64,000 bases of DNA from Pontiella agarivorans (GTDB lineage Bacteria; Verrucomicrobiota; Kiritimatiellia; Kiritimatiellales; Pontiellaceae), in contig NZ_JARVCO010000012.1 of the NCBI RefSeq assembly GCF_034531395.1, positions 186,001-250,000 of the forward strand, given 5' to 3'. A model generated the notes under the pieces. That model saw nothing but the letters and a program-made list of their open reading frames with translations. It was not told where the DNA came from and ran no database searches. Positions 1-64,000 of this stretch are shown here, piece by piece (the stretch's first letter is position 1; each line of letters opens with the position of its first letter). The translations under genes and the position numbers were made by a program.

Positions 1-798
1 ACCGCCGAGAATGGTGCTGTTGGCGTAGACAATGACGTTGTCTTCCACGGTCGGGTGGCGCTGGATGTGTTTGATGGGCCGGCCGTGTTCGTCGAGCGGG
101 AAACTTTTCGCACCGAGAGTGACGCCTTGGTAGAGCTTGACGTTGTCGCCGATGTGGCAGGTTTCGCCGATAACGACGCCGGTGCCGTGATCGATGAAGA
201 ACCCTTTTCCAATGGTGGCGCCGGGATGGATGTCGATACCGGTGAGGGAATGGGTATATTCGCTCATAATCCGGGGGATAATCGGAACGTCGAGGTTGTA
301 GAGTTCGTGGGCGATGCGGTGAGAGGTAATGGCCACGAGACCGGGATAGGCCAGTTTGACTTCGGCGTAACTCAGCGCGGCGGGGTCGCCGTTATAGGCG
401 GCCTTGACATCTTCCACCAGCATTTCCCGGATATAGGGAATTTTGGAGAGAAACTCGTTTACGATGGAATTGGCGGTGATATAGAGGTTTTCTTCGGGGG
501 TTTTGTGGTCGTGAAGGTAGGCTGCGCCGATCCAGCGGAACGGCAGGGCTTTCTCAATTTCTTCCTGCAGAAGTTCCGTCGTGTTTTTCAGCTGTTTAAT
601 AAAAAAATCTTTGAAGTTGGACGGTTCCGGAATGTGGCGGCCCGGAAAAAGGACGTCGGACAGCAGGCGCAGGGCCTCGATCACCTGATCAATTTCCGGA
701 TGTGCCCAGAGCGGCCGGTCAGGGCGGTCGGTATCTTGATGGACGTAAAGCGGTAGAAGCTGTTGTGCCGTTTTTTCAATTTGCTGAATCGTGTTCAT
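1..798 (-). CDS. cysE: Serine O-acetyltransferase, 3' end outside window
   Basis: Makes O-acetylserine from serine and acetyl-CoA, the first step of cysteine synthesis in the cytoplasm. The 266 visible residues have a helical N-terminal domain followed by the left-handed beta-helix of hexapeptide repeats typical of the family. The two expected active-site histidines lie in DIHPGATIG and DHGTGVVIG. The long N-terminal region resembles the EpsC-type enzymes of about 300 residues, so roughly 40 residues are probably missing beyond base 1. The ATG at 798 is the only good start. The gene diverges from thrC across a 263-base gap in which I recognise no riboswitch or clear promoter. Family assignment is firm. 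Confidence 0.93.
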   Translation of the reverse strand, partial: MNTIQQIEKTAQQLLPLYVHQDTDRPDRPLWAHPEIDQVIEALRLLSDVLFPGRHIPEPSNFKDFFIKQLKNTTELLQEEIEKALPFRWIGAAYLHDHKTPEENLYITANSIVNEFLSKIPYIREMLVEDVKAAYNGDPAALSYAEVKLAYPGLVAITSHRIAHELYNLDVPIIPRIMSEYTHSLTGIDIHPGATIGKGFFIDHGTGVVIGETCHIGDNVKLYQGVTLGAKSFPLDEHGRPIKHIQRHPTVEDNVIVYANSTILGG

Positions 799-1061
799 AA
801 AACCATCCTCGTTGAATGGATCAAACGCTAACGCGCACAACCGCGGCGGTAAAACAGATTTTGACGAATTAGTTGTTAAAGTTAGTGAGGGATTTTTTGA
901 AAGGCGGAGTTCCTGGGGAGTATCCGCAGCAAAAATAAGGGATCATTACGGTCGAAGTGTTCCGGCCCTTTGTTTTTGGGAGAGCTGCGTGTCAAATTTG
1001 GCTTTCATCATTCCGGGAAGTCATTAATGATCCCGCGTCAACCATTTTTGAGGAATGCCAC

Positions 1062-2441
1062 ATGAAATATATCAGTACACGCGGGCAGATGGAGCCCATT
1101 GAATTTCAGGATGCTGTCATGACCGGACTGGCCCCCGACGGCGGGCTGCTGCTGCCGCAGGAACTTCCGGACGTTGGAAATAAACTGGAAGCCTGGTCGA
1201 AGCTCTCCTATACCGAGCTGGCTTTTGAGGTGATCCGCCTGTTTGCGACGGATATTCCGGATGCGGATTTGAAACAGCTGATCGACGATTCCTATGCCAC
1301 GTTTGAGCACCCGGAGGTCTGTCCGTCGGTTGACGTGGGCGATTTTCAAATCCTCGAGCTTTTTCATGGACCGACGCTGGCCTTTAAAGATGTGGCATTG
1401 CAATTTCTGGGCAATCTTTTTGCCTACATATTGGAAAAACGCGGCGGGAAACTGAATATCCTGGGCGCAACCTCCGGCGATACGGGCAGCGCGGCGATTC
1501 ACGGGGTGCGCGGCAAGCCGAACATCAATATTTTCATTATGCATCCGGAAGGGCGGACGAGTCCGCTGCAGGAAAAGCAGATGACGAGTGTGCTGGACGC
1601 CAATGTGTTCAATCTGGCGGTCGACGGATCGTTCGATGACTGCCAGAACATCATGAAAACGACATTCGGCGATGTGCCGTTCAAAACAGAGCATTCGCTC
1701 GGTTCGGTCAATTCTGTCAACTGGGCGCGCGTACTGGCGCAGACGGTTTATTATTTCTATGCCGCCTTCCGGACCCTGGAAAAAACCGGCGCGTCTACGG
1801 TGCAGTTTTCGGTGCCGACCGGCAATTTCGGCGATATTCTGGCAGGGTACCTCGCTCAGCAGATGGGTCTGCCGGTCAGCAAACTGATTCTGGCCACCAA
1901 CGAAAACGATATTCTGACCCGTTTCTTTAATACGGGTGAATACAGCAAGGCGCAGGCGGTTCCGACCATCAGCCCGTCGATGGATATTCAGGTGGCGTCC
2001 AACTTTGAACGCTACCTTTATTTCAAGGTGGGCAAAGACGCGGCGAAACTCGTCGACCTGATGAATGACTTTAAGGACAAGGGCGTACTGAAGGTGGCTC
2101 TGAATGAAACGGGTGTGGTCGACGATCTTTTTGCTGCGGGCCGCGGCGATACGGCATCCACGCTTGAAACCATTAAGCGCTATAAAGAGCAATACGGGTA
2201 TGTACTCGATCCGCATACAGCAGTCGGTGTTTATGTCGCTGAAAAGTTCCGGTCTCCGGAAAGTCCGACGATCTGTCTTGCGACGGCGCATCCGGCTAAA
2301 TTTACACAGGCGATTATCGATGCCATCGGCGAGGCGGTGCATCATCCGACGCTCGACGCGCTCGAGCATGCTGAAACCCGCTGCGAAACCATTGCCAACG
2401 ACGTCGATCTGGTGAAACAGTATCTCGTCGAACATATTTAA
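1062..2441 (+). CDS. thrC: Threonine synthase
   Basis: PLP enzyme converting O-phosphohomoserine to threonine, 459 residues, close to the usual length of the bacterial type. The PLP lysine is K109 in GPTLAFKDVALQ, and the phosphate-binding loop is in GATSGDTGSAA. An in-frame start exists at 957, but the ATG at 1062 follows a GAGGA ribosome site and begins exactly where the family begins (MKYISTRG), so I chose it. The next gene starts 19 bases after the stop, so read-through into the lipid-transport operon is possible, although the functions are unrelated. Confidence 0.96.
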   Translation: MKYISTRGQMEPIEFQDAVMTGLAPDGGLLLPQELPDVGNKLEAWSKLSYTELAFEVIRLFATDIPDADLKQLIDDSYATFEHPEVCPSVDVGDFQILELFHGPTLAFKDVALQFLGNLFAYILEKRGGKLNILGATSGDTGSAAIHGVRGKPNINIFIMHPEGRTSPLQEKQMTSVLDANVFNLAVDGSFDDCQNIMKTTFGDVPFKTEHSLGSVNSVNWARVLAQTVYYFYAAFRTLEKTGASTVQFSVPTGNFGDILAGYLAQQMGLPVSKLILATNENDILTRFFNTGEYSKAQAVPTISPSMDIQVASNFERYLYFKVGKDAAKLVDLMNDFKDKGVLKVALNETGVVDDLFAAGRGDTASTLETIKRYKEQYGYVLDPHTAVGVYVAEKFRSPESPTICLATAHPAKFTQAIIDAIGEAVHHPTLDALEHAETRCETIANDVDLVKQYLVEHI

Positions 2442-2460
2442 CGTGTGTTACACCTGTTGA

Positions 2461-3723
2461 ATGAAACTTCCGATTTCACTTTTTCTGGCCGTTAAATACC
2501 TGAAGCCGAAGCGGTCGATGGTGTCGTTTATCACGATTCTGACGATGTGCGGCATTATGCTGGGCGTTGCAATTCTTATTGTGGTGCTTTCGGTGATGAC
2601 CGGTTTTGATGATGTGCACAAAGAGCATATGATCAAGCTGGACTCGCATATCCAGGTTTCGACCCGCGGAAATTCCACGTTCTATGCGCAGCCGGTTCTG
2701 GAGGTCCTGAGTGAAATGCCGGAGATCAAAGCGGCAGCCCCGGCGGTTGAAGGTTTTGTGATGATGACGCGCTACGGTCAGGCGATTACGGCCGTGCTGC
2801 GAGGCGTTGAGCCGGAACTGGAAAAAGAGATTTCCGATATTGAATCGTATCTGGTTGAAGGCGAACTCCCGCTGGAGGAGGAAACCGTGGTGGTCGGCAG
2901 TCGGCTGGCGATGCAGCTTGGCGTGGGGATCGGCGATACGATCACCGTTTATTCGCCGGAATGTTTTGTAAGCGAAGATGAACTGCGGCTTCCGGCAGAG
3001 CTGACTGTGGTCGGTATTTTTTCGGTGGATATGTATGAGATTGATTCCCAGTTCATGATCTCTTCACTACCTACCGCACGCGATGTGTTTGCCCTCGAAG
3101 AGGGCGTGGAGACATTGCGGCTGATTACAGAAGATCCGTTTACGGTCGATGAAACCGGCCGTAAAATCCGTGAAAAACTCGGTGAGGCCATGTTGGCCGA
3201 CGACAGTCTCAACTGGTTCCGTTTTCTGACCACCCGGTCGTGGGTGGAAATTCATCAGAATATGCTCAGTACGCTGGCGGTGGAAAAAAATATGATGTTT
3301 CTGCTGTTGATTGCGATTTCCGTTGTGGCGGCCTTCTGTGTTTCGATCAATCTGATCAATATGGGCATTCAGAAAACGCATGAAATCGGCCTGTTGAAGG
3401 CGGTGGGTTTTTCTTCCGGAAAAATTGTCGGTATTTTTCTGTTTCTCGGGATTGTACAGGGGGTGCTGGGCTGCGTGCTGGGTTCTGCATTGGGCATCTG
3501 GTTTTCCGGGAATCTGGATGCGATTCTCGAATTTCTCCGTCGGTTCAATCCGAACCTGATGTCGGCAGAGTTTTATCAGTTCAGCCAGATGCCTTCACGC
3601 ACGACGTCGGAAGATGTGGTTCTCGTCTGCATCATTGTCATGGTGTTCAGCATTCTGGCGGGTGTACTTCCTGCCATTCGGGCAGCGCTGATGCAGCCGG
3701 TTGATGCGTTGAGGTATGAATGA
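2461..3723 (+). CDS. LolC/LolE-type ABC transporter permease
   Basis: Inner-membrane permease of the MacB/FtsX fold, 420 residues. One membrane helix lies near residues 20-45, then a large periplasmic domain (about 50-265), then three helices near 275-300, 320-350 and 385-410. The start MKLPISLFLAVKYL and the segment GIMLGVAILIVVLSVMTGF are typical of LolC/E, which extract lipoproteins from the inner membrane. No LolD ATPase lies next to it; the nearest ATPase is MlaF, two genes downstream. It overlaps the next gene by ATGA, which implies translational coupling. It could be an unassigned FtsX-family permease rather than a true Lol component. Confidence 0.85.
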   Translation: MKLPISLFLAVKYLKPKRSMVSFITILTMCGIMLGVAILIVVLSVMTGFDDVHKEHMIKLDSHIQVSTRGNSTFYAQPVLEVLSEMPEIKAAAPAVEGFVMMTRYGQAITAVLRGVEPELEKEISDIESYLVEGELPLEEETVVVGSRLAMQLGVGIGDTITVYSPECFVSEDELRLPAELTVVGIFSVDMYEIDSQFMISSLPTARDVFALEEGVETLRLITEDPFTVDETGRKIREKLGEAMLADDSLNWFRFLTTRSWVEIHQNMLSTLAVEKNMMFLLLIAISVVAAFCVSINLINMGIQKTHEIGLLKAVGFSSGKIVGIFLFLGIVQGVLGCVLGSALGIWFSGNLDAILEFLRRFNPNLMSAEFYQFSQMPSRTTSEDVVLVCIIVMVFSILAGVLPAIRAALMQPVDALRYE

Positions 3724-5018
3724 GGCGGTTGCTGGTCAGTCTGGCTTGTGTTTTGTCGGTCAGCACCTTTGCGCAGATCGACGGCGACCCGCTCTATGCC
3801 CGCGTTGCAGAGAGTAATGAAACGTTTTATGCCTGGCGTCCGTTCTATTCTCACTCCACGGAACCGGAGCGCTGGCGTAAGGATTATTTCTGGCCGCTTT
3901 ACACCCGTAAAGGGTTCAAGGATGAAACGTACAGCCGTTTTCTGTTTTTCGGACATTCCGCCGATTTTGAGCGGGATACGGAGCGGCACCGAAACTGGAT
4001 TTTTCCAATCTGGTTCAGCGGTACCAGTAAAGAAGGGGAAAATTATTGGGCGCTTTTTCCAATCTATGGAAATCTCTATGAATTTATGGCGCGCGATGAA
4101 GCTTCGTTTGTGCTTTTTCCCGCCTGGTACACCAGCCGGATCAACGACGTGGAATCGTGGACGGTGCTCTGGCCGCTGATTTCGTCGGCACAAGGTGAAA
4201 AAGTCGACCGCTTCCGGGTGCTTCCGTTTTACGGACATAACCGGCTTAAAGGTGAATTTGAAAAGACCTATTATCTGTGGCCGCTTTACAGTCAGGTCAG
4301 GTATACCAACGAGCGCAATCCCGGCGGCGGGTTTATTCTGGTGCCGTTTTATGGACGGATCAAAACTGAGCGGGCGGATAATTATTGGGTGCTTCCTCCG
4401 TTTTTCCGTTATACGGGCAGTGACAAGCAGTGGATTCTGCATGCGCCATGGCCGTTTGTTCAGCTCGCCGGCGGGGAAATGAATAAGCGCATTTTCTGGC
4501 CGTTCTACGGGAAAAAATCGCTCGGCACGACGCAGCGCCAGTACTGGCTCTGGCCGCTGTTCTGGAACAATAAGACCACCTATGCCGCGCATGAGCAGCG
4601 ACGCCGGAAAATCATTCCGTTTTTTTATTCTCAGGCCGATGTCATGACCGAAGCTTCCGGGTCGTATGCGGAAGGTGAGGCATTTACCGGTTATTGGAAA
4701 CTGTGGCCGCTGATGAGCTGGGACCGGATCGGTGAGCGGTCGCGTTTCCGGACACTGGAACTTTGGCCTTTTCGGAATACACCGGGTATTGAACGGAACT
4801 GGGCACCGTGGTGGACGCTGTACCGGCGGGTCGATGATCAGGGCGAGATCGGGCATCATGTTCTGTGGGGATTATACCGGCAGGTGCGTGATAAAGAGGA
4901 GGAGCAGTTTGAATGGAGCTTGCTCAAGGGATTGGCGGGCTATAAAAAGGAGCAGGATGATCGCCGGTACCGAATTCTCTTCGTGTGGTTCGGCGGAAAT
5001 AAGGAGTCGGAACCATAA
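3720..5018 (+). CDS. Exported tryptophan-rich WPxY repeat protein, unknown function
   Basis: Not recognised. The 432 residues begin with a clear signal peptide (MRRLLVSLACVLSVSTFAQ). The mature part is built of about 17 short repeats centred on an aromatic-Pro-aromatic core: FWPLYTRK, IFPIWFSG, LFPIYGNL, VLPFYGHN, LWPLYSQV, LVPFYGRI, FWPFYGKK, LWPLFWNN, IIPFFYSQ and others, spaced roughly 20-25 residues. Tryptophan, tyrosine and phenylalanine are strikingly frequent and cysteine is absent. This suggests a regular beta structure (barrel, propeller or solenoid) in the periplasm or outer membrane. It overlaps the upstream permease by ATGA and lies 20 bases before mlaE, so it is probably an accessory of the lipid-transport operon (inference). 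Confidence 0.85.
   Translation: MRRLLVSLACVLSVSTFAQIDGDPLYARVAESNETFYAWRPFYSHSTEPERWRKDYFWPLYTRKGFKDETYSRFLFFGHSADFERDTERHRNWIFPIWFSGTSKEGENYWALFPIYGNLYEFMARDEASFVLFPAWYTSRINDVESWTVLWPLISSAQGEKVDRFRVLPFYGHNRLKGEFEKTYYLWPLYSQVRYTNERNPGGGFILVPFYGRIKTERADNYWVLPPFFRYTGSDKQWILHAPWPFVQLAGGEMNKRIFWPFYGKKSLGTTQRQYWLWPLFWNNKTTYAAHEQRRRKIIPFFYSQADVMTEASGSYAEGEAFTGYWKLWPLMSWDRIGERSRFRTLELWPFRNTPGIERNWAPWWTLYRRVDDQGEIGHHVLWGLYRQVRDKEEEQFEWSLLKGLAGYKKEQDDRRYRILFVWFGGNKESEP
4057..4071. repeat. TTCCA-N5-TGGAA palindrome, centre ATCTA
   Basis: Inside the Trp-repeat protein gene. Codons read FPIYG, so the frame is TT-CCA. Confidence 0.8.
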
Positions 5019-5038
5019 CACGTCTTCACATAGATTAT

Positions 5039-5827
5039 ATGCGCTATCCGGTGCATTCGGCCCAGCGGCTGGGGGCGAGGGTACTGCAGGTGCTGCACGA
5101 TACCGGGCACGCCATGTTCATGCTGTTTGAGGCCATATGGTTTCTACGGTATGCATTCGGTAAACGCAGTCGGGCTGAAACCGTTTCGCAGCTGTATGTC
5201 ACCGGGATTAAGAGCCTCGCGGTTATTTCCGTGGTGGCGCTCTTCACCGGGATGATTCTTGCCTTGCAGACCGGCCTTGAGCTTAAGCGCTGGGGGCAGG
5301 AGGAATTTATCGGGTCCGCAGTGGCTGTTTCCATTATTCGCGAAATGGGACCGTTCATGACGGCGCTGATCATTGCCGCCAGTGTCGGATCGGCCATTGC
5401 CGCGCAGCTTGGAACCATGACGGTTTCGGAAGAGATTGCCGCGCTTGAGGTGATGAGCATCAATCCCAACCGCTTTCTTGTGATGCCGCGGTTGTTTGCG
5501 CTGTGTGTCATGATGCCGGTGCTTGCGGTGTATACCAACATTCTCGGGATTGTCGGCGGAGCGATTGTCGGAGCAACGCAGCTGGGCGTTTCTGTAACGG
5601 CCTACATGGATAACGCCACGCAGTTTGCCACGAATAAAGATCTGTATGTCGGGCTTTTTAAAGCATTCGTTTTCGGAATCATCATTACCACCGTCTCCTG
5701 TCATCAGGGATTTATGACCACCGAAGGCGCGGTGGGGGTGGGGAAAGCCACGCGGCGCTCCGTCGTCATTTCCTTTCTGGTGATTCTGGTGGTGGGCTAC
5801 ATGATAACAAGGCTGTTTTACGTATGA
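5039..5827 (+). CDS. mlaE: MlaE-family lipid ABC transporter permease
   Basis: Integral membrane permease of the MlaFEDB/MCE phospholipid transporter family, 262 residues with five to six hydrophobic segments. Family signatures are visible: FTGMILALQTGLELKRWG, REMGPFMTALIIAASVGSA, EIAALEVMSINPNRFLVMPR and the C-terminal VGVGKATRRSVV. It overlaps mlaF by ATGA (5824-5827). With mlaF and mlaD downstream it makes the core of a transporter moving phospholipids between inner and outer membranes. No MlaA, MlaB or MlaC homologue is seen in the operon. Confidence 0.95.
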   Translation: MRYPVHSAQRLGARVLQVLHDTGHAMFMLFEAIWFLRYAFGKRSRAETVSQLYVTGIKSLAVISVVALFTGMILALQTGLELKRWGQEEFIGSAVAVSIIREMGPFMTALIIAASVGSAIAAQLGTMTVSEEIAALEVMSINPNRFLVMPRLFALCVMMPVLAVYTNILGIVGGAIVGATQLGVSVTAYMDNATQFATNKDLYVGLFKAFVFGIIITTVSCHQGFMTTEGAVGVGKATRRSVVISFLVILVVGYMITRLFYV

Positions 5828-6588
5828 TCAGGTTTGATCAGGTTACAAAAAAACTGGGAAGCCGGAACGTACTCGACGGTGTCAGTTTCGAGGTCGGGGA
5901 AGGCGAGACTTTTGTGGTTGTGGGTCTTTCCGGAGCCGGGAAAAGCGTTACGCTCAAGCACATGATCCGTCTCATGCTTCCGGATTCCGGAACTGTATCG
6001 ATTGACGGCGAAATCATTAACGATCTGAACCGGCGGAGCCTTCGGTCGGTTCGCGAAAAATTCGGGGTGTTGTTCCAGAGTGCGGCCCTGCTGCAGTGGA
6101 TGAGTGTGCGTGACAATGTAGCCCTTCCGCTGCGTGAACATACAAAACTTGAAGACGCGGAGATTCTCCAACGGGTGGATGAAAAGCTGGAACTGCTCGG
6201 TCTCGGCGATGCCGGCGATAAGTTTCCGTCGGATATTTCCGGCGGGATGCAGAAACGCGCCGGTCTGGCGCGCGCCATTATCATGGATCCGAAGATTGTG
6301 CTTTATGATGAGCCGACGTCCGGGCTGGACCCGGTGACCTCCCGGCGAATCGATGATTTAATCGTGGATATGCGTAAAAAGCTCGGTATAACGAGTGTTG
6401 TTGTGACCCACGACCTGCACAGTGCGCTGGCCATCGGTTCGCGTATTATGATGCTGCATCAGGGCAGGATTGTGGAAAATGCTGCACCGGCTGATTTTAT
6501 CCGGTCGAAAAATGAAACGGTGCAGAGCTTTCTTGAGTCGCAATACATTACGAAGAGAGGCCGGTGGGAAGAGTTTAGTCATGAATAA
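5824..6588 (+). CDS. mlaF: MlaF-family ABC transporter ATP-binding protein
   Basis: Cytoplasmic ATPase of the MCE-type lipid transporter, 254 residues. Walker A is GLSGAGKS (about residues 38-45), the ABC signature is SGGMQKRAGLARA, Walker B is IVLYDEPTSGLDP, and the H-loop is VVVTHD. The GMQKR version of the signature is characteristic of MlaF-type ATPases. It starts inside mlaE (ATGA overlap), and mlaD starts inside its 3' end, so the three proteins are translationally coupled. Confidence 0.95.
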   Translation: MIRFDQVTKKLGSRNVLDGVSFEVGEGETFVVVGLSGAGKSVTLKHMIRLMLPDSGTVSIDGEIINDLNRRSLRSVREKFGVLFQSAALLQWMSVRDNVALPLREHTKLEDAEILQRVDEKLELLGLGDAGDKFPSDISGGMQKRAGLARAIIMDPKIVLYDEPTSGLDPVTSRRIDDLIVDMRKKLGITSVVVTHDLHSALAIGSRIMMLHQGRIVENAAPADFIRSKNETVQSFLESQYITKRGRWEEFSHE

Positions 6589-7510
6589 ATTCAGCCGTGA
6601 AGTCAGCGTTGAGATCCTGGTGGGTCTTTTTATGTTTGTGGTGCTCATTGCCCTCAGCGTTTTTACCATTGTACTCAGCCGTGAAAAGCTGTGGAGCGAG
6701 AGTTATCAGTATGAATTCATTTTCACTGAAGTCGGCGGTCTGCGCGAGGGCGATGGGGTTTATCTGCGCGGCATGAATGTCGGCCGCGTGAAGCAGACCG
6801 CGCTTGAAGACAGCCGGGTGCATGTTTATGTCACGATGGATGTTCCGCTCCAGCTGCGTCATGGGTATAAGATTGAAATTGTCGATGCGTCGATGCTCGG
6901 CGGAAAATACCTGAAAATCTACGAGGGGCCTGAAGACGCACCGCTGCTGGGGGAAAATGTGACGATTCTCGGTTCCAAACCGGTTGATATGATTGCCGAA
7001 CTTTCCGAAGCCGTCGATGGGCTGCAGCGCATGATTAAATCCGTGGAAAGCGGTCAGGGGACGCTGGGCCAGCTTTTGAACGACGATACCATGTATAATA
7101 ACATGGCGGTGCTGGCAGAAGATCTGAAGGGGATTGTCGGCCGTGTTGCCGAAGGGCAGGGCACAGTGGGTAAGCTGCTCACCGACGAAGCCGTCTATAA
7201 CGATGCTTCGGCAATGATGGCAAACCTGCGTATGGTTTCCGACCGGATTGCCAAGGGCGAGAGCACCATGGGTAAACTGCTTTCGGAAGATTCGGAGCTC
7301 TATGAGAACTTCGATGCCACCATGGCTGCGGCACGGGCGATTGCTGAGGGCATCAACCAGGGTGAAGGCACGCTTGGCCTGCTGGTGCGCGATGCCAAGC
7401 TGTACAATGAAACTACACTGTTGGTTGAAGATGTCCGCGCCGCCGTTGATGACCTGCGTGAAGCATCGCCGGTAACCTCGTTCGGCAGTGTGCTCTTTGG
7501 TGCGTTTTAG
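6581..7510 (+). CDS. mlaD: MlaD-type MCE-domain lipid-binding protein with C-terminal repeats
   Basis: Periplasmic MCE protein anchored by one N-terminal helix (about residues 10-32), 309 residues. The single MCE domain (about 42-118) has the usual FTEVGGLREGDGVYLRGMNVG core. A longer tail follows in which a motif of form GxGTxGxLLxDxxxYxN recurs four times near residues 158, 191, 226 and 262. Such helical tails in longer MCE proteins can form a tunnel. The ATG at 6581 was preferred to the upstream in-frame codon at 6470 because it begins at the anchor helix and overlaps mlaF by only 8 bases. Confidence 0.93.
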   Translation: MNKFSREVSVEILVGLFMFVVLIALSVFTIVLSREKLWSESYQYEFIFTEVGGLREGDGVYLRGMNVGRVKQTALEDSRVHVYVTMDVPLQLRHGYKIEIVDASMLGGKYLKIYEGPEDAPLLGENVTILGSKPVDMIAELSEAVDGLQRMIKSVESGQGTLGQLLNDDTMYNNMAVLAEDLKGIVGRVAEGQGTVGKLLTDEAVYNDASAMMANLRMVSDRIAKGESTMGKLLSEDSELYENFDATMAAARAIAEGINQGEGTLGLLVRDAKLYNETTLLVEDVRAAVDDLREASPVTSFGSVLFGAF

Positions 7511-7518
7511 CAAATGGG

Positions 7519-8583
7519 ATGAAGGCCTTTCCACAGTTTGGAAAAACGGTTCGCTGTTCCGGATGCGGAGAAATTGTTGAGCGCAGCGATCGGTGCGCAA
7601 ACTGCGGTGTGCGTTTGAAGAAACCGTGGGCTTTCGTCACGCGCATGGGGATCTTCTGCGGCCTGATTATTCTCGCGGTTGTGATTTCGCGTGCAGTGAA
7701 CCGCCGCGAACCCGGCACGGTGCATGTGGCCGATATTAAACCCTATATGAATTTCAAACGGGTGCGGATTGAAGGGGTACTGCTTGAACCCGCCCGGGAA
7801 TTGAAAAGCGGTTCTGTTTTTCATCTGGTGCATGATGGAACCGGACAGCTCGCGGTGTTTGTTCCGGCGGTTTCGGTGGATATGCCGCTGCCCGGCGGCG
7901 CCCGTGTGGAAGCCGAGGGAAATCTTCGGGTTGGAGCGGGAAACCGCATCAGTCTCCAGGCAACGACCATCCGGATGACCGGTCAGACGGAATCGGCTGG
8001 TTCCGAGTCCCGGATTTCGCGGATTACACCCGACCGCGAAGGCGAGACGATGCTGGTGAACGGAGTCGTTTCCAGCGTCTGGAAGCCGCGGCCCGATTCA
8101 AAAGCGCCGTACAGAATTGTGCTCGAAGATCCCACCGGCCGGATCGATGTTATCCATTGGCTGGAAAACCCGCCGGAGGTTGAGGAGGGCGAGCCGCTTG
8201 AAGTCACCGGGATTGTTCAGATATATAACGGACGTCTGGAACTCAAGGTGATCCGCGAAGAGTGGATTCAGTGCCCCGGAACGGCTGAGGTGCCGCCGGA
8301 AGAGATTCAGATCGGCGACATCCATGCGCTGATGGAAGGCCGGGTGGTGATTGCGGAGGGGGTGCTGGGGGAACCGCGTTCGATTCCCGGCGGGGTGATT
8401 TATCCTATGTCCGATGATACCGGAACCATTCAGCTGCTCTTCTGGGACAGCCGGGTGTCCGGCGAGGAGCGCGATGCGGTGGATGAGGGACGTCGTTTAC
8501 GGGTGGAGGCCCCGGTTGTTCTTTATAAAGGTACGCTGGAACTGGTGCCCCGGGATGTCGGAGGGTTCCGGGTGCTGGATTAA
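7519..8583 (+). CDS. Zinc-ribbon membrane protein with tandem OB-like domains
   Basis: No exact family recognised, 354 residues. An N-terminal zinc ribbon has two CxxC knuckles (C13/C16 and C26/C29), a membrane helix spans about 38-60, and the rest shows two or three OB-fold-like beta domains. The first is near 70-150 (HVADIKPYMNFKRVRIEGVL), the next near 170-255 and 270-354 (VVIAEGVLGEPRSIPGG). OB-like folds of this kind occur in nucleic-acid-binding proteins, but here they sit behind a membrane helix, so the ligand is open. It starts 8 bases after mlaD and closes the operon. A TTCCA-N5-TGGAA palindrome lies at codons 4-9. Its stop overlaps the convergent CCA-adding enzyme gene. Confidence 0.75.
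   Translation: MKAFPQFGKTVRCSGCGEIVERSDRCANCGVRLKKPWAFVTRMGIFCGLIILAVVISRAVNRREPGTVHVADIKPYMNFKRVRIEGVLLEPARELKSGSVFHLVHDGTGQLAVFVPAVSVDMPLPGGARVEAEGNLRVGAGNRISLQATTIRMTGQTESAGSESRISRITPDREGETMLVNGVVSSVWKPRPDSKAPYRIVLEDPTGRIDVIHWLENPPEVEEGEPLEVTGIVQIYNGRLELKVIREEWIQCPGTAEVPPEEIQIGDIHALMEGRVVIAEGVLGEPRSIPGGVIYPMSDDTGTIQLLFWDSRVSGEERDAVDEGRRLRVEAPVVLYKGTLELVPRDVGGFRVLD
7529..7543. repeat. TTCCA-N5-TGGAA palindrome, centre CAGTT
   Basis: Near the start of the zinc-ribbon/OB gene; codons FPQFG, frame TT-CCA. Confidence 0.8.
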
Positions 8584-9935
8584 AGATATTTTTCCCGGAT
8601 CCAGGCGAGAGCCTCTTCCCGGTTTCGGACCTGATCTTCCATCTGTGCATTGTACACGGCCTTCAGAATGCGCCCGACTGTTCTGCCTTCAGCAATACCC
8701 AGGTTCATTACATCCCGACCATTGATCAGCGGTTTCGGAAGAATCGGTTCATTCGCCATTTTTTCCTGATATGCGCGCACAAAATCATAGTTTTCGAGCA
8801 TGCAGTGCGAGCCCAGACAGTCGAGTCGATGCAGGGCCATTTCGAGTTCAAAGGGGTCGGCACCGATCATTTTGCGCAGAGTGGAGGCTTTCATATTCCG
8901 GACATCCATAAACCGCATATGTCCGGCGACGGCGGTGATGATGCGCTTTTTTTCAACATTCGGAAACTTCAGCCGGATCAGAATATCTTCGGCCATGCGG
9001 GCGCCGACGGCCGCGTGTCCATCGAACCGGATGCGGCTTTTTCCGTCGGTTCCCGGGCCGATTGACGCTGTGGGCGGTTTGCCGACATCGTGCAGTAAGA
9101 CGGAGTAGGCGAGTTCGCGCCGGGTGAATGCCTCGGTTTGCGGAATTTCATTCATGGCATCAAGCATCAGGCAGGTATGTTCAAAGACATCGCCTTCCGG
9201 ATGAAACTGCGGCGGTTGTTCCTGACCGTCCATTGGAACCAGTTCGGGCAGGATCTGCTGCATCAGCCCGAGTTTATGCAGGTGTTTGAGTGCGCGGCCG
9301 GCTTTGTTGCTTTCGGTCAGCGTGCGGGTCAGTTCCAGTTCGATGCGTTCCGCACTGATATTCCGGATAAGCGGGGCCATGGCCTGGATGGCTTTTTCCG
9401 TTTCCGATTCAATTTCAAAATCCAGCGTATGTGCAAAACGCACCGCCCGCAGCATCCGCAGGTGGTCTTCGCGGAAGCGTTCTTCGGGATTTCCGATGGC
9501 AACGATTAGACGGCGCTTCAGGTCGCGGCGTCCATGGACATAATCGTGCAGTTCGTCGTGAACCGGATCGTAAAACATGCCGTTGATTGTGAAGTCGCGG
9601 CGGAGGGCATCCTCTTTGGCTGCGGAGAAGGTAATGGTTTCCGGGTGACGTCCGTCCAGCGTGCCGATCTCTTCGCGGAAGGTGGCCACCTCGATGGTCT
9701 GATGATCCCGGATGACTGCAATCACACCGAAGGCTTTGCCGATCGGTACGGTTTTCGGAAAAATGCGTTCCACTTCCTCAGGAAAGGCATCGGTCGCCAC
9801 ATCATAATCTTTTGGGGTTCGACCAAGGAGTTCGTCCCGGACACAGCCGCCGGCAAAAAGTGCAATATGTCCCCGGTCCCGAAGCGTCTGCACCACATCG
9901 GCAGCAACGGCTCTCTGTGCGACTGATTTATTCAT
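8580..9935 (-). CDS. cca: CCA-adding tRNA nucleotidyltransferase with HD domain
   Basis: Adds or repairs the 3' CCA of tRNAs. The N-terminal nucleotidyltransferase domain has FAGGCVRDELLG and the metal-binding PKDYDVATDA. The neck and body contain REDHLRMLRAVRFAHT, and a C-terminal HD domain carries LLHDVGKP. A poly(A) polymerase role is possible because the class II families look alike. An in-frame GTG lies at 9947. The ATG at 9935 is preferred for its GGTGAAAG ribosome site, giving 451 residues. It converges on and overlaps the zinc-ribbon gene by 4 bases. Confidence 0.9.
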   Translation of the reverse strand: MNKSVAQRAVAADVVQTLRDRGHIALFAGGCVRDELLGRTPKDYDVATDAFPEEVERIFPKTVPIGKAFGVIAVIRDHQTIEVATFREEIGTLDGRHPETITFSAAKEDALRRDFTINGMFYDPVHDELHDYVHGRRDLKRRLIVAIGNPEERFREDHLRMLRAVRFAHTLDFEIESETEKAIQAMAPLIRNISAERIELELTRTLTESNKAGRALKHLHKLGLMQQILPELVPMDGQEQPPQFHPEGDVFEHTCLMLDAMNEIPQTEAFTRRELAYSVLLHDVGKPPTASIGPGTDGKSRIRFDGHAAVGARMAEDILIRLKFPNVEKKRIITAVAGHMRFMDVRNMKASTLRKMIGADPFELEMALHRLDCLGSHCMLENYDFVRAYQEKMANEPILPKPLINGRDVMNLGIAEGRTVGRILKAVYNAQMEDQVRNREEALAWIREKYL

Positions 9936-10015
9936 ATAATCTTTCACCCGTAAAAGAATGAACTATAGTTTGGGTGCTGTGTCGAAGGAACCAATAAAAA
10001 ATAGGAACTTATCAC

Positions 10016-11623
10016 ATGAAGAAAATCTGGTTCGCATTCTTGTTTACTCTACAGCTGCTGCATTCATCTTTCGGTCAGTTCGGGGATCCTTTTGAGGTTA
10101 CCGTTACTCCGGACTCCGACCGTGTTCGCATCGACGTCAATGTGCCGGAAGCGCATTATCTGTATGCCGGCAGTTTCAAGGTACTCGATGCACTTGGAAA
10201 TGAGCAGACCGCCACAGTGCTTCCCGAAAGCAAAGAGATCACCGATCCGAATACCGGAAAACCGAAGCCGGTTTATGCTTCGTCATTTTCCGCCGAATAC
10301 AACTGGGAACCTGCACCCGGCGGTGACACCGCGATTCACGTGAAATACTGGGGCTGTAACGACGAAGTCTGTTTCCTTCCGCAGACCAAGGTGGTTGAGC
10401 TGGAAGCGTCGGCGGCTTCCGCAACGTCCGCGATGGAAACCGCTCAGGCGGAATCGGGTTCCAGTGATTGGAAAACAGAAATTGAGCAGTTTGCTGTCGG
10501 CGGATCAGCAGTGGGATATATGCGCGCCGAAGAATTTACGGGGTTTCTGGATCGTGCCGAAAATGACGGTGCAGCAGGCGAAGTCAGCAGCTTTAAACTT
10601 TTTCTCACGGACCCCGTGGCTTTTGTTCGCGAGTCGGGGCTGTTGCTGACCCTCTTTTTTATTCTGTTCGGCGGGTTCTTGCTAAACCTGACGCCCTGCG
10701 TCCTTCCGATGGTTCCAATCAATCTGGCCATTATCGGTGCCGGCGCTCAGGCCGGGTCCAAAAAGCGCGGATTTGCGCTGGGTGGAGTTTACGGTCTGGG
10801 CATTGCGCTGGTTTACGGTTTGTTGGGTGTCGCAGTGGTGCTGACCGGATCCCAGTTCGGAACCATTCAGGCCAATCCCTGGTTTAATTTGGGAATCGCC
10901 CTGATTTTCGTCGTTCTCGCACTGGCGATGTTTGATATTTTTCATATCGATTTTTCCCGCTTCCAGTCAAAAATGGGCGGTGGAGAGCAGAAGCAGGGCA
11001 GTTTTCCAGTGGCCCTGACGATGGGGGCTGTGGCGGCACTTCTGGCGGGGGCCTGTGTTGCCCCGGTGGTGATTGCCGTGCTTCTGCTGGCTACAAATGT
11101 CTATGAAGCCAACGCTGCGGCCGGCCTGGCGCTGCCGTTTGTGCTGGGTATCGGTATGGCGCTGCCTTGGCCGTTTGCCGGTGCCGGCCTTGCTTTTCTT
11201 CCAAAGCCTGGAAAATGGATGGAATATGTGAAATACGGTTTCGGCGTGGGTATTATCTTCTTTGCCCTCTACTATGGAAATCTGAGTTTCCGTGCTTTTA
11301 AACCGGCCGACATCACCGACAAGGGTGAGATAGAAGGGCATATTGTTATTGATGGATCTTCAAACGCCGGGTTGGCTGAAGCGTTCGCGGAATCGCACGC
11401 CGCAGGAAAGCCGGTCTTTCTCGATTTCTGGGCGAGCTGGTGCAAGAACTGCAAAGCAATGGATAAAACCACGTTTAAGGATGAGATGGTTAAGGCCCGT
11501 CTCGAAGGTTATACCTTCATCAAATATGTTGCTGAAGATCCCACTAACGAAAAGACGCTGGCGGTGATGAACGAATTCGGTGTTCAAGGATTGCCCACCT
11601 TCGTGGTGCTTAAGCCCGAATAG
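10016..11623 (+). CDS. dsbD: Thiol:disulfide interchange protein DsbD, short C terminus
   Basis: Passes reducing power from cytoplasmic thioredoxin across the inner membrane. After a signal peptide, the N-terminal DsbD-alpha domain has the cysteine pair in GCNDEVCF. The CcdA-like membrane domain has its two cysteines in LTPCVLPM and AGACVAPV. The C-terminal thioredoxin domain has WASWCKNCK. The reading frame stops at TAG 11621-11623 just after GLPTFVVLKPE, where the last strand and helix of the fold should follow. The same frame stays open for ten more codons to a TAA at 11654-11656, so a late nonsense mutation, deletion or sequence error is likely. Two TTCCA palindromes lie within it. Confidence 0.92.
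   Translation: MKKIWFAFLFTLQLLHSSFGQFGDPFEVTVTPDSDRVRIDVNVPEAHYLYAGSFKVLDALGNEQTATVLPESKEITDPNTGKPKPVYASSFSAEYNWEPAPGGDTAIHVKYWGCNDEVCFLPQTKVVELEASAASATSAMETAQAESGSSDWKTEIEQFAVGGSAVGYMRAEEFTGFLDRAENDGAAGEVSSFKLFLTDPVAFVRESGLLLTLFFILFGGFLLNLTPCVLPMVPINLAIIGAGAQAGSKKRGFALGGVYGLGIALVYGLLGVAVVLTGSQFGTIQANPWFNLGIALIFVVLALAMFDIFHIDFSRFQSKMGGGEQKQGSFPVALTMGAVAALLAGACVAPVVIAVLLLATNVYEANAAAGLALPFVLGIGMALPWPFAGAGLAFLPKPGKWMEYVKYGFGVGIIFFALYYGNLSFRAFKPADITDKGEIEGHIVIDGSSNAGLAEAFAESHAAGKPVFLDFWASWCKNCKAMDKTTFKDEMVKARLEGYTFIKYVAEDPTNEKTLAVMNEFGVQGLPTFVVLKPE
10459..10473. repeat. TTCCA-N5-TGGAA palindrome, centre GTGAT
   Basis: Inside dsbD; codons SSDWK, frame T-TCC. Confidence 0.8.
11199..11213. repeat. 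TTCCA-N5-TGGAA palindrome, centre AAGCC
   Basis: Inside dsbD; codons LPKPGK, frame TT-CCA. Confidence 0.8.
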
Positions 11624-11657
11624 GCCGATCTGAAGAGCTGGGTCAGTGTTTTTTAAG

Positions 11658-11695
11658 CGAGGCAGGCCGCCAGGCCTGCCTCGATCAGTTTTTAA
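11658..11695 (+). terminator. Rho-independent terminator after dsbD
   Basis: A perfect 11-bp stem (11658-11668 pairing with 11673-11683, loop GCCA) is followed by ATCAG and five T residues. It ends transcription from dsbD. The T run overlaps the stop codon of the convergent lipoprotein gene, and the opposite strand has no T run after the stem, so it appears to act in one direction. Confidence 0.85.
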
Positions 11696-12303
11696 AACAT
11701 GTTTTTGCGCTTCAGTTCGTGGACGACCGCGTTGATGATGATTTTCATATTGTCCGGATCAGAGCGGTCATCAAAAATACTTTTTCGTCCGCTCCAGACC
11801 AGTTTTTTGGTTTTCACATCATAAACGTTGGTTTCGAGAACATACTCCATGTAGCTGCTCACCGAGGCGAAATTGGCCGACAGCGCGTACCCGTAATTGT
11901 AATAGCCCCAGTAATCGTTGGAGTAGGGATGGGCTTCATAGCCGATCGCTACGAGTTCATCGCGGCTCGTCCCGTCAAGAACACTCGTCACAATCAGGGT
12001 TTCCACAGCATTGGCTTTCAGAATACGCTCCAGATTGTCTTTATCGATTTTTCCGGTGACCTGCTCGCTGGCATGCAGCGATCCGGCGTCGACATAGGCG
12101 AGCAACTGGTTGACAAACAGAGCCTCATATTGCATGCAGCGTGATTCACTGTCTGCCGTAGCCAGCACCAGAGTTTTCCCGAGTTTATACTCCTTGAATG
12201 CAGGGTTCTGCCACGATTCCTGGCGCGGGGTCCGCATTTTACACGAAGAGAGCGCCAATATGGACGCTGCGGACAGGGCATAAGTGAAGGCTGTACGTTT
12301 CAT
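11692..12303 (-). CDS. Putative lipoprotein, unknown function
   Basis: No family recognised with certainty, 203 residues. A lipoprotein signal with lipobox LSSC ends near residue 21. The mature part is a mixed alpha/beta domain with a central Tyr-rich loop (SNDYWGYYNYGY) and a late segment YVLETNVYDVKTKKLVWSG. That order is reminiscent of small periplasmic lipoproteins of the DUF4136 or GNA1162 kind, which report on envelope state, but this is only a resemblance. Its ATG overlaps the stop of the upstream Dabb-domain gene by one base, so the two form an operon. Confidence 0.8.
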   Translation of the reverse strand: MKRTAFTYALSAASILALSSCKMRTPRQESWQNPAFKEYKLGKTLVLATADSESRCMQYEALFVNQLLAYVDAGSLHASEQVTGKIDKDNLERILKANAVETLIVTSVLDGTSRDELVAIGYEAHPYSNDYWGYYNYGYALSANFASVSSYMEYVLETNVYDVKTKKLVWSGRKSIFDDRSDPDNMKIIINAVVHELKRKNMF

Positions 12304-12686
12304 TATTCTCCAAAGGGGATGTGGTCGATTTCCTGAAAAGTTTCGACCTCGTTCAGCCAGATCTGCTGAACAAAAGCGACGTGGTCCGGGTGGTTGTTAT
12401 AGGCTTCGTATGCCGCCTGATCTTTAAACAGCATGGTCAGACCGTAGGTGAATTCATTTTTCGGGCTGGTTTCTTTCAGGACCTGGAACGTTCCAACCCC
12501 TGGAATGGCCGCCAGCTTTTGCGCCTCGGCCAGGAATGCGGCTTCTTCTGCTGACCCTGAAGGGTGTTTCAGTTTAAAGAATACGGAGTGGGTAATCATA
12601 TCGGTTTCCTTCTTCGAATTCATGTTCGTTGTCGCGCAGCCGCCCAGCAAGGCTGCTGCTGCAAAGAGTGCCAGACTTTTTTTCAT
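12303..12686 (-). CDS. Dabb-domain (stress-responsive barrel) lipoprotein
   Basis: A 127-residue protein with lipobox LGGC near residue 17, followed by a single stress-responsive alpha/beta barrel (Dabb) domain starting MITHSVFFKLKHP and containing FKDQAAYEAYNNHPDHVAFV. Dabb domains dimerise and are usually cytoplasmic or plant proteins; membrane-anchored versions occur in PVC and Bacteroidota genomes. An in-frame start 105 bases upstream was rejected because the ATG at 12686 has an AGAAAGGA ribosome site and begins at the signal peptide. It is co-transcribed with the downstream lipoprotein gene. The function is unknown. Confidence 0.85.
   Translation of the reverse strand: MKKSLALFAAAALLGGCATTNMNSKKETDMITHSVFFKLKHPSGSAEEAAFLAEAQKLAAIPGVGTFQVLKETSPKNEFTYGLTMLFKDQAAYEAYNNHPDHVAFVQQIWLNEVETFQEIDHIPFGE
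12491..12505. repeat. TTCCA-N5-TGGAA palindrome, centre ACCCC
   Basis: Inside the Dabb lipoprotein gene; on the minus strand codons IPGVGT. Confidence 0.8.
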
Positions 12687-12862
12687 GCTGATCCTTTCTC
12701 TGTTGCCCGCTTTGGGGGCGGTTGTGATAAGCGATTCTTTCAGTGGTTCTCGGTCAACCCATTCGGCTGGATTTTCCTTACCGAAGGCCATCTTCCGATG
12801 AGCCGGTGCTCAGGTCAACATCAGGATAGATTTCGATTTGGACAGAGCTTCATGCATTTGGG

Positions 12863-13633
12863 TTATTCATCCGGTATGAGTTCCGCTTTAAAGCTGCCGA
12901 CGGCGACTTTACTTTTCAGCAGTACCGGAATGTGACGGTGATCGGCGGTGCACCAGATCTCGATTTTTGCGTCTTTGCTTTTCTCGAAAACGCCGCCGAC
13001 ATCGGAAATATCCGGTTTCAGGCGGAAGCAGTCATACTTCCTGCCGTTCACTTTAATGGTTTTGCGTTCCTTCACTTCAATGCGTGCAATTTTGCAGCGC
13101 TTGCCATCCGTCATTGGCCCCTCAATGGTTTTGCCCACTTCAAGTTTCTGCTGCCGCACAAAATAAAAGGCCGAAAGCGGATCCAGCGTGTTTTCCAGAA
13201 TCGGGGTTGTTTGCGATTTCTGTTTTCGGGCCTCAAAATAATGCGCCTCCAGATTTTCCCAGTCGAAGTCCACGGTGATGTCCCGTTTTGTTTTACCTTC
13301 ACGCTGAATCTTTGAATACCCCATCGAACGGCCCACATCAAAGGTTGTGAGCGACGACAGGGTGTCGCGCACTTTGAAAATCGAATCCACCACCTTGCGG
13401 GTCTTTGCCTGCATCTGAAAACTCCGCAGTTTCACGCCGTCCAGCTCCTCATCCGGAAGCACCTCAAGGGTCGCATACCCCGCCACAATGAACTGCCAGC
13501 CCAGGCTGTACTTCAGCTTTTCGCCCGGTTCAAACGGAGGTTTAAGCGGGTTGGCTGATTCTCCGCCGTATGAAAATACAGGCAGGAAGGACAGAGAAAA
13601 TAAACCGGACAGGAAAGATTTACGTTTCATCAT
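12863..13633 (-). CDS. DUF3108 domain protein, exported
   Basis: A 256-residue protein with a signal peptide (through about residue 24) and a DUF3108 fold: PFEPGEKLKYSLGW at the start, a long antiparallel beta region, and the C-terminal EIWCTADHRHIPVLLKSKVAVGSF typical of the family. DUF3108 proteins are predicted periplasmic beta-barrel-like proteins of unknown function. No operon partner is evident: the Dabb gene starts 177 bases downstream, with nothing recognisable between. MM at the start leaves a choice of two adjacent ATG codons. Confidence 0.85.
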   Translation of the reverse strand: MMKRKSFLSGLFSLSFLPVFSYGGESANPLKPPFEPGEKLKYSLGWQFIVAGYATLEVLPDEELDGVKLRSFQMQAKTRKVVDSIFKVRDTLSSLTTFDVGRSMGYSKIQREGKTKRDITVDFDWENLEAHYFEARKQKSQTTPILENTLDPLSAFYFVRQQKLEVGKTIEGPMTDGKRCKIARIEVKERKTIKVNGRKYDCFRLKPDISDVGGVFEKSKDAKIEIWCTADHRHIPVLLKSKVAVGSFKAELIPDE

Positions 13634-14037
13634 GGCCTTTAATTACCCTTTTTCGGCAGAGTGAACAATCCCCGGAAGAGAGATTGTATCTTTGTTTGAA
13701 ATTTTATCAATGCGCCCGGAGGAAAACTCTGTGGCAAGAAAGAGCACATCCTTTACGTGATACCATGTAGCAACGATGCCGTACATCCCGATAAATTAGT
13801 TGGAATATGAGCAGTCTTGTTTCCGGGCCCTTATGAGTTCTGCTTCAGGTAAAAGAAGATGCGCGTCACCAGTCCGTTATACGGGGCGGATCACACGAAA
13901 CAATAGGATCAAAGCGCATGCGAATTTGGAGAATACCGGGACTCGGATAAAGTGAGGCTGCGGGAAATAATCAATTGCAATAAACCCATCGTCTACAGGA
14001 TGGGCAACCGGAACGTTGAAGGAGTGAAAAAGAATAG
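13634..14037. other. 404-base intergenic region, no gene recognised
   Basis: The gap lies between the divergent DUF3108 gene and the first sulfatase. It holds no convincing open frame, tRNA, terminator or TTCCA palindrome. It must contain promoters for both directions, but I cannot single out -35/-10 boxes with confidence. The last 20 bases carry GGAG upstream of the sulfatase ATG at 14038. Confidence 0.6.
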
Positions 14038-15555
14038 ATGAAGAAAATTGTGCTCAAATACAGCCTTGTTTTTTTTGCCGCCATGCACTTGGCCGCCGGG
14101 TGTTTCGGTGCGGAACGGCCGAATATCCTGATGATTGCCATTGATGACATTAACGACTGGATCGGACCGCTCGGCGGTCATCCGCAGGCCAAGACGCCGG
14201 AGCTGGATAGATTCTGTGCAGGCGGGGCAATGGTTTTCAAAAATGCCGTTTGCGCGGCTCCGATCTGCGGACCGTCCCGATCGGCTGTTTTGTCGGGTTT
14301 TCTCCCGAGTACAACCGGAGTTTACGGAAATGGTCATAATATGATTTTTTCCGAGATCGTGAAAACGCATGCCACGCTGCCTGAATATTTTACTCAGCAT
14401 GGATATTATACGCTGTCGAACGGTAAGATTTTTCACAAGCATGGTATTGATGGCAAATATACGGATTTCGGTCATTGGGCGTGGGACGAGCATGCCCGTG
14501 CGCGTCGCGGTGTGAACAACCGTCCGGATAAAGCAAAGCTTACTGCGGCCGGCGCGGGCATCATCAACGGCATCTCAAAACCTGAATACAAGGGTAAAGC
14601 CAAACTGAGCTGGGGGCCGACCCAGTGCGGGTTCGAGGAGATGGTGGACTATAAAGTCGCCGCCTGGACCGAAGAGGTATTACAGCGTGATTTTGAAAAG
14701 CCGTTCTTCATTGCTTCCGGAATCATTAAGCCGCATTTGCCCTGGTATGTGCCGCAGCAGTTTTTTGACCTTTATGATCTCGAATCCATTCAGCCGCCGG
14801 AGGTGAAGGAGGATGATCTTGATGATATTCTAACTCCGAAGGGAAAAAAGGCCTTTAAACCGAGCGGAGAATACGAATGGATTAAAAAACACGGGCTGGA
14901 AAAAGACGCCACCCGTGCTTATCTTGCATCCATCAGTTTTGCGGATGCCTGTGTGGGTAAGATGCTCCGGGCCCTGGAAAACAGTCAATATGCAGATAAT
15001 ACCATTGTGGTTATCTGGGGAGACCACGGTTGGCACCTTGGCGAAAAACAGCGTTTCCTGAAGAATACGACCTGGAACGAGACGGCCAAAACTCCGTTTA
15101 TCGTAAAAATTCCGGGCATGAAAAAGCCGCTGGTCTGCGATCGTACCGTAAGCCTGATTGATATTTATCCAACGCTGGTCAGCCTCTGCGGACTTCCGGA
15201 AAAAGAGCTCGATGGATTGGACTTTTCTCCGTTGCTGAAAAATCCGGAGACGGCCTGGGACCGCCCCGGTATTACGGTGACGTCTGCCGGCACTTCTGTG
15301 ATGGGAGAGCGTTGGCACTATGCCCTCCAGCTGGACGGCACGGAAGAGCTTTATGATCTTCAGAATGATCCCATGGAATGGACTAATTTAATCAACAGTC
15401 CGGAATATGCCGCCATCGCAGCCCGGATGAAAAAATGGGTTCCTGAAACTCGGGCTGCGGGTAAGTTTCCGAATCATAAAAAGCCGAAGAACTATGTGGA
15501 TGCCGACGCAGCTCCCGGAATTAAAGCAACACGTGATCTGTCTCGGCTGAAGTAG
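14038..15555 (+). CDS. Sulfatase, iduronate-2-sulfatase-like
   Basis: A formylglycine-dependent sulfatase of family S1, 505 residues. The catalytic signature is CGPSR with C77 as the residue to be converted to formylglycine. Metal ligands are expected at AIDDIND (near 34-40) and in VVIWGDHGWHLGE. The signal peptide ends in AAGCFG, so it may be lipid-anchored rather than free. The overall order (IDDINDW, SKPEYKGKAK, SGIIKPHLPWYVPQQF) matches iduronate-2-sulfatase-like members, which act on sulfated polysaccharides. The conversion needs a maturase such as anSME or FGE, which is not in this window. It is the first of three sulfatases in a row. Confidence 0.93.
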   Translation: MKKIVLKYSLVFFAAMHLAAGCFGAERPNILMIAIDDINDWIGPLGGHPQAKTPELDRFCAGGAMVFKNAVCAAPICGPSRSAVLSGFLPSTTGVYGNGHNMIFSEIVKTHATLPEYFTQHGYYTLSNGKIFHKHGIDGKYTDFGHWAWDEHARARRGVNNRPDKAKLTAAGAGIINGISKPEYKGKAKLSWGPTQCGFEEMVDYKVAAWTEEVLQRDFEKPFFIASGIIKPHLPWYVPQQFFDLYDLESIQPPEVKEDDLDDILTPKGKKAFKPSGEYEWIKKHGLEKDATRAYLASISFADACVGKMLRALENSQYADNTIVVIWGDHGWHLGEKQRFLKNTTWNETAKTPFIVKIPGMKKPLVCDRTVSLIDIYPTLVSLCGLPEKELDGLDFSPLLKNPETAWDRPGITVTSAGTSVMGERWHYALQLDGTEELYDLQNDPMEWTNLINSPEYAAIAARMKKWVPETRAAGKFPNHKKPKNYVDADAAPGIKATRDLSRLK

Positions 15556-15598
15556 GCTGCACATCAGCAGGATTCCAGCCCCTTTGCAGGCGGGTCCG

Positions 15599-15650
15599 AC
15601 GCTGTAAATATTCCCGGTTCTGAAAATGCGGACGGAAATATTTACAGCGT
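15599..15650. repeat. 14-bp perfect inverted repeat between sulfatases
   Basis: ACGCTGTAAATATT at 15599-15612 and its exact reverse complement at 15637-15650 are separated by 24 bases. There is no T run directly after the right arm, so it is not a classic terminator. It could be a regulatory hairpin, a dimeric operator, or an mRNA-stabilising structure in the sulfatase operon. It was seen once only in the window. Confidence 0.7.
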
Positions 15651-15759
15651 GCGTATGAATGTCAGTTTTTGGCTTTGTTTATGGGATGGTTGTGAAGGGA
15701 TACGGTTGAGCGGGGCATCTGCATATGGGCAGAACGGATCCGCAAATAAGGAGTGAAAA

Positions 15760-17244
15760 ATGAATGGGTGGTCTTTATTCGTCGGATTTCTTTTCATGGT
15801 CGGTACGGTCTGTGCGGATCAGTTGCCTGATGGGCAGCAGGAAAAGCCGAATATTATTTTGATGATGTGTGATGATCTCGGCTGGGGTGATGTTGGTTTT
15901 AATGGAAATTCCATTATTCAAACACCGCAGCTGGACCATCTGGCAGAAAAGGGAGCTGTGCTGACGCATTTTTATTCGGTCGGTCCGGTCTGTTCTCCCA
16001 CGCGTGCTTCATTTTTGACGGGGCGCCACTATTACCGCATGGGAGTCTGGACGGCGAATAAAGGCCATCTTCCAAAGGAAGAGTATACCCTTGCGCGTAT
16101 GCTTAAAAAACAGGGATATGCTACCGGGCATTTTGGGAAATGGCATCTCGGGACGTTGAGCAGAACGGTGTCGGCCAAGGGGAAAGGGCGCCGGCCGGAT
16201 GTAAATTTTGCGCCGCCGTGGCAACGCGATTATGATGAAAGCTTTGTCACCGAATCCGCCGTCTGTACGTGGGATCCGGGGCTGGGAAAGCGCGCGGTGA
16301 ATAATCCTTACTATCATAATGGAAAGCCTGTGGATGAACCGCCGGTGGGCTGTGATTCGCGCGTGATCATGGATAAGGCGATTTCGTTTATCCGGGGCGC
16401 CGTAAACGCGGGAAAGCCGTTTGTGGCTGTGATCTGGTTTCATGCTCCGCATGAGGATATCAAGGCGGGACCGGAATACCTGAAAATGTATGAAGGTTAT
16501 GGCGAGGCGGCGCATTATTATGGATGCATTACCGCAGTGGATGATCAGGTGGGGCGTTTGTGTTCCGAGTTGGAAGATCTCGGGATAACTGAAAATACCG
16601 CGCTTTTTTTCTGTAGCGATAACGGGCCGGAAGGCGGAGAGCCTGAAGACCGCTTAAAAACGCGGCGGGCAGGGAGTTCCGGTCCTTTCTCCGGTCGTAA
16701 ACGCAGTATGTTTGATGGCGGGGTTCGCGTTCCGGGGATGGCGGTTTGGCCGGGGAGGATTGCGCCGGGGTCGCGTATTGATGTGCCGATGTCGGTACTC
16801 GATTATTTGCCGACTGTTTGCGAAATGACCGGTGCAGAGCTGCTGCCGAACCGGGAGCTGGACGGGCAGAATATTCTTCCGATTCTTCTCGGGGAACAGG
16901 CTGTGCATGAGAAGTCGATTCCGTTCCGTTTCAGGCAGTATGCGGGTTTGGTGGAAGGAACATTTAAACTGATTATCGAATCGCCGACCGATGCTTCCAG
17001 TGATCGTTTGTTTGATCTGTCGAACGATGTCGCGGAACAGAACAATGTTGTTTCGCGATATCCTGAAAAAGCGCAGCGGATGCGCCGGCAGATTCTGGAA
17101 TTTATGGCCTCTGCTCAAAAGAGTCACCGCGGCGATGAATATGATGCGGGGGATTACAGCCCGGTCGACCCCTGGCAGGAGCTCGGTAAACCAGCGGATC
17201 AGGTGAAGCGGCGGATGAAATCCCGAAAAAGCGGGGAGGAATAA
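15760..17244 (+). CDS. Sulfatase, arylsulfatase-like
   Basis: A family S1 sulfatase, 494 residues with a signal peptide (cleavage near AD, residues 19-20). The formylglycine motif is CSPTR (C78), followed by FLTGR. Metal-binding residues appear in MMCDDLGWGD and CSDNGPEG. HFGKWHLG supplies the conserved lysine and histidine. The pattern is that of N-acetylglucosamine- or galactose-sulfatase-like S1 members, but the substrate cannot be read from sequence alone. It has a good ribosome site (AAGGAG) before the ATG. It lies 204 bases after the first sulfatase. Confidence 0.93.
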   Translation: MNGWSLFVGFLFMVGTVCADQLPDGQQEKPNIILMMCDDLGWGDVGFNGNSIIQTPQLDHLAEKGAVLTHFYSVGPVCSPTRASFLTGRHYYRMGVWTANKGHLPKEEYTLARMLKKQGYATGHFGKWHLGTLSRTVSAKGKGRRPDVNFAPPWQRDYDESFVTESAVCTWDPGLGKRAVNNPYYHNGKPVDEPPVGCDSRVIMDKAISFIRGAVNAGKPFVAVIWFHAPHEDIKAGPEYLKMYEGYGEAAHYYGCITAVDDQVGRLCSELEDLGITENTALFFCSDNGPEGGEPEDRLKTRRAGSSGPFSGRKRSMFDGGVRVPGMAVWPGRIAPGSRIDVPMSVLDYLPTVCEMTGAELLPNRELDGQNILPILLGEQAVHEKSIPFRFRQYAGLVEGTFKLIIESPTDASSDRLFDLSNDVAEQNNVVSRYPEKAQRMRRQILEFMASAQKSHRGDEYDAGDYSPVDPWQELGKPADQVKRRMKSRKSGEE

Positions 17245-17369
17245 GGGGGAGCGGGAACGCTGAATCCGGAAGGCCGGCTTCGGGTATCCGGTGTGTTTAC
17301 CGGGAATAACCGGGGATAAAATATAAGGGGGAGACGTTGCTTGCGGCACGGTTCCAACAAGGAGATAAA

Positions 17370-18947
17370 ATGAAAAATGCGGTATTTATTGCTCTATCGA
17401 TGATGGTTTCGGGTTTTGCCCAGGCGGAAAAACAATCCGGTGCGCATCCGTCAAAGCCCAATATTATTTATATTCTGGCCGATGATATGGGGCAGGGCGA
17501 TGTCTCGGCGTATAATCCGGATTCAAAAATTTCAACGCCGAATATTGATCGCATGGCGAGCGAGGGCATGAAGTTTATGGATACCCACACCAGTTCAGGG
17601 GTATGCACGCCGACGCGCTACGGAATTCTGACGGGGCGGTATTCCTGGCGTACACCGACGCTGAAAAAGGGTGTGCTGGGTGGGTATAGCGCCCATCTGA
17701 TTGAACCGACTCGTGAAACGGTGGCTTCGTTTTTGAAGAAACAGGGATATGCGACAGCCTGTTTCGGAAAGTGGCATCTGGGTATGGATTGGGCGCAGGC
17801 AGATGCTGCGAATAAAAGAGGTAAAGCTTCCTGGAAACAGGTTGATCCCGCGCAGCCGATCAAAAATGGTCCGAACAGCAACGGGTTTGACTATTATTTC
17901 GGTATCGCTGCTTCGTTGAATATGTCTCCGCATGCCTACATCGAAAATGATCGTATGCTGGGAACAGTGGAGGCGCTGGAGACGATGGCGGCTGTGGAGG
18001 CGCGGGGATTTACTCAGCCGTCCAAAACAGGCTATGCAGCAAAAGAGTATGTTCAGCAGGAGGTGCTCGCGAAACTCGCTGAAAAGAGCTGCGATTTTAT
18101 CCGGAAAAATCAGGATAAGCCGTTCTTTATCTATCTTCCGTTGCCATCGCCGCACTCGCCGATTGTTCCGAGCGAACGGTTCAAAGGTAAAAGCGGTTTA
18201 AATCTGCATGGGGATTTCTGCATGGAAACAGACTGGGTGGTTGGTGAAGTGCTGAAGACGTTGGAGCAACTGGATATGGCGGATAACACGTTGGTGGTTT
18301 TCACGGCGGATAACGGAACATCGCCTAAAGCCGGAATTGTTGCCATGGCGGCCAAAGGACACCACTCCAGCTGGATTTACCGTGGAATGAAAGGAACCAA
18401 CTGGGAAGGTGGGCATCGTGTTCCATTTGTGGTTCGGTGGCCGGAGCGGGTTCAGGCGGGAACGGTTTCTGACGCATTGACCTGTACAACTGATTTTCTT
18501 GCCACCGTGGCAGATATTACAGGCTGTAAACTGAACGATGACGCCGGCGAGGACAGTGTCAGTTTTCTTCCGGCGCTGAACGGACTTTCAATTCCCGGAA
18601 ATAAAGAACGGCTCGTTATTCACCATTCAGATCAGGGAATTTTCGCTATCCGTAAAGGAAAGTGGAAAGTGATGTTTGATGATTTCGGCGGTTCGAACCG
18701 CGGTGATCCGCGGAAAAATGAACCGATCAGAAACGCGGCTCCGCTTCAATTGATCGACATGAGCATCGATGCGGAAGAAAACGTTAATCTGGCACAAAAA
18801 TATCCGGAAGTTATCGAGTCGTTAAAACATGATCTTGCTTCGGTTATTATGAATGGACGAAGCACGCCAGGGCCGCGGTTGCCTTCAGATTACAATTCAA
18901 ATAAAGCCTGGAAACAGCTCGATGTGGTGCACGATATTCTGAAGTAG
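17370..18947 (+). CDS. Sulfatase, arylsulfatase A-like
   Basis: A family S1 sulfatase, 525 residues from an ATG preceded by AAGGAG; an in-frame start at 17337 lacks these features. The signal peptide ends near residue 19 (GFAQAE). The catalytic motif is CTPTR (C79), followed by YGILTGRYSWR. FGKWHLGMD and VFTADNGTS give the other active-site elements. The segment SPHSPIVPSERFKGKSG is typical of arylsulfatase A-like members of PVC and Bacteroidota. It forms a tandem with the two preceding sulfatases and precedes the GH43-like protein, so it probably helps desulfate the same glycan. Confidence 0.93.
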   Translation: MKNAVFIALSMMVSGFAQAEKQSGAHPSKPNIIYILADDMGQGDVSAYNPDSKISTPNIDRMASEGMKFMDTHTSSGVCTPTRYGILTGRYSWRTPTLKKGVLGGYSAHLIEPTRETVASFLKKQGYATACFGKWHLGMDWAQADAANKRGKASWKQVDPAQPIKNGPNSNGFDYYFGIAASLNMSPHAYIENDRMLGTVEALETMAAVEARGFTQPSKTGYAAKEYVQQEVLAKLAEKSCDFIRKNQDKPFFIYLPLPSPHSPIVPSERFKGKSGLNLHGDFCMETDWVVGEVLKTLEQLDMADNTLVVFTADNGTSPKAGIVAMAAKGHHSSWIYRGMKGTNWEGGHRVPFVVRWPERVQAGTVSDALTCTTDFLATVADITGCKLNDDAGEDSVSFLPALNGLSIPGNKERLVIHHSDQGIFAIRKGKWKVMFDDFGGSNRGDPRKNEPIRNAAPLQLIDMSIDAEENVNLAQKYPEVIESLKHDLASVIMNGRSTPGPRLPSDYNSNKAWKQLDVVHDILK

Positions 18948-19170
18948 GGCTGTTTGTATCCCTGCGGATTCGTGATTGGGTTTTCCCTTTTTAAGGTTGA
19001 GGGCACGTTTTGTTTAAACGTGCTTCGGCCGATAAGCGCTGTTTGATTCGGGCAAAAAAGCACCGAATATATGGGCAAAATACAGGGGCTTCGGGGGGCG
19101 GTTTGCGTGCTGTCCGCTTTGGGAATTATCGGGCGGGGTGCCTTGATCACGAACAGAATACGCTGGTTTA

Positions 19171-19198
19171 CCGGGGGGTGTTCCGGGATACTCCCCGG
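19171..19198 (+). promoter_or_regulatory. Hairpin upstream of the GH43-like gene
   Basis: CCGGGGGGTGT (19171-19181) can pair in RNA with ATACTCCCCGG (19188-19198), giving 11 pairs of which two are G-U. The stem ends 17 bases before the ATG at 19216 and just before its GGGAGAGG ribosome site. No U run follows, so it looks more like a leader hairpin than a terminator. A second, smaller hairpin (19003-19023, GCACGTTT/AAACGTGC) lies in the same 268-base gap. Confidence 0.45.
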
Positions 19199-19215
19199 AA
19201 TTACTGGGAGAGGCA

Positions 19216-22176
19216 ATGGGCGGTAAACTGAGTATTTTCTGCGTGATTTCGTCGCTGCTGTGGGGAGGCACGAACGTGCGGGCCTCGCATAATCCGTTGC
19301 CGGTCCGGCTGGACGGGGCCTTGGTGCGCTACAACGGGGCTTATTATGCGATGGATGGTTCCACGAACGGCGTGATGCTGGTGTCGGATAATCTGGTGGA
19401 CTGGGAATCGGCCACCCGTGTGCTGCCGGATACCGTGGCGGGGCCCTATGAGCTGTTCCACCGAAACGGTTTATTTCATTTGTATGCACAGGGGCAGGGC
19501 TATGCCTGGGCGGAGCAGCCGCTTGAGCCGTTTTCCGCATTGCGGAAGACGGGACTTTCGGGCGATGAAATGCGTATGTATCAGGATCCGGGCGGTGTGC
19601 TGTTTTCGGTGAATCGTCGGTCCGGCAGTAAAAAAGAGGGCGAGGTGTGGCTGCAGCGGTATTCCAAATCGTGGCAGATTTACGGGAAACCCGATCAGCT
19701 GCTGGATGGCCGCCGCGGCATGTGGGATTCGCTCGACAGTGCGGATTTGGGCGAGCCGGAGATTTTTGCTTATCGGGGGAACTACTATCTGCTGTATGCG
19801 GCCAACAATCCGAGTCCGCGCACCGGCCTGAGGCAGGTGGGGGTGGCGATGAATGAAAATCCGCTGAAACTGGATAATACGGATAAACTGCCGGATCCGG
19901 TGTTGCGCCGGAACGCCGACCGGCTTTCGTATCGCTATGAAACCATTCTGCCGTCCGGCGAGTTTACGCCGTGGCGCGGTCGATATACGACCATTGAACC
20001 GGAGGGGGAATGGACGGCAACCGGGTATAAATATTCGAAGTGGCGAACCGGAGATGGCGGGTTCGGTTCGCCCGATGAGATTAACGGTGCGCAGTTGCAT
20101 GCCTGTAGGACAACGTGGGATGAAGGACAATATCTCTGGGTGCGGCGGGAGTTTGATCTTCGGCGCGGTATTCCGGAAACGCCGGTGTTGAACATTCGTC
20201 ACGAAGGCGCGGTGGAGGTGTTTATCAATGGAAAAAAAGTTCACGCATCGGCGGTGCCGGCCATCGCCTACAGTAATTTCGATATTTCAGAGGCTTGCAA
20301 GGGGGTGTTCTCTCGGGAGGAGAATGTCATTGCGGTCCGGGTACGGGTTTCCAGAAATGCGCGGGCACGTTTTATTGATTTCGGATTGCTTGATGCAAAG
20401 GATCTTCCCGTGGAGCCGACGGTATACGGGCTCAACGCCCCTCGTCTGATTGACGGGCCGAACGGTTTTGAAAAATGGATGCTGTATCAGGCCTGGTGGA
20501 ACGGTGTTCCGGGAACGGGACTTGACCGGGTCTTTTTCTTTGACAAGGAATTGGTGGTTAACGGTCCTGCAACGGAGACCGCTCCGGGATATCATCCGCC
20601 GCCGGTAAAGCCGACGTTTGCGGATGATTTTCCTCCGGGAGAGCATGAGGAGTGGGGGGAACGCTGGATGCTTTCCGGTGGAAAATGGATGAGTACGGCC
20701 GGGGCCATGCGCCAAACAGAACCCACAGGAAAGGCAAAAGCCTATCTCAATCAGGAGCCCCGGATGAATTATCTTTTTGAAACCGGTATCCGGTTCCCGC
20801 CATCCGGAAAAGGCGACGTGGGCGTGGTGGCCTGGAGCGATGGAGAATCTGATTTGATTGTGAGCATCAACCCGGCCAAACGGACCTGGTCTTATCACAT
20901 CGAACCGGGCCGGGTTACGCCGAAAAAGTTTCGGCTTCCCAAAACCTTCCAGCTGTTGGAAAAACCGCCGGGCATGAAAGAGACCGATGCTCCGTTGCAT
21001 CGGCTCCGGGTGTCCAGGAACGGTACCCATTTCGATATTGAACTCAACGGGATTGATCTGCTGCCGGAGAAAGCACTGGTTACCCGGATTTCAGAGCCGG
21101 GCGTTCCCGGTGTTTATTGCGGGAATTCTGTGGCTGAATTTGATGGGCTTTTCTATACGGCCGGCTGGGATGAACACGATGCGTATATCACGGGCTGGGG
21201 CGGTGCGCTTGATGGAACGCAGGCGGGCGGCGAGTGGCGTATGGACCGGAAGCTCGGGTTGGAACAGCGTGCCCATTCGAAAACCGGCCGCGCGTTTAAG
21301 GGGGATCTGCTGGATCAGTATGAATTCACCGTTAATGTTCAGCTTGAGGAGATGGAGGAGGGCAAAGAGCGTACCTATGGCATTTTTCCGGTATTTGCGG
21401 ACAGGAACAATTATCTCAAAGCCATGATTGATACGCGGGCGCGTGAGCTGGTGGTGAGCGGCAAGCTGGCCGGCCGTGACATTAAGCCGCTCCGAAAAGG
21501 TCTTAAAACAAAGGTGGTCCATCGGCATCTCTACGACAAAAGCACTGCGTATCGCAGTGTGACTTCGTGGGTTTATGGGTTGCGTTCCGAGTCGGTAATC
21601 AGTGCCATGGATATCCGCTGGCTGGAAGGGGAATTCGAACATCTGCGTCAGGAGTTTCTGATTCCCGCCGACACCATGGTTATCAAATATGCGCAGCTTG
21701 ATCGCGGAGAGCAGCCCAACCTCTGGGACGATGGCCGGTTTGATGAGGCGGATGAACCTAAGCCGCGAAGTCAGCAATCCGGTATTTTTAATCCGATCCG
21801 GTTTCGTCCGGTCATTGGAAACTATGTCGGGTTCGGTTTTTATATCTCCGGTTCTGTTGTGATTGACAGCCGGACAGGGCGCTATATTCGCGGCTATACC
21901 CCCGGAGAAAGTTTAGGGATCAATGAGATGATAGGCAGTGGAGATTCACTGTCGGATACTATGTCGCGCCCGCAGGAGACCGTGATTACGCTGGATGTGG
22001 AATCAAGTTATTTTTTCCGGTGTGTCAAATTGAACGATCGCGTCATCATCGAGCTGAACGGGCGGCCCATGGTCGAGGTGGAAGGGCGCTGGCCCGCCGC
22101 ACAGGTCGGGCTGGTGACGGAGGGACAACCCGCATTTTATAACGGAATGATGCTCTACCATATACCGGCGGAATAA
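19216..22176 (+). CDS. Large exported GH43-like glycan-active protein, multi-domain
   Basis: A 986-residue protein with a signal peptide. Residues about 28-250 look like GH43/GH117-type propeller blades (RLDGALVRYNGAYYAMDG, SDNLVDWE, LGEPEIFAYRGNYYLLYAA). A beta-sandwich like those of beta-galactosidases (GAVEVFINGKKVHAS, about 333-347) appears inserted at about 260-395. The propeller pattern then resumes (GLNAPRLIDGPNGFEKWML). From about 470 onward come two or three concanavalin/LamG-like sandwiches, including FADDFPP, a segment from about 655, and a third from about 860. It probably binds and cleaves a sulfated glycan with the sulfatases upstream. Catalytic acids cannot be assigned by eye, so activity is unproven. 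Confidence 0.75.
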   Translation: MGGKLSIFCVISSLLWGGTNVRASHNPLPVRLDGALVRYNGAYYAMDGSTNGVMLVSDNLVDWESATRVLPDTVAGPYELFHRNGLFHLYAQGQGYAWAEQPLEPFSALRKTGLSGDEMRMYQDPGGVLFSVNRRSGSKKEGEVWLQRYSKSWQIYGKPDQLLDGRRGMWDSLDSADLGEPEIFAYRGNYYLLYAANNPSPRTGLRQVGVAMNENPLKLDNTDKLPDPVLRRNADRLSYRYETILPSGEFTPWRGRYTTIEPEGEWTATGYKYSKWRTGDGGFGSPDEINGAQLHACRTTWDEGQYLWVRREFDLRRGIPETPVLNIRHEGAVEVFINGKKVHASAVPAIAYSNFDISEACKGVFSREENVIAVRVRVSRNARARFIDFGLLDAKDLPVEPTVYGLNAPRLIDGPNGFEKWMLYQAWWNGVPGTGLDRVFFFDKELVVNGPATETAPGYHPPPVKPTFADDFPPGEHEEWGERWMLSGGKWMSTAGAMRQTEPTGKAKAYLNQEPRMNYLFETGIRFPPSGKGDVGVVAWSDGESDLIVSINPAKRTWSYHIEPGRVTPKKFRLPKTFQLLEKPPGMKETDAPLHRLRVSRNGTHFDIELNGIDLLPEKALVTRISEPGVPGVYCGNSVAEFDGLFYTAGWDEHDAYITGWGGALDGTQAGGEWRMDRKLGLEQRAHSKTGRAFKGDLLDQYEFTVNVQLEEMEEGKERTYGIFPVFADRNNYLKAMIDTRARELVVSGKLAGRDIKPLRKGLKTKVVHRHLYDKSTAYRSVTSWVYGLRSESVISAMDIRWLEGEFEHLRQEFLIPADTMVIKYAQLDRGEQPNLWDDGRFDEADEPKPRSQQSGIFNPIRFRPVIGNYVGFGFYISGSVVIDSRTGRYIRGYTPGESLGINEMIGSGDSLSDTMSRPQETVITLDVESSYFFRCVKLNDRVIIELNGRPMVEVEGRWPAAQVGLVTEGQPAFYNGMMLYHIPAE
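20947..20961. repeat. TTCCA-N5-TGGAA palindrome, centre GCTGT
   Basis: Inside the GH43-like gene; codons FQLLE, frame TTC-CA. Confidence 0.8.
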
Positions 22177-22244
22177 ATTCCTTCCTATTTTCCGGATACT
22201 TTGATTTATTTATATCTCAAACCTTTGAGGTGAAAGGGATTTAT

Positions 22245-23060
22245 ATGAATCAATTGTTTAATATTCAGGATAAAGTGATTGCTGTGACCGGCGCGGCCGG
22301 TGTGCTGGCCGGAGGAACTGCAACGTATCTTCAGGAGCAGGGTGCGTATGTGGTTTATCTGGATCTGTTTCAGGACAAAGTGGATGAAACAGTGGCAAAG
22401 GCGAAGAGTATTTCCGACAAGTGCTGCGGTTTTGCCTGCAATGTGCTCGATCAGGGTGCACTCGATTCGGTGTACGATCAGGTATTGAAAACCTGTGGGC
22501 GCATCGATGTGCTGATTAATGGTGCCGGCGGAAATATGCCCGGTGCAACTATCGGTCCGGATCAGGATGTCTTCGATCTGAAGATCGAAGATTATTCCAA
22601 GGTGCTCGATCTGAATCTCAAGGGATCGGTTATGCCGACCATGACCTTTGCCAAAGCCTTCAAGCAGCAGGGTTCCGGTTGTGTGGTCAATTTTTCTTCC
22701 ATGTCTTCTCCGTTGGCGATTACCCGTGTTCTGGGCTATTCCAACGCCAAGGCGGCCATTGATAATTTCACTCGCTGGATGGCGGCCGAAATGGCTTTGA
22801 AATACGGGGATAAAATCCGGGTCAACGCCATTGCTCCGGGGTTCTTTATCGGCAATCAGAACCGGGCGCTGCTGATCAACGAAGACGGCTCTTATACCGA
22901 GCGTGGACAACAGGTTATTGACAATACGCCTTTCCGTCGTTTTGGTAATCAGGATGAAGTTTACGGAACAATCCATTATCTGATTTCCGATGCCGCCTCA
23001 TTTGTCACCGGAACTGTGGTTCCGGTGGACGGCGGTTTCTCGACCTTCAGCGGAGTCTGA
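22245..23060 (+). CDS. SDR oxidoreductase, D-mannonate/fructuronate type
   Basis: A short-chain dehydrogenase/reductase of 271 residues. A nucleotide-binding loop is in VTGAAGVLAGG and NGAGGN marks the NAG-like motif. The catalytic serine is in NFSSMSS and the Tyr/Lys pair is YSNAK. The insert AGGNMPGATIGPDQDVFDL is typical of SDRs annotated as D-mannonate oxidoreductase, which interconvert fructuronate and mannonate in uronic-acid breakdown. That fits a locus attacking uronate-containing sulfated glycans (inference). A GTG lies at 22230; the ATG at 22245 follows GAGGTGAAAGG and is preferred. A strong terminator follows. Confidence 0.85.
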   Translation: MNQLFNIQDKVIAVTGAAGVLAGGTATYLQEQGAYVVYLDLFQDKVDETVAKAKSISDKCCGFACNVLDQGALDSVYDQVLKTCGRIDVLINGAGGNMPGATIGPDQDVFDLKIEDYSKVLDLNLKGSVMPTMTFAKAFKQQGSGCVVNFSSMSSPLAITRVLGYSNAKAAIDNFTRWMAAEMALKYGDKIRVNAIAPGFFIGNQNRALLINEDGSYTERGQQVIDNTPFRRFGNQDEVYGTIHYLISDAASFVTGTVVPVDGGFSTFSGV

Positions 23061-23086
23061 TTGCTGTTAGCTGACTGAATGGGGAT

Positions 23087-23120
23087 GCCGGTTTCCAATC
23101 ATTGGAAACCGGCTTTTTTT
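23087..23120 (+). terminator. Terminator built on the TTCCA palindrome, copy 1
   Basis: A 27-base inverted repeat (arms GCCGGTTTCCA and TGGAAACCGGC around ATCAT) is followed by seven T residues. It ends the SDR transcript. The arms are identical to those of the terminator at 24601, and only the five central bases differ. Confidence 0.9.
23093..23107. repeat. TTCCA-N5-TGGAA palindrome, centre ATCAT
   Basis: Forms the top of the terminator after the SDR gene; intergenic. Confidence 0.85.
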
Positions 23121-23204
23121 ATGTATTACAAACGGGGTGGCGCTTTGTAATGGAAAAGGTTAATTTGTAAGTCTATCTTTTATGTCATTACTAAGGAGGT
23201 TGAT

Positions 23205-23642
23205 ATGTTTACTCCCGCATTCTGGTGGGTGATTGTTGGAATCGGGCTGATGCTCTGTGAGTTCGTCATGCCGGGTCTGATTCTGTTCTTTTTCGGACTT
23301 GGGGCTTTGTTCACCGGATTAATTGCCTGGTTGCTGCCTGTTGGACTTCCGGCGCAGCTGCTTATTTTCACGATCGCATCGGTGCTCTCTCTTTTCGGTC
23401 TGCGCCGGCTGATCAAACCGGTTTTCACCGGTAATGCAACGGATGTGAATGCGGATACCTTTCACGAAGGGATGATCGGATGCGAGGCCGAGGTGACGGG
23501 GGAAATAACGCCGGAGTCGGCCGGGAAAGTCATGCTGAACGGAACGGCGTGGAAAGCGGAGTCCCAAGAGGTTCTCACGGTCGGGCAGCGTGTGGTGGTA
23601 AGCGGTCAGAAGAGTCTGACATTAATTGTTAAAAGCGTATAG
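23205..23642 (+). CDS. NfeD-family membrane protein
   Basis: A short NfeD protein of 145 residues. Two to three hydrophobic segments span about 5-70 (WWVIVGIGLMLCEFVMPGLI, then LLIFTIASVLSLFGL). A C-terminal OB-fold NfeD domain covers about 85-143 (MIGCEAEVTGEITPESAGKV, ending RVVVSGQKSLTLIVKSV). NfeD proteins partner with SPFH/stomatin proteins, and the next gene is exactly that, ten bases downstream. The start has an almost perfect AAGGAGG ribosome site. The pair probably organises membrane microdomains or their protease quality control. Confidence 0.93.
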   Translation: MFTPAFWWVIVGIGLMLCEFVMPGLILFFFGLGALFTGLIAWLLPVGLPAQLLIFTIASVLSLFGLRRLIKPVFTGNATDVNADTFHEGMIGCEAEVTGEITPESAGKVMLNGTAWKAESQEVLTVGQRVVVSGQKSLTLIVKSV

Positions 23643-23652
23643 GAGATAGAAG

Positions 23653-24570
23653 ATGGAATGGTTGATTTTCACAGGGGCGGTATTGGTTTTTGTATTTATT
23701 GCGATTGCAAAAACCATGCAGATTGTGCCGCAGCGGCATGCTTATATCGTGGAGCGATTGGGGAAATATCGTAAGACGCTGGAAGCGGGGATGCATATTC
23801 TGATTCCGTTTATTGATCGTGTCGCCTATAAGCACACGCTGAAGGAACAGGCCGTGGATGTGCCGCCGCAGATGTGTATTACGAAAGATAATATTTCCGT
23901 TGAAGTCGACGGGATTCTTTATATGCAGGTGATTGATCCGAAAAATGCTTCGTACGGCATCGGCAATTACAGTTTCGCTTCAACGCAGCTGGCGCAGACC
24001 ACCATGCGATCGGTGATCGGTAAGCTGGATCTCGATAAAACCTTTGAAGAGCGCGACTCCATTAACGGGGCAATTGTTGAAGCCGTGGACGCAGCTTCGG
24101 ATCCGTGGGGAGTGAAGGTTACCCGTTACGAAGTCAAAAATATTACGCCGCCGCAGAGTATTAAAGAGGCAATGGAAAAACAGATGAAAGCTGAACGTGA
24201 AAAACGTGCGGTAATTGCTGAATCTGAAGGGGAACGACAGGCGGCGATCAATCAGGCCGATGGTGAAAAGCAGGCGGCGATTGCCCGGTCTGAAGGCGAA
24301 AAAATGAAACGTATTAACGAGGCCGACGGACGCGCCGCTGAAATCCGGGCGGTAGCCACGGCAACGGCGGAGGGAATCACTGAAATTGCGAAATCGATCA
24401 ACGCCGAAGGCGGAACGGATGCGGTGAATCTGCGTATTGCGGAGCAGTATATTTCTGAGTTCGGCAACCTGGCGAAGGAAAATAACACGATGATCATTCC
24501 GTCGAACCTCTCCGATGTTGCGGGTATTGTGGCTACGGCGAAGGAAGTGATCGGTAACGTCGGGAAATAA
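23653..24570 (+). CDS. SPFH/band 7 stomatin-like protein (QmcA/paraslipin type)
   Basis: A 305-residue protein with one N-terminal membrane helix (about 4-22), the band 7 domain (about 24-185, with IVPQRHAYIVERLGKY), then a charged coiled coil with repeated GE-rich heptads (ESEGERQAAINQADGEKQ). The C terminus contains NNTMIIPSNLSDVAG, a paraslipin-like ending. It forms oligomeric scaffolds at the membrane. It is in operon with nfeD and ends at a terminator 30 bases after the stop. Confidence 0.94.
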   Translation: MEWLIFTGAVLVFVFIAIAKTMQIVPQRHAYIVERLGKYRKTLEAGMHILIPFIDRVAYKHTLKEQAVDVPPQMCITKDNISVEVDGILYMQVIDPKNASYGIGNYSFASTQLAQTTMRSVIGKLDLDKTFEERDSINGAIVEAVDAASDPWGVKVTRYEVKNITPPQSIKEAMEKQMKAEREKRAVIAESEGERQAAINQADGEKQAAIARSEGEKMKRINEADGRAAEIRAVATATAEGITEIAKSINAEGGTDAVNLRIAEQYISEFGNLAKENNTMIIPSNLSDVAGIVATAKEVIGNVGK

Positions 24571-24600
24571 ACGCTGGCAGGTTTTCTGCTGCGTTTGTCG

Positions 24601-24634
24601 GCCGGTTTCCATGTATTGGAAACCGGCTTTTTCT
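24601..24634 (+). terminator. Terminator built on the TTCCA palindrome, copy 2
   Basis: Arms GCCGGTTTCCA and TGGAAACCGGC around TGTAT are followed by a T-rich tract (TTTTTCTTTT). It terminates the nfeD-SPFH operon and is the twin of the terminator at 23087. Confidence 0.9.
24607..24621. repeat. TTCCA-N5-TGGAA palindrome, centre TGTAT
   Basis: Forms the top of the terminator after the SPFH gene; intergenic. Confidence 0.85.
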
Positions 24635-24635
24635 T

Positions 24636-24650
24636 TTCCAATGGCTGGAA
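24636..24650. repeat. TTCCA-N5-TGGAA palindrome, centre ATGGC
   Basis: Intergenic, 22 bases upstream of the rlmH start; shares 19 identical bases with the copy at 24955. Confidence 0.85.
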
Positions 24651-24671
24651 AATTCAGGCATAAAGCGGCGC

Positions 24672-25154
24672 ATGAAAATCTGCATTTTATTTCCGGGGAA
24701 AATTAAGCCGAAAGCGCTGGTCGCGGCGCAGGATGAATATATTAAGCGCCTGAAACCGTTCGGGGTGGAGGTGGCGGTGTATAAAGATGAAAAGGTTTCA
24801 TCGCGAACTCCGGAACAAATAAAAGAGGCGGAGGCGCAGCGGATCCGAAAGCTGCTGAAAGATGGTGATTATCTGGTGGCGTGTGATGAGCGGGGCCGGA
24901 ACATTCAAACTCTGGAAATGGCGGATCTGCTTAAAGCCGGGAGGCAGGGAGCTTTTCCAATGGCTGGAAAGCGCCGCATGGTGGTGGTGATCGGCGGGGC
25001 GTTGGGCCTTGCGGAATCGGTGCGTAAAAAAGCGGATGCGGTATGGTCGCTGTCGTCGCTGGTCATGGCCGGGGGCGTTGCGCGGGTGGTTTTGCTTGAA
25101 GGAATATACCGTGCCTTTACGGTGGTGGAGAATCATCCGTACCACAATGAATGA
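24672..25154 (+). CDS. rlmH: 23S rRNA pseudouridine-1915 N3-methyltransferase
   Basis: A SPOUT-class SAM-dependent methyltransferase of 160 residues that methylates pseudouridine 1915 of 23S rRNA. The knotted SAM site shows VVIGGALGLAESV, and the C terminus has the family signature EGIYRAFTVVENHPYH. The length is normal. A TTCCAATGGCTGGAA palindrome lies 22 bases before the start (24636-24650), and an identical copy lies inside the gene (24955-24969). Confidence 0.96.
   Translation: MKICILFPGKIKPKALVAAQDEYIKRLKPFGVEVAVYKDEKVSSRTPEQIKEAEAQRIRKLLKDGDYLVACDERGRNIQTLEMADLLKAGRQGAFPMAGKRRMVVVIGGALGLAESVRKKADAVWSLSSLVMAGGVARVVLLEGIYRAFTVVENHPYHNE
24955..24969. repeat. TTCCA-N5-TGGAA palindrome, centre ATGGC
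   Basis: Inside rlmH; codons FPMAGK; exact duplicate of the upstream site 319 bases earlier. Confidence 0.85.
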
Positions 25155-25168
25155 AAAAGGGAGTAAAC

Positions 25169-26296
25169 ATGTTGTTTCGCAGGATATTAGGAGCTGGTTT
25201 TTCGCTTTTTCTGGTCGGCTCGGCGTTTGCTGTCGGGGATGAAAAAGAATGGGATAATTTTGTTCCGCCACCGGATAAAAAATATGACTGGGTGCAGCTG
25301 GATTCCGGCGAGTGGCTGAAGGGTGAAATTAAAGTACTCTACAATTACACGCTGGAATTTGATTCCGATGAGCTGGATCTGTTGGAACTGGACCTGGATG
25401 ACGTGAAAAAAATCCGTTCGTGCGATCCCCAGGAAGTGATGTTCGAAATAAAACGTCGGGAAACCGAGGTGCTGCAGGGGATTATTGAACTTGACGGGGC
25501 AAACGTAAAGGTTCTCAACGGGGATGAGGTTCAGACGTTTAAGCGGAATCAGCTGGTTTCTATTGCGGGCGGATCGAGCAACGAACGCGATAACTGGTCC
25601 GGCAGCGTTTCGCTGGGAGCAACGCTGCGCGGTGGAAATACAGAAACGCTCGATATTACAGCCATGGCAAATATCAAGCGCCGTACAGCGTCTTCTCGGA
25701 TTAATCTGGATTACATCGGCAATTACAGCGAAGTGGAAACTTCGGATGACGGTAAGGAGAAGACGGCTGATAATCATCGTCTGAGTGCGTACTCCGACTG
25801 GTTCCTGACCGGCCGCTTTTACTGGCGGATTTTTGATGCGGAATATTACAGCGATGAATTTGTGAATATCAGGGATCAGGTCTCGGTGGCAACCGGTGTT
25901 GGTTACGATGTCATCCGTACGGCCCGGACTGAATGGACGGCTAATGCGGGGGGCGGTTATCAGGAAACCATTTATGATGAGGTGGTTTCGACGGCCGATG
26001 AGAGCTCCGGGTCGGCTTTCGGAACGATCGGTACGCGTCTGGATTATGAGGTGACGGGCGATCTTGATTTTATTTACGACTATTCAGCGCGTTTTCTGAG
26101 TCCGGAAAACGGCCGGTATACGCACCATATGGTGGCAACACTTTCCTATGAAATCATTAATGATCTTGATCTCGATATTTCCCTGATCTGGGACCGGATC
26201 GAAGATCCGGAACCCGTGGATGACGGTGTTGGCGGTCTGGATTATCCGGAGCAGGATGACTATCAACTGGTCGTCGGCATTGGATACAGTTTCTGA
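25169..26296 (+). CDS. DUF481 (YdiY-like) outer-membrane beta-barrel protein
   Basis: Exported protein of 375 residues. A signal peptide ends near residue 22. An N-terminal region (about 30-135) resembles a small beta domain (VQLDSGEWLKGEIKVLY). The DUF481 barrel of about 230 residues follows from NWSGSVSLGATLRGGNTETL to the terminal VVGIGYSF, with the final phenylalanine expected of outer-membrane barrels. An upstream ATG at 25151 overlaps the rlmH stop, but the ATG at 25169 follows GGGAG and starts the signal peptide. DUF481 proteins are of unknown function. Confidence 0.9.
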   Translation: MLFRRILGAGFSLFLVGSAFAVGDEKEWDNFVPPPDKKYDWVQLDSGEWLKGEIKVLYNYTLEFDSDELDLLELDLDDVKKIRSCDPQEVMFEIKRRETEVLQGIIELDGANVKVLNGDEVQTFKRNQLVSIAGGSSNERDNWSGSVSLGATLRGGNTETLDITAMANIKRRTASSRINLDYIGNYSEVETSDDGKEKTADNHRLSAYSDWFLTGRFYWRIFDAEYYSDEFVNIRDQVSVATGVGYDVIRTARTEWTANAGGGYQETIYDEVVSTADESSGSAFGTIGTRLDYEVTGDLDFIYDYSARFLSPENGRYTHHMVATLSYEIINDLDLDISLIWDRIEDPEPVDDGVGGLDYPEQDDYQLVVGIGYSF

Positions 26297-26372
26297 TTGT
26301 TCAACGGGCTTCGACAGGACGTGTGTTGAGCGCATCCGAGTATAAATGTGCGCATTTCAATCGGGCCGCGCA

Positions 26373-28175
26373 TCAGGGGCGGCCGCCGGCCGCCCGGAGA
26401 ATCCGCTGTATTTCCTCATTGTGGGTACTCATGGCGCGGCGGTACGGGTTGCTTATTTCGTGATATATTCCGAGTTCCCGCAGGTCCATATTCTGGAGAT
26501 TCGGATTCATTTCCGCATTCACATCGGCGTGCAGCCCGATCAGCGTTTTTACTGCGCCGACTTTTCCGGCGCTTACGGCATACATCAGTGGTGTGGCGCG
26601 ATAGTTTGAGCGGGCATTCACATTTGCTCCTTTGGAGACCAGATATTTTATGAGTTCGGAATTGCCGCTTTTTGCGGCAAAAAAGATGGGAGAAAGTTTT
26701 CCTTCGGTGGGTTTGGTATTGCCGAACATGGTGACCTGCATTTGCGTGTAACCGGTTTGCTGGCGAACATTTTCCCCGCGCTTTTCCACCAGATAGCGGG
26801 TGGCCAGCAGGTTACCCATTTCGCAGACATCCATAAGCAGGGTCTGACCCTCTGTTGCCTTTGCCCACGGTTCGGAAAGGTCGTATTTATGCACCAGCCA
26901 GAGCCCGGCTTTTTCATTTTTGGCCCCAAAGACGCGTTTGATGTTGCCGATGGTTACGCCGTCTTCGCGCGGTTCCGTGTCCAGCGTGTAGTAAATGTGG
27001 CTCATAATTTTCGGGGCATACATTTCGAACAGTTTCTGGTTTTCGGCCAGAGCGGCGAAATCGATGTTGAAGAGGTCGAGTTCGCCCGACTCACGGATCA
27101 CAAATTCAAAGACGGATTTATTGCCATGCATCAGGGCCCAGTTGACCAGTTCATTATAGTCTGCCTGGGTCAGTGGTTTTTGCGCGGCCTTAAAGGCAAT
27201 TACGCGGGCGGCGGCATCGGTGTCGACCATTTTCACACTTTCCTCGGTGAGTTCATCGAAGTGTAATTTAGGGAGCAGGGCCCAGGCTTCTTCCGGAAGG
27301 GTGGTGAGAAAACGGGCCTCTTCCGGAGACATTGGGCCGTCCCATTCTTCGAGGCCCTGGGTGCGGATGACATATTCGGGTTTGGCGCGATAGGCTTCGA
27401 GAAATTCCTCGCTCAATACGGGGTTTGAAAAATCGATTGGATTCAGCGGCCAGTTCAGCTCCAGCATATGCAGCAACAGTGCATCATCTTTCAGCGTTTG
27501 CAAAACAAAATCGCCGGTTGCCTGCATGCTTTCTCGTGCGGCCTTGTCCAGATAGCTGACATTCTCGAGTTTCGGGGTGACAGAAATAAAAAAGCGGATT
27601 TTTTCCTCATCCTGTTTGTCCAGAGCTTCCTGAAGCTGAACGCCCAGAAAGCGACGGTAGCGGATTCTGAATTCGGTTTTTTCCAGGGGTTGCGGAACGT
27701 CGAAATCATATTTCATAAATTCGGCGGCGTGTTCCCGGAAAAATTTGCGGTCGTATTGATCCACCGCCAGGCTCATGAAAACCGGGAGGGTGTCGGGATC
27801 ATGTTGCACCACTTTGTCGCGCCATTCCCGCCCGAGCTCACGGTAGGCCAGCAGATCTCCAAACTGTACGGGCGGTTCGGCACCGTGGTCTATTGCCCAG
27901 TTGAACGCTGAAAAGTTTTTGGTCTGCCGCCCGAGCTGAAGCACCTGTTGAGGAATCTGTTCCTCCTGCGCTGAAACGAGATCTGCCTTTTTCGCAAATT
28001 CATAGGCATTTACAAGCCATGATGCTTTCATGGTTCCTGATGTTTTTCCGGCTTCTTTGAGGCAGTGCGCAATCCATTTTTTCGATGCTGCAGGATCAGA
28101 TGTATCGGCTGGTTCCTGCATGGAACAGCCGGACAGCAGGAGGAGAAACAGCAAAGGCAACAGTCGGATCATCAT
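26373..28175 (-). CDS. Ankyrin-repeat lipoprotein
   Basis: A 600-residue lipoprotein with lipobox LSGC (about residue 17). The long middle (about 30-470) is mostly helical and not recognised, though several stretches look like degenerate ankyrin units. Two clear ankyrin repeats lie near the C terminus (about 500-570: SPIFFAAKSGNSELIKYLVSKGA, written here only in part, and ATPLMYAVSAGKVGAVKTLI). It is probably a periplasmic or surface protein-binding scaffold. Of several in-frame starts (28253, 28190, 28175), the last follows GAGGA at good spacing and begins the signal peptide. Two TTCCA palindromes lie upstream. Confidence 0.85.
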   Translation of the reverse strand: MMIRLLPLLFLLLLSGCSMQEPADTSDPAASKKWIAHCLKEAGKTSGTMKASWLVNAYEFAKKADLVSAQEEQIPQQVLQLGRQTKNFSAFNWAIDHGAEPPVQFGDLLAYRELGREWRDKVVQHDPDTLPVFMSLAVDQYDRKFFREHAAEFMKYDFDVPQPLEKTEFRIRYRRFLGVQLQEALDKQDEEKIRFFISVTPKLENVSYLDKAARESMQATGDFVLQTLKDDALLLHMLELNWPLNPIDFSNPVLSEEFLEAYRAKPEYVIRTQGLEEWDGPMSPEEARFLTTLPEEAWALLPKLHFDELTEESVKMVDTDAAARVIAFKAAQKPLTQADYNELVNWALMHGNKSVFEFVIRESGELDLFNIDFAALAENQKLFEMYAPKIMSHIYYTLDTEPREDGVTIGNIKRVFGAKNEKAGLWLVHKYDLSEPWAKATEGQTLLMDVCEMGNLLATRYLVEKRGENVRQQTGYTQMQVTMFGNTKPTEGKLSPIFFAAKSGNSELIKYLVSKGANVNARSNYRATPLMYAVSAGKVGAVKTLIGLHADVNAEMNPNLQNMDLRELGIYHEISNPYRRAMSTHNEEIQRILRAAGGRP

Positions 28176-28233
28176 TATAAATTTCCTCATCTTCTTCGTA
28201 AAATGTTGTGTTTGTATCACACTGTTGCGCGGC

Positions 28234-28248
28234 TTCCAATCTTTGGAA
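28234..28248. repeat. TTCCA-N5-TGGAA palindrome, centre ATCTT
   Basis: In the divergent gap between the ankyrin lipoprotein and GT-C genes, assuming the short ankyrin start. Confidence 0.85.
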
Positions 28249-28291
28249 ACCAATTCCTTTTCGGTGTGCGTTTTCTGGGGTTTATTCTCCG

Positions 28292-28306
28292 TTCCAGGGG
28301 TTGGAA
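28292..28306. repeat. TTCCA-N5-TGGAA palindrome, centre GGGGT
   Basis: Same gap, 58 bases from the preceding site centre to centre and 29 bases before the GT-C start. Confidence 0.85.
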
Positions 28307-28335
28307 AGCGGTGGGCGATTCGCTAGATTTTGCCG

Positions 28336-29811
28336 ATGTCCAACCGGATTACAGTTCATTCAATGCTGGTGGTTTTTTTAGGTGCACTCGGCGCCTGGCT
28401 TATGCTGGGCATGCCGCGTACCGGAATTGACGATGCTGATATCTTTCTGGTTTATGCCAACCATTTTGCTGATGGTCATGGCTTCGTCTACAACATCGGC
28501 GGGGAGCGTGTGGAGGGGTTCACTTCGCTGCTTTGGACGTTGATCTGCTCCGGGGTTGCAGCAGTGTTCCGATCTCCGGAAATTCCATTATTTTTCCTGA
28601 ATCTCATTCTGGGAGGGATCGCGGTTGGGTTCTGTTTAAAACGGACGAAGCAGCGTTCGGTATTTCTCCTTATGCTCGCCGGAGCGCCCGCGTGGTTTGC
28701 CTGGTGTCAGGTCACGCTGATGGAAACAGGACTGTGGTGTATGTTACTGACGCTGCTGGGGCTGGCCGTGGCGGAACGGCGCAGCAGATCGGCGGCCCTG
28801 CTGATGCCGCTGCTGGTGATTACCCGTCCGGAATCGATGCTGTGGGGCGTGTGGGTGATCCTGCTGGTATTTGTGTTCGCGGAAAAAGGCGCGCGTTTGA
28901 GGGCCGTATTGCCGGTGCTGCTAACCTATGCCGTTTCGCTGGGGTTGTTGGTTGCTTTTCGAATAGTCTATTTCGGATGGCCGGTTCCGAATACCTATTA
29001 TGCAAAGGTTACACCGGGAATTTTTTCCAATATCTGGAACGGACTCGGTTATCCGACGGGTTATCTGTTCAGCGGGGCCATGGTTTTTGTTGTTATACTG
29101 CTGTTACTGTGTGTGATTTTAAAACGGGATAAAGCGGATTCGGCTGTGATTCGGATCGTGTGTTTTCTTTTGCCGGGCATCGGGATTCCGGTGCTGGTGG
29201 GTGGCGATCATTTCGGATCGTTCCGTTTTTATCAGCCGATCTGGCCGTTGCTCTGCCTGGTTGGGGCTCACGAATGGAGCCGTCTGATGTCCGGGCGTTT
29301 TTTCGAAAACATGCGGCCGTATATTTTGCCGCTGTTGTTTCTGATCGGCTGGACTCTTTTTCCAATTACTGGAAATCTTCGGCACGAATTTCGTATTGCG
29401 AAAGAAGGGCGCCGGAACGGGGAAATGCTTAGCCGGATGTTTCAGGATCTGGATGCCTGGCCAACGGTGGCCGTCATTACGGCGGGGGGGAATAAGCTGG
29501 GCTATGCCGGTTTTGTTTTCGATCTGATGGGGCTGAATTCAACAGAAATGGCGCATGTGCCGGGGGATGCCGCCCATTTTAAAAATCATACGGGATTCAA
29601 CCGGAAATTGTTTTACCGCTGGGCACCCGATATCCTGATTTGCGGTGATTCGGAGGAGTTTGACCAGCTGGTGCTGAACGGGCTTCAGCGCGAACCGCGG
29701 TTCCGGATGGAATACACCCGGTGTACACTTTACCGTAACGATTCATCGCTTCATGCCTGGTATCGGAATGAGTTTCTGATGGGGATACCGGCCGGTGCTG
29801 AATCGCAGTGA
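28336..29811 (+). CDS. Polytopic membrane protein, GT-C glycosyltransferase-like
   Basis: A 491-residue protein with about ten hydrophobic segments. The first extracytoplasmic loop has DDADIFLVYANHFADGHGF followed by GERVEGFTSLLWT. This acidic first-loop pattern is shared with GT-C lipid-linked-sugar transferases of the arabinofuranosyl/mannosyl type. A soluble C-terminal domain of about 100 residues follows. The donor and acceptor are unknown. The ATG at 28336 is used; a TTG two codons upstream also fits. The gene diverges from the ankyrin lipoprotein and ends 72 bases before hexokinase. Confidence 0.75.
   Translation: MSNRITVHSMLVVFLGALGAWLMLGMPRTGIDDADIFLVYANHFADGHGFVYNIGGERVEGFTSLLWTLICSGVAAVFRSPEIPLFFLNLILGGIAVGFCLKRTKQRSVFLLMLAGAPAWFAWCQVTLMETGLWCMLLTLLGLAVAERRSRSAALLMPLLVITRPESMLWGVWVILLVFVFAEKGARLRAVLPVLLTYAVSLGLLVAFRIVYFGWPVPNTYYAKVTPGIFSNIWNGLGYPTGYLFSGAMVFVVILLLLCVILKRDKADSAVIRIVCFLLPGIGIPVLVGGDHFGSFRFYQPIWPLLCLVGAHEWSRLMSGRFFENMRPYILPLLFLIGWTLFPITGNLRHEFRIAKEGRRNGEMLSRMFQDLDAWPTVAVITAGGNKLGYAGFVFDLMGLNSTEMAHVPGDAAHFKNHTGFNRKLFYRWAPDILICGDSEEFDQLVLNGLQREPRFRMEYTRCTLYRNDSSLHAWYRNEFLMGIPAGAESQ
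29035..29049. repeat. TTCCA-N5-TGGAA palindrome, centre ATATC
   Basis: Inside the GT-C-like gene; codons FSNIWN, frame T-TCC. Confidence 0.8.
29360..29374. repeat. TTCCA-N5-TGGAA palindrome, centre ATTAC
   Basis: Inside the GT-C-like gene; codons FPITGN, frame TT-CCA. Confidence 0.8.
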
Positions 29812-29883
29812 GTGTACTTCAGTAATCCCTCCTTTGTCGGGGGAGGTTTCAATATGTGTATAAACGGTTTTAAGGAGAAGAGG

Positions 29884-31179
29884 ATGAGCCAACAAATTGT
29901 TGCATGGCTGAAAGAGCGGCTGGTTTCGGCCGAGGCGTATAATGCAGAAGAGCTGCTGAATAATTTTCTGATCGAAATGGAAAAAGGACTGAACGGCGAT
30001 GAGAGTTCACTGGCCATGATTCCGGCTTTCGTGGGGGTTGCCGGCCAGGTGCCGACCGGAAAACCGGTTGCGGTGATTGATGCCGGGGGGACCAACCTGC
30101 GGGTCTGTATCGCCCGGTTTAACGCGGCCGGGGAGGTTGAGCTTGAAGGATTCAGTAAACAGCCGATGCCGGGCCGGTTCGAGGAGAAGACCCGCGCGGA
30201 ATTTTATCAGGTGCTGGCGGATGCCCTTGAACCGATGAAAGATGATTTTGAGAGCATTGGATTCTGTTTTTCCTATCCGGCTGAAATTAAGCCGAATTTT
30301 GACGGTCAGCTGCTGCACTGGACGAAAGAAATCAAAATTCCGGAATTGGTTGGCCGGCACGTCGGGGGCGGACTGATTGAGGCGCTGGAGGCGCGCGGGA
30401 TTAGCGGAAAAAAAGTGGTGTTGCTGAATGATACCGTGGCCTGCCTGCTCGCCGGGCTTGCGCAGGGGCAGGGCTTTAATGCGTCGTCTTATATCGGCTT
30501 TATTCTGGGCACCGGAACCAATACGGCTTACGTAGAACAGAACGGGAATATCGGAAAACTGGTCGATATGAACGAAGGTGCGCAGGTCATCAATGTGGAG
30601 TCCGGCGGTTTTGCGGCTTATCCGCGCAGTGCCATCGATCTCAAACTGGATGCAGAAAGCGAAAATCCGGGAAGTCATGTTTTTGAGAAGGCGCTTTCCG
30701 GGGTTTACATGGGAACCATCACGCTGGAATTGCTGAAAGCGCTTCAACATGATCTGGCGGTATTTTCGAAAAGCGGGGCTGAAGCGTTGGCTGCACTGGA
30801 TGATCTTTATATTATTCAGATCGACAATCTTGCCGCTGAAAACGGCCGCGACATCGGTGAGTTGGGTTCCGACCGGTTTACGGAGGGCGACCGCGAAATT
30901 ATGCGAATGGTGTTTAAAGGCGTGGTTGATCGCGCCGCTCTGTTGACGGCGGTGAATCTCTGTGCGGCGACGGTTAAATGCGGGGCAGGGAAAGATGCGG
31001 CGCATCCGGTCTGTGTGAATATTGACGGATCTACGTATTATTATACGTATCAAATGGCGGATAAAGTTCAGGCTTATCTGAAACCGATGCTGGAAAAGCG
31101 CGGTCTGCATATCCGCTGTATTCAGGTTGACGATGCCCCGGTGGTCGGTGCTGCCATTGCCGGACTGGTGACCTTTTAG
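29884..31179 (+). CDS. Hexokinase of eukaryote-like family
   Basis: ATP-dependent sugar kinase of 431 residues resembling the hexokinase 1/2 family rather than the short bacterial glucokinases. The phosphate-1 loop is VIDAGGTNLRVC, the sugar-binding region includes GFCFSYPAEI, the catalytic aspartate is in LNDTVACLLAG, and the phosphate-2 loop is FILGTGTN. The large-domain end is VDDAPVVGAAIAG. The start at 29884 follows AAGGAGAAGAGG; 24 codons of upstream open frame are ignored. It probably feeds hexoses released from glycans into glycolysis. Confidence 0.92.
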   Translation: MSQQIVAWLKERLVSAEAYNAEELLNNFLIEMEKGLNGDESSLAMIPAFVGVAGQVPTGKPVAVIDAGGTNLRVCIARFNAAGEVELEGFSKQPMPGRFEEKTRAEFYQVLADALEPMKDDFESIGFCFSYPAEIKPNFDGQLLHWTKEIKIPELVGRHVGGGLIEALEARGISGKKVVLLNDTVACLLAGLAQGQGFNASSYIGFILGTGTNTAYVEQNGNIGKLVDMNEGAQVINVESGGFAAYPRSAIDLKLDAESENPGSHVFEKALSGVYMGTITLELLKALQHDLAVFSKSGAEALAALDDLYIIQIDNLAAENGRDIGELGSDRFTEGDREIMRMVFKGVVDRAALLTAVNLCAATVKCGAGKDAAHPVCVNIDGSTYYYTYQMADKVQAYLKPMLEKRGLHIRCIQVDDAPVVGAAIAGLVTF

Positions 31180-31180
31180 G

Positions 31181-32008
31181 CTATATATTCAGGGCGATAA
31201 TCGTGACGGCATTGAAGAGCATATGCACACCGATGCTGACCCACAGCGAGCCGGTGCGCCAGTAAGCCAGACTTAAAACGGCGGATAGCAGCAGCAGCGA
31301 GATCAGGGAGGCGGCATTGTTGTGCATGACTGCAAACAGGACGGATCCCAGCACAGTGCCGACGGCCAGGTTGGAGCGTTTGACCATGTAGGGTAGAAAG
31401 ACTCCGCGGTAGAGCAGTTCTTCATACACCGGGGCCGCGAATACGGCCATGCCGATATACAGCATTTTCAGCAGACTCATGTCGCGCGAAACAATTTCGA
31501 CAACTTCCTGCACCTCCGGTTCGTTTCTGAGGATGAAAGTCAGCAGTAGCTGATAGAGTTTTGATGCGACGATGATCAGCGGAATGGTGGCCAGATAGAT
31601 GAGGGGAACGAGCCTGATTTTCCGGAAGCTGGAAGCGTCAACACCCAGATTCTGTGTCCAGCTTCCGCCGCGGATACGGCTGATGATGCCGGCTTCCAGC
31701 ATAAGGACGGCATAAATAATCAGGGTGACGAGCAGTTGGACGTAGGGCAGCATCTGCCGCCGTTCTCCCTGGAAAAACTGTCCGGTAAAACCGGCGGCGA
31801 GATATAGCATGACCAATGTAGCCAGCAGAATGAAGACCTGACGGGGTTCCCAGGATCGGCCGGCCAGCGTGTCGGTGAGCTGATGCCGGTCGGCCGGATG
31901 CCGTTTTTCGTGTGCAATAACGCCGACCAATGCCATTCCTCCGCCGATGAGGAGAAACCATTGCAGGGCCTGTTGCCAGATAGATGCGGACTCTTCCATT
32001 CGGCACAT
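31181..32008 (-). CDS. CPBP-family intramembrane metalloprotease
   Basis: Integral membrane protein of 275 residues with about eight hydrophobic segments. The CPBP/ABI motifs are all present: EELLYRG (metal-binding glutamates), FAVMHN and HMLFN with the two histidines. The family includes Rce1-like CAAX proteases and bacteriocin immunity proteins; the bacterial substrate is unknown. It converges on hexokinase with one base between the stops. The MCRM start is kept, although M4 is also possible. Confidence 0.92.
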   Translation of the reverse strand: MCRMEESASIWQQALQWFLLIGGGMALVGVIAHEKRHPADRHQLTDTLAGRSWEPRQVFILLATLVMLYLAAGFTGQFFQGERRQMLPYVQLLVTLIIYAVLMLEAGIISRIRGGSWTQNLGVDASSFRKIRLVPLIYLATIPLIIVASKLYQLLLTFILRNEPEVQEVVEIVSRDMSLLKMLYIGMAVFAAPVYEELLYRGVFLPYMVKRSNLAVGTVLGSVLFAVMHNNAASLISLLLLSAVLSLAYWRTGSLWVSIGVHMLFNAVTIIALNI

Positions 32009-32069
32009 CTTACAGGACCGCTTCGCGAAATCAATTGCGGAGGCCGGATCGGGAATCTATGCTGTCGAT

Positions 32070-32474
32070 ATGATTAAACCTGAGAAATGGGAAAAACTGC
32101 GCGGGTGGATGAATAAGCTGGAGATTTTCGAACAGGATCTCGAAGAGCGGTTTATCCGCGGATCCGGAAAAGGCGGGCAGAAGATTAATAAGACCTCTTC
32201 CTGTGTGCAGCTGTGCCATAGAAAAAGCGGCGTGGAAATCCGCTGCCAGCGAACCCGGTCGCAGGCGGAGAACCGTTATTGGGCCCGCGTGGATCTGTGT
32301 GAACAGATTGAAGAGCAATGCCTCGGTGAAAAAAGCAGAAAACAGCAGGCGATTGAAAAAATACGCCGCCAGAAACGCCGTCGTTCCCGGCGCGCGAAAG
32401 CACGTATGCTTGACGATAAATCGAAACAGGGTCAGAAGAAAAAAATGCGGGGGCGGGTCCGGCCCGACGATTAA
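32070..32474 (+). CDS. Release-factor-like GGQ protein (ribosome rescue type)
   Basis: A 134-residue protein with only the peptidyl-tRNA hydrolysis domain of class I release factors. GSGKGGQKINKTSSCVQL holds the GGQ motif, followed by a Lys/Arg-rich helical tail (QKRRRSRRAKARM). It lacks codon-reading domains, so it resembles the ArfB/mtRF-R group that frees stalled ribosomes or split subunits. The start is uncertain: the ATG at 32070 has no good ribosome site, and another methionine lies at 32109. It converges with the SurA-like gene, sharing 4 bases. Confidence 0.85.
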   Translation: MIKPEKWEKLRGWMNKLEIFEQDLEERFIRGSGKGGQKINKTSSCVQLCHRKSGVEIRCQRTRSQAENRYWARVDLCEQIEEQCLGEKSRKQQAIEKIRRQKRRRSRRAKARMLDDKSKQGQKKKMRGRVRPDD

Positions 32475-33469
32475 TCGTAGATTACGATGTAATTATTTGC
32501 CTTCAGCCGTTCAATCCAGCGGGCCCGCAGACGCGCGCGTTCTTTCGCGGTGAGAATGTTTTTGATGTCGTTGCGGACTTCATCAAACGGTTTGTATCCC
32601 GGCTGGCGCCGGGCATCCACTTTCAGAATATACAGCTGGGTGTCGGTCTCAATAATTTCACTGATTTCGCCGACCGGCTGACTGCGCAGGGGTTCCCGCA
32701 GTTCTTCGCGAACATCTTTGGGCTGCAGCCAGGGGAATGCGCCGCCGTCGGCAGCGCGACTGCCTTCAGAGACCGCTTTGGCGGTTTCGGAAAAATCGGC
32801 GCCATCGATCAGCTTTTTCCGGATTTTCTGTGCCTCTTCGAGTTTCACCGCCTGATCTTCGGGCGTGGTGCCTTTGTTAAGCACGATGATGCTGTATTTA
32901 ACTTTTTCCGGAATAAAGTAGGTTTCTTTGTGGCTCTCGTATTCTTCGCGAATCTGTTCCGGTGTAATACGGGCACGGCGGGATACTTCTTCGCTGGTCA
33001 TCATGCCGACAGCCATTTGTTCGCGGATCATATCGGCATATTCCTCGCGTGTTTTTTTCTGTTCGGCCAGCTGCTGCTCAAACATGGCTTTATCGCCCTT
33101 GAAGCGGTCATTGATCACGCGCTTGATTTCGTCGTTCACATACTGGTCGGGAATCATTCCGCCGCGTTCTTCAAATGCTTCCATGATCAGCACGCGTTCA
33201 ATGATTTCTTCACGCGCTTTGTTGAAGGCTTTCTGAAGTTCCTCCTCGAGCTGGGGGCCCTGGAACTGGCGGTAGATTTCGGGAAGGGCCGGGGCCATGG
33301 CTTCGCGTACTTCGCCGCGTGTGATCACGCGGTCGTTCACCTTTGCGGCATAGCCGTCGATTTCAATCGAAACCGGCTGCTGGGGCTGAGGCTGAGCACC
33401 GGGAAGAAACTGGGAAAATGCGCTTAGCGGGAGTGCGACGATGACTAAAAATTTACAGGCAGATCTCAT
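32471..33469 (-). CDS. SurA-like periplasmic peptidyl-prolyl isomerase/chaperone
   Basis: A 332-residue exported protein. A signal peptide ends at FSQ (about residue 19). A SurA-N-like helical domain covers about 30-185 (KVNDRVITRGEVREAM). One parvulin rotamase domain follows at about 190-300, with KVKYSIIVLNKG, RAADGGAFPWLQP and GEISEIIETDTQLYILKV. A C-terminal helix closes the chaperone fold. It likely escorts outer-membrane barrels, of which this window encodes several. The start 17 codons into the longest frame was chosen because the signal peptide begins there. Confidence 0.92.
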   Translation of the reverse strand: MRSACKFLVIVALPLSAFSQFLPGAQPQPQQPVSIEIDGYAAKVNDRVITRGEVREAMAPALPEIYRQFQGPQLEEELQKAFNKAREEIIERVLIMEAFEERGGMIPDQYVNDEIKRVINDRFKGDKAMFEQQLAEQKKTREEYADMIREQMAVGMMTSEEVSRRARITPEQIREEYESHKETYFIPEKVKYSIIVLNKGTTPEDQAVKLEEAQKIRKKLIDGADFSETAKAVSEGSRAADGGAFPWLQPKDVREELREPLRSQPVGEISEIIETDTQLYILKVDARRQPGYKPFDEVRNDIKNILTAKERARLRARWIERLKANNYIVIYD

Positions 33470-33571
33470 AATCCGGACACCATAGTTAAAGGGTCCGCAG
33501 GGCGCAACGCCGAAAAGCAAATCAGCGAATATTCTTTATCCGGTTTCCCAATCCCTGTAAAACCCGCGCGC

Positions 33572-34495
33572 ATGAACGAACAGCATCCAGAAGTTACAGA
33601 CCTCGGAAGGTCAGGCGTTGTGGCCATTGTCGGCCGTACCAATGTCGGCAAGTCGACCCTGCTGAACCATCTCGTCGAAGAGAAGGTCAGTATTGTCAGC
33701 GATACGGTCCAGACCACACGGAACGTGATCCGCGCGATACTCGCCGAAAAACGGGGGCAGCTTGTTTTTCTGGATACGCCCGGAGTGCACAAAGCCGAAG
33801 GGGAACTGGGTAAAAATCTCAACAAGGCTGCGCGTTCCGCCGTGCAGGGAGTGGATGCCATTCTGCTGGTGCTCGATGCCTCCGCAAAACCTGCGATGGA
33901 GGACGACGGCTGGTTTCGGCGCATTACCCGCGAAGAGGTGCCGGTGATTGTTGCTTTGAATAAATCCGACCGCCGCTACAGCTGCGCCGATCAATACCGC
34001 GAAATGTGGGACGAGGTTAAAGCTGATCGGGCTTCGGACAAAGAGGTCTCCTGGATGGAGGTTTCCGCGTTGCAGGGTGATCAGATGCCCGAGCTGCTTA
34101 CGGCCCTGTTCGAAACTGTGCCGGAAGGGGAGCCGCTTTTTCCCGACGATATTCTGACCGACTATCCGCGGAAACTGAATATTGCCGATGTGATCCGAGA
34201 AAAATATTTTCAGCGTCTGGAACAGGAACTTCCGCACGCCCTGGCCATCTGGGTTGAGGACATTGATGAGCAGGAAAAGAAATGGACCGTTGAGGTTGCG
34301 GTGATGGTTGAGCGCCATTCCCAGAAAGGGATCGTTATCGGCAATAAAGGGCGCCTGATCAAATGGGTGCGCGAACAGGCCGAGAAAGAACTCTACGAAA
34401 TGTACGGCGTCCGTTTTAAACTCAAGCTCTGGGTGAAGGTTGAAAAAAACTGGCGCAAGAACTTCTGGATTCTCAAAAAACTCGGCTATGCGTAA
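33572..34495 (+). CDS. era: GTPase Era
   Basis: Ribosome-assembly GTPase of 307 residues acting on 16S rRNA and the 30S subunit. G1 is GRTNVGKST, the G2 threonine lies in SDTVQTTRN, G3 is DTPGVH, G4 is NKSD and G5 is SAL. The C-terminal KH domain has the variant GXXG in GIVIGNKGRLIKWV. Its stop is directly followed by the stop of the convergent DUF1501 gene with no gap. Confidence 0.97.
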   Translation: MNEQHPEVTDLGRSGVVAIVGRTNVGKSTLLNHLVEEKVSIVSDTVQTTRNVIRAILAEKRGQLVFLDTPGVHKAEGELGKNLNKAARSAVQGVDAILLVLDASAKPAMEDDGWFRRITREEVPVIVALNKSDRRYSCADQYREMWDEVKADRASDKEVSWMEVSALQGDQMPELLTALFETVPEGEPLFPDDILTDYPRKLNIADVIREKYFQRLEQELPHALAIWVEDIDEQEKKWTVEVAVMVERHSQKGIVIGNKGRLIKWVREQAEKELYEMYGVRFKLKLWVKVEKNWRKNFWILKKLGYA

Positions 34496-35743
34496 TTAAA
34501 TAAATTCCAGAGGTTGGAATTTTTTCAGCAGTACCGGCGTCGAGTCCACCCCCATATGTTTTTCGAGCAGGGTGGCGTAAATGCATCGGTAGTCCGTGGT
34601 GTGGGCGAGATCGCCCTTGATCAGTTTGTCGGGAGCGAGGCCGGGCCGTTTTCCATAGAAACCGCCTTTCACTGAGCCGCCCATGATAAAGACCGGAGCT
34701 GCGACGCCGTGGTCGGTTCCGCCGGAAGCATTTTCTTTGACGCGGCGGCCGAACTCGGAATAGACCATGACCGCAACGCGCCGATTGTGGCCGGTGTTTT
34801 CAAGTTCGATGTTGAATTCGAGCAGCGCTTCAGAAATCTCTTTCATCAGGTTGGCGTGTGCTCCGGCCTGGTTGGTATGGGTGTCGAATCCGCCGCGCGA
34901 AAGATAGTAGACCTTCGAGGGCATGCCGCCGCGGATGAGCTGGGAGACCACTTTGAGTTCCTGGGCAAAACGACTCTGCGGATAGTTACGTTGCGGTTTG
35001 ACCTTTTTAAGAATGGTATCGATTTGCTGTGCGCTGATTCGGGCCTCGGTTGCCGTTTTTTCAAGATAGGCGAGGGGGTCAAGTGTTCCGGTGGCCGGAG
35101 TTCCTCCTCCGCCGGAAAGCGCACCGATGGATCCGCCGGACATTTCGTCATCGTCGTCCATGCCCATCATACTCCTCATCAGTTCTTCATCGCCACGCGC
35201 TTTTTTCACGGCGAGCCGGCGGGGATCAGAGAAGGTAACCCCGGTGGGCATGGCGGCGGAAAACGCCTGCGGATTCTGTTTGCCGACGGCGAGTCCGACG
35301 CTGGCGGGCTGGCCGGCACAGTAGCGGTCGAAATAGCGGCCGAGCCAGCCGTACTGTTCAACCGTGTCGGAGTCGGAACCGGTATGCCAGATTTCGGTGG
35401 AACGGAAATGGGAGCGGTTGGGATCGGGATAGCCTACTCCCTCGACGATGGCGAGCTGGCCGGTTTCGTACAGGGTTCTGAATCCGCCGAGGTTGGGATG
35501 GAGTCCTGTGGTGTTGTTGAGTTTCAGTGCAGCGGCGGGCTTAATGCCCAGTTTCGGACGGGCGTTGTAATAATGATCGTTATCAATCGGGATGACGGTA
35601 TTGAGTCCGTCGTTGCCCCCGGCAAGCTGAATGATGACCGTGACGGGATCGGAGACTGATGAGGTGTTTGCGTAAAGACTGGAAGCGGAGAGGGTAATGG
35701 TTCCGCCGAAGGCTGTGGTGTAGATGAATTCGCGTCTTTTCAT
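34496..35743 (-). CDS. DUF1501 domain protein
   Basis: A 415-residue exported protein of the DUF1501 family, common in Planctomycetes and Verrucomicrobia and structurally close to sulfatase/phosphatase folds. It has a twin-arginine-like start (MKRREFIYTTAFGG). Markers are IQLAGGNDGLNTVIP, VEGVGYPDPNRSHF, SRGGFDTHTNQ and GGTDHGVAAPVFIMGG. The function is not established. It is always found near DUF1800, as here: the ribosome site AGGAG overlaps the end of the DUF1800 gene. A TTCCA palindrome covers its last codons. Confidence 0.94.
   Translation of the reverse strand: MKRREFIYTTAFGGTITLSASSLYANTSSVSDPVTVIIQLAGGNDGLNTVIPIDNDHYYNARPKLGIKPAAALKLNNTTGLHPNLGGFRTLYETGQLAIVEGVGYPDPNRSHFRSTEIWHTGSDSDTVEQYGWLGRYFDRYCAGQPASVGLAVGKQNPQAFSAAMPTGVTFSDPRRLAVKKARGDEELMRSMMGMDDDDEMSGGSIGALSGGGGTPATGTLDPLAYLEKTATEARISAQQIDTILKKVKPQRNYPQSRFAQELKVVSQLIRGGMPSKVYYLSRGGFDTHTNQAGAHANLMKEISEALLEFNIELENTGHNRRVAVMVYSEFGRRVKENASGGTDHGVAAPVFIMGGSVKGGFYGKRPGLAPDKLIKGDLAHTTDYRCIYATLLEKHMGVDSTPVLLKKFQPLEFI
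34505..34519. repeat. TTCCA-N5-TGGAA palindrome, centre GAGGT
   Basis: Last codons of the DUF1501 gene (FQPLEF on the minus strand), ten bases past the era stop. Confidence 0.8.
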
Positions 35744-35753
35744 GGTTTTACTC

Positions 35754-37190
35754 CTAAGTGAGCTGATATTGCGGGGTACTCATCAAGACATGCAGGATAT
35801 TCCGGACATCGGAATCTGTCCAGTCGCTGACCGGATTGAGGTGGTCAAAATAACCGTCGATTTTGCTGCGGTCGGCCGGAGAGAGAACGGTTTGATAAAC
35901 GTTCAGTTCAAGGTGGTTGCGCGCCTGTTCGAGACTGTTCCTTTTGTCCCAGGGCAGCACGTTGGCGGTATTGACGATATATCCTCCGAAACGTCGGTCG
36001 TTTTTACCTTCGCCGGGCGGAAGCCGTTTGCGTTGGTTGATCAACTGTTTTGCGAGGTTGTAGCGCGAGGTCAGTGAAGAGGTGGTGATCCAGGCGTAGC
36101 CGCCGTCCCAGCCTTTGACATTGGGCGGTGCGAACAGTTCCTGTCCGAGGCTGCGCAGGGCATTGATGCTTTGGCTGGTGTCGGGTTTCCGGATGCCGAG
36201 GGCGATGCAGGAGCCGACGAGCCATTGGGCCGGACTTTTGATTTGTGTGTGCATGGCTTGCGGGCTGTAGAAGGCTTCGCTCATGAATATGCTTTTGAGC
36301 AATGGCTGCAGTTCATAATCATTGTCGCGGAACTGTGCGGCGAGTTCCTGCACGATATCCGGGGAGGGATTTTCATAAGCGAAAAAGTTCCAGAGTCTGG
36401 AAACCAGAAATTCCGCAGCCTTTTCCTGTTCCAGAATTATCCGGATGATGTCGTGGCCGGTGAAGTTACCGGTCCGGCCGAAGAAGGTTTTCGGTTTGCG
36501 GTCGTGATTCCTGACATTATTGAAAAACGCGTATCGCTTCGGATGGACCATCCAGCCGGTGAACGCGCGGGCGGCTTCCTTGATATCGTCTTCGGTATAC
36601 CGGCCTTCGCCGAGCGTGAAGAGTTCCATCAGTTCGCGGGCATAGTTTTCGTTCGGGGCACCGGCCCGTGAACGGGTGTTGTCGAGGTAAACGAGCATGG
36701 CCGGATCCTGCGAAACGGCGGTGATGAGTTGCCGCCAGTTGCCGAAGGCGTTGCGCCGCAGGGTCTGGTTCTGGGCATACATCATATAGGCCGAGCGGAC
36801 TTTGCGTATGCTGGTGGCAAAGTGGCCGTGCCAGAAAAGAGTCATTTTTTCCTGCAGCGGGCAGGGGGAACTGATCATACGTTCGAGCCACCAGCCGGTC
36901 AGTTCCCGTTGCTGTTGCGCAGTTTCGCGCTGGAATTTTCGGCGGTAGCGTCGCCGTTCGTCGTCGGTGAGAGCGCGCAGCATCTGAAGATCCGGTTTCA
37001 CGGCAGCCTCGGGGGTAACCCATTCCGGCGGGGTGATATTTGCCGGTGTCTGAAAAAGCGCGTCGACGGCATCTTCCAGAGATCGGGAGGCGGCCAGGCT
37101 GATCTGATCCGGCGGCGCGCCGAAGCCGCTGCGCGCAAGCAGATGCGCCGCGCATGGGTGATTCCAGTGTTGAGGTTCGAGCTTTTTCAT
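35754..37190 (-). CDS. DUF1800 domain protein
   Basis: A 478-residue member of the DUF1800 family. Markers are HLLARSGFGAPPDQI, MTLFWHGHFAT, NENYARELMELFTLGEG, AARAFTGWM and NVKGWDGG. It is normally paired with DUF1501; the two may form an exported or surface complex of unknown role. No clear signal peptide is visible at the chosen start. A GGAG lies 15 bases before the ATG, which is unusually far, so the start is less certain. A TTCCA palindrome lies at 36388. Confidence 0.93.
   Translation of the reverse strand: MKKLEPQHWNHPCAAHLLARSGFGAPPDQISLAASRSLEDAVDALFQTPANITPPEWVTPEAAVKPDLQMLRALTDDERRRYRRKFQRETAQQQRELTGWWLERMISSPCPLQEKMTLFWHGHFATSIRKVRSAYMMYAQNQTLRRNAFGNWRQLITAVSQDPAMLVYLDNTRSRAGAPNENYARELMELFTLGEGRYTEDDIKEAARAFTGWMVHPKRYAFFNNVRNHDRKPKTFFGRTGNFTGHDIIRIILEQEKAAEFLVSRLWNFFAYENPSPDIVQELAAQFRDNDYELQPLLKSIFMSEAFYSPQAMHTQIKSPAQWLVGSCIALGIRKPDTSQSINALRSLGQELFAPPNVKGWDGGYAWITTSSLTSRYNLAKQLINQRKRLPPGEGKNDRRFGGYIVNTANVLPWDKRNSLEQARNHLELNVYQTVLSPADRSKIDGYFDHLNPVSDWTDSDVRNILHVLMSTPQYQLT
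36388..36402. repeat. TTCCA-N5-TGGAA palindrome, centre GAGTC
   Basis: Inside the DUF1800 gene; minus-strand codons SRLWNF. Confidence 0.8.
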
Positions 37191-37376
37191 GGTCGGTCGG
37201 CAGAGCTCCTTTCAACAGGGTTGACGATGCCTGAGCTTATCAAACGGACAGTACGGTGAAGATATTGTTCGGAAAGAAAGCCGGCTGCGGTTGAATTAAC
37301 AGGCGACAGATTGGGAAAAAGGGCTTTTATATTGCCCGTTCATTGGAAATAATGGCGGCTAATTATTGGACATTTT

Positions 37377-39908
37377 ATGCGTCGATCCTATTTATCCATA
37401 TTATTACTTTTTTCGTTGTTTGTTGTTTTTAAAGCGGTTGCGCAGGAACCGGTTCCGAAGCCTCAGAGTTCACGTTATCCGAACATTCGAGCATCGCTGG
37501 ATGACGGTTTTTTTGTGCTGGCGGAACAGCAGGCCCGCGGTGTGGTTCTGCTTGAGCCGAAAGAGGAGGAGGCGATCGAAGCCAATCTGCTTTTGGCGCA
37601 TGCGCTGTGGGGGCAGAAGCGATACTCCGAACTGCTGCGGGAACTGCAGGACCTTTCCGGAGATCCGGGATTTGTCTATTGGCGTGCCCGAGCCCATTTC
37701 GAATTGCGCCAGTATACGCAGGCGCTGGATATTCTGAACGCTTCAGAGGAAGAGCTCGGCAACAGCCGGTATGCTCCTTCTGTACTGAGGCTAAAGGGGT
37801 TTCTGCAAAAGAAGATTGGTCTTCTTGACGAGGCAGAGGCGACGTATAAGAAATTTGCTGCTGATTTTCCGAATAACCGTTTTCAGACTGAAAACCGGTT
37901 TGATATTGCCGAGGTGTACACCTTGCAGCAGCGGATACCGGAGGCCATTGCGATCTATGAAGGGTTGAGCGAGTCGGTGCGCGAAAATACGGCGGAAAGG
38001 GCAAGGCTTAAACTTGCTCATCTGTTGTATACACAGGGCGCAGACGAAAATTTTGATCGGGCCCGCGGGCTGTTGAACGGGCTTGCTACGAATGAAAATA
38101 CACGGCTGATTTATCGTATTGATGCCTGGGTGGACCTGGCGGCTCTGGAGCAGAAAGCCGGTGATATTGAAGCGACCGAGGCGGCGATGCGTGCAGGCAT
38201 TGCTCTTTCCCCCGATGCCCGGCAGCGGGTTCCCTTGAAGCTGGCGCTGGCGAGGGTGTTGCTGGATGAAGAGAAAACAGATCCTGCGCTGAAGCTGCTG
38301 GAAGAATGCCGTGCAGAGGCCCCTGATCAGGAAATCGCCGCTGAGCTGCAGTTGGAAAAAGCAAATGCTTTATTTCAGGCCCAACGGTATCAGGCGGCAG
38401 AGGAGGCCTATCAGGTATACCTCGATGTGGCAGTGGATGAAGCCGGTTTGGCGGAGGCGTATTACGGAAAAGGGCTGTGCCTCTGGAAACTGGCCCGATA
38501 TGCCGAAGCCGCCAGTGTTTTTGACAAAGCATACAAGGCGCTGAAGGATCCGGAACTGAAGGCCAATGTGCTGTTCAAGGCGGCGGACAGTTATTTTCAG
38601 GCGGACCGGCTCGAGGATGCGGAGAAGCGGTATCGATCGTTTGTAACCGACTTTCCGGTGCATGAAAAAATGCCGAATGCGCTCTATCAGCTGGGTCTTT
38701 CTCTGATGCGGATCGGCCGTCGCGATGAAGCGCTGACGACTTTCGGCATTCTGGAATCCAATCATGCTGAAAGTCCGTTCGCGGAGCAGGCGGCTCTGCG
38801 GTCGGCTGATGTGCTGCGTGCCAACCGGGAATGGGATGCCTCGTTGGAAAAATATGATCAGATTATCGGGACCTACACCAACGCTTCCACTGCTGCAACC
38901 TGCCGGTTCATGCAGGGGCTGGTCCTTTATGAATATCTGAAGCAGTATCCTGAGGCTCAGAAAGCCTTTGAAGAGGTAATCGAAAAATATCCAGACAGCG
39001 AATATGTAGAACAGGCTGAATTCATGCGGGGGTTCAGTATGGCCTTGCAGGGGTTTTATGAGGAGTCAATCGATGCCTGCATGGGGTTTGTTGAAAGATA
39101 TCCGGAGTCTGAATGGTCGCCCAAGGTGATTTTCTGGCTGGGCGAACAGTTTTATAATCAAGGACGCTATGAAGAGGCCGAACCGCTGTTTCTTCGAATT
39201 GCCAGGGATTTCAAGGGGCATGAATATGCCGCGCGTGCGCTCTACTGGGCCGGCCGGGCGGCGGCGGCGCAGTCGAATTATGTGAATGCCATAGAACGGT
39301 ATTCCGAGGTGGCGAAAACCTACCCCGATAGCGATGTTATGCCGCAGGTGCGCTTTGCACAGGGCGATGCGCTGACGGAGCTGGGTCAGTTTGCCCGGGC
39401 GATTCTTGCGTTTGAAGAGATCATTAAGAACTATCCCGACAGTTATCTGGTGAATTCGGCCTGGGGACGGAAGGGTGACTGTCAGTTTTCGCTGGGGGTG
39501 GATAATCCGGCTCGTTATGTGGAAGCGATGAGTTCCTATCAGGCGATTCTTGACCGGCCGTCTGCACCGGTCGGGTTGAAGCTCCATGTGGAAAATAAAA
39601 TCGGTGAGTGTCTGGAAAAGACGAATGTTTCGGACAAGGCATTCAGCCGCTACATGAATGTAGTCTATACTTTCATTAATGAAAACGTTGAGCGGTCGCC
39701 CTATACGGTGACGTGGTTCACGCGTTCGGCCCGTTCGGCCGGGGCGATCAAAGAGCGTCAACGGGCCTGGAAAGAGGCCGTGCAGGTTTATGAGCGGTTG
39801 CTGGAAGCCAATGTGAATGAATCGGCTAGCCAGTGGGCGAAAGAACGTATTACCAAAATTAAACAGGAAAACTGGCTGCTCTTTCAGGAGCAGGAGGAGC
39901 GTGAATAG
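37377..39908 (+). CDS. Long periplasmic TPR-repeat protein, first ExbB/ExbD cluster
   Basis: An 843-residue exported protein with a signal peptide to about residue 22 and some 15-18 tetratricopeptide repeats to the end. Typical units are ALYQLGLSLMRIGRRDEAL, FMRGFSMALQGFYEESIDAC (written in part) and YPDSEYVEQAEFM. Several units have the YP-S/D turn seen in BamD/YbgF-type repeats. It leads an operon with ExbB, ExbD and a TonB-like protein, so it may be a scaffold linking an inner-membrane motor to outer-membrane or peptidoglycan partners. The partner is unknown. Confidence 0.88.
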   Translation: MRRSYLSILLLFSLFVVFKAVAQEPVPKPQSSRYPNIRASLDDGFFVLAEQQARGVVLLEPKEEEAIEANLLLAHALWGQKRYSELLRELQDLSGDPGFVYWRARAHFELRQYTQALDILNASEEELGNSRYAPSVLRLKGFLQKKIGLLDEAEATYKKFAADFPNNRFQTENRFDIAEVYTLQQRIPEAIAIYEGLSESVRENTAERARLKLAHLLYTQGADENFDRARGLLNGLATNENTRLIYRIDAWVDLAALEQKAGDIEATEAAMRAGIALSPDARQRVPLKLALARVLLDEEKTDPALKLLEECRAEAPDQEIAAELQLEKANALFQAQRYQAAEEAYQVYLDVAVDEAGLAEAYYGKGLCLWKLARYAEAASVFDKAYKALKDPELKANVLFKAADSYFQADRLEDAEKRYRSFVTDFPVHEKMPNALYQLGLSLMRIGRRDEALTTFGILESNHAESPFAEQAALRSADVLRANREWDASLEKYDQIIGTYTNASTAATCRFMQGLVLYEYLKQYPEAQKAFEEVIEKYPDSEYVEQAEFMRGFSMALQGFYEESIDACMGFVERYPESEWSPKVIFWLGEQFYNQGRYEEAEPLFLRIARDFKGHEYAARALYWAGRAAAAQSNYVNAIERYSEVAKTYPDSDVMPQVRFAQGDALTELGQFARAILAFEEIIKNYPDSYLVNSAWGRKGDCQFSLGVDNPARYVEAMSSYQAILDRPSAPVGLKLHVENKIGECLEKTNVSDKAFSRYMNVVYTFINENVERSPYTVTWFTRSARSAGAIKERQRAWKEAVQVYERLLEANVNESASQWAKERITKIKQENWLLFQEQEERE

Positions 39909-40013
39909 AGGAACCGATGTTTTCTGATTGCCGAAGATTGATGTGCGGGCCCGCTATGCCCGTGTATAGCCGTCAGAGTTCAGGGGACCGTATTCAGAAT
40001 TCCGGAGGCACTT

Positions 40014-40655
40014 ATGTTGGAACTGATGGTTAAAGGGGGCTGGATTATGTGGCCGCTACTGGTCTGCAGCATTGCAGCTGCAGTTCTTTTTCTGGAGCGC
40101 GTGTTTCATTTACACCGTGCACAGATCAAGCAGGATGATTTTCTAAGCGGAATCTATACGATCGTGAATCGCGGCAATACGGCCGAGGCGGTTTCGATCT
40201 GTGACCAGACTCCTGGGCCGGTTGCGCACATCATTCGTACAGGGCTGCTTCATGCTGATGAAAAACCGGAGGAGCTCAAACAGACCATAACAAAAGCTGG
40301 TCTGGGTGAAATTCCGCGTCTGGAAAAAAATCTGGGCGGACTGCTGACCATTGCCCAGATTACACCGCTACTGGGGCTGCTGGGCACGGTGGTCGGTCTG
40401 ATTCAGATTTTTACGGCGATGCAACAGAATGCACCGCTGGCTGAGATTGGAGATCTGTCGGAGGGCATATGGCAGGCGCTGATAACCACGGCGGTCGGCC
40501 TCTGTGTTTCCATTCCTGCCTTTGCGGGCTATAATTTTCTACTGAGCCGGGTGGAACGCATTACGCTGAATATGGAGTATGCGGCTGAAGAGGTTTATCA
40601 TTTTCTGGTTTATGACCGTACCGAAGGCGGAGTCGACGGTAATGAAGCCCTTTGA
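40014..40655 (+). CDS. MotA/TolQ/ExbB proton-channel protein
   Basis: A 213-residue inner-membrane proton-channel subunit with three helices: near 10-27, 108-135 (ITPLLGLLGTVVGLIQIF) and 155-175 (LITTAVGLCVSIPAFAGYNFLL). The cytoplasmic stretch between helices 1 and 2 is typical of ExbB/TolQ. The start has a GGAGG site eight bases ahead. Its 3' end overlaps the ExbD gene by 14 bases. It should drive the downstream TonB-like or TPR partner with the proton gradient. Confidence 0.94.
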   Translation: MLELMVKGGWIMWPLLVCSIAAAVLFLERVFHLHRAQIKQDDFLSGIYTIVNRGNTAEAVSICDQTPGPVAHIIRTGLLHADEKPEELKQTITKAGLGEIPRLEKNLGGLLTIAQITPLLGLLGTVVGLIQIFTAMQQNAPLAEIGDLSEGIWQALITTAVGLCVSIPAFAGYNFLLSRVERITLNMEYAAEEVYHFLVYDRTEGGVDGNEAL

Positions 40656-41103
40656 TCCCCATAAAAAAAGCCAACAGCTTCGTAATTTTAAGCCCACCCG
40701 TAAACCGGCCGGGGTGTTTACCATTGCGCTGGGCTTCTGTGATTCCTCTCTGCTGGCCCTGGCCTTTTTTCTGGTGGTTTCTCCGTTTGTTATGCAGCCG
40801 GGCATTAATATCACGTTGCCGGAATCCCCATTTTCGGGGGGGGCGCGTTTTGGCTCGATGGTGCTCTCGATTACGCGCGGGGAATGGTACTTTTTTAATA
40901 ATGAGCGGCTCGACGAAGCTGGGTTGCGGGAAGCACTGCGGGCTGCGGCATTGTTGCACCGGGACAGTGTATTGATTATCGAAGCCGATGAGCATGTATC
41001 GCATGGGGCCGTTGTAAAGGCCTGGAACGCGGCACTTGAAGCCGGAATTTCCGAGGTGTCAATTGCCACACGGATTTCCGCCGTTGAAGAGGGGGAGCCG
41101 TGA
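40642..41103 (+). CDS. ExbD/TolR-family protein, divergent
   Basis: A 153-residue single-span membrane protein. The helix (about 28-52) contains the functional aspartate in GFCDSSLLALAFFLV, an unusual setting compared with the common PLIDVVFLLL. The periplasmic domain (about 60-150) has the ExbD/TolR fold with ITLPES and VSIATRISA. The start at 40642 lies inside the ExbB gene and avoids a spurious N-terminal extension. Its stop overlaps the next GTG start. Confidence 0.88.
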   Translation: MKPFDPHKKSQQLRNFKPTRKPAGVFTIALGFCDSSLLALAFFLVVSPFVMQPGINITLPESPFSGGARFGSMVLSITRGEWYFFNNERLDEAGLREALRAAALLHRDSVLIIEADEHVSHGAVVKAWNAALEAGISEVSIATRISAVEEGEP

Positions 41104-41846
41104 GTCGCCCTCTGTCCAGGGGAATGATGATGGCAACAGGGATTGCCGTCGTATTCCATGCCGCGCTTTTTCTGCCGATACGCCCCCTGGTGGGAGCCAC
41201 GGCCGGGGTTCATATGGACGTACCTTCAACGCGTTATCAGTCCGGCGGTCATACCTCTTTTTCACGGTCAGGCCCCCGGGTCCGAACGGTTTCTTCCCCG
41301 GTTCTGTTTTCGCTGCCTTCGAAGATGGGATTCAGCCGGGAATTTTTCAGAGAGCGTATCCAGACACCCCGTTTTGATCCGGGGTCCGGGACTCCCGAAC
41401 GTTTTCTGGATGTGCCGGGGATGCGGCGAAGAAAAGCGTTGAATTCCGAAAACCTTATGCTCATCGCACTGATCGGTTCTGAGCCAGCTGTTCCGGATGA
41501 TGTTTATGGTGCAGATGTGGAAAAACCTGCTGCTCGCCGGGTCTCGCTGGCCCCGGAGTTGAAGTCGCGTTTGGTTGGTGGAGTTGTGCTGCCGGCGGAA
41601 CTGAATCAGGAGGTTTCAAAGCCTTGGGCGGTACGTGCTGAAGTCAGCATTTCCGGGGATGGTTTGGTCGAGCATGTGTTTCTCGAAGAACCGCTCGACT
41701 CCGCACCGCTCAACCAGAGTGTGCTTAAGATGCTTCACGGGTTGAATTTCAGTGCAGGCGATCAGGTGGAAGGGGTGGTTGAAATCTATTCTCCGGAAAC
41801 CCAGCCCGTGCCGCCATCCGTATCTGATGCCGGGGAGGAAGAATGA
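41100..41846 (+). CDS. TonB-like energy-transducing protein
   Basis: A 248-residue protein in the position of TonB/TolA: after ExbB and ExbD, one N-terminal membrane helix (about 9-28), a low-complexity middle, and a C-terminal domain (about 180-240) with VRAEVSISGDGLVEHVFLEEP and VLKMLHGLNFSAG, the layout of a TonB C-terminal domain. It lacks the Pro-Lys-rich spacer of classical TonB. It starts with GTG overlapping the exbD stop (GTGA). The outer-membrane receptor it serves is not known. Confidence 0.75.
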   Translation: MSRPLSRGMMMATGIAVVFHAALFLPIRPLVGATAGVHMDVPSTRYQSGGHTSFSRSGPRVRTVSSPVLFSLPSKMGFSREFFRERIQTPRFDPGSGTPERFLDVPGMRRRKALNSENLMLIALIGSEPAVPDDVYGADVEKPAARRVSLAPELKSRLVGGVVLPAELNQEVSKPWAVRAEVSISGDGLVEHVFLEEPLDSAPLNQSVLKMLHGLNFSAGDQVEGVVEIYSPETQPVPPSVSDAGEEE

Positions 41847-42073
41847 CTGGGATCAATGTTGAAATGCTATTGTCGGCGTTTGTATCTGTTCCGTTGTTGG
41901 TGACCGGTGTGCTTGCGGTGTTTTATAATGTCCGCGCGAAGCATCGTCCTATGCGAGAGCGTGAAAGTATCTATGAATGTTCCAACTGCGATCACGTTTA
42001 TGCCTTTGCCCGAAACCGTCCGATGGACCGCTGTCCCCGGTGTGGTCATTTGAACGAAGCTGTGCGGACGTAA
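41843..42073 (+). CDS. Small membrane protein with C-terminal zinc ribbon
   Basis: A 76-residue protein with one N-terminal helix (about 7-30) and a cytoplasmic or periplasmic zinc ribbon with YECSNCDHVYAF and RCPRCGHLNEA (two CxxC pairs). It overlaps the upstream gene by ATGA, so it is the last member of the ExbB/ExbD operon. Function unknown. Confidence 0.8.
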   Translation: MTGINVEMLLSAFVSVPLLVTGVLAVFYNVRAKHRPMRERESIYECSNCDHVYAFARNRPMDRCPRCGHLNEAVRT

Positions 42074-42107
42074 ATCCGCACAGGGTGTTCACAGACTGTA
42101 GCGCGGG

Positions 42108-43727
42108 TTATGTCAGTGGACCGCCGGGGTTATCGTGGATGACCGTATCGGTGAGGGCATCGGCCCTTTCCGGATGATCGGACATGAAATGAAGGCCGCG
42201 GCTCTCTTTGCGCTGCTCGGCGGAGCGGATGATCAGTTCCGCTACGTCGGCGATATTTCGCAGTTCCAGCAGGTCGGCGGTGACGAGATAGTCGCCGTAA
42301 TACTGCTTGATTTCCTGGCGCAAGTTGCGGATGCGCGCCCGTGCGCGGGCCAGACGGCGCTCGGTGCGTACAATGCCGACGTAGTCCCACATGGCGGTGC
42401 GGACTTCATTCCAGTTGTGTTCCACCACAACCGCTTCGTCGGATGAAACGGCTTCGCCGCATCGCCAGTCCGGAATGACCGCATCTTCGCTGAATTCTTT
42501 CCAGACTTTGGAAATTTCGACGGCGGTGGCGTGGCCGCAGACCAGGGCTTCGAGCAGCGAGTTGCTGGCGAGGCGGTTGGCACCGTGCAGGCCGGTGCTG
42601 GCGACTTCGCCACAGGCATAAAAACCGGGGAGGGCGGTTTTCCCATTCACTTCCGCCACAATGCCGCCGCAGGAATAGTGACAGGCCGGAACGACAGGGA
42701 TCGGTTCTTTTGCCATATTCACGCCGTAGCGAAGGCAGGCGTTATAGAGGTTCGGGAAGCGTTCGCGCAGGAAGGATTCGGAGCGGTGGGAAATGTCCAG
42801 ATAGACGAATTCATCGCCGTGTTTTTTCATGACCGCATCAATGGCACGGGCGGTGACATCGCGGGTGGCGAGCGAGCCGCGTTCATCGAAATCGGTCATG
42901 AATTTCCGTCCGCGGATATCCATCAGTTCGGCTCCTTCGCCGCGAACGGCTTCGGAGATCAGGAAGGATTTGGCGTCGGGATGATAAAGGCAGGTGGGAT
43001 GAAACTGCACAAATTCCATATTGCGGATGGGCAGTCCGGCACGCCAGGCCATGGCGACGCCGTCGCCGGTGGCGACATCGGGATTGGAGGTGTAGGGATA
43101 GACCTTTCCGATTCCACCGGTGGCTAACACCGTGCAGCGGGCGTGTACGGCAAAAATCTGCTCTGTTTTGGTGTCGATAAAATAGGCGCCGATGCAGGCA
43201 TTTTTTCCGGGATGTTTGGCCCAGTCGGTGGTGACGAGGTCGATGGCCATGAGATTTTCGCGCAGGGTGATGTTGGGATTTTCCTGAGCACGAAGGATGA
43301 GGGTTTGCATCATAGATTTTCCGGTGATGTCGCCGGCGTGAAGAATGCGCCGGTGCGAATGACCGCCTTCCTGGCCCAGATCGTATTCGCTTTCCTTGCC
43401 CTTCAGTTTGCGCAGGTCGAATTCAATGCCGAGTTCTTCAAGCTCGTGGATTCGGTCATATCCACCGCGTACAATCTTTTCAACAACGTCCGGATTACTG
43501 AGGCCGCATCCTGTGCTGAGCGTGTCTGCTACGTGCGCCTGGACGGTATCATCGGGATCAATGACGCAGGCGATGCCGCCCTGGGCATAGAAACTGTTGC
43601 ATTCAGAAGCTTCAACTTTGGTGCTGACCAGGACTTTTCCATGTTTGGAAAGTTCTATGGCGGCTGTCAGGCCGGCAAGCCCGGAGCCGATGACGAGAAA
43701 ATCTACGTTTTTAGGTGTGTTTTTCAT
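42108..43727 (-). CDS. nadB: L-aspartate oxidase
   Basis: FAD enzyme oxidising aspartate to iminoaspartate, the first step of de novo NAD synthesis. The 539 residues include the dinucleotide loop VIGSGLAGLTAAIEL, the FAD/active-site region YAQGGIACV, the succinate-dehydrogenase-like catalytic stretch HPTCLYHP, and SCGGIVAEVNGKT before GLHGANRLASNSLLEALV. The C terminus REGRGLHF-like variant is ESRGLHFMSDHP. It fits with nadD elsewhere in the window. A TTCCA-N5 palindrome lies at 42499 and a four-base-spacer version at 43637. Confidence 0.95.
   Translation of the reverse strand: MKNTPKNVDFLVIGSGLAGLTAAIELSKHGKVLVSTKVEASECNSFYAQGGIACVIDPDDTVQAHVADTLSTGCGLSNPDVVEKIVRGGYDRIHELEELGIEFDLRKLKGKESEYDLGQEGGHSHRRILHAGDITGKSMMQTLILRAQENPNITLRENLMAIDLVTTDWAKHPGKNACIGAYFIDTKTEQIFAVHARCTVLATGGIGKVYPYTSNPDVATGDGVAMAWRAGLPIRNMEFVQFHPTCLYHPDAKSFLISEAVRGEGAELMDIRGRKFMTDFDERGSLATRDVTARAIDAVMKKHGDEFVYLDISHRSESFLRERFPNLYNACLRYGVNMAKEPIPVVPACHYSCGGIVAEVNGKTALPGFYACGEVASTGLHGANRLASNSLLEALVCGHATAVEISKVWKEFSEDAVIPDWRCGEAVSSDEAVVVEHNWNEVRTAMWDYVGIVRTERRLARARARIRNLRQEIKQYYGDYLVTADLLELRNIADVAELIIRSAEQRKESRGLHFMSDHPERADALTDTVIHDNPGGPLT
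42499..42513. repeat. TTCCA-N5-TGGAA palindrome, centre GACTT
   Basis: Inside nadB; minus-strand codons SKVWKE. Confidence 0.8.
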
Positions 43728-43799
43728 GGGAGAATGGGGTTAGGTGTCAGGCCGACCGGCAATAATGAATGGCTTTCATTATCACGGATGCCGACTGTT

Positions 43800-44072
43800 T
43801 TATGCCTCTTGCCTCACTTGTTCTTTTTCGGCTTCGGCGTCTGCTTTAATTTTGGTGATGGTCTGTTGGCGGGTCTGCTGAATGAGACCTGCCTTGGCGG
43901 GATCCTGTTCGGTGGCCATCTGCTGGTCGAACATGATTTCGGTCTCGGCGACCTTGGCTTTCATTTTGGCATCGATATCGGCAATGGCCGCTTTCTGTTC
44001 ATCGGAAAGTTCCCGGGATTCACCGCCGAGATGCTCCATGGCCAACTCATATGCACTTTTCATTCCGCTCAT
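43800..44072 (-). CDS. Small coiled-coil hypothetical protein
   Basis: A 90-residue protein of mostly charged helix (AAIADIDAKMKAKVAETEI and TKIKADAEAEKEQVRQEA), with no signal peptide or membrane span. The ATG at 44072 has an AAAGGA ribosome site at good spacing. The N terminus MKSAYELAMEHLGGE looks like a conserved start seen in PVC hypothetical proteins, but I cannot name the family. No operon partner is obvious. Confidence 0.75.
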   Translation of the reverse strand: MSGMKSAYELAMEHLGGESRELSDEQKAAIADIDAKMKAKVAETEIMFDQQMATEQDPAKAGLIQQTRQQTITKIKADAEAEKEQVRQEA

Positions 44073-44126
44073 CTATTTATCCTTTCGGCCGGGAAATATA
44101 CGTTTCCTGTTCGGTAAAGGGAAGGT

Positions 44127-45344
44127 TTAGCCGTTCGTTTCTTGCGGGTATACGAGGAAGGGGAGCTCTTCTTTCAGGTCGGGCCATTGCGGGATACTGC
44201 CATGGAAAACCAGTTGCCATTGAATACCGTCGTGGTTACCTGGCCGGGAAGCGGGCTGATCGGCGGGAAGGGTGAACCGGATCGCCTGTTGTGCGATGTT
44301 GTGTTGTTCGCTGCTGCGCATCAATTCCGTTTCGTGAATCGGCGTTTTTACAAGGGTGGTTGTGGTTTTTCCGCCGCTGCGACGGGTTTCGACAGTGAGC
44401 TTCAGGCATTTTAATGAAACGGTCAGTTCGTCGATCCGTTCGGCCCGGCCGTTGATGCGCCAGCGCAGGGCAACATGGGTGCCAGGGTGAATTTGGCCGG
44501 GCGTGATTTCGGCGGAGGGGCGAGGGTTGAAGAGGGCCAGGACGGCATAGATGGCGCCGGCGGCGATGGCGATGCCGAAGAGACCGAAGATGATGGGGAA
44601 GAGAATCGGTGCATCGGATTTGAGTATAAGGAAAACGACACCTCCCCAGATGCCTGCGAATAGTGTCAGTCCGAATGCTTTGGCGGCGGGAGATTTTCCC
44701 TTGAGTGTGACGATGCGTTTGCCGGCCTGTTCCGGATTGAGCGGGGTGCTTGCACTTTTTGTGCGGAATCCGGCGATGATGATCGCGAAGCCGATCGTGC
44801 AGAATATCAGAGGGATCAGGCCGAGGAGGAGGCTCCCGGAAGCATTACGATGGATTACCGATTCTGCCGGGTTTTCCGGGTTGACGTATATCGTAAATTT
44901 TCTGTTTTTTGGATAGCGTCGGATGATTTCAGCTTTACTTTCGTAGCCGCTGCTTGATTCGCCGATGAAGGTGTAGCGGTCCCCGAAATATTCGGTGCTG
45001 CCAATGTTATAACGATAGGCAATATACGGGCTGTAGGTGGTACCGTCATCGCTGTCGTGTGATTTTACTTTGCTGGAGACCACGGTGGCTGGAACTTCAT
45101 TCCAGGTTTTTGCATCCTGCGTTTTCAGCAGTGGATCAGCGAGGAGCGGCTTAATCATCAGCAGACCGACTGCGGCAAATACAGAGCCGAAGGGAATGAA
45201 GAATGATTTTGTGGATTTTTCCTGTTTTTCCGTTTTTCTTCTGTTGCGGATCCGTATCCATGGAAGTCCGGCAAACAGCAGCCCGAATGTGCTGAAGATC
45301 ATTCTGCCGAGTATGCCACCGGTGCCCGATGATGAAATCTTCAT
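44127..45344 (-). CDS. DUF3592 domain membrane protein
   Basis: A 405-residue membrane protein with helices near 8-25, 48-68, 168-190, 225-245 and 250-275. A DUF3592-type beta domain (about 80-165) shows TWNEVPATVVSSKVKSH, YSPYIAYRYNIGSTEYFGDR and FTIYVNPENPAESV. A second soluble domain ends the protein. The start has a GGGGGA ribosome site. Function unknown. Confidence 0.88.
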   Translation of the reverse strand: MKISSSGTGGILGRMIFSTFGLLFAGLPWIRIRNRRKTEKQEKSTKSFFIPFGSVFAAVGLLMIKPLLADPLLKTQDAKTWNEVPATVVSSKVKSHDSDDGTTYSPYIAYRYNIGSTEYFGDRYTFIGESSSGYESKAEIIRRYPKNRKFTIYVNPENPAESVIHRNASGSLLLGLIPLIFCTIGFAIIIAGFRTKSASTPLNPEQAGKRIVTLKGKSPAAKAFGLTLFAGIWGGVVFLILKSDAPILFPIIFGLFGIAIAAGAIYAVLALFNPRPSAEITPGQIHPGTHVALRWRINGRAERIDELTVSLKCLKLTVETRRSGGKTTTTLVKTPIHETELMRSSEQHNIAQQAIRFTLPADQPASRPGNHDGIQWQLVFHGSIPQWPDLKEELPFLVYPQETNG

Positions 45345-45450
45345 AAATCCCCCTGTTTTATATGCAGGAGGTTAGGTTAAAAGGGGTAGGCATAGCAAAT
45401 CTGCAAAGCCGGTCCGTGGAGAGGAGTATTTACGAGAATGAGATCGCGGA

Positions 45451-46533
45451 TTATTTTTGCATCTGCTGTTTGATGCGTTCCTCGATATCGTGTTCGTAGA
45501 GGGCGGTCAGGATTTCGTCGAGCGATCCCTCCATGATGCGGTCCAGTTTATAAAGCGTGAGATTGATCCGGTGGTCCGTGAGGCGGTTCTGAGGGTAGTT
45601 GTAGGTCCGTATTTTTTCGGAGCGGTCTCCCGATCCAACCATGGATTTTCGCTCGGAGGCCTGCTCTTCCGCGGCTTTTCGCTGCTGGTCGTCGTAGAGT
45701 TTGGCGCGCAGCATTTTCATGGCGGCGGCTTTGTTTTTGTGCTGAGAGCGTTCGTCCTGGCATTGGACGACGACGCCGGATGGAATATGGGTGATTCGGA
45801 TGGCGGAGTCGGTGGTGTTGACGTGCTGCCCGCCGGCACCCTGGGCGCGGTAGGTGTCGATGCGGAGATCTTCGGTTTTTACTTCGATATCAACGTCTTC
45901 CACTTCGGCCAGTACGGCAACGGTGGCCGCGGAAGTGTGGACGCGGCCCTGAGTTTCGGTCTGCGGAACGCGTTGGACGCGATGGGTTCCCCCCTCGTGT
46001 TTGAGTGTTTTGTAGACATCATCACCTTCTGCAGAGAACGAGATTTCCTTATAGCCGCCTGATTCCGAGGGGCTGACATCAAGGACTCTGTGTTTCCAGC
46101 CGCGCACGTCGAAATAGCGGGTGTACATGCGGTAAAGGTCTCCGGCAAAAATAGCCGCTTCGTCGCCGCCGGTTCCGGCGCGGATTTCCATGATAACGTT
46201 GCGGGAATCGGTGGGGTCCGGCGGAATAAGTGCAATTTCCATTTCGCGTTCGGCGAGGGGTAGCTGTTCGGAAATTTCGGCCAGCTCCATTTCAGCCATT
46301 TCCTTGAGTTCATCGTCGGAACCTGCATCGGAAAGGATGGCTTCTGATTCTTCTTTTGAATGCTGCAGGACAATCACTTTTGAGGCACATTCGGCCAGTT
46401 TTTTCTGGTGGCCGTATTCGCGCATGCACTCCTGCATTTTTTTCGGATCGGACGAAACCTCGGGCAGCGACATGCGGGTTTCAAGTTCGCTGACGTTGGA
46501 CTGGAGCTGATCTAAATAGGCTTGATCGACCAT
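45451..46533 (-). CDS. prfA: Peptide chain release factor 1
   Basis: Terminates translation at UAA and UAG. The 360 residues have the usual order: helical domain 1, codon-recognition domain with [18 protein letters not shown], then the GGQ loop in [15 protein letters not shown]. The final helices contain [20 protein letters not shown]. It is probably co-transcribed behind rpmE, though a terminator stands between them. A second, shorter GGQ protein lies at 32070. Confidence 0.97.
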
Positions 46534-46626
46534 GGAGTACCTTGTTTTTTACCGCGAATACACGACCTTTTTGAAGGGGGTGCTTTGTGGTTTTTAGTGT
46601 GCTTTATGTCCTGTGAGGTTTAAACG

Positions 46627-46662
46627 CAAAAAAGCCGAACGTGCTTTCGCAGGTTCGGCTTT
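46627..46662 (-). terminator. Rho-independent terminator after rpmE
   Basis: On the minus strand AAAGCCGAAC and GTTCGGCTTT form a 10-bp stem around a 12-base loop, followed by TTTTTTGCG. It lies between rpmE and prfA and should reduce read-through into prfA. Confidence 0.8.
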
Positions 46663-46678
46663 GCTGAGGGCAAATTGA

Positions 46679-46885
46679 TTAATACATGCCTTCGGCGAAA
46701 CGCTTCTTGAAGCGGTCGACGCGGCCTTCGGTATCGATCAGTTTTGCACTGCCGGTGAAGAACGGATGGCAGCTGGAGCATGTGTTGACATGCATTTCCT
46801 TAACGGTGGAACGAGTTGCGATCTCGTTACCGCAGGAGCAGCGGATCGTTGCTTCTTCGTACTTTGGATGAATATCTGCTTTCAT
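46679..46885 (-). CDS. rpmE: 50S ribosomal protein L31, zinc type
   Basis: A 68-residue ribosomal protein. Two cysteine pairs (RCSCGN and NTCSSCHPF) mark the zinc-binding C+ form. The C terminus [13 protein letters not shown] is typical. The start has AGAGGA. Confidence 0.97.
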
Positions 46886-47016
46886 GGTAAAATCCTCTAG
46901 TTCGTTAAGGGAGCGAGGTTTTTATATGAACGACGGGCTTGACGCAAGGCTGATTTTTCTTTTTTTCCTACTTTGCTCTTCCGTCCTTTTGGAGGCTTGA
47001 GTAGGGTTTCCAGCCT

Positions 47017-49878
47017 ATGTGGAATGTGCACCGAATATTTGGGCGGTTGACAGGGCTTCTGGTGGCGGGGGTGCTTGTGACGGCCGATGCCCAGCAGGAG
47101 CTGCGGCAAAAGGGGCGGGGAATGACGCGGAGCGAACTTGCGCGTTTGAATCCGCAATCCGAATCAACGAGTGTGCTGCTGGAGTCGGTTAAGGCACTGC
47201 TGAAGAATGAGCAGCTTGAGGAAGCTCTGCCTTTTCTGAAAGAAATTCTGGTTCGTCTGGATGGGGATGATGAGAAAAAGGCCCGGCAGACCCTGGCTTT
47301 TACGCTCTATCAGCTGGCTTACTGTCAGATGCAGTTGGGGGAGTATGTCTCCGGGGCCCGGAATTTTGTCCGTTTTGCCGATGCATTTCCGGATGATCTT
47401 CAGCAGGAGTCAGCCCGGGTGATGGCGGCCCAGTGTCTGACGATGGTGCAGCAGTGGCCGGCGGTGGAGGAGCAGGCGATGTTGGTGTTGCAGAACCTGC
47501 GGCTGACTGAGGAGCTGAAGATTCCCGCAGTGCAATTGCTGGCCGAAGCTCGTTATCAGCAGGAAAAATGGGCCGAGGCGATCAAGCCGCTGACGTCACT
47601 TTACCGGATGGCGCAGAAGGATACGGTCCGGTCGGGGGCGGCGGTTATGCTGGTGACCTGTTATGTGCGTCTGGATGATTTTCCGAATCTATTTCATTTT
47701 CTTCCGCATTGCGACCGGGTGTCGCGGCATGATGTGGGGCTGAATCTGGCGCTGCTGGAGGCCGGCGATTCGCATTATAATAACGGGGAATTCCGGAAAG
47801 CTCTGCTGTTGTATCGTCTGGTGCTGACAAAAGCCGAGCTGACTGCACATTATGAGGAACGGTTGCGCGACACCAAGGCGGCTATGAAACCGTTTGTTGC
47901 GGACGGGAAGCAGACGCTGACGGAATATAAGGAGCGTCAGCTGAAGCGTCAGCAGTTGTTTGATCGGCTGAAGGCGCAGTATGATGTAATCGTTGATTTT
48001 CAGGATTATGATATGGATGTCATGCTGCGTATGGCACAGTGCTATAATGATTTGGGGCGGAACTGGCCGGCCCATGCGATTTATCATCGCATTTTTGATG
48101 AAAATCCGGAGGGTGAGCTGGCGGATCAGGCTCGGTATTCCGCGTTTACGGTGATGATTGATGAGCGGGAATGGGCGATGGCCACGGTGGAGGGGTATGC
48201 CTACGTCGAACAGATGCCAAACGGCGAATTCCGTGATGATGTGACGTTGAATCTGATGCAGGTGCGTATGACCCGGCAACAGTTTGAGCTGGCCTATGAG
48301 ATGGGGCAAAAAGCGTTGGAGCTTTCGCCGGATCATAAATATATCGATCAGATCACGTATCTGATGGGATACATCCGTTTCCATAGTCTGGATTATCAGG
48401 AGGCCCTTCAGCATTTTACCCGGGTGCTCGGGGAGTGGCCGGAGAGCCGTTATTATGAATCATCGGAATACTGGCGTGCCATGACTCTGTTGTTTCTGGG
48501 AGAATTTGAGAAGGCGGAGTCGGCCTTTGCTGGGTATCTGAGTAATCCGAAGTATGAGGGCAGGCTTTATGAAGAGGATGCGTCGTACCGTTTGGGGATT
48601 GCTCAGTACGGTGCGGATAAATTTATTGAATCGGAAGAGACGTTCCGGTCTTTTGTGGACCGTTATCCGGAGAGTACGCTGCTGTCCGAAGCCTATGCCA
48701 TGCTGGGGGATCTGCGTGCAGCCGAGAGCGATCTGGATGTGGCACTCGATTATTATGCATTGGCCCGCGAGAAGGCGCAGAATATCGGTCAGGTGAATTA
48801 TCCGTTGTTTCAGGCGGCCAAGGTGTTGGAGATGGAACGGCGTTATGTCGATATTGTGGAAATGATGTCGGACTATCTCGGGCAATACGGGTCCGAGGGC
48901 GATTTTGCCAATGCGGCGAACTGGAAAGGCAAAGCCTATAAAGGGATGGATCAGTATTCCCGTGCGCTGGAGGGCTATTTTGAGGTTGTGAATGCTTACG
49001 GAAATGATGCTTCTCTGAGTGGGGTGGATGTCATTCTGAACGAAATTGTGAGCGACTACCGGAATCCGGAGCTTGCGAAGAATCAGACGATGATTATGGA
49101 AGCTCTGGATGAGCATCTGCATACGGTTTCCGGGAAGGCTGAGCGTACGTTGGTGTTGCGGTATCAGACGGTGTTTGCCGAAATTGCAGAGGGTGGGGAG
49201 CGTGAGGCTTTTGTGGAGGCCGTTGTGCAGGCCAAAAATATTCCGGCGGCCGGATCCGGTACGTTGCTGTTGATCGCCCGCGAGGCGGTGAAATTGAAAG
49301 ATTGGGCGTTGGTTCATGAGGCAGCCGAACGGTTCTTGGCGAATTTTCCGGTTTCGAACCAGATGCTCTATGTCATGATTGCTGATCTCGATGCATTGAT
49401 CGGGGAGGGGCGCTATACTGAAGCGGCTGAGCGGTCAGAAGAAATTCTGTTGAAGTTCGGTTACAGTAAGTCGGTTGGGTATGCGCGTAAGCGGCGAGGT
49501 GATGCGTTTCGTCTGTCGGGTGATTTTGAGCGTGCGCTGGAGGCGTATGCTGAGGTGCTTTCAATTCGCGAATGGCGCGGGGCGCTGACGCCGGAGGCGC
49601 TGTATTGGTCGGGAATCTGTAAAATGGAGCTTGGGGCGACGGATGAGGCGTTTGCTTATTTTCAGCGTATTTATGTGCTTTATGAGGGGTATGCCGACTG
49701 GGTGGCGCCAGCCTATCTGAAGAGTATTCAATGTATGGAAGCGTTGGGCGGTTACGAGCAGGAAATTGTCAATACGCTGCGTGAGATGCTTGCGAATGAG
49801 CGTGTAGCGGCTACGCCGGAAGGGAGCGATGCGGCCGAAAGGCTTGAGGCGCTTCAGGCCGGGGAGGTGGTACCGTGA
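47017..49878 (+). CDS. Long periplasmic TPR-repeat protein, second ExbB/ExbD cluster
   Basis: A 953-residue exported protein (signal peptide to about residue 25) with about 20 tetratricopeptide repeats. Units include FLPHCDRVSRHDVGLNLALL, YRLGIAQYGADKFIESEETF (written in part), ALDYYALAREKAQN and YWSGICKMELGATDEAFAYF. It is similar in plan to the TPR protein at 37377. It overlaps the next gene by GTGA and begins the second ExbB/ExbD operon. The start ATG 47017 has no strong ribosome site. Confidence 0.87.
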   Translation: MWNVHRIFGRLTGLLVAGVLVTADAQQELRQKGRGMTRSELARLNPQSESTSVLLESVKALLKNEQLEEALPFLKEILVRLDGDDEKKARQTLAFTLYQLAYCQMQLGEYVSGARNFVRFADAFPDDLQQESARVMAAQCLTMVQQWPAVEEQAMLVLQNLRLTEELKIPAVQLLAEARYQQEKWAEAIKPLTSLYRMAQKDTVRSGAAVMLVTCYVRLDDFPNLFHFLPHCDRVSRHDVGLNLALLEAGDSHYNNGEFRKALLLYRLVLTKAELTAHYEERLRDTKAAMKPFVADGKQTLTEYKERQLKRQQLFDRLKAQYDVIVDFQDYDMDVMLRMAQCYNDLGRNWPAHAIYHRIFDENPEGELADQARYSAFTVMIDEREWAMATVEGYAYVEQMPNGEFRDDVTLNLMQVRMTRQQFELAYEMGQKALELSPDHKYIDQITYLMGYIRFHSLDYQEALQHFTRVLGEWPESRYYESSEYWRAMTLLFLGEFEKAESAFAGYLSNPKYEGRLYEEDASYRLGIAQYGADKFIESEETFRSFVDRYPESTLLSEAYAMLGDLRAAESDLDVALDYYALAREKAQNIGQVNYPLFQAAKVLEMERRYVDIVEMMSDYLGQYGSEGDFANAANWKGKAYKGMDQYSRALEGYFEVVNAYGNDASLSGVDVILNEIVSDYRNPELAKNQTMIMEALDEHLHTVSGKAERTLVLRYQTVFAEIAEGGEREAFVEAVVQAKNIPAAGSGTLLLIAREAVKLKDWALVHEAAERFLANFPVSNQMLYVMIADLDALIGEGRYTEAAERSEEILLKFGYSKSVGYARKRRGDAFRLSGDFERALEAYAEVLSIREWRGALTPEALYWSGICKMELGATDEAFAYFQRIYVLYEGYADWVAPAYLKSIQCMEALGGYEQEIVNTLREMLANERVAATPEGSDAAERLEALQAGEVVP

Positions 49879-50693
49879 GAATAGTTTTGAAAATGGCGGC
49901 GGTGTTGCTGTTGGCGGTGCTGTCTGTTTCGGCTCAATCGGAATATGCCGCGAAAGTGACTCTGAACTCGGGGAACTCTTTTGTGGTGAAGATGCTCAAT
50001 ATTCAGGGGGATCGGCTGAAGCTGGATACAGGGGAGTCTTCATTTGCTTTGTCGATGATTCAATCCATTGAATTCCGTTTTTCGGGTGTGGGTTTAAATA
50101 TGTGCGAATCGATGTTCCATCGTGGCGATCGTAAAGCGCTTGAGGGGCTTTTGGATCAGTATGTTGGGCCGGTGGCGCAGTATAGCCACCTGTCGACTAA
50201 TCTGGGGGATTATCTGATATGGTGGCTGAGGTGCCAATACTGGAACGGGAATGCCGCCGGAGCCGGAGCCACGGTGGGGTATATCCGGAAATCCGGAAAT
50301 AAAAGGGATATGGATGTGGCGGGGATGTATTTCACTATGATGCTGTTGGATCAGGGAAAGGTGGAGAATGCCCGGACTGTTTTTTCAAGTGTTGGATATC
50401 CGGCGGATATTTCCGAGCCCATGACGGAATATATTCAGGGCCGTTTTGCGTTGGAGGCGGGGGATCTTAAGGCTGCAATGAAGCATGTGGCGAAAATTAT
50501 TGCGTTTCATATTCGGGATGAGGAGTGGCTTCCGCCGGCTACGGTGCTGGAGGCGGAGATTTATCAGCAGTTGGGACAGCCGGTTAAGGCTGCGGCAGTT
50601 GCGGAGGAGCTGATTATTGCCTATCCCGATTCGCGTTGGAGTCGGCGGGGCGAAACGATTAAAGTGGAATCAACAGGAAGTCGTGGAGGTTAG
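49875..50693 (+). CDS. Exported protein with N-terminal beta domain and helical repeats
   Basis: A 272-residue protein, GTG start overlapping the TPR gene stop. A signal peptide ends at SAQS. Residues about 22-70 form a small beta unit (KVTLNSGNSFVVKMLNIQGD and ALSMIQSIEFRF), like the ligand-binding patch seen in some DUF481 proteins. The rest is helical with TPR-like pairs (YFTMMLLDQGKVENARTVF). Function unknown; it is part of the second motor operon. Confidence 0.75.
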   Translation: MRIVLKMAAVLLLAVLSVSAQSEYAAKVTLNSGNSFVVKMLNIQGDRLKLDTGESSFALSMIQSIEFRFSGVGLNMCESMFHRGDRKALEGLLDQYVGPVAQYSHLSTNLGDYLIWWLRCQYWNGNAAGAGATVGYIRKSGNKRDMDVAGMYFTMMLLDQGKVENARTVFSSVGYPADISEPMTEYIQGRFALEAGDLKAAMKHVAKIIAFHIRDEEWLPPATVLEAEIYQQLGQPVKAAAVAEELIIAYPDSRWSRRGETIKVESTGSRGG

Positions 50694-50697
50694 CGTT

Positions 50698-51459
50698 ATG
50701 AAAAAAGGTTATTTAGGAGTTTGCGCAATGGTTGTGTTGCTGATCGGTATGATGCTGCCGATTGCAACGACGCTTGCGCAGGAGGTCGGGGTGGATGCTG
50801 CAGCGGTTCAGGCGGAGGCCGCGGAGTCGGTTACCCTCGGGGCGCTTTTGAAGCAGGGGGGCTGGGCTATGTATCCGCTGGGGCTGTTTTCGGTAGCGAT
50901 GTTTTATTTTATTATTCGTAATCTACTGCTGCTTCGAGAGAAAAATATGCTGCGGCAGGATTTGAAAGAGCAGATTGAAGCGCTGATGCGCAAACGCGAT
51001 GTGAAGGGGATTCGCAGTCTCTGCGCGGAAAATGACAGTTTGATCACGGCGGTGCTTGATGCCGGGATGGAGCGGATTTCTGAGGAGCATGAATACGATT
51101 CTCAGCATGTGATGGAGGCCATCGAGGAAGCGGGCAATGAGCAGATGGTGATTTTTATGAAGCCAATCAATTTTCTGTCAATCATTGGCGGAACTGCACC
51201 GATGCTTGGCCTGCTCGGTACGGTTTCGGGGATGATTAAAGCATTTTCGATTATTGCCCAGGGCGGCATGGGAGATCCCGGTAAGCTGGCCGGTTCCATC
51301 GGCGAGGCGCTCATTACAACTGCAACCGGTCTTGTGATTGCGATTCCGGCGATGTTTGCTTATTTCCTCTTTAAAAATAATTTCATCAAAACGATGTCGA
51401 CCATGGGACGTTTGGTCGGGCATTACATGAATATTTTCCGTTATGCCAAAGTGGATTGA
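50698..51459 (+). CDS. MotA/TolQ/ExbB proton-channel protein with signal peptide
   Basis: A 253-residue protein. It carries an N-terminal signal-like segment (to about residue 27, LAQEV) ahead of the three ExbB helices near 55-75 (MYPLGLFSVAMFYFII), 163-185 (GTAPMLGLLGTVSGMIKAF) and 200-225 (LITTATGLVIAIPAMFAYFLF). The extra exported N-terminal part is common in PVC and Bacteroidota ExbB proteins. GTGGAGG lies before the ATG. An upstream open stretch in the same frame from 50617 is ignored. Confidence 0.93.
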   Translation: MKKGYLGVCAMVVLLIGMMLPIATTLAQEVGVDAAAVQAEAAESVTLGALLKQGGWAMYPLGLFSVAMFYFIIRNLLLLREKNMLRQDLKEQIEALMRKRDVKGIRSLCAENDSLITAVLDAGMERISEEHEYDSQHVMEAIEEAGNEQMVIFMKPINFLSIIGGTAPMLGLLGTVSGMIKAFSIIAQGGMGDPGKLAGSIGEALITTATGLVIAIPAMFAYFLFKNNFIKTMSTMGRLVGHYMNIFRYAKVD

Positions 51460-51480
51460 TTCTGAAATCAGGCGGCTTTT

Positions 51481-51912
51481 TTGAAATTTAAAATTCCAGC
51501 GGAAGGTGGCGAAGACGAAATCAACATGGCCCCCATGATTGATATGGTCTTTCTGTTGCTGATTTTTTTTATGGTGGCCTCGCATATGTCAAAGATGGAT
51601 CGCACGCCAGTTGAGTTGCCGGTCGCCGACAAATCAAAGGTTCCGGAGCGTGCGCATGGACGTCAGCTGATCACGATTCGGTCTCATGATCAAACAGGTG
51701 AAGAGGTGGATGTTATCATGAATCTCAAGCCTGTTCAGGTTGAGGAAATTGCTCCTTATGTCAGCAAATTGCTCAGTGAAGATCCGAAGGCCGAGGTTTA
51801 TCTTCGGGCCGATCGTTATGCAAAGCATAAGCACGTCAAAAAGGTTATGGCGGCCTGTGCTGAAGGCGGAGTGGTGAATGTTATTTTTGCAACGTTTGAG
51901 TCGGGGAACTGA
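51481..51912 (+). CDS. ExbD-family protein A
   Basis: A 143-residue single-span protein. The proton-relay aspartate is in APMIDMVFLLLIFFMVASHM (in part; residues about 16-35). The periplasmic domain has ITIRSHDQT and VYLRADRYAKHKHVKKVM. The only available start is TTG at 51481. It forms a channel complex with the ExbB gene 21 bases upstream. It is paired with a second exbD copy three bases downstream. Confidence 0.93.
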   Translation: MKFKIPAEGGEDEINMAPMIDMVFLLLIFFMVASHMSKMDRTPVELPVADKSKVPERAHGRQLITIRSHDQTGEEVDVIMNLKPVQVEEIAPYVSKLLSEDPKAEVYLRADRYAKHKHVKKVMAACAEGGVVNVIFATFESGN

Positions 51913-51914
51913 GT

Positions 51915-52355
51915 ATGAAAACTTGGGTCGACGAGCTCGTTAACGAAAAAACGGAACTGCAGATTGCTCCGCTGATCGATGTGGTTTTTTTGCTGCTGAT
52001 CTATTTTATGGTCAGTGCGCAGTTAAAACGCACAGAGGCTGATCTGGATCTCGCACTTCCTGGTGCTGTTTCGGTGTCAACTCAGATGGAGATTCCTGAT
52101 GAGCAGATTATCGAAGTGCTTGCTTCGGGCGAAATTGTGCTGAATAACAAGGTGTATGTTTCTCCGGACAAAGCCGATCTCGCGGGGCTTGAATATACTC
52201 TTTTGCGATATGCTCAGGCGGCAAAGATTTCTAAAACCAAAGCGGTGATCACCATTGCGGCTGATGATGATGCCGTGCATGAACGCGTGATTGATGTGCT
52301 CAATGCCTGCGCCGGTGCCGGAATAAAAAATGTAACGTTTGGAACTGCGGAGTAG
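51915..52355 (+). CDS. ExbD-family protein B
   Basis: A 146-residue single-span protein with the aspartate in IAPLIDVVFLLLIYFMV and a periplasmic ExbD domain (VITIAADDDAVHERVIDVLN). It starts two bases after the stop of ExbD A. Two consecutive exbD genes behind one exbB are common in PVC bacteria and may build a heterodimeric ExbD. Confidence 0.93.
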   Translation: MKTWVDELVNEKTELQIAPLIDVVFLLLIYFMVSAQLKRTEADLDLALPGAVSVSTQMEIPDEQIIEVLASGEIVLNNKVYVSPDKADLAGLEYTLLRYAQAAKISKTKAVITIAADDDAVHERVIDVLNACAGAGIKNVTFGTAE

Positions 52356-52366
52356 TTTCTGATCTA

Positions 52367-52401
52367 CGGAAGCTCCGGAACCGGTCAGTTTTCAGCTTCC
52401 G
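52367..52401. terminator. Weak stem-loop between convergent genes
   Basis: CGGAAGCT (52367-52374) pairs with AGCTTCCG (52394-52401) around a 19-base loop. It lies between the exbD operon and rnhC, whose stops face each other. There is no T run on either side, so this is a possible terminator only. Confidence 0.35.
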
Positions 52402-52421
52402 GGAAATTGCGGGTTTTGAAA

Positions 52422-53369
52422 TCAGTCGGGTCGGGGGAGGTCCTTGCGGGAATATCCGACCTCGGCCAGTACTTTATCGGTGGTTTGGAAGTGGCATTTG
52501 GCAACGTCCAATAAAATCCCCGGGCCTTTGTCGGCCACCAGCTTTTCGGCTTCGCGTCGTACTTTTTCGGATGCGCCTTTCGGAGCCTCAAAGTGATGCG
52601 CTTTTCCCATCTGTTTGAGGGCATAAATGAAGCCGGCGCGAGCCAGAATAGATGCGGCCGCTACGGCGGGATCGGATTCGGCTTTTGTGCGCTGGTCCAG
52701 CTGGATCTTTTGCCCTTTTTCCATAAGGGCTCGTTCGATCTGATGAGTGGGGCCGAATTTGTCGGAGAGAGCCCGGGGGCAGTCCGGAACTTTTTCAAGT
52801 AGATTCTCAATGGCGCGGGCGTGGCCCCAGGCCAGCATTTTGTTTACATTGCGGATTTTTGAATACATCCGGTTGTAGGAGCGTGGGCCGATGGTGATCA
52901 TTGCACAACGGTCGCCCAGCAGTTTTCGAATGTCGCGCGCTAAATTCAGGGCAACATTGTCGGATGAGATTTTTTTAGAGTCGCGTACGCCCATTTCCCG
53001 AAGTTTATCGACGAGCTCTTCATTCACATAGGCCGAGGCGATTACGAGCGGGCCGAAAAAATCGCCTTTGCCGGATTCATCAATACCCATGTGGGGCTGG
53101 ATGGCTTCGGGGTCATGTAAATCTTCATAGCCCAAACGGGCTTCATGAAGAATTTCGGTTTCGAGTGTGAATGTGATCCATTCCCGGGCAGCTTTTCCCT
53201 GAACGAGCAGTTTTCCTGAGTTATAGAGGTTGATGCGGCAGTCTGGAAGGGAGACGGCTATTCGTGTGTGTGGCACCTTCTCGGGCAGATATGATGCCGA
53301 TTTCAGCAGTGTGTATGCTGCCTCCTGTTGTTGTGGCGTCAGTTTGTAGGTAAAAGAATTGGTTTTCAT
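52422..53369 (-). CDS. rnhC: Ribonuclease HIII
   Basis: Cleaves RNA in RNA-DNA hybrids. The 315 residues have the RNase HIII N-terminal TBP-like domain (about 1-85), then the RNase H fold with GIDESGKGDFFGPLV (catalytic DEG/S-type acidic residues), VRDSKKISS and ESDPAVAAASILARA. The DES variant of the first motif separates HIII from HII. Normal length. Confidence 0.95.
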   Translation of the reverse strand: MKTNSFTYKLTPQQQEAAYTLLKSASYLPEKVPHTRIAVSLPDCRINLYNSGKLLVQGKAAREWITFTLETEILHEARLGYEDLHDPEAIQPHMGIDESGKGDFFGPLVIASAYVNEELVDKLREMGVRDSKKISSDNVALNLARDIRKLLGDRCAMITIGPRSYNRMYSKIRNVNKMLAWGHARAIENLLEKVPDCPRALSDKFGPTHQIERALMEKGQKIQLDQRTKAESDPAVAAASILARAGFIYALKQMGKAHHFEAPKGASEKVRREAEKLVADKGPGILLDVAKCHFQTTDKVLAEVGYSRKDLPRPD

Positions 53370-53462
53370 CGAGGATCCATAGTTATCATTAAGTCAGTCT
53401 ATATAAATGTTGGTGTGTGGAAAGTGGTGCCTAAAGTGCATTATACTCGGGGCAGGTCAAAG

Positions 53463-53915
53463 ATGAAAAAAACAGGAATTGTATTCGTGCTGCTGTTAAT
53501 CGGTTTTGTTTGCCGGAGTGCTGCCGCGGTGGACAGGTTCGCCTCTGCATCCCTGGTGCCTACTCATGCCGATGCGGCAATTGTATTCGGGAAATATTTC
53601 GGTTTGTTTGATCAGTATATTGATGAAAATGCATCTCTTACGGATTGTGTTAAATTTTTCAACAAACACGGAGTTTATTTTGGTTTAATGGAAGTTGTTA
53701 ATGGGTCAGAGTTTACGTTCAGGGATTGTGCTCGGGTAATGGGGCAGATTGAGTTGCTTTTATCGGGTGAGGCTGAATATTTTATGGGCAAAGTAAAACT
53801 TCCCATAGGCATTGCATCCTGGGAGGAATTCTGTATTATGAATCGTGTTGATTATACAGAAGGTCACGCTGCAATGCTCGACACATTAAAAATGTTGTCC
53901 CGCTTAAAGCGTTAG
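53463..53915 (+). CDS. Small exported protein at head of the export cluster, unknown
   Basis: A 150-residue protein with a signal peptide to about residue 22 (RSAAAVD). The mature part is mixed helix with four cysteines and the stretch GLFDQYIDENASLTDCVKFF. I recognise no family. It is the first of three small exported genes before the beta-barrel and Wzc. Its base composition is uneven, with two consecutive 60-base lines at 53581-53700 only about 30 percent GC. An upstream in-frame extension from 53328 is ignored because the signal peptide starts here. Confidence 0.75.
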   Translation: MKKTGIVFVLLLIGFVCRSAAAVDRFASASLVPTHADAAIVFGKYFGLFDQYIDENASLTDCVKFFNKHGVYFGLMEVVNGSEFTFRDCARVMGQIELLLSGEAEYFMGKVKLPIGIASWEEFCIMNRVDYTEGHAAMLDTLKMLSRLKR

Positions 53916-53977
53916 TTTTACTTGCGTGCAGTGCGTTTTTTTTATAACTGTTGGAAAATTAACTTAAGGATAGGGGC

Positions 53978-54544
53978 ATGATTAGACACAGTTTTATCTT
54001 CGGTTTGGCCGTTGCGGCTTTATGTGGGTTGGGCTCCAGCCGTGTTATGGGCCAAGAGGTTTATTCTGAGGGGAGCTCCGCGCTTATTGCCGAGTCAGCG
54101 GCGGCAGTGAACAGCGCGAAAGCTGAGGTTGAAAAGGCCCGCATAGCCATTGCAGAGGGTAAGCAGTTCATTGCGGCAATACCTGAAGATTCACCGTTGA
54201 TGACTGATGTGGCTATGGTTCTTGAAGCGGCCTCTGAAAACTGGAAAATTGCAATTGATTCGATGAAAGGCGCTCAAGAAAGTGCTGATAAAATTGCAAC
54301 GGCTTCCTCCGATGAAATTGCTAGTGATTATGCCCTGCTTGCAAAAGTGAATGCAGGGGTTGCTCATTCCGGCGCCAAAGTGGTTCAAATTGCTCTGCTC
54401 TATATTGAAGCTGTTTCAGAGGACAGAGCGGAAGCGTTGCCTGTTATGCGTGCGTCGCTGCAGGATGCATTGGCCTCCAGTTCTCAGGTTCAGTTCAACT
54501 ATGACCGAGTTAAAAAAATTATTGCTCGAAAATATTCCAAATAA
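53978..54544 (+). CDS. Exported helical protein A, unknown
   Basis: A 188-residue protein with a signal peptide to about residue 25 (VMGQEVY). The mature part is almost wholly alpha-helical and Ala/Ser/Glu-rich (AAAVNSAKAEVEKARIAIAE), with no cysteines. The ribosome site AGGATAGGGG is good. It resembles the next gene in size and composition but not clearly in sequence. It may be a matrix or periplasmic coiled protein of the polysaccharide export locus (inference). Confidence 0.75.
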   Translation: MIRHSFIFGLAVAALCGLGSSRVMGQEVYSEGSSALIAESAAAVNSAKAEVEKARIAIAEGKQFIAAIPEDSPLMTDVAMVLEAASENWKIAIDSMKGAQESADKIATASSDEIASDYALLAKVNAGVAHSGAKVVQIALLYIEAVSEDRAEALPVMRASLQDALASSSQVQFNYDRVKKIIARKYSK

Positions 54545-54560
54545 TAAGGAGAGAGGGACT

Positions 54561-55118
54561 ATGAAAAAACTTTCCAAAATAATGCTGGTTACTATCAGTT
54601 TAGGCTGCTCTGTGCTTAATACATTTGCTGTTGATTCAGCCGGTGCTGCGGGTGATTTGTCTGAAATTGCAAAAATATCGGTAGACGCCAAGGTTGCATT
54701 GGCTGAGGCGGCTAAGGCTGGCAATGCCGATCAAGTTGCAGAGGCTGGTGAGCGTTCGGATGCTGTTGATGCTGCCATGGCCATGGCATTGGAGGCTTAT
54801 TCGTCAATGGAAAAGGCGGTAGAGAGTGGTGATGAAGATGCCGCACAATCAGCTGTTGATGATATTGCAGCTGCCGTTCAGAAGGCCAAGGATGCGCTCA
54901 ATGGAGTTATTTCGCAAGATGTGAAAGAGGCTGTTAAAGATTGGAATGAAGCGAATGAAAATGCGGGAGGAAGTGCTAGGAGACCGTATGATATTCCGAA
55001 TATTTATGATGTTCCTTGGGATTCTGATCAGGTAAGAGGTTTTTATCAGCAGCAGTTTGCCAATCTCTGGGTTTCTTTGGGTATTTCTCCTAGTGATTCG
55101 GAAGCTACGCCGGAATAA
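54561..55118 (+). CDS. Exported helical protein B, unknown
   Basis: A 185-residue protein with a signal peptide to about residue 23 (NTFAVD), an Ala-rich acidic helical region (AKISVDAKVALAEAAKAGNA; DAAQSAVDDIAAAVQKAKDA) and a distinct C-terminal part rich in Tyr/Pro (RRPYDIPNIYDVPWDSDQV). The start has GGAGAGAGGG. It follows helical protein A by 16 bases. Function unknown. Confidence 0.75.
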   Translation: MKKLSKIMLVTISLGCSVLNTFAVDSAGAAGDLSEIAKISVDAKVALAEAAKAGNADQVAEAGERSDAVDAAMAMALEAYSSMEKAVESGDEDAAQSAVDDIAAAVQKAKDALNGVISQDVKEAVKDWNEANENAGGSARRPYDIPNIYDVPWDSDQVRGFYQQQFANLWVSLGISPSDSEATPE

Positions 55119-55168
55119 ACGGACTTTTGAAAAGTATTAATTTAGGTTGTTTAAGGGAGTTACACATT

Positions 55169-56356
55169 ATGACGAATAGAACACTTCAAGTGCTCATTGC
55201 TCTCACGTTTGTTTCCGCTGCGTCTTTTGCGGCAAAAGAACGTGTAATCCGTTTTCAGAATCATGTCCGCATCGGATACGATGATAATATTTATCAGACG
55301 AAAAATGCGACTGATTCTGGGTTTATCACGGATATTATTAATCTCTCTGCTAAGTTTAATTTTTCGTCCCGAACTGATGCGTTGGTTTACTGGGAACCGG
55401 AGTTCCAGTATCGTTTCGATGCTGATCCGGAATTTGTGAGCTATCAGAATTTGTATGCTCAGCTGAATCATGCTCTTTCGCAGCGCACGTTCCTGACGCT
55501 TTCTGACCGATTCCGTTATCAGCAGAAAGACGGGCAGTCAGATTATGCCTCACAGGATAACCAGAATTATTTCGAAAATGATTTATTGGGTTCTGTTGAT
55601 TATACCCTGAATGAAGTAAGTTTCATTAAGCTTGGTTTGGGATACGAATTTCGAATCTGGGATGACAGTGACTATGGTGAGTGGCAAGGTAGTGCCGGCG
55701 GTGGTAATAACTATGATCTGTTCAAGGCGGATGGTTCGTATTTTCGTCAGCTGAACCCTGAAAAAACCCAGATTATGGGTGGTGTTAATTATGGAAGCCT
55801 CACTTATGACGGAGATCGCGGGGGTTATGATTCGGTTACCTTCCTTGTGGGTGCGGATCAGAACTTCACTCCTACCGTTTCCGGTTTCGGACGTGTTGGT
55901 TATACGCTGACTTCTGTTGATAATGCGGGTGGAGGAAGTGAAGATACCTCTTCTCCATATCTTTCGACGGGCTTGGAGGTTAATCCTTCTGCCCGTACCA
56001 GTGTCACTACCTCTCTCGGATACTCGCTATATCGTTCGCAAAACAGTATCTACAATGCGCAAGATCGCTTCAATGTAACGCTTGGTGCGCGTCATGATAT
56101 TACAGCAAAAATCGCCCTTTCGAGTTCGTTGAGTTATATCTACAGCTACTATGATGGTTCCTATGCGTTGGCTGGTTCCGGTAGTAATGCGAAGGATAAC
56201 TTTGTTTCTTTGGGTTTGCGTTGCTCCTATCAGGTTAACCGTAATAACTTCGTTGAATTGGGGTATTTGTTCCGTACTCGCAATGTTTCCGGGAACACAG
56301 CCCTCAATGATTGGGACGGTAATCGTCTTGATGCAGCCTGGAGACTGCGCCTGTAG
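55169..56356 (+). CDS. Outer-membrane beta-barrel protein, EpsL/OMP-like
   Basis: A 395-residue protein with a signal peptide to about residue 22 (ASFAAK). The rest is a run of amphipathic strands with aromatic ends (NHVRIGYDDNIYQT, SYFRQLNPEKTQIMGGV, LGYSLYRSQNSIYNA) and a C terminus WRLRL. Barrels of this type accompany Wzc and Wza in exopolysaccharide operons and probably form the outer-membrane export or modification channel. The ATG at 55169 has an AAGGGAG site; the longer TTG frame is rejected. Confidence 0.85.
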   Translation: MTNRTLQVLIALTFVSAASFAAKERVIRFQNHVRIGYDDNIYQTKNATDSGFITDIINLSAKFNFSSRTDALVYWEPEFQYRFDADPEFVSYQNLYAQLNHALSQRTFLTLSDRFRYQQKDGQSDYASQDNQNYFENDLLGSVDYTLNEVSFIKLGLGYEFRIWDDSDYGEWQGSAGGGNNYDLFKADGSYFRQLNPEKTQIMGGVNYGSLTYDGDRGGYDSVTFLVGADQNFTPTVSGFGRVGYTLTSVDNAGGGSEDTSSPYLSTGLEVNPSARTSVTTSLGYSLYRSQNSIYNAQDRFNVTLGARHDITAKIALSSSLSYIYSYYDGSYALAGSGSNAKDNFVSLGLRCSYQVNRNNFVELGYLFRTRNVSGNTALNDWDGNRLDAAWRLRL

Positions 56357-56445
56357 TAACTGGGTCTTATTTTAAGATTTGATTTGAATGACAAGGTGGT
56401 GAGGTTTACCTTCACCATCTTGATTTTTTGAATGGAGAGCATTTT

Positions 56446-58542
56446 ATGAGCAATGAGACGGCGCAGCAGTCGAGTACCCTTCACTTTCTCGACTATTGGC
56501 GTGTAATTCGGTCAAGGAAAGAGATCGTTCTGGCAGTCGCCATTCTCGTTGTGTTGACGGGTACAGTTTATACATTGATGCTCCCCAGCATTTATGCTTC
56601 ATCGGTTCGAATATCCGTGTCTGAGGATGCTCCTGAAATTAATCCTTTCGCCGTTCAGCAATCTTATTATTCCTCATACAACCCCTATTTTCTTCGTACC
56701 CAGTTCGAAATTCTTACTTCGAAACCCATTTTGTACGAGGTGATAAACCGGCTTAACCTTCAGGAAGAATGGGGGAGTAGCGGCGAAAAACTGACTCGGG
56801 ATGTTGCTCATAAGATTCTGGCTAACAGTATTGATGTTTTTCAGCAACGCGATACTACGCTTATCGTTATTAACGTGAGACGTGATGACCCGGAAGAGGC
56901 TGCTGATATCGCCAATGAATTGGCTGAAGTTTACCGCGACTCCCGCCTGGATCTCGCAATCAAAAGTGCCCGCGGCGCCATCGATAAAATTGATGAGGCT
57001 TTGAAAGAACAGGCACGAAGAGTTGAGGCCGTCGAAGAAGAGGTGCAGCAAATTCGTGAAAATTTGGATATTGCTGTGGTCGGAGCCGAGGGCAGTATCG
57101 ATGTCGAAGATATTCGAATGCAGCAGTTAGAGGGAGACCGTCTTGTTGCTCAGGAGCAAATGCTGGAGAAAAAAGGTCTATTGGAAATCCTGGATAACCT
57201 TAAGGATGATGATCTGATGAAACGCGCCTCCCGCATTACATTTGATCAGTTTGTGATGACCACAATACAGCAGTTGCAGGATATTGATGTGCAACTGAGT
57301 TCCCTTGATGCGGATTATGGAACAAATCATCCGGAAGTTAAACGGTACCGTTTACAGAAAAAGCGGCTTGAAGAGTCGCTGAAAAATCATCTCAGTAACC
57401 TTCGCCTGAGTCTGGAAACAGAATATCTGATTGCTCAGAATAAATTCGAAAGCCTTGATAAGGCATTGGCATCGGTCAGAACGGAAACCATTGAGTCTCA
57501 GGGAGCAAAGTACCGCCCGTTTCGTAATGCGCTGGCAGATCTTGAAACAGAGCGTTTTATTTATAATCAGTTGAAATCCAAACACCGACAGGAAATTATC
57601 ACGCTAGAAGTACCCCGAAATCCAGTAGAAATTATTGATGTCGCAGAGCCGAATCGGCGTCAAGTGAGCCCGAATCTTTTCATGAATGTTCTGTTGAGCA
57701 TTTTTGTGGGGCTGGGTGCCGGTGTTGGTCTGGCGTACTTCATTGAGTATCTTGATACCTCCATCAAAACAGCGGATGATGTGGAACGTATTCTCGGGCT
57801 TCCGGTTCTTGGTTTGATTCCTCAGAAAGTTCGCCCCTTGATTGAAGAGGGTCCTGACAGTGAGCATGCGGAATCCTACCGTGTCCTTCGAACAAATCTG
57901 GCATTTACTGAAGGTGGATCTAATCGAGGTGCTTTTTCGGTGCTGTCAAGCGGCGCAGGCGAGGGTAAATCGACGACATGTTTCAATTTGGCATTTGTCT
58001 GTGCACAGCAGGGGGAAAAAGTTTTGCTGGTTGATGCCGACTTGCGGCGGCCGGTTCAGCATACTATTCTGGGTGTATCCAATCGTTTCGGTCTGACAAA
58101 TGTTCTGTTGCGTGACGTCCCCGTGGAAGAAGCCATCAAGGCGACCAGTGTTCCGAATCTGCACTTTCTTCCGAGCGGCCGTTTGCCGCGAACTTCGCTG
58201 GGTGTATTGGACCCGAAACGCATTGGTGAACTGATTTCCAGCCTGAAGTCCAAGTACGATGTGGTATTGATTGATACACCCCCTTTGGTGGGGATCAGTG
58301 ATTCTTCGATCATTGCCAAGGAAACCGACGGGGCGATTATCGTGGTGCAGTACCGTAAATACCCGCGTGATATGCTGATAAAAGCAAAAGCTATGATTGA
58401 AACGTTGGGTGTTAATGTCGTTGGAGCAGTGCTGAATAACATTAATGTGATGCGAGATGATTATTATTATTACTATCACTCGTATTATTCGGACTACTAT
58501 CATAGTTCTCAAAGTGAAGAACTGGATGAGAGTGGTGCGTAA
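56446..58542 (+). CDS. Wzc-type polysaccharide co-polymerase/tyrosine autokinase
   Basis: A 698-residue inner-membrane protein. Helices near 24-45 and 410-430 enclose a Wzz-type periplasmic domain with long coiled coils. The C-terminal BY-kinase has Walker A SSGAGEGKST (about 501-510), Walker A prime VDADLRRPV, Walker B VVLIDTPPLVG, and a Tyr-rich tail (YYYYYHSYYSDYYH) as the autophosphorylation cluster. It controls polymer chain length and export with the Wza-like gene 34 bases downstream. The start with GGAGAG was chosen over one six codons upstream. Confidence 0.94.
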   Translation: MSNETAQQSSTLHFLDYWRVIRSRKEIVLAVAILVVLTGTVYTLMLPSIYASSVRISVSEDAPEINPFAVQQSYYSSYNPYFLRTQFEILTSKPILYEVINRLNLQEEWGSSGEKLTRDVAHKILANSIDVFQQRDTTLIVINVRRDDPEEAADIANELAEVYRDSRLDLAIKSARGAIDKIDEALKEQARRVEAVEEEVQQIRENLDIAVVGAEGSIDVEDIRMQQLEGDRLVAQEQMLEKKGLLEILDNLKDDDLMKRASRITFDQFVMTTIQQLQDIDVQLSSLDADYGTNHPEVKRYRLQKKRLEESLKNHLSNLRLSLETEYLIAQNKFESLDKALASVRTETIESQGAKYRPFRNALADLETERFIYNQLKSKHRQEIITLEVPRNPVEIIDVAEPNRRQVSPNLFMNVLLSIFVGLGAGVGLAYFIEYLDTSIKTADDVERILGLPVLGLIPQKVRPLIEEGPDSEHAESYRVLRTNLAFTEGGSNRGAFSVLSSGAGEGKSTTCFNLAFVCAQQGEKVLLVDADLRRPVQHTILGVSNRFGLTNVLLRDVPVEEAIKATSVPNLHFLPSGRLPRTSLGVLDPKRIGELISSLKSKYDVVLIDTPPLVGISDSSIIAKETDGAIIVVQYRKYPRDMLIKAKAMIETLGVNVVGAVLNNINVMRDDYYYYYHSYYSDYYHSSQSEELDESGA

Positions 58543-58576
58543 AAATTAAGGCATAATAGTTCTGGGGATTGTAGCC

Positions 58577-59191
58577 ATGCGTAATTTTATTTTTTTAATC
58601 GTAGTTTTGTGTTCCACCCTGCTTACAGGCTGTGTAATTCAACCTGTTAACCCGTTGGGTGACGATTCTGATTTCAGCATCATAGAGCGGGAGACCGGTG
58701 ATATTGCAAAACCGGGGGCACTGATTCTGAAAGCATTAGACCCGCTTTACATTCGGTTTAGCGGTATTTTGGAACAACAGCAGCTTGAAGCAACCATAGA
58801 TGAGAACGGCGAGATCAGCCTGTTGCATCTGGATCCGATCATGGCTGCTGGTTTAACTCCGTCACAGTTGGCATCTAAAATCGAGCGATCCTATATTGAG
58901 GGTGGAATTTATAAAACGGTATCGGTAAATGTCACAATGACCGCGAAAGTTTTTTATGTTCAGGGTGAAGTGAATCAGCCAGGGCAGTTTCCGCTTTCGA
59001 GTGGAACAACGCTTCTGCAGGCGATAGCGGGTGCCCGCGGTTATACACCATTTGCCTGGGAAAGCCGGGTAACGATCACGCGACATGGTAAAGTTTATCG
59101 GTTCAATATGAAAGATTTGGAAGAGAACCCGTCTCTGGATGTTAAGATTGATGCCGGAGATGTCATTAAAGTGCCGCAGAAACCTTGGTAG
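58577..59191 (+). CDS. Wza-type polysaccharide export lipoprotein, short form
   Basis: A 204-residue outer-membrane lipoprotein (lipobox LTGC, about residue 16). A polysaccharide-export domain (about 50-125, PLYIRFSGILEQQQLEATID) is followed by one SLBB-type domain (about 130-200, VYVQGEVNQPGQFPL-like stretch FYVQGEVNQPGQFPL). It lacks the C-terminal amphipathic helix and extra SLBB domain of Escherichia coli Wza, so it may use the nearby beta-barrel as its outer-membrane pore (inference). Confidence 0.92.
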   Translation: MRNFIFLIVVLCSTLLTGCVIQPVNPLGDDSDFSIIERETGDIAKPGALILKALDPLYIRFSGILEQQQLEATIDENGEISLLHLDPIMAAGLTPSQLASKIERSYIEGGIYKTVSVNVTMTAKVFYVQGEVNQPGQFPLSSGTTLLQAIAGARGYTPFAWESRVTITRHGKVYRFNMKDLEENPSLDVKIDAGDVIKVPQKPW

Positions 59192-59211
59192 CCTAAAAGG
59201 GGAGGACGGAC

Positions 59212-59841
59212 ATGAATGAGCCGGCCCCAGTGCGTCGTTTCGGTTTATTCGGAGGATCATTTGATCCAGTCCACAGTGGTCATTTGATTATCGCACAGGA
59301 TGCGGCGGAAAAGCTGGAACTCGATCAGGTTGTTTTCATTCCAGCCGCTATTCCACCACATAAGCAGCATCTTCAGCAGGCATCGGCCGAACACCGGTTG
59401 AATATGCTGAAGCTAGCGCTTAAAAGCGACCGTCGCTTTTTTGTTTCCGATGTAGAGATAAGCCGTGGCGGTGTTTCGTATTTCGTGGATACGGTAAGCA
59501 GTATGAAGCGAGATATGCCGGCCGCAGAACTTTTTCTGATTGTCGGCAGTGATACGCTCGTGGATCTGCACAATTGGTATCGCATAGATGAGATCATGAA
59601 ATACTGTGAAATCACCTCATTTTTGCGGCCGGGTGAAGATGACATAAAGAGTATTAAGCAAAAGGTCGCTCTCACAGATCCCTTGAGACAGAGGGTGCTT
59701 GCCAATACATTTGAATCCCATATGGTAGGCATTTCCTCGTCTGAAATCAGAATGCGTATAGCCGAAGGACTGGGGATTCGTTATCTGGTATCTGCCGAAG
59801 TGGAACAGTACATTTTTGAGCACGGTCTTTATCAGGGTTGA
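59212..59841 (+). CDS. nadD: Nicotinate-nucleotide adenylyltransferase
   Basis: Transfers AMP from ATP to nicotinate mononucleotide in NAD synthesis. The 209 residues contain the nucleotidyltransferase HxGH-type loop GLFGGSFDPVHSGHL and the family C terminus SSSEIRMRIAEGLGIRYLV (S in ISSSEIR). Strong GGGGAGG ribosome site. First gene of a housekeeping operon. Confidence 0.96.
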   Translation: MNEPAPVRRFGLFGGSFDPVHSGHLIIAQDAAEKLELDQVVFIPAAIPPHKQHLQQASAEHRLNMLKLALKSDRRFFVSDVEISRGGVSYFVDTVSSMKRDMPAAELFLIVGSDTLVDLHNWYRIDEIMKYCEITSFLRPGEDDIKSIKQKVALTDPLRQRVLANTFESHMVGISSSEIRMRIAEGLGIRYLVSAEVEQYIFEHGLYQG

Positions 59842-59849
59842 AAGGAACA

Positions 59850-60206
59850 ATGGAAAAAACAGATTTACAAATCATAGAAGAGGTGGTCGCTTTTTTGGAT
59901 GACCGGAAAGCGGAGAATATCGTGACGCTTGATCTTCGCGAACATGCAAATATTGCCGATTATTTCGTCATTGCAACGGGGGCGAATAAACCGCATCTCA
60001 AGGCATTGTATGACGGCCTGCAGAAATTATTCAAAGGTGCGGGATTTAAAGGTTTCCATAAAGAAGGTGTTCCGGACAGCGGCTGGATGATTATGGATTA
60101 TCACGGCATCATGGTACACATTTTTGAGCAGGAATTGCGGGAATTCTACGATCTGGAAAAACTGTGGAAGGACGCACCCCGTGTGGCAGTGGGAGGGGAG
60201 CAATAA
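59850..60206 (+). CDS. rsfS: Ribosome silencing factor RsfS
   Basis: A 118-residue protein of the RsfS/Iojap family, which binds L14 and blocks subunit joining when nutrients are scarce. Family segments are VTLDLREHANIADYFVIATG and GWMIMDYHGIMVHIF. It starts eight bases after nadD ends, and its stop overlaps the cysS ATG by one base. The ATG at 59850 with AAAGGA is preferred to a TTG at 59838. Confidence 0.95.
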   Translation: MEKTDLQIIEEVVAFLDDRKAENIVTLDLREHANIADYFVIATGANKPHLKALYDGLQKLFKGAGFKGFHKEGVPDSGWMIMDYHGIMVHIFEQELREFYDLEKLWKDAPRVAVGGEQ

Positions 60207-61606
60207 TGGCGTTCAGAATTTATAATACAATGAGCCGGAAAAAAGAGGAACTGGTTCCGATTGATGGCCGGCACATCCGCATGTATACCTGCGGACCCAC
60301 GGTTTATAACTATGCACACATTGGAAATTTCCGGGCCTACATGTTTGAAGACCTGTTGCGTCGTTATATCAAATTCTGCGGATTTGAAGTTACACAGGTT
60401 CAGAATCTCACGGATGTAGATGACAAAACCATCCGATCCTCGATTGAGCAGGGGCTTCCGCTGAAAGAATATACGAAAACTTATATTGATGCTTTTTTTG
60501 AGGATCTCAGAACGCTGAATATCGAACCGGCTGAGCATTATCCGGCGGCAACGGATTATGTTTCCGAAATGATTTCGATTATCGAGACGCTGTTTGAGAA
60601 AGGGTATGCCTATCAGTCTGACGACGGTTCCGTCTACTACAGCATTGATAAATTTAAAGAGTATGGAAAGCTGGCGCATCTCGATCGCGAGGGAATGCAG
60701 TCTGGTGCTCGAGTTTCTCAGGATGAGTACGATAAAGATAACGCCGCCGACTTTGCGTTATGGAAAGCGTACGTTCCCGAAGACGGTGATGTGGTTTGGG
60801 ATTCGCCTTGGGGCAAAGGCCGGCCCGGCTGGCATATCGAATGTTCTGCCATGAGCATGAAGCTTCTGGGCGAGAGTTTTGATATTCATACCGGAGGCGT
60901 AGATAATATTTTTCCTCATCACGAAGATGAGATTGCCCAGTCAGAGGCGGCAACCGGAAAAACCTATTCTAAATACTGGATGCACTGCGGATATTTGGTG
61001 GTAGACGGACGCAAAATGTCTAAATCGCTGGGGAACTTTCACACGTTGCGTGAAATTCTGGATATGGGTTATACCGGTCGCGAAGTACGCTATGAACTGC
61101 TTTCTTCGCACTATCGGCAATCGCTCAACTTTGCCTTTAAATCGCTGGGTGCCAATCGGGCGGCTCTTAAGCGCCTGGATGAATTTTATGCGAATATCAA
61201 AGAGGCCATTGGTACTGAGGCCGATGCCGGAGAACTGCCGGAATGGGCGCAGAATACGCGTGCAGATTTTGCGGCAGCGATGGACGATGACATGAATATT
61301 TCAGGGGCAATGGCTGCTGTCTTCGATGCGGTGCATGCCGGGAACAAGGCGATGGCGGAGAAGCCGATAAGCGGAGCAGAAGCTCTGGCGGTTTCCAACC
61401 TCTGGAAAGAACTTGATGCCGTACTCGGTCTGCTGATTCCTCAGGAGGAAGAGGTTCCGGCTGAGGTAAACGAGTTGCTGGAAGCCCGGACCAAAGCTCG
61501 GGCAGATAAGGACTGGGGGGAATCCGATCGTATTCGGGATCGTCTGGCTGAACTGGGCTGGACAGTGAAGGATACCCCCGAAGGACCCAAACTCCGGAAA
61601 CTCTGA
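60206..61606 (+). CDS. cysS: Cysteinyl-tRNA synthetase
   Basis: Class I synthetase of 466 residues charging tRNA-Cys. Zinc ligands begin with MYTCGPTVYNYAHIGN (HIGH-type loop), ECSAMS carries another, and HHEDE is present. The KMSKS loop is KMSKSLGN. It has the C-terminal DALR-like helical region. The ATG at 60206 follows GGGAGGGGAG. A TTCCA palindrome lies at 61393. Confidence 0.97.
   Translation: MAFRIYNTMSRKKEELVPIDGRHIRMYTCGPTVYNYAHIGNFRAYMFEDLLRRYIKFCGFEVTQVQNLTDVDDKTIRSSIEQGLPLKEYTKTYIDAFFEDLRTLNIEPAEHYPAATDYVSEMISIIETLFEKGYAYQSDDGSVYYSIDKFKEYGKLAHLDREGMQSGARVSQDEYDKDNAADFALWKAYVPEDGDVVWDSPWGKGRPGWHIECSAMSMKLLGESFDIHTGGVDNIFPHHEDEIAQSEAATGKTYSKYWMHCGYLVVDGRKMSKSLGNFHTLREILDMGYTGREVRYELLSSHYRQSLNFAFKSLGANRAALKRLDEFYANIKEAIGTEADAGELPEWAQNTRADFAAAMDDDMNISGAMAAVFDAVHAGNKAMAEKPISGAEALAVSNLWKELDAVLGLLIPQEEEVPAEVNELLEARTKARADKDWGESDRIRDRLAELGWTVKDTPEGPKLRKL
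61393..61407. repeat. TTCCA-N5-TGGAA palindrome, centre ACCTC
   Basis: Inside cysS; codons SNLWKE, frame T-TCC. Confidence 0.8.
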
Positions 61607-61607
61607 A

Positions 61608-62246
61608 ATGCCGGGTAAATTCATCACGTTCGAAGGTCCCGAGGGAAGCGGTAAATCGACGCAGATCCAATTGCTGGTTGAAAAGCTGGAACAACAGGGG
61701 ATTCGTGCAACCTGCAGTCGTGAGCCTGGCGGAACGGCTACCGGTGAACAGATCCGTAATCTGCTGCAGCACGATGCTGCCGGCGAGCCGCTGGCGGATC
61801 GGGCTGAGCTCTTGCTGTTCACTGCCAGTCGGGCACAATTGATGGACCGGGTCATTCTTCCGATTCTGGATACAGGGGACTGGGTGGTTTGCGATCGTTT
61901 CATTGATTCGACCATGGCCTATCAGGGATATGCCCGAGGCATGGATATCGCGACTCTGGATGCGATCAATGCATTTGCGATTTATGATAAGAAACCGGAT
62001 TTGACCATTCTGTTGGATCTCGACATTGAAGTCGGTTTCCAACGGTTGGAAAAACGCTATGCCGGATCGGGGGAATCACACGACCGCTTTGAGCTTGAGG
62101 CGCGCGATTTCCATCGCCGCGTGCGTGATGGATATCAACGATTGGCAGAACGGGAGGATGAAAGGTTCTGCGTGATTGATGCCAATTTACCGATTTCCGA
62201 GGTGGCTTCCGAGGTGTGGAATGCGGTCAAAGGAGCTCTGCTGTGA
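61608..62246 (+). CDS. tmk: Thymidylate kinase
   Basis: Phosphorylates dTMP to dTDP. The 212 residues have the P-loop FEGPEGSGKST, the DR motif in VCDRFIDSTMAYQG, and LDLDIEVGFQRL. It starts one base after the cysS stop. A TTCCA palindrome lies at 62037. Confidence 0.97.
   Translation: MPGKFITFEGPEGSGKSTQIQLLVEKLEQQGIRATCSREPGGTATGEQIRNLLQHDAAGEPLADRAELLLFTASRAQLMDRVILPILDTGDWVVCDRFIDSTMAYQGYARGMDIATLDAINAFAIYDKKPDLTILLDLDIEVGFQRLEKRYAGSGESHDRFELEARDFHRRVRDGYQRLAEREDERFCVIDANLPISEVASEVWNAVKGALL
62037..62051. repeat. TTCCA-N5-TGGAA palindrome, centre ACGGT
   Basis: Inside tmk; codons FQRLEK, frame TTC-CA. Confidence 0.8.
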
Positions 62247-63232
62247 TGGATGGGACAGATCTGCATGCAGAAGCCTGGCAGGGGATTAAAAACGGTTATG
62301 AGTCCGGTCGTCTTGCGCATGCATATGTCATTGTGGGATCGCCAAGGGGTAATGCCCTGCAATTTGCGGAATCATTTTTGAAACTGCTCTATTGTGAGCG
62401 CGCTGAAAAACCCTGTAATGAATGTGCCGGTTGTCGGCAGGTTGAGGCGCACAGCCATGTGGATACGCTGTGGATTGAACCGTTGAGCAAGTCGCGGCAG
62501 ATTTTGGCTGAGGATGTGCGCGGGCTAATCCGTCGCATGACGCAGACGTCCTTTGAGGGGGGCTGGAAAAGTGGCGTAATTCTTTCTGCTGACTGCATGA
62601 ACGAGAGTTCTGAAAATGCACTGCTGAAAACGCTCGAAGAACCTCCGGCAAATACATTGCTGTTGCTGATTACGGATTCAGCGGAATCGCTGTTGCCGAC
62701 CATTATCTCACGTTGTCAGAAAATTGTACTTTCCGAGGGCGGTTCTTCGGCGATGGATGAGATCTGGCGCGAACCGTTGATGAGCATTCTGCATGCGATG
62801 CCCCCGTCGAACGGTTTGGATGCGGCGCGGATGGCGAGTCTGCTCAAAGCGTTGCTGGACCGGGTGAAAGATGGCATTTCCGATGCGGTGATGGAGGAGC
62901 TTGATCAGGATGATGAAGCCCTCGATGAATCCAAGCTGAAGATCATTCTTGAGGCGCGGACCAATGCACGTTTGAAAGAGGTGCAGGCCGATGTGTTTCG
63001 TGTGATGCTGGACTGGCAGCGTGATGTCTTGATGCTGGTTTCCGGCGTGGTTTCTGATGAGTTGATTCATGTTCAGGACATGGAGAAACTGGAGGAACAG
63101 GCGAAGATCCATACACAGGGCTCCGCTCTTAAAGCGGTTCGCGAGGTTGAAGCGATGTCGAGACGGGTGGAACGAAATATTCCTGATATGCAGATTTTCG
63201 ATGAAGCCTTCCGTAAGCTTGCCCGCAGATAG
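62246..63232 (+). CDS. holB: DNA polymerase III delta prime subunit
   Basis: Clamp-loader subunit of 328 residues. The AAA+ core has the degenerate P-loop region IVGSPRGNALQFAESF, a four-cysteine zinc module (CERAEKPCNECAGC), the sensor-1-like LLITDS and a C-terminal helical collar. The lack of a working Walker A lysine is expected of delta prime. It is coupled to tmk by a TGATG overlap. A YbbN-free operon of this order (tmk-holB) is common. Confidence 0.9.
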   Translation: MDGTDLHAEAWQGIKNGYESGRLAHAYVIVGSPRGNALQFAESFLKLLYCERAEKPCNECAGCRQVEAHSHVDTLWIEPLSKSRQILAEDVRGLIRRMTQTSFEGGWKSGVILSADCMNESSENALLKTLEEPPANTLLLLITDSAESLLPTIISRCQKIVLSEGGSSAMDEIWREPLMSILHAMPPSNGLDAARMASLLKALLDRVKDGISDAVMEELDQDDEALDESKLKIILEARTNARLKEVQADVFRVMLDWQRDVLMLVSGVVSDELIHVQDMEKLEEQAKIHTQGSALKAVREVEAMSRRVERNIPDMQIFDEAFRKLARR

Positions 63233-63240
63233 CGGGGTGC

Positions 63241-63675
63241 TTATTTGCTGATGGCGTGGACCAGTGCGCGCAAAGCAAGCGTATACCCAAAACCCTGAAA
63301 TCCCATAATCTGACCGATACATGCCGGAGCGGTCAGGCTCTTATGTCGGATTTCCTCACGGGTGTGGGTATTGCTCAAATGAATTTCTACTGACGGAACG
63401 ATATCGCCTACGGCTTTCAGGGCATCGCACAGCCCCAGGCTGGTGTGAGTGAGTGCGGCGGGGTTGATGATGATGCCGTCGAATATGCCGCGGGATTCAC
63501 CGATCCAGGTGATCAGTTCCGCTTCAGCGTTGGATTGGCGAAAGTCCAGTTCCACCTCAGGAAAGACGGCTTTCATTTCTGTTTCAATATCGGCAAGGGT
63601 TTCATAGCCGTAGATATCCGGTTCGCGTGTGCCGAGCAGGTTCAGGTTGGGGCCGTTTAAGACAAGAATTTTCAT
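63241..63675 (-). CDS. aroQ: 3-dehydroquinate dehydratase, type II
   Basis: Shikimate-pathway enzyme of 144 residues. The active-site signature is LNGPNLNLLGTREPDIYG, the catalytic tyrosine/arginine loop follows, and NPAALTHTS plus VEIHLSNTHTREEIRHKS complete the type II family pattern. GGAG precedes the ATG. It converges with holB. Confidence 0.96.
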   Translation of the reverse strand: MKILVLNGPNLNLLGTREPDIYGYETLADIETEMKAVFPEVELDFRQSNAEAELITWIGESRGIFDGIIINPAALTHTSLGLCDALKAVGDIVPSVEIHLSNTHTREEIRHKSLTAPACIGQIMGFQGFGYTLALRALVHAISK

Positions 63676-63705
63676 CGGTAAATCTCCGTAAAATGAGAAA
63701 ATAGA

Positions 63706-64000
63706 TCAGAGTTCATCGGGAAACAAGGATGTTTGTATTTCTCCGGGTTCCAGACAGGCGGGGTCGTCGTAGGCTACTTTATTCACCCGGCGTGAAACCG
63801 GGCGCATGGTTAAGGATTCTGGTTTTTCGGGAAGCTTTAGATTCACGATGGTGCTTTTTGGTTTTCCCTCCTTTGGAACCAGTAGCCAGTCGTTCCAAAG
63901 TTGCGGGGGAAGGATGACGGGCATGCGGTCGTGAATACCCTGCATATTGCGGTCGGCTGCACGGGTGATGATGACACATCGGCCATCTTTCCAGAGACCG
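63706..64000 (-). CDS. SRAP (YedK/HMCES-like) DNA-protein crosslink protein, 5' end outside window
   Basis: The visible 97 codons run open to the right edge, and the upstream frame reads GLWKDGRCVIITRAADRN before MQGIHDRMPVILP, the SRAP C-terminal signature with its conserved histidine. SRAP proteins form a thiazolidine crosslink with abasic sites in single-stranded DNA through an N-terminal cysteine, which lies outside the window. An internal ATG at 63945 is not the true start. Confidence 0.85.
   Translation of the reverse strand, partial: GLWKDGRCVIITRAADRNMQGIHDRMPVILPPQLWNDWLLVPKEGKPKSTIVNLKLPEKPESLTMRPVSRRVNKVAYDDPACLEPGEIQTSLFPDEL

Follow-up and report, generated by a model that had tools for sequence, protein, structure and literature searches.

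The 64,000-nucleotide stretch of Pontiella agarivorans DNA that was analysed in this work (referred to here as the window) contains an Mla/MCE system, in which an MlaE permease, an MlaF ATPase and an MlaD MCE protein are encoded together; all of the features described below for this locus are on the forward (+) strand. The gene of main interest (positions 3720..5018) encodes a repeat protein of 432 aa that is conserved across the phylum and which we will refer to as FWP. The open reading frame, its translation and a signal peptide predicted from the sequence (MRRLLVSLACVLSVSTFA, 3720..3773) agree with the original prediction of a 432-residue exported protein at this place, and in the window copy the signal peptide is without a lipobox Cys. 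The segment that follows (3774..4994) consists of about 21 repeats of about 18 aa, which are indicated by conserved prolines, a position profile, coevolution and a fragment model. The FWP stop codon and the start of the MlaE gene (5039..5827, 262 aa) are separated by 20 bases, and the earlier assignment of the gene 3' of FWP as mlaE was borne out by its match to Pfam family PF02405 (1.6e-73). It is followed by the gene for MlaF (5824..6588, 254 aa; PF00005, 8e-31), whose start overlaps the mlaE stop and which also matches the MlaF model at 2.2e-52, under that model's cut-off. The gene for MlaD (6581..7510; PF02470, 6e-13), found by a search of its own genome, encodes a protein of about 309 aa, provided that an internal ATG is the start, with a single MCE domain and, C-terminal to it, a long region of helix-like repeats.

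The genes flanking these four are a LolC/E-like permease on the 5' side and an OB-fold protein on the 3' side. The permease (2461..3723) matches TIGR02212 (9e-87, under cut-off; 291 bits vs the lolCE cut-off of 362) and Pfam FtsX/MacB_PCD, and its stop codon is overlapped by the start codon of FWP (ATGA); in the part of the window that was examined, no LolD lay next to it. The OB-fold gene (7519..8583; PF01336) lies 3' of mlaD, a position that synteny showed in close relatives only. A second MCE system is present elsewhere in this genome (locus L293, G000:C2:613500-624500), which has MlaF and MlaD and in which MlaE (4242-5378) is a longer open reading frame of 379 aa, with no FWP alongside.

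Repeat architecture and strand pairing of FWP

The pattern P-[LIFVW]-[YFW] is present 13 times in the window FWP vs a mean of 1.5 (maximum 6) in 2000 shuffles, and hydrophobic-P-[LFIVWP]-[YFW] occurs 10 times vs a shuffle mean of 0.6 and a maximum of 4. The x-P-[LFI]-[YFW] repeats reported earlier are therefore real, but the count of about 17 units was too low, as their number is about 21 when degenerate units are included, with a spacing that is mostly 16-21 residues. Since at least 17 of the motif prolines are conserved in register among 96 FWP homologues (approximately 82-100%, most of them close to 100%), the repeat number is fixed, in contrast to that of variable surface adhesins. The repeat consensus is R-R-F-A/V-L-W-P-L/F-Y-G/S...D-G, and in the position profile position 0 is Pro in 98% of the repeats and position -1 is aromatic in 71%. 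As hydrophobic residues predominate on both faces from -4 to +2 and the other positions are polar, a sheet built from these repeats should have one greasy and one polar edge.

The pairing of the strands was examined by mean-field direct coupling analysis of 214 FWP orthologues (effective number 191), averaged over the repeats. Two antiparallel ladders were observed per repeat of about 18 residues, the first with its centre between aromatic -1 and Pro 0 and the second about 8.5 residues later, with mean couplings of 0.72 and 0.68 at the two centres vs 0.04-0.13 off register; in four column-shuffled control alignments the mean coupling was -0.05 to 0.10. Almost every link between neighbouring repeats shows a ladder, without alternation (0.90 and 0.90), which weakens beyond residue 330. 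Some isolated long-range couplings (L25-W364 and others) were also seen, in a background that reaches 5-6 sd. From this pattern, each repeat is predicted to form two strands of about 6-8 residues, or about 42 in all, with the aromatic-Pro turns at one edge of the sheet and polar D/G turns at the other. Because no sequence is more prone to form cis-Pro type VI turns than aromatic-Pro, an aromatic-Pro hairpin is the likely turn geometry. A parallel beta-solenoid was rejected, as each repeat has two coupling centres and the pairing is antiparallel; the strand pairing counts less strongly against a barrel or a propeller.

A model of a 126-residue fragment, which is weak (pLDDT 49) and of which the strand positions alone were used, has strands at +2..+7 and -8..-3 relative to several prolines, in agreement with the coevolution ladders. 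In a Foldseek search this fragment model had no match below E 2.5 and none to a solved fold, and FWP itself did not match an unrelated known fold, such as that of an enzyme. The best full-length model, obtained with AlphaFold2 from six sequences, had a pLDDT of only 29 and was discarded; hence, both the new fold and the handling of lipids are matters that we infer.

Comparisons of FWP with Pfam, NCBIfam and PDB, by sequence and by a 40-member profile, gave nothing credible, and the few isolated weak database matches to single members were inconsistent across the family. The MlaA domain (PF04333) was not found in FWP or 39 homologues, and the MlaC domain (PF05494) was not found in FWP or the homologue set. 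Models for carriers of the AsmA/TamB/LptA type in Pfam and NCBIfam were likewise unmatched by FWP, as were the Pfam models for MORN and choline-binding repeats by FWP and its homologues. The bridge-like lipid carriers AsmA, TamB, YhdP and LptA, which have a beta groove, form long meanders with a hydrophobic strip and strands of about 9-10 residues. FWP may resemble them in the antiparallel meander that the coevolution ladders support and in its hydrophobic strip, a comparison that concerns the manner of working only, but it differs in its distinct 18-aa repeat, its aromatic-Pro turn and the absence of a Pfam match. Similarly, MORN and choline-binding repeats are aromatic-rich beta-hairpins of about 20 aa, like the FWP repeats, but they have another motif with no invariant Trp-Pro. 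No description of FWP was found in the open-access literature, and none of the viral contigs contained it.

Large proteins with FPLY/WPLY repeats (400-1358 aa) were also observed in many Verrucomicrobiota (loci L258-L273, L276 and L277), where they were recognized by the FWP profile; examples are L260:1315-3612 (-), L264:1018-4317 (-), L268:2064-4598 (-) and L271:1636-5709 (+). Most of them have a lipobox-like start, e.g. ...CSTPSMKGTPFYTGE..., and a Pfam match was absent in the six that were scanned. Against the FWP profile these proteins gave whole-protein E values of 1e-10 to 3e-36. As these large lipoproteins also carry the repeat, the repeat itself is not Mla-specific, and FWP defines a repeat family, common to the large lipoproteins, that is absent from Pfam and NCBIfam.

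Distribution of FWP and its linkage to mlaE, mlaF and mlaD

FWP occurs in 52 of the 58 close genomes and, as a single-copy gene, in 219 of 240 genomes of the Kiritimatiellae, the class of the window. It was also present in 85/120 genomes of another, more distant family of Verrucomicrobiota, and, likewise in single copy, in 127 of the 289 sampled genomes of this phylum after 18 weak matches were discarded. The N terminus of FWP is either a signal peptide or a lipobox, some of the orthologues being of the lipobox type (about 17 genomes with a plausible lipobox, based on pattern matches judged by eye), and the C-termini are non-aromatic. Among the orthologues that are not next to mlaE, several members from families f8, f21 and f23 carry a lipobox, which suggests a lineage-specific switch in the anchoring of FWP.

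The gene order FWP-mlaE-mlaF-mlaD is kept across many families. Of 215 usable locus entries, 185 have mlaE directly 3' of FWP, 23 do not and 7 were too short to judge; the two genes are adjacent in 185/208 genomes with an assessable neighbourhood. The linkage of the homologues to mla genes on which the original prediction depends is thus the general condition. The 23 non-adjacent entries come from 22 genomes (about 11%), as G231 has two unlinked copies; other examples of FWP apart from mlaE are G048, G110, G159 and G384 (f8) and G208, G220, G273 and G286 (f21). Within the FWP-mlaE loci, MlaF is second in 181 of 185 and MlaD is third in 96 of the 98 that reach that far. MlaE was also present in genomes whose FWP is not adjacent to it, and among the 289 sampled genomes it was found in all 127 that contain FWP vs 141 of the 162 that do not (p 3e-6). 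The translational coupling to a LolC/E-like gene that had been noted earlier holds at the window locus, but the permease adjoins FWP in no more than 19 genomes, which all belong to the family of the window. Due to this limited occurrence the adjacency is considered incidental, and the permease was set aside as a functional partner of FWP.

Relationship to MlaA and the proposed role of FWP

The original prediction that MlaA and MlaC are lacking proved to be true of the whole genome and not just of the window, as neither was found in a genome-wide search. Both are absent from 52/57 genomes of the class, and the other five have both, side by side. In the phylum sample (n = 289), FWP and MlaA are both present in 12 genomes, FWP only in 115, MlaA only in 102 and neither in 60, an exclusion for which the Fisher test gives a p value of 5e-22 that is inflated by relatedness. 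The smaller comparisons therefore weigh more. Outside the class the corresponding numbers are 6, 29, 100 and 57 (p 5e-7), and within one family 18 of 19 genomes with FWP lack MlaA, whereas 5/5 without FWP possess it (p 1.4e-4). Within the class alone the exclusion is weak (p 0.05), and it is partly phylogenetic. In two genomes without FWP, the gene after mlaEFD carries PFESVNR, an MlaA-like motif, and the MlaA search matches there.

The operon linkage, the dependence on MlaE, the exclusion with MlaA and the strand pairing pattern are directly supported by these analyses, and in view of the first three of them, an outer-membrane-side partner of MlaEFD is the simplest account of FWP. In E. coli, MlaA (PF04333) and MlaC (PF05494) occupy the side of MlaEFD towards the periplasm and the outer membrane, and it is there that we propose FWP to act, MlaA tending to be missing where FWP occurs. 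Our favoured reading, which we consider reasonably probable, is that FWP is exported, faces the periplasm and belongs to the Mla/MCE pathway for phospholipids in Verrucomicrobiota, where it works with the inner-membrane complex MlaEFD as a substitute for MlaA and MlaC and passes lipid along its hydrophobic strip. The approximately 21 repeats would form one long antiparallel beta meander with two strands each. With regard to its location, contacts and any bridging, we infer that FWP most likely lies on the outer membrane's periplasmic face or reaches towards that membrane, that it may dock on the MlaD hexamer at its tip, and that its strip of Trp, Pro, Leu and Tyr residues could hand on the acyl chains of phospholipids between the outer membrane and MlaD. 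FWP differs from the two proteins that it would replace, a helical lipoprotein (MlaA) and a shuttle (MlaC), in being an all-beta repeat protein that is encoded 5' of mlaE and has no sequence match to either. The earlier suggestion that it is the missing Mla component gains from the absence of MlaA and MlaC, the MlaA exclusion and the co-occurrence with MlaE, but the repeat also occurs in the large lipoproteins.

In a more ambitious form, FWP would be a new type of trans-periplasmic lipid bridge, in which the Trp-Pro edge of a single antiparallel sheet of about 42 strands serves as a continuous hydrophobic track from the MlaD hexamer to the outer membrane, and which evolved independently of AsmA-type grooves and MlaD barrels. 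A bridge is possible since the 42-strand sheet, when extended, would measure about 200 angstrom, near the width of the periplasm; the full proposal is nonetheless doubtful. That FWP is instead a periplasmic assembly or scaffold factor (e.g. one that serves MlaD hexamers or the passage through peptidoglycan) and not a lipid carrier we regard as unlikely. Although the linkage and the dependence on MlaE would suit any partner of MlaEFD, and MORN repeats, likewise beta-hairpins, show that direct lipid binding is hard to establish (PMC7725318), the exclusion with MlaA suggests functional replacement and not assembly, and the conserved positions of FWP form a hydrophobic strip.

There is a rather small chance that FWP is an integral beta-barrel of the outer membrane, as TGD4 or LptD are, with each WPLY unit forming one membrane strand. 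The protein is exported, aromatic-rich and all-beta in its pattern, consecutive units pair in antiparallel manner, and about 21 units of about 18 aa make a plausible barrel size. However, the second antiparallel turn at Trp-Pro within each unit leads to about 42 strands of about 6-8 residues, whereas a barrel of this kind is expected to have one strand of about 10 residues per unit and a C-terminal aromatic residue, neither of which was found in FWP. Further, a lipobox-like start is present in some orthologues and in most of the long paralogues inspected, and like repeats extend to proteins of 1350 aa. In view of the lipobox cases, the short strands and the non-aromatic C terminus, a periplasm-facing FWP is favoured over a membrane barrel. 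A further possibility, that FWP just happens to be co-transcribed with the mla genes and is a beta-propeller or another kind of soluble binder, is highly improbable. FWP is an exported all-beta repeat protein, and the fold search listed a nine-blade propeller that has a repetitive motif, but its E value of 6.5 does not amount to a match. The ladder of FWP is continuous and non-alternating (0.90 and 0.90), unlike four-stranded blades, and the gene order is kept in many families.

The proposed periplasm-facing role may be compared with other systems that dispense with MlaA or MlaC. In Veillonella parvula, an elongated MlaD with a C-terminal barrel bypasses MlaA and MlaC (PMC10665443). The outer membrane would thus be reached without these two proteins in both cases, but in V. 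parvula the bridge is built into MlaD, whereas FWP is a separate gene. In the PVC group, MlaD is reported to be without this C-terminal barrel, the part presumed to reach the outer membrane in other bacteria, and Grasekamp and colleagues left as yet unidentified proteins as a possibility (PMC10665443). In Brucella, whose genome is without MlaC, the Mpc system includes a lipoprotein of the MpcA/PqiC type that is encoded with mlaEFD-like genes (PMC12436622). An extra component on the outer-membrane side, a location that is presumed for FWP, is thus encoded with mlaEFD-like genes in both systems, but MpcA is a homologue of PqiC and last in its operon, whereas FWP is first and has no Pfam match. 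FWP, which is widespread, in conserved order with mlaEFD and found mostly in genomes without MlaA, is therefore a good candidate for the missing component through which MlaEFD can reach the outer membrane, and for a route without MlaA, MlaC or an MlaD barrel it provides a single testable gene.

Many of the 60 genomes (of 289) with neither FWP nor MlaA contain MlaE, including many of family f40, which suggests that yet another outer-membrane solution is present in these species. In families f38, f44 and f50, the MlaA matches lie within open frames of 600-880 codons, far over the length of MlaA, and these are possibly fusion proteins.
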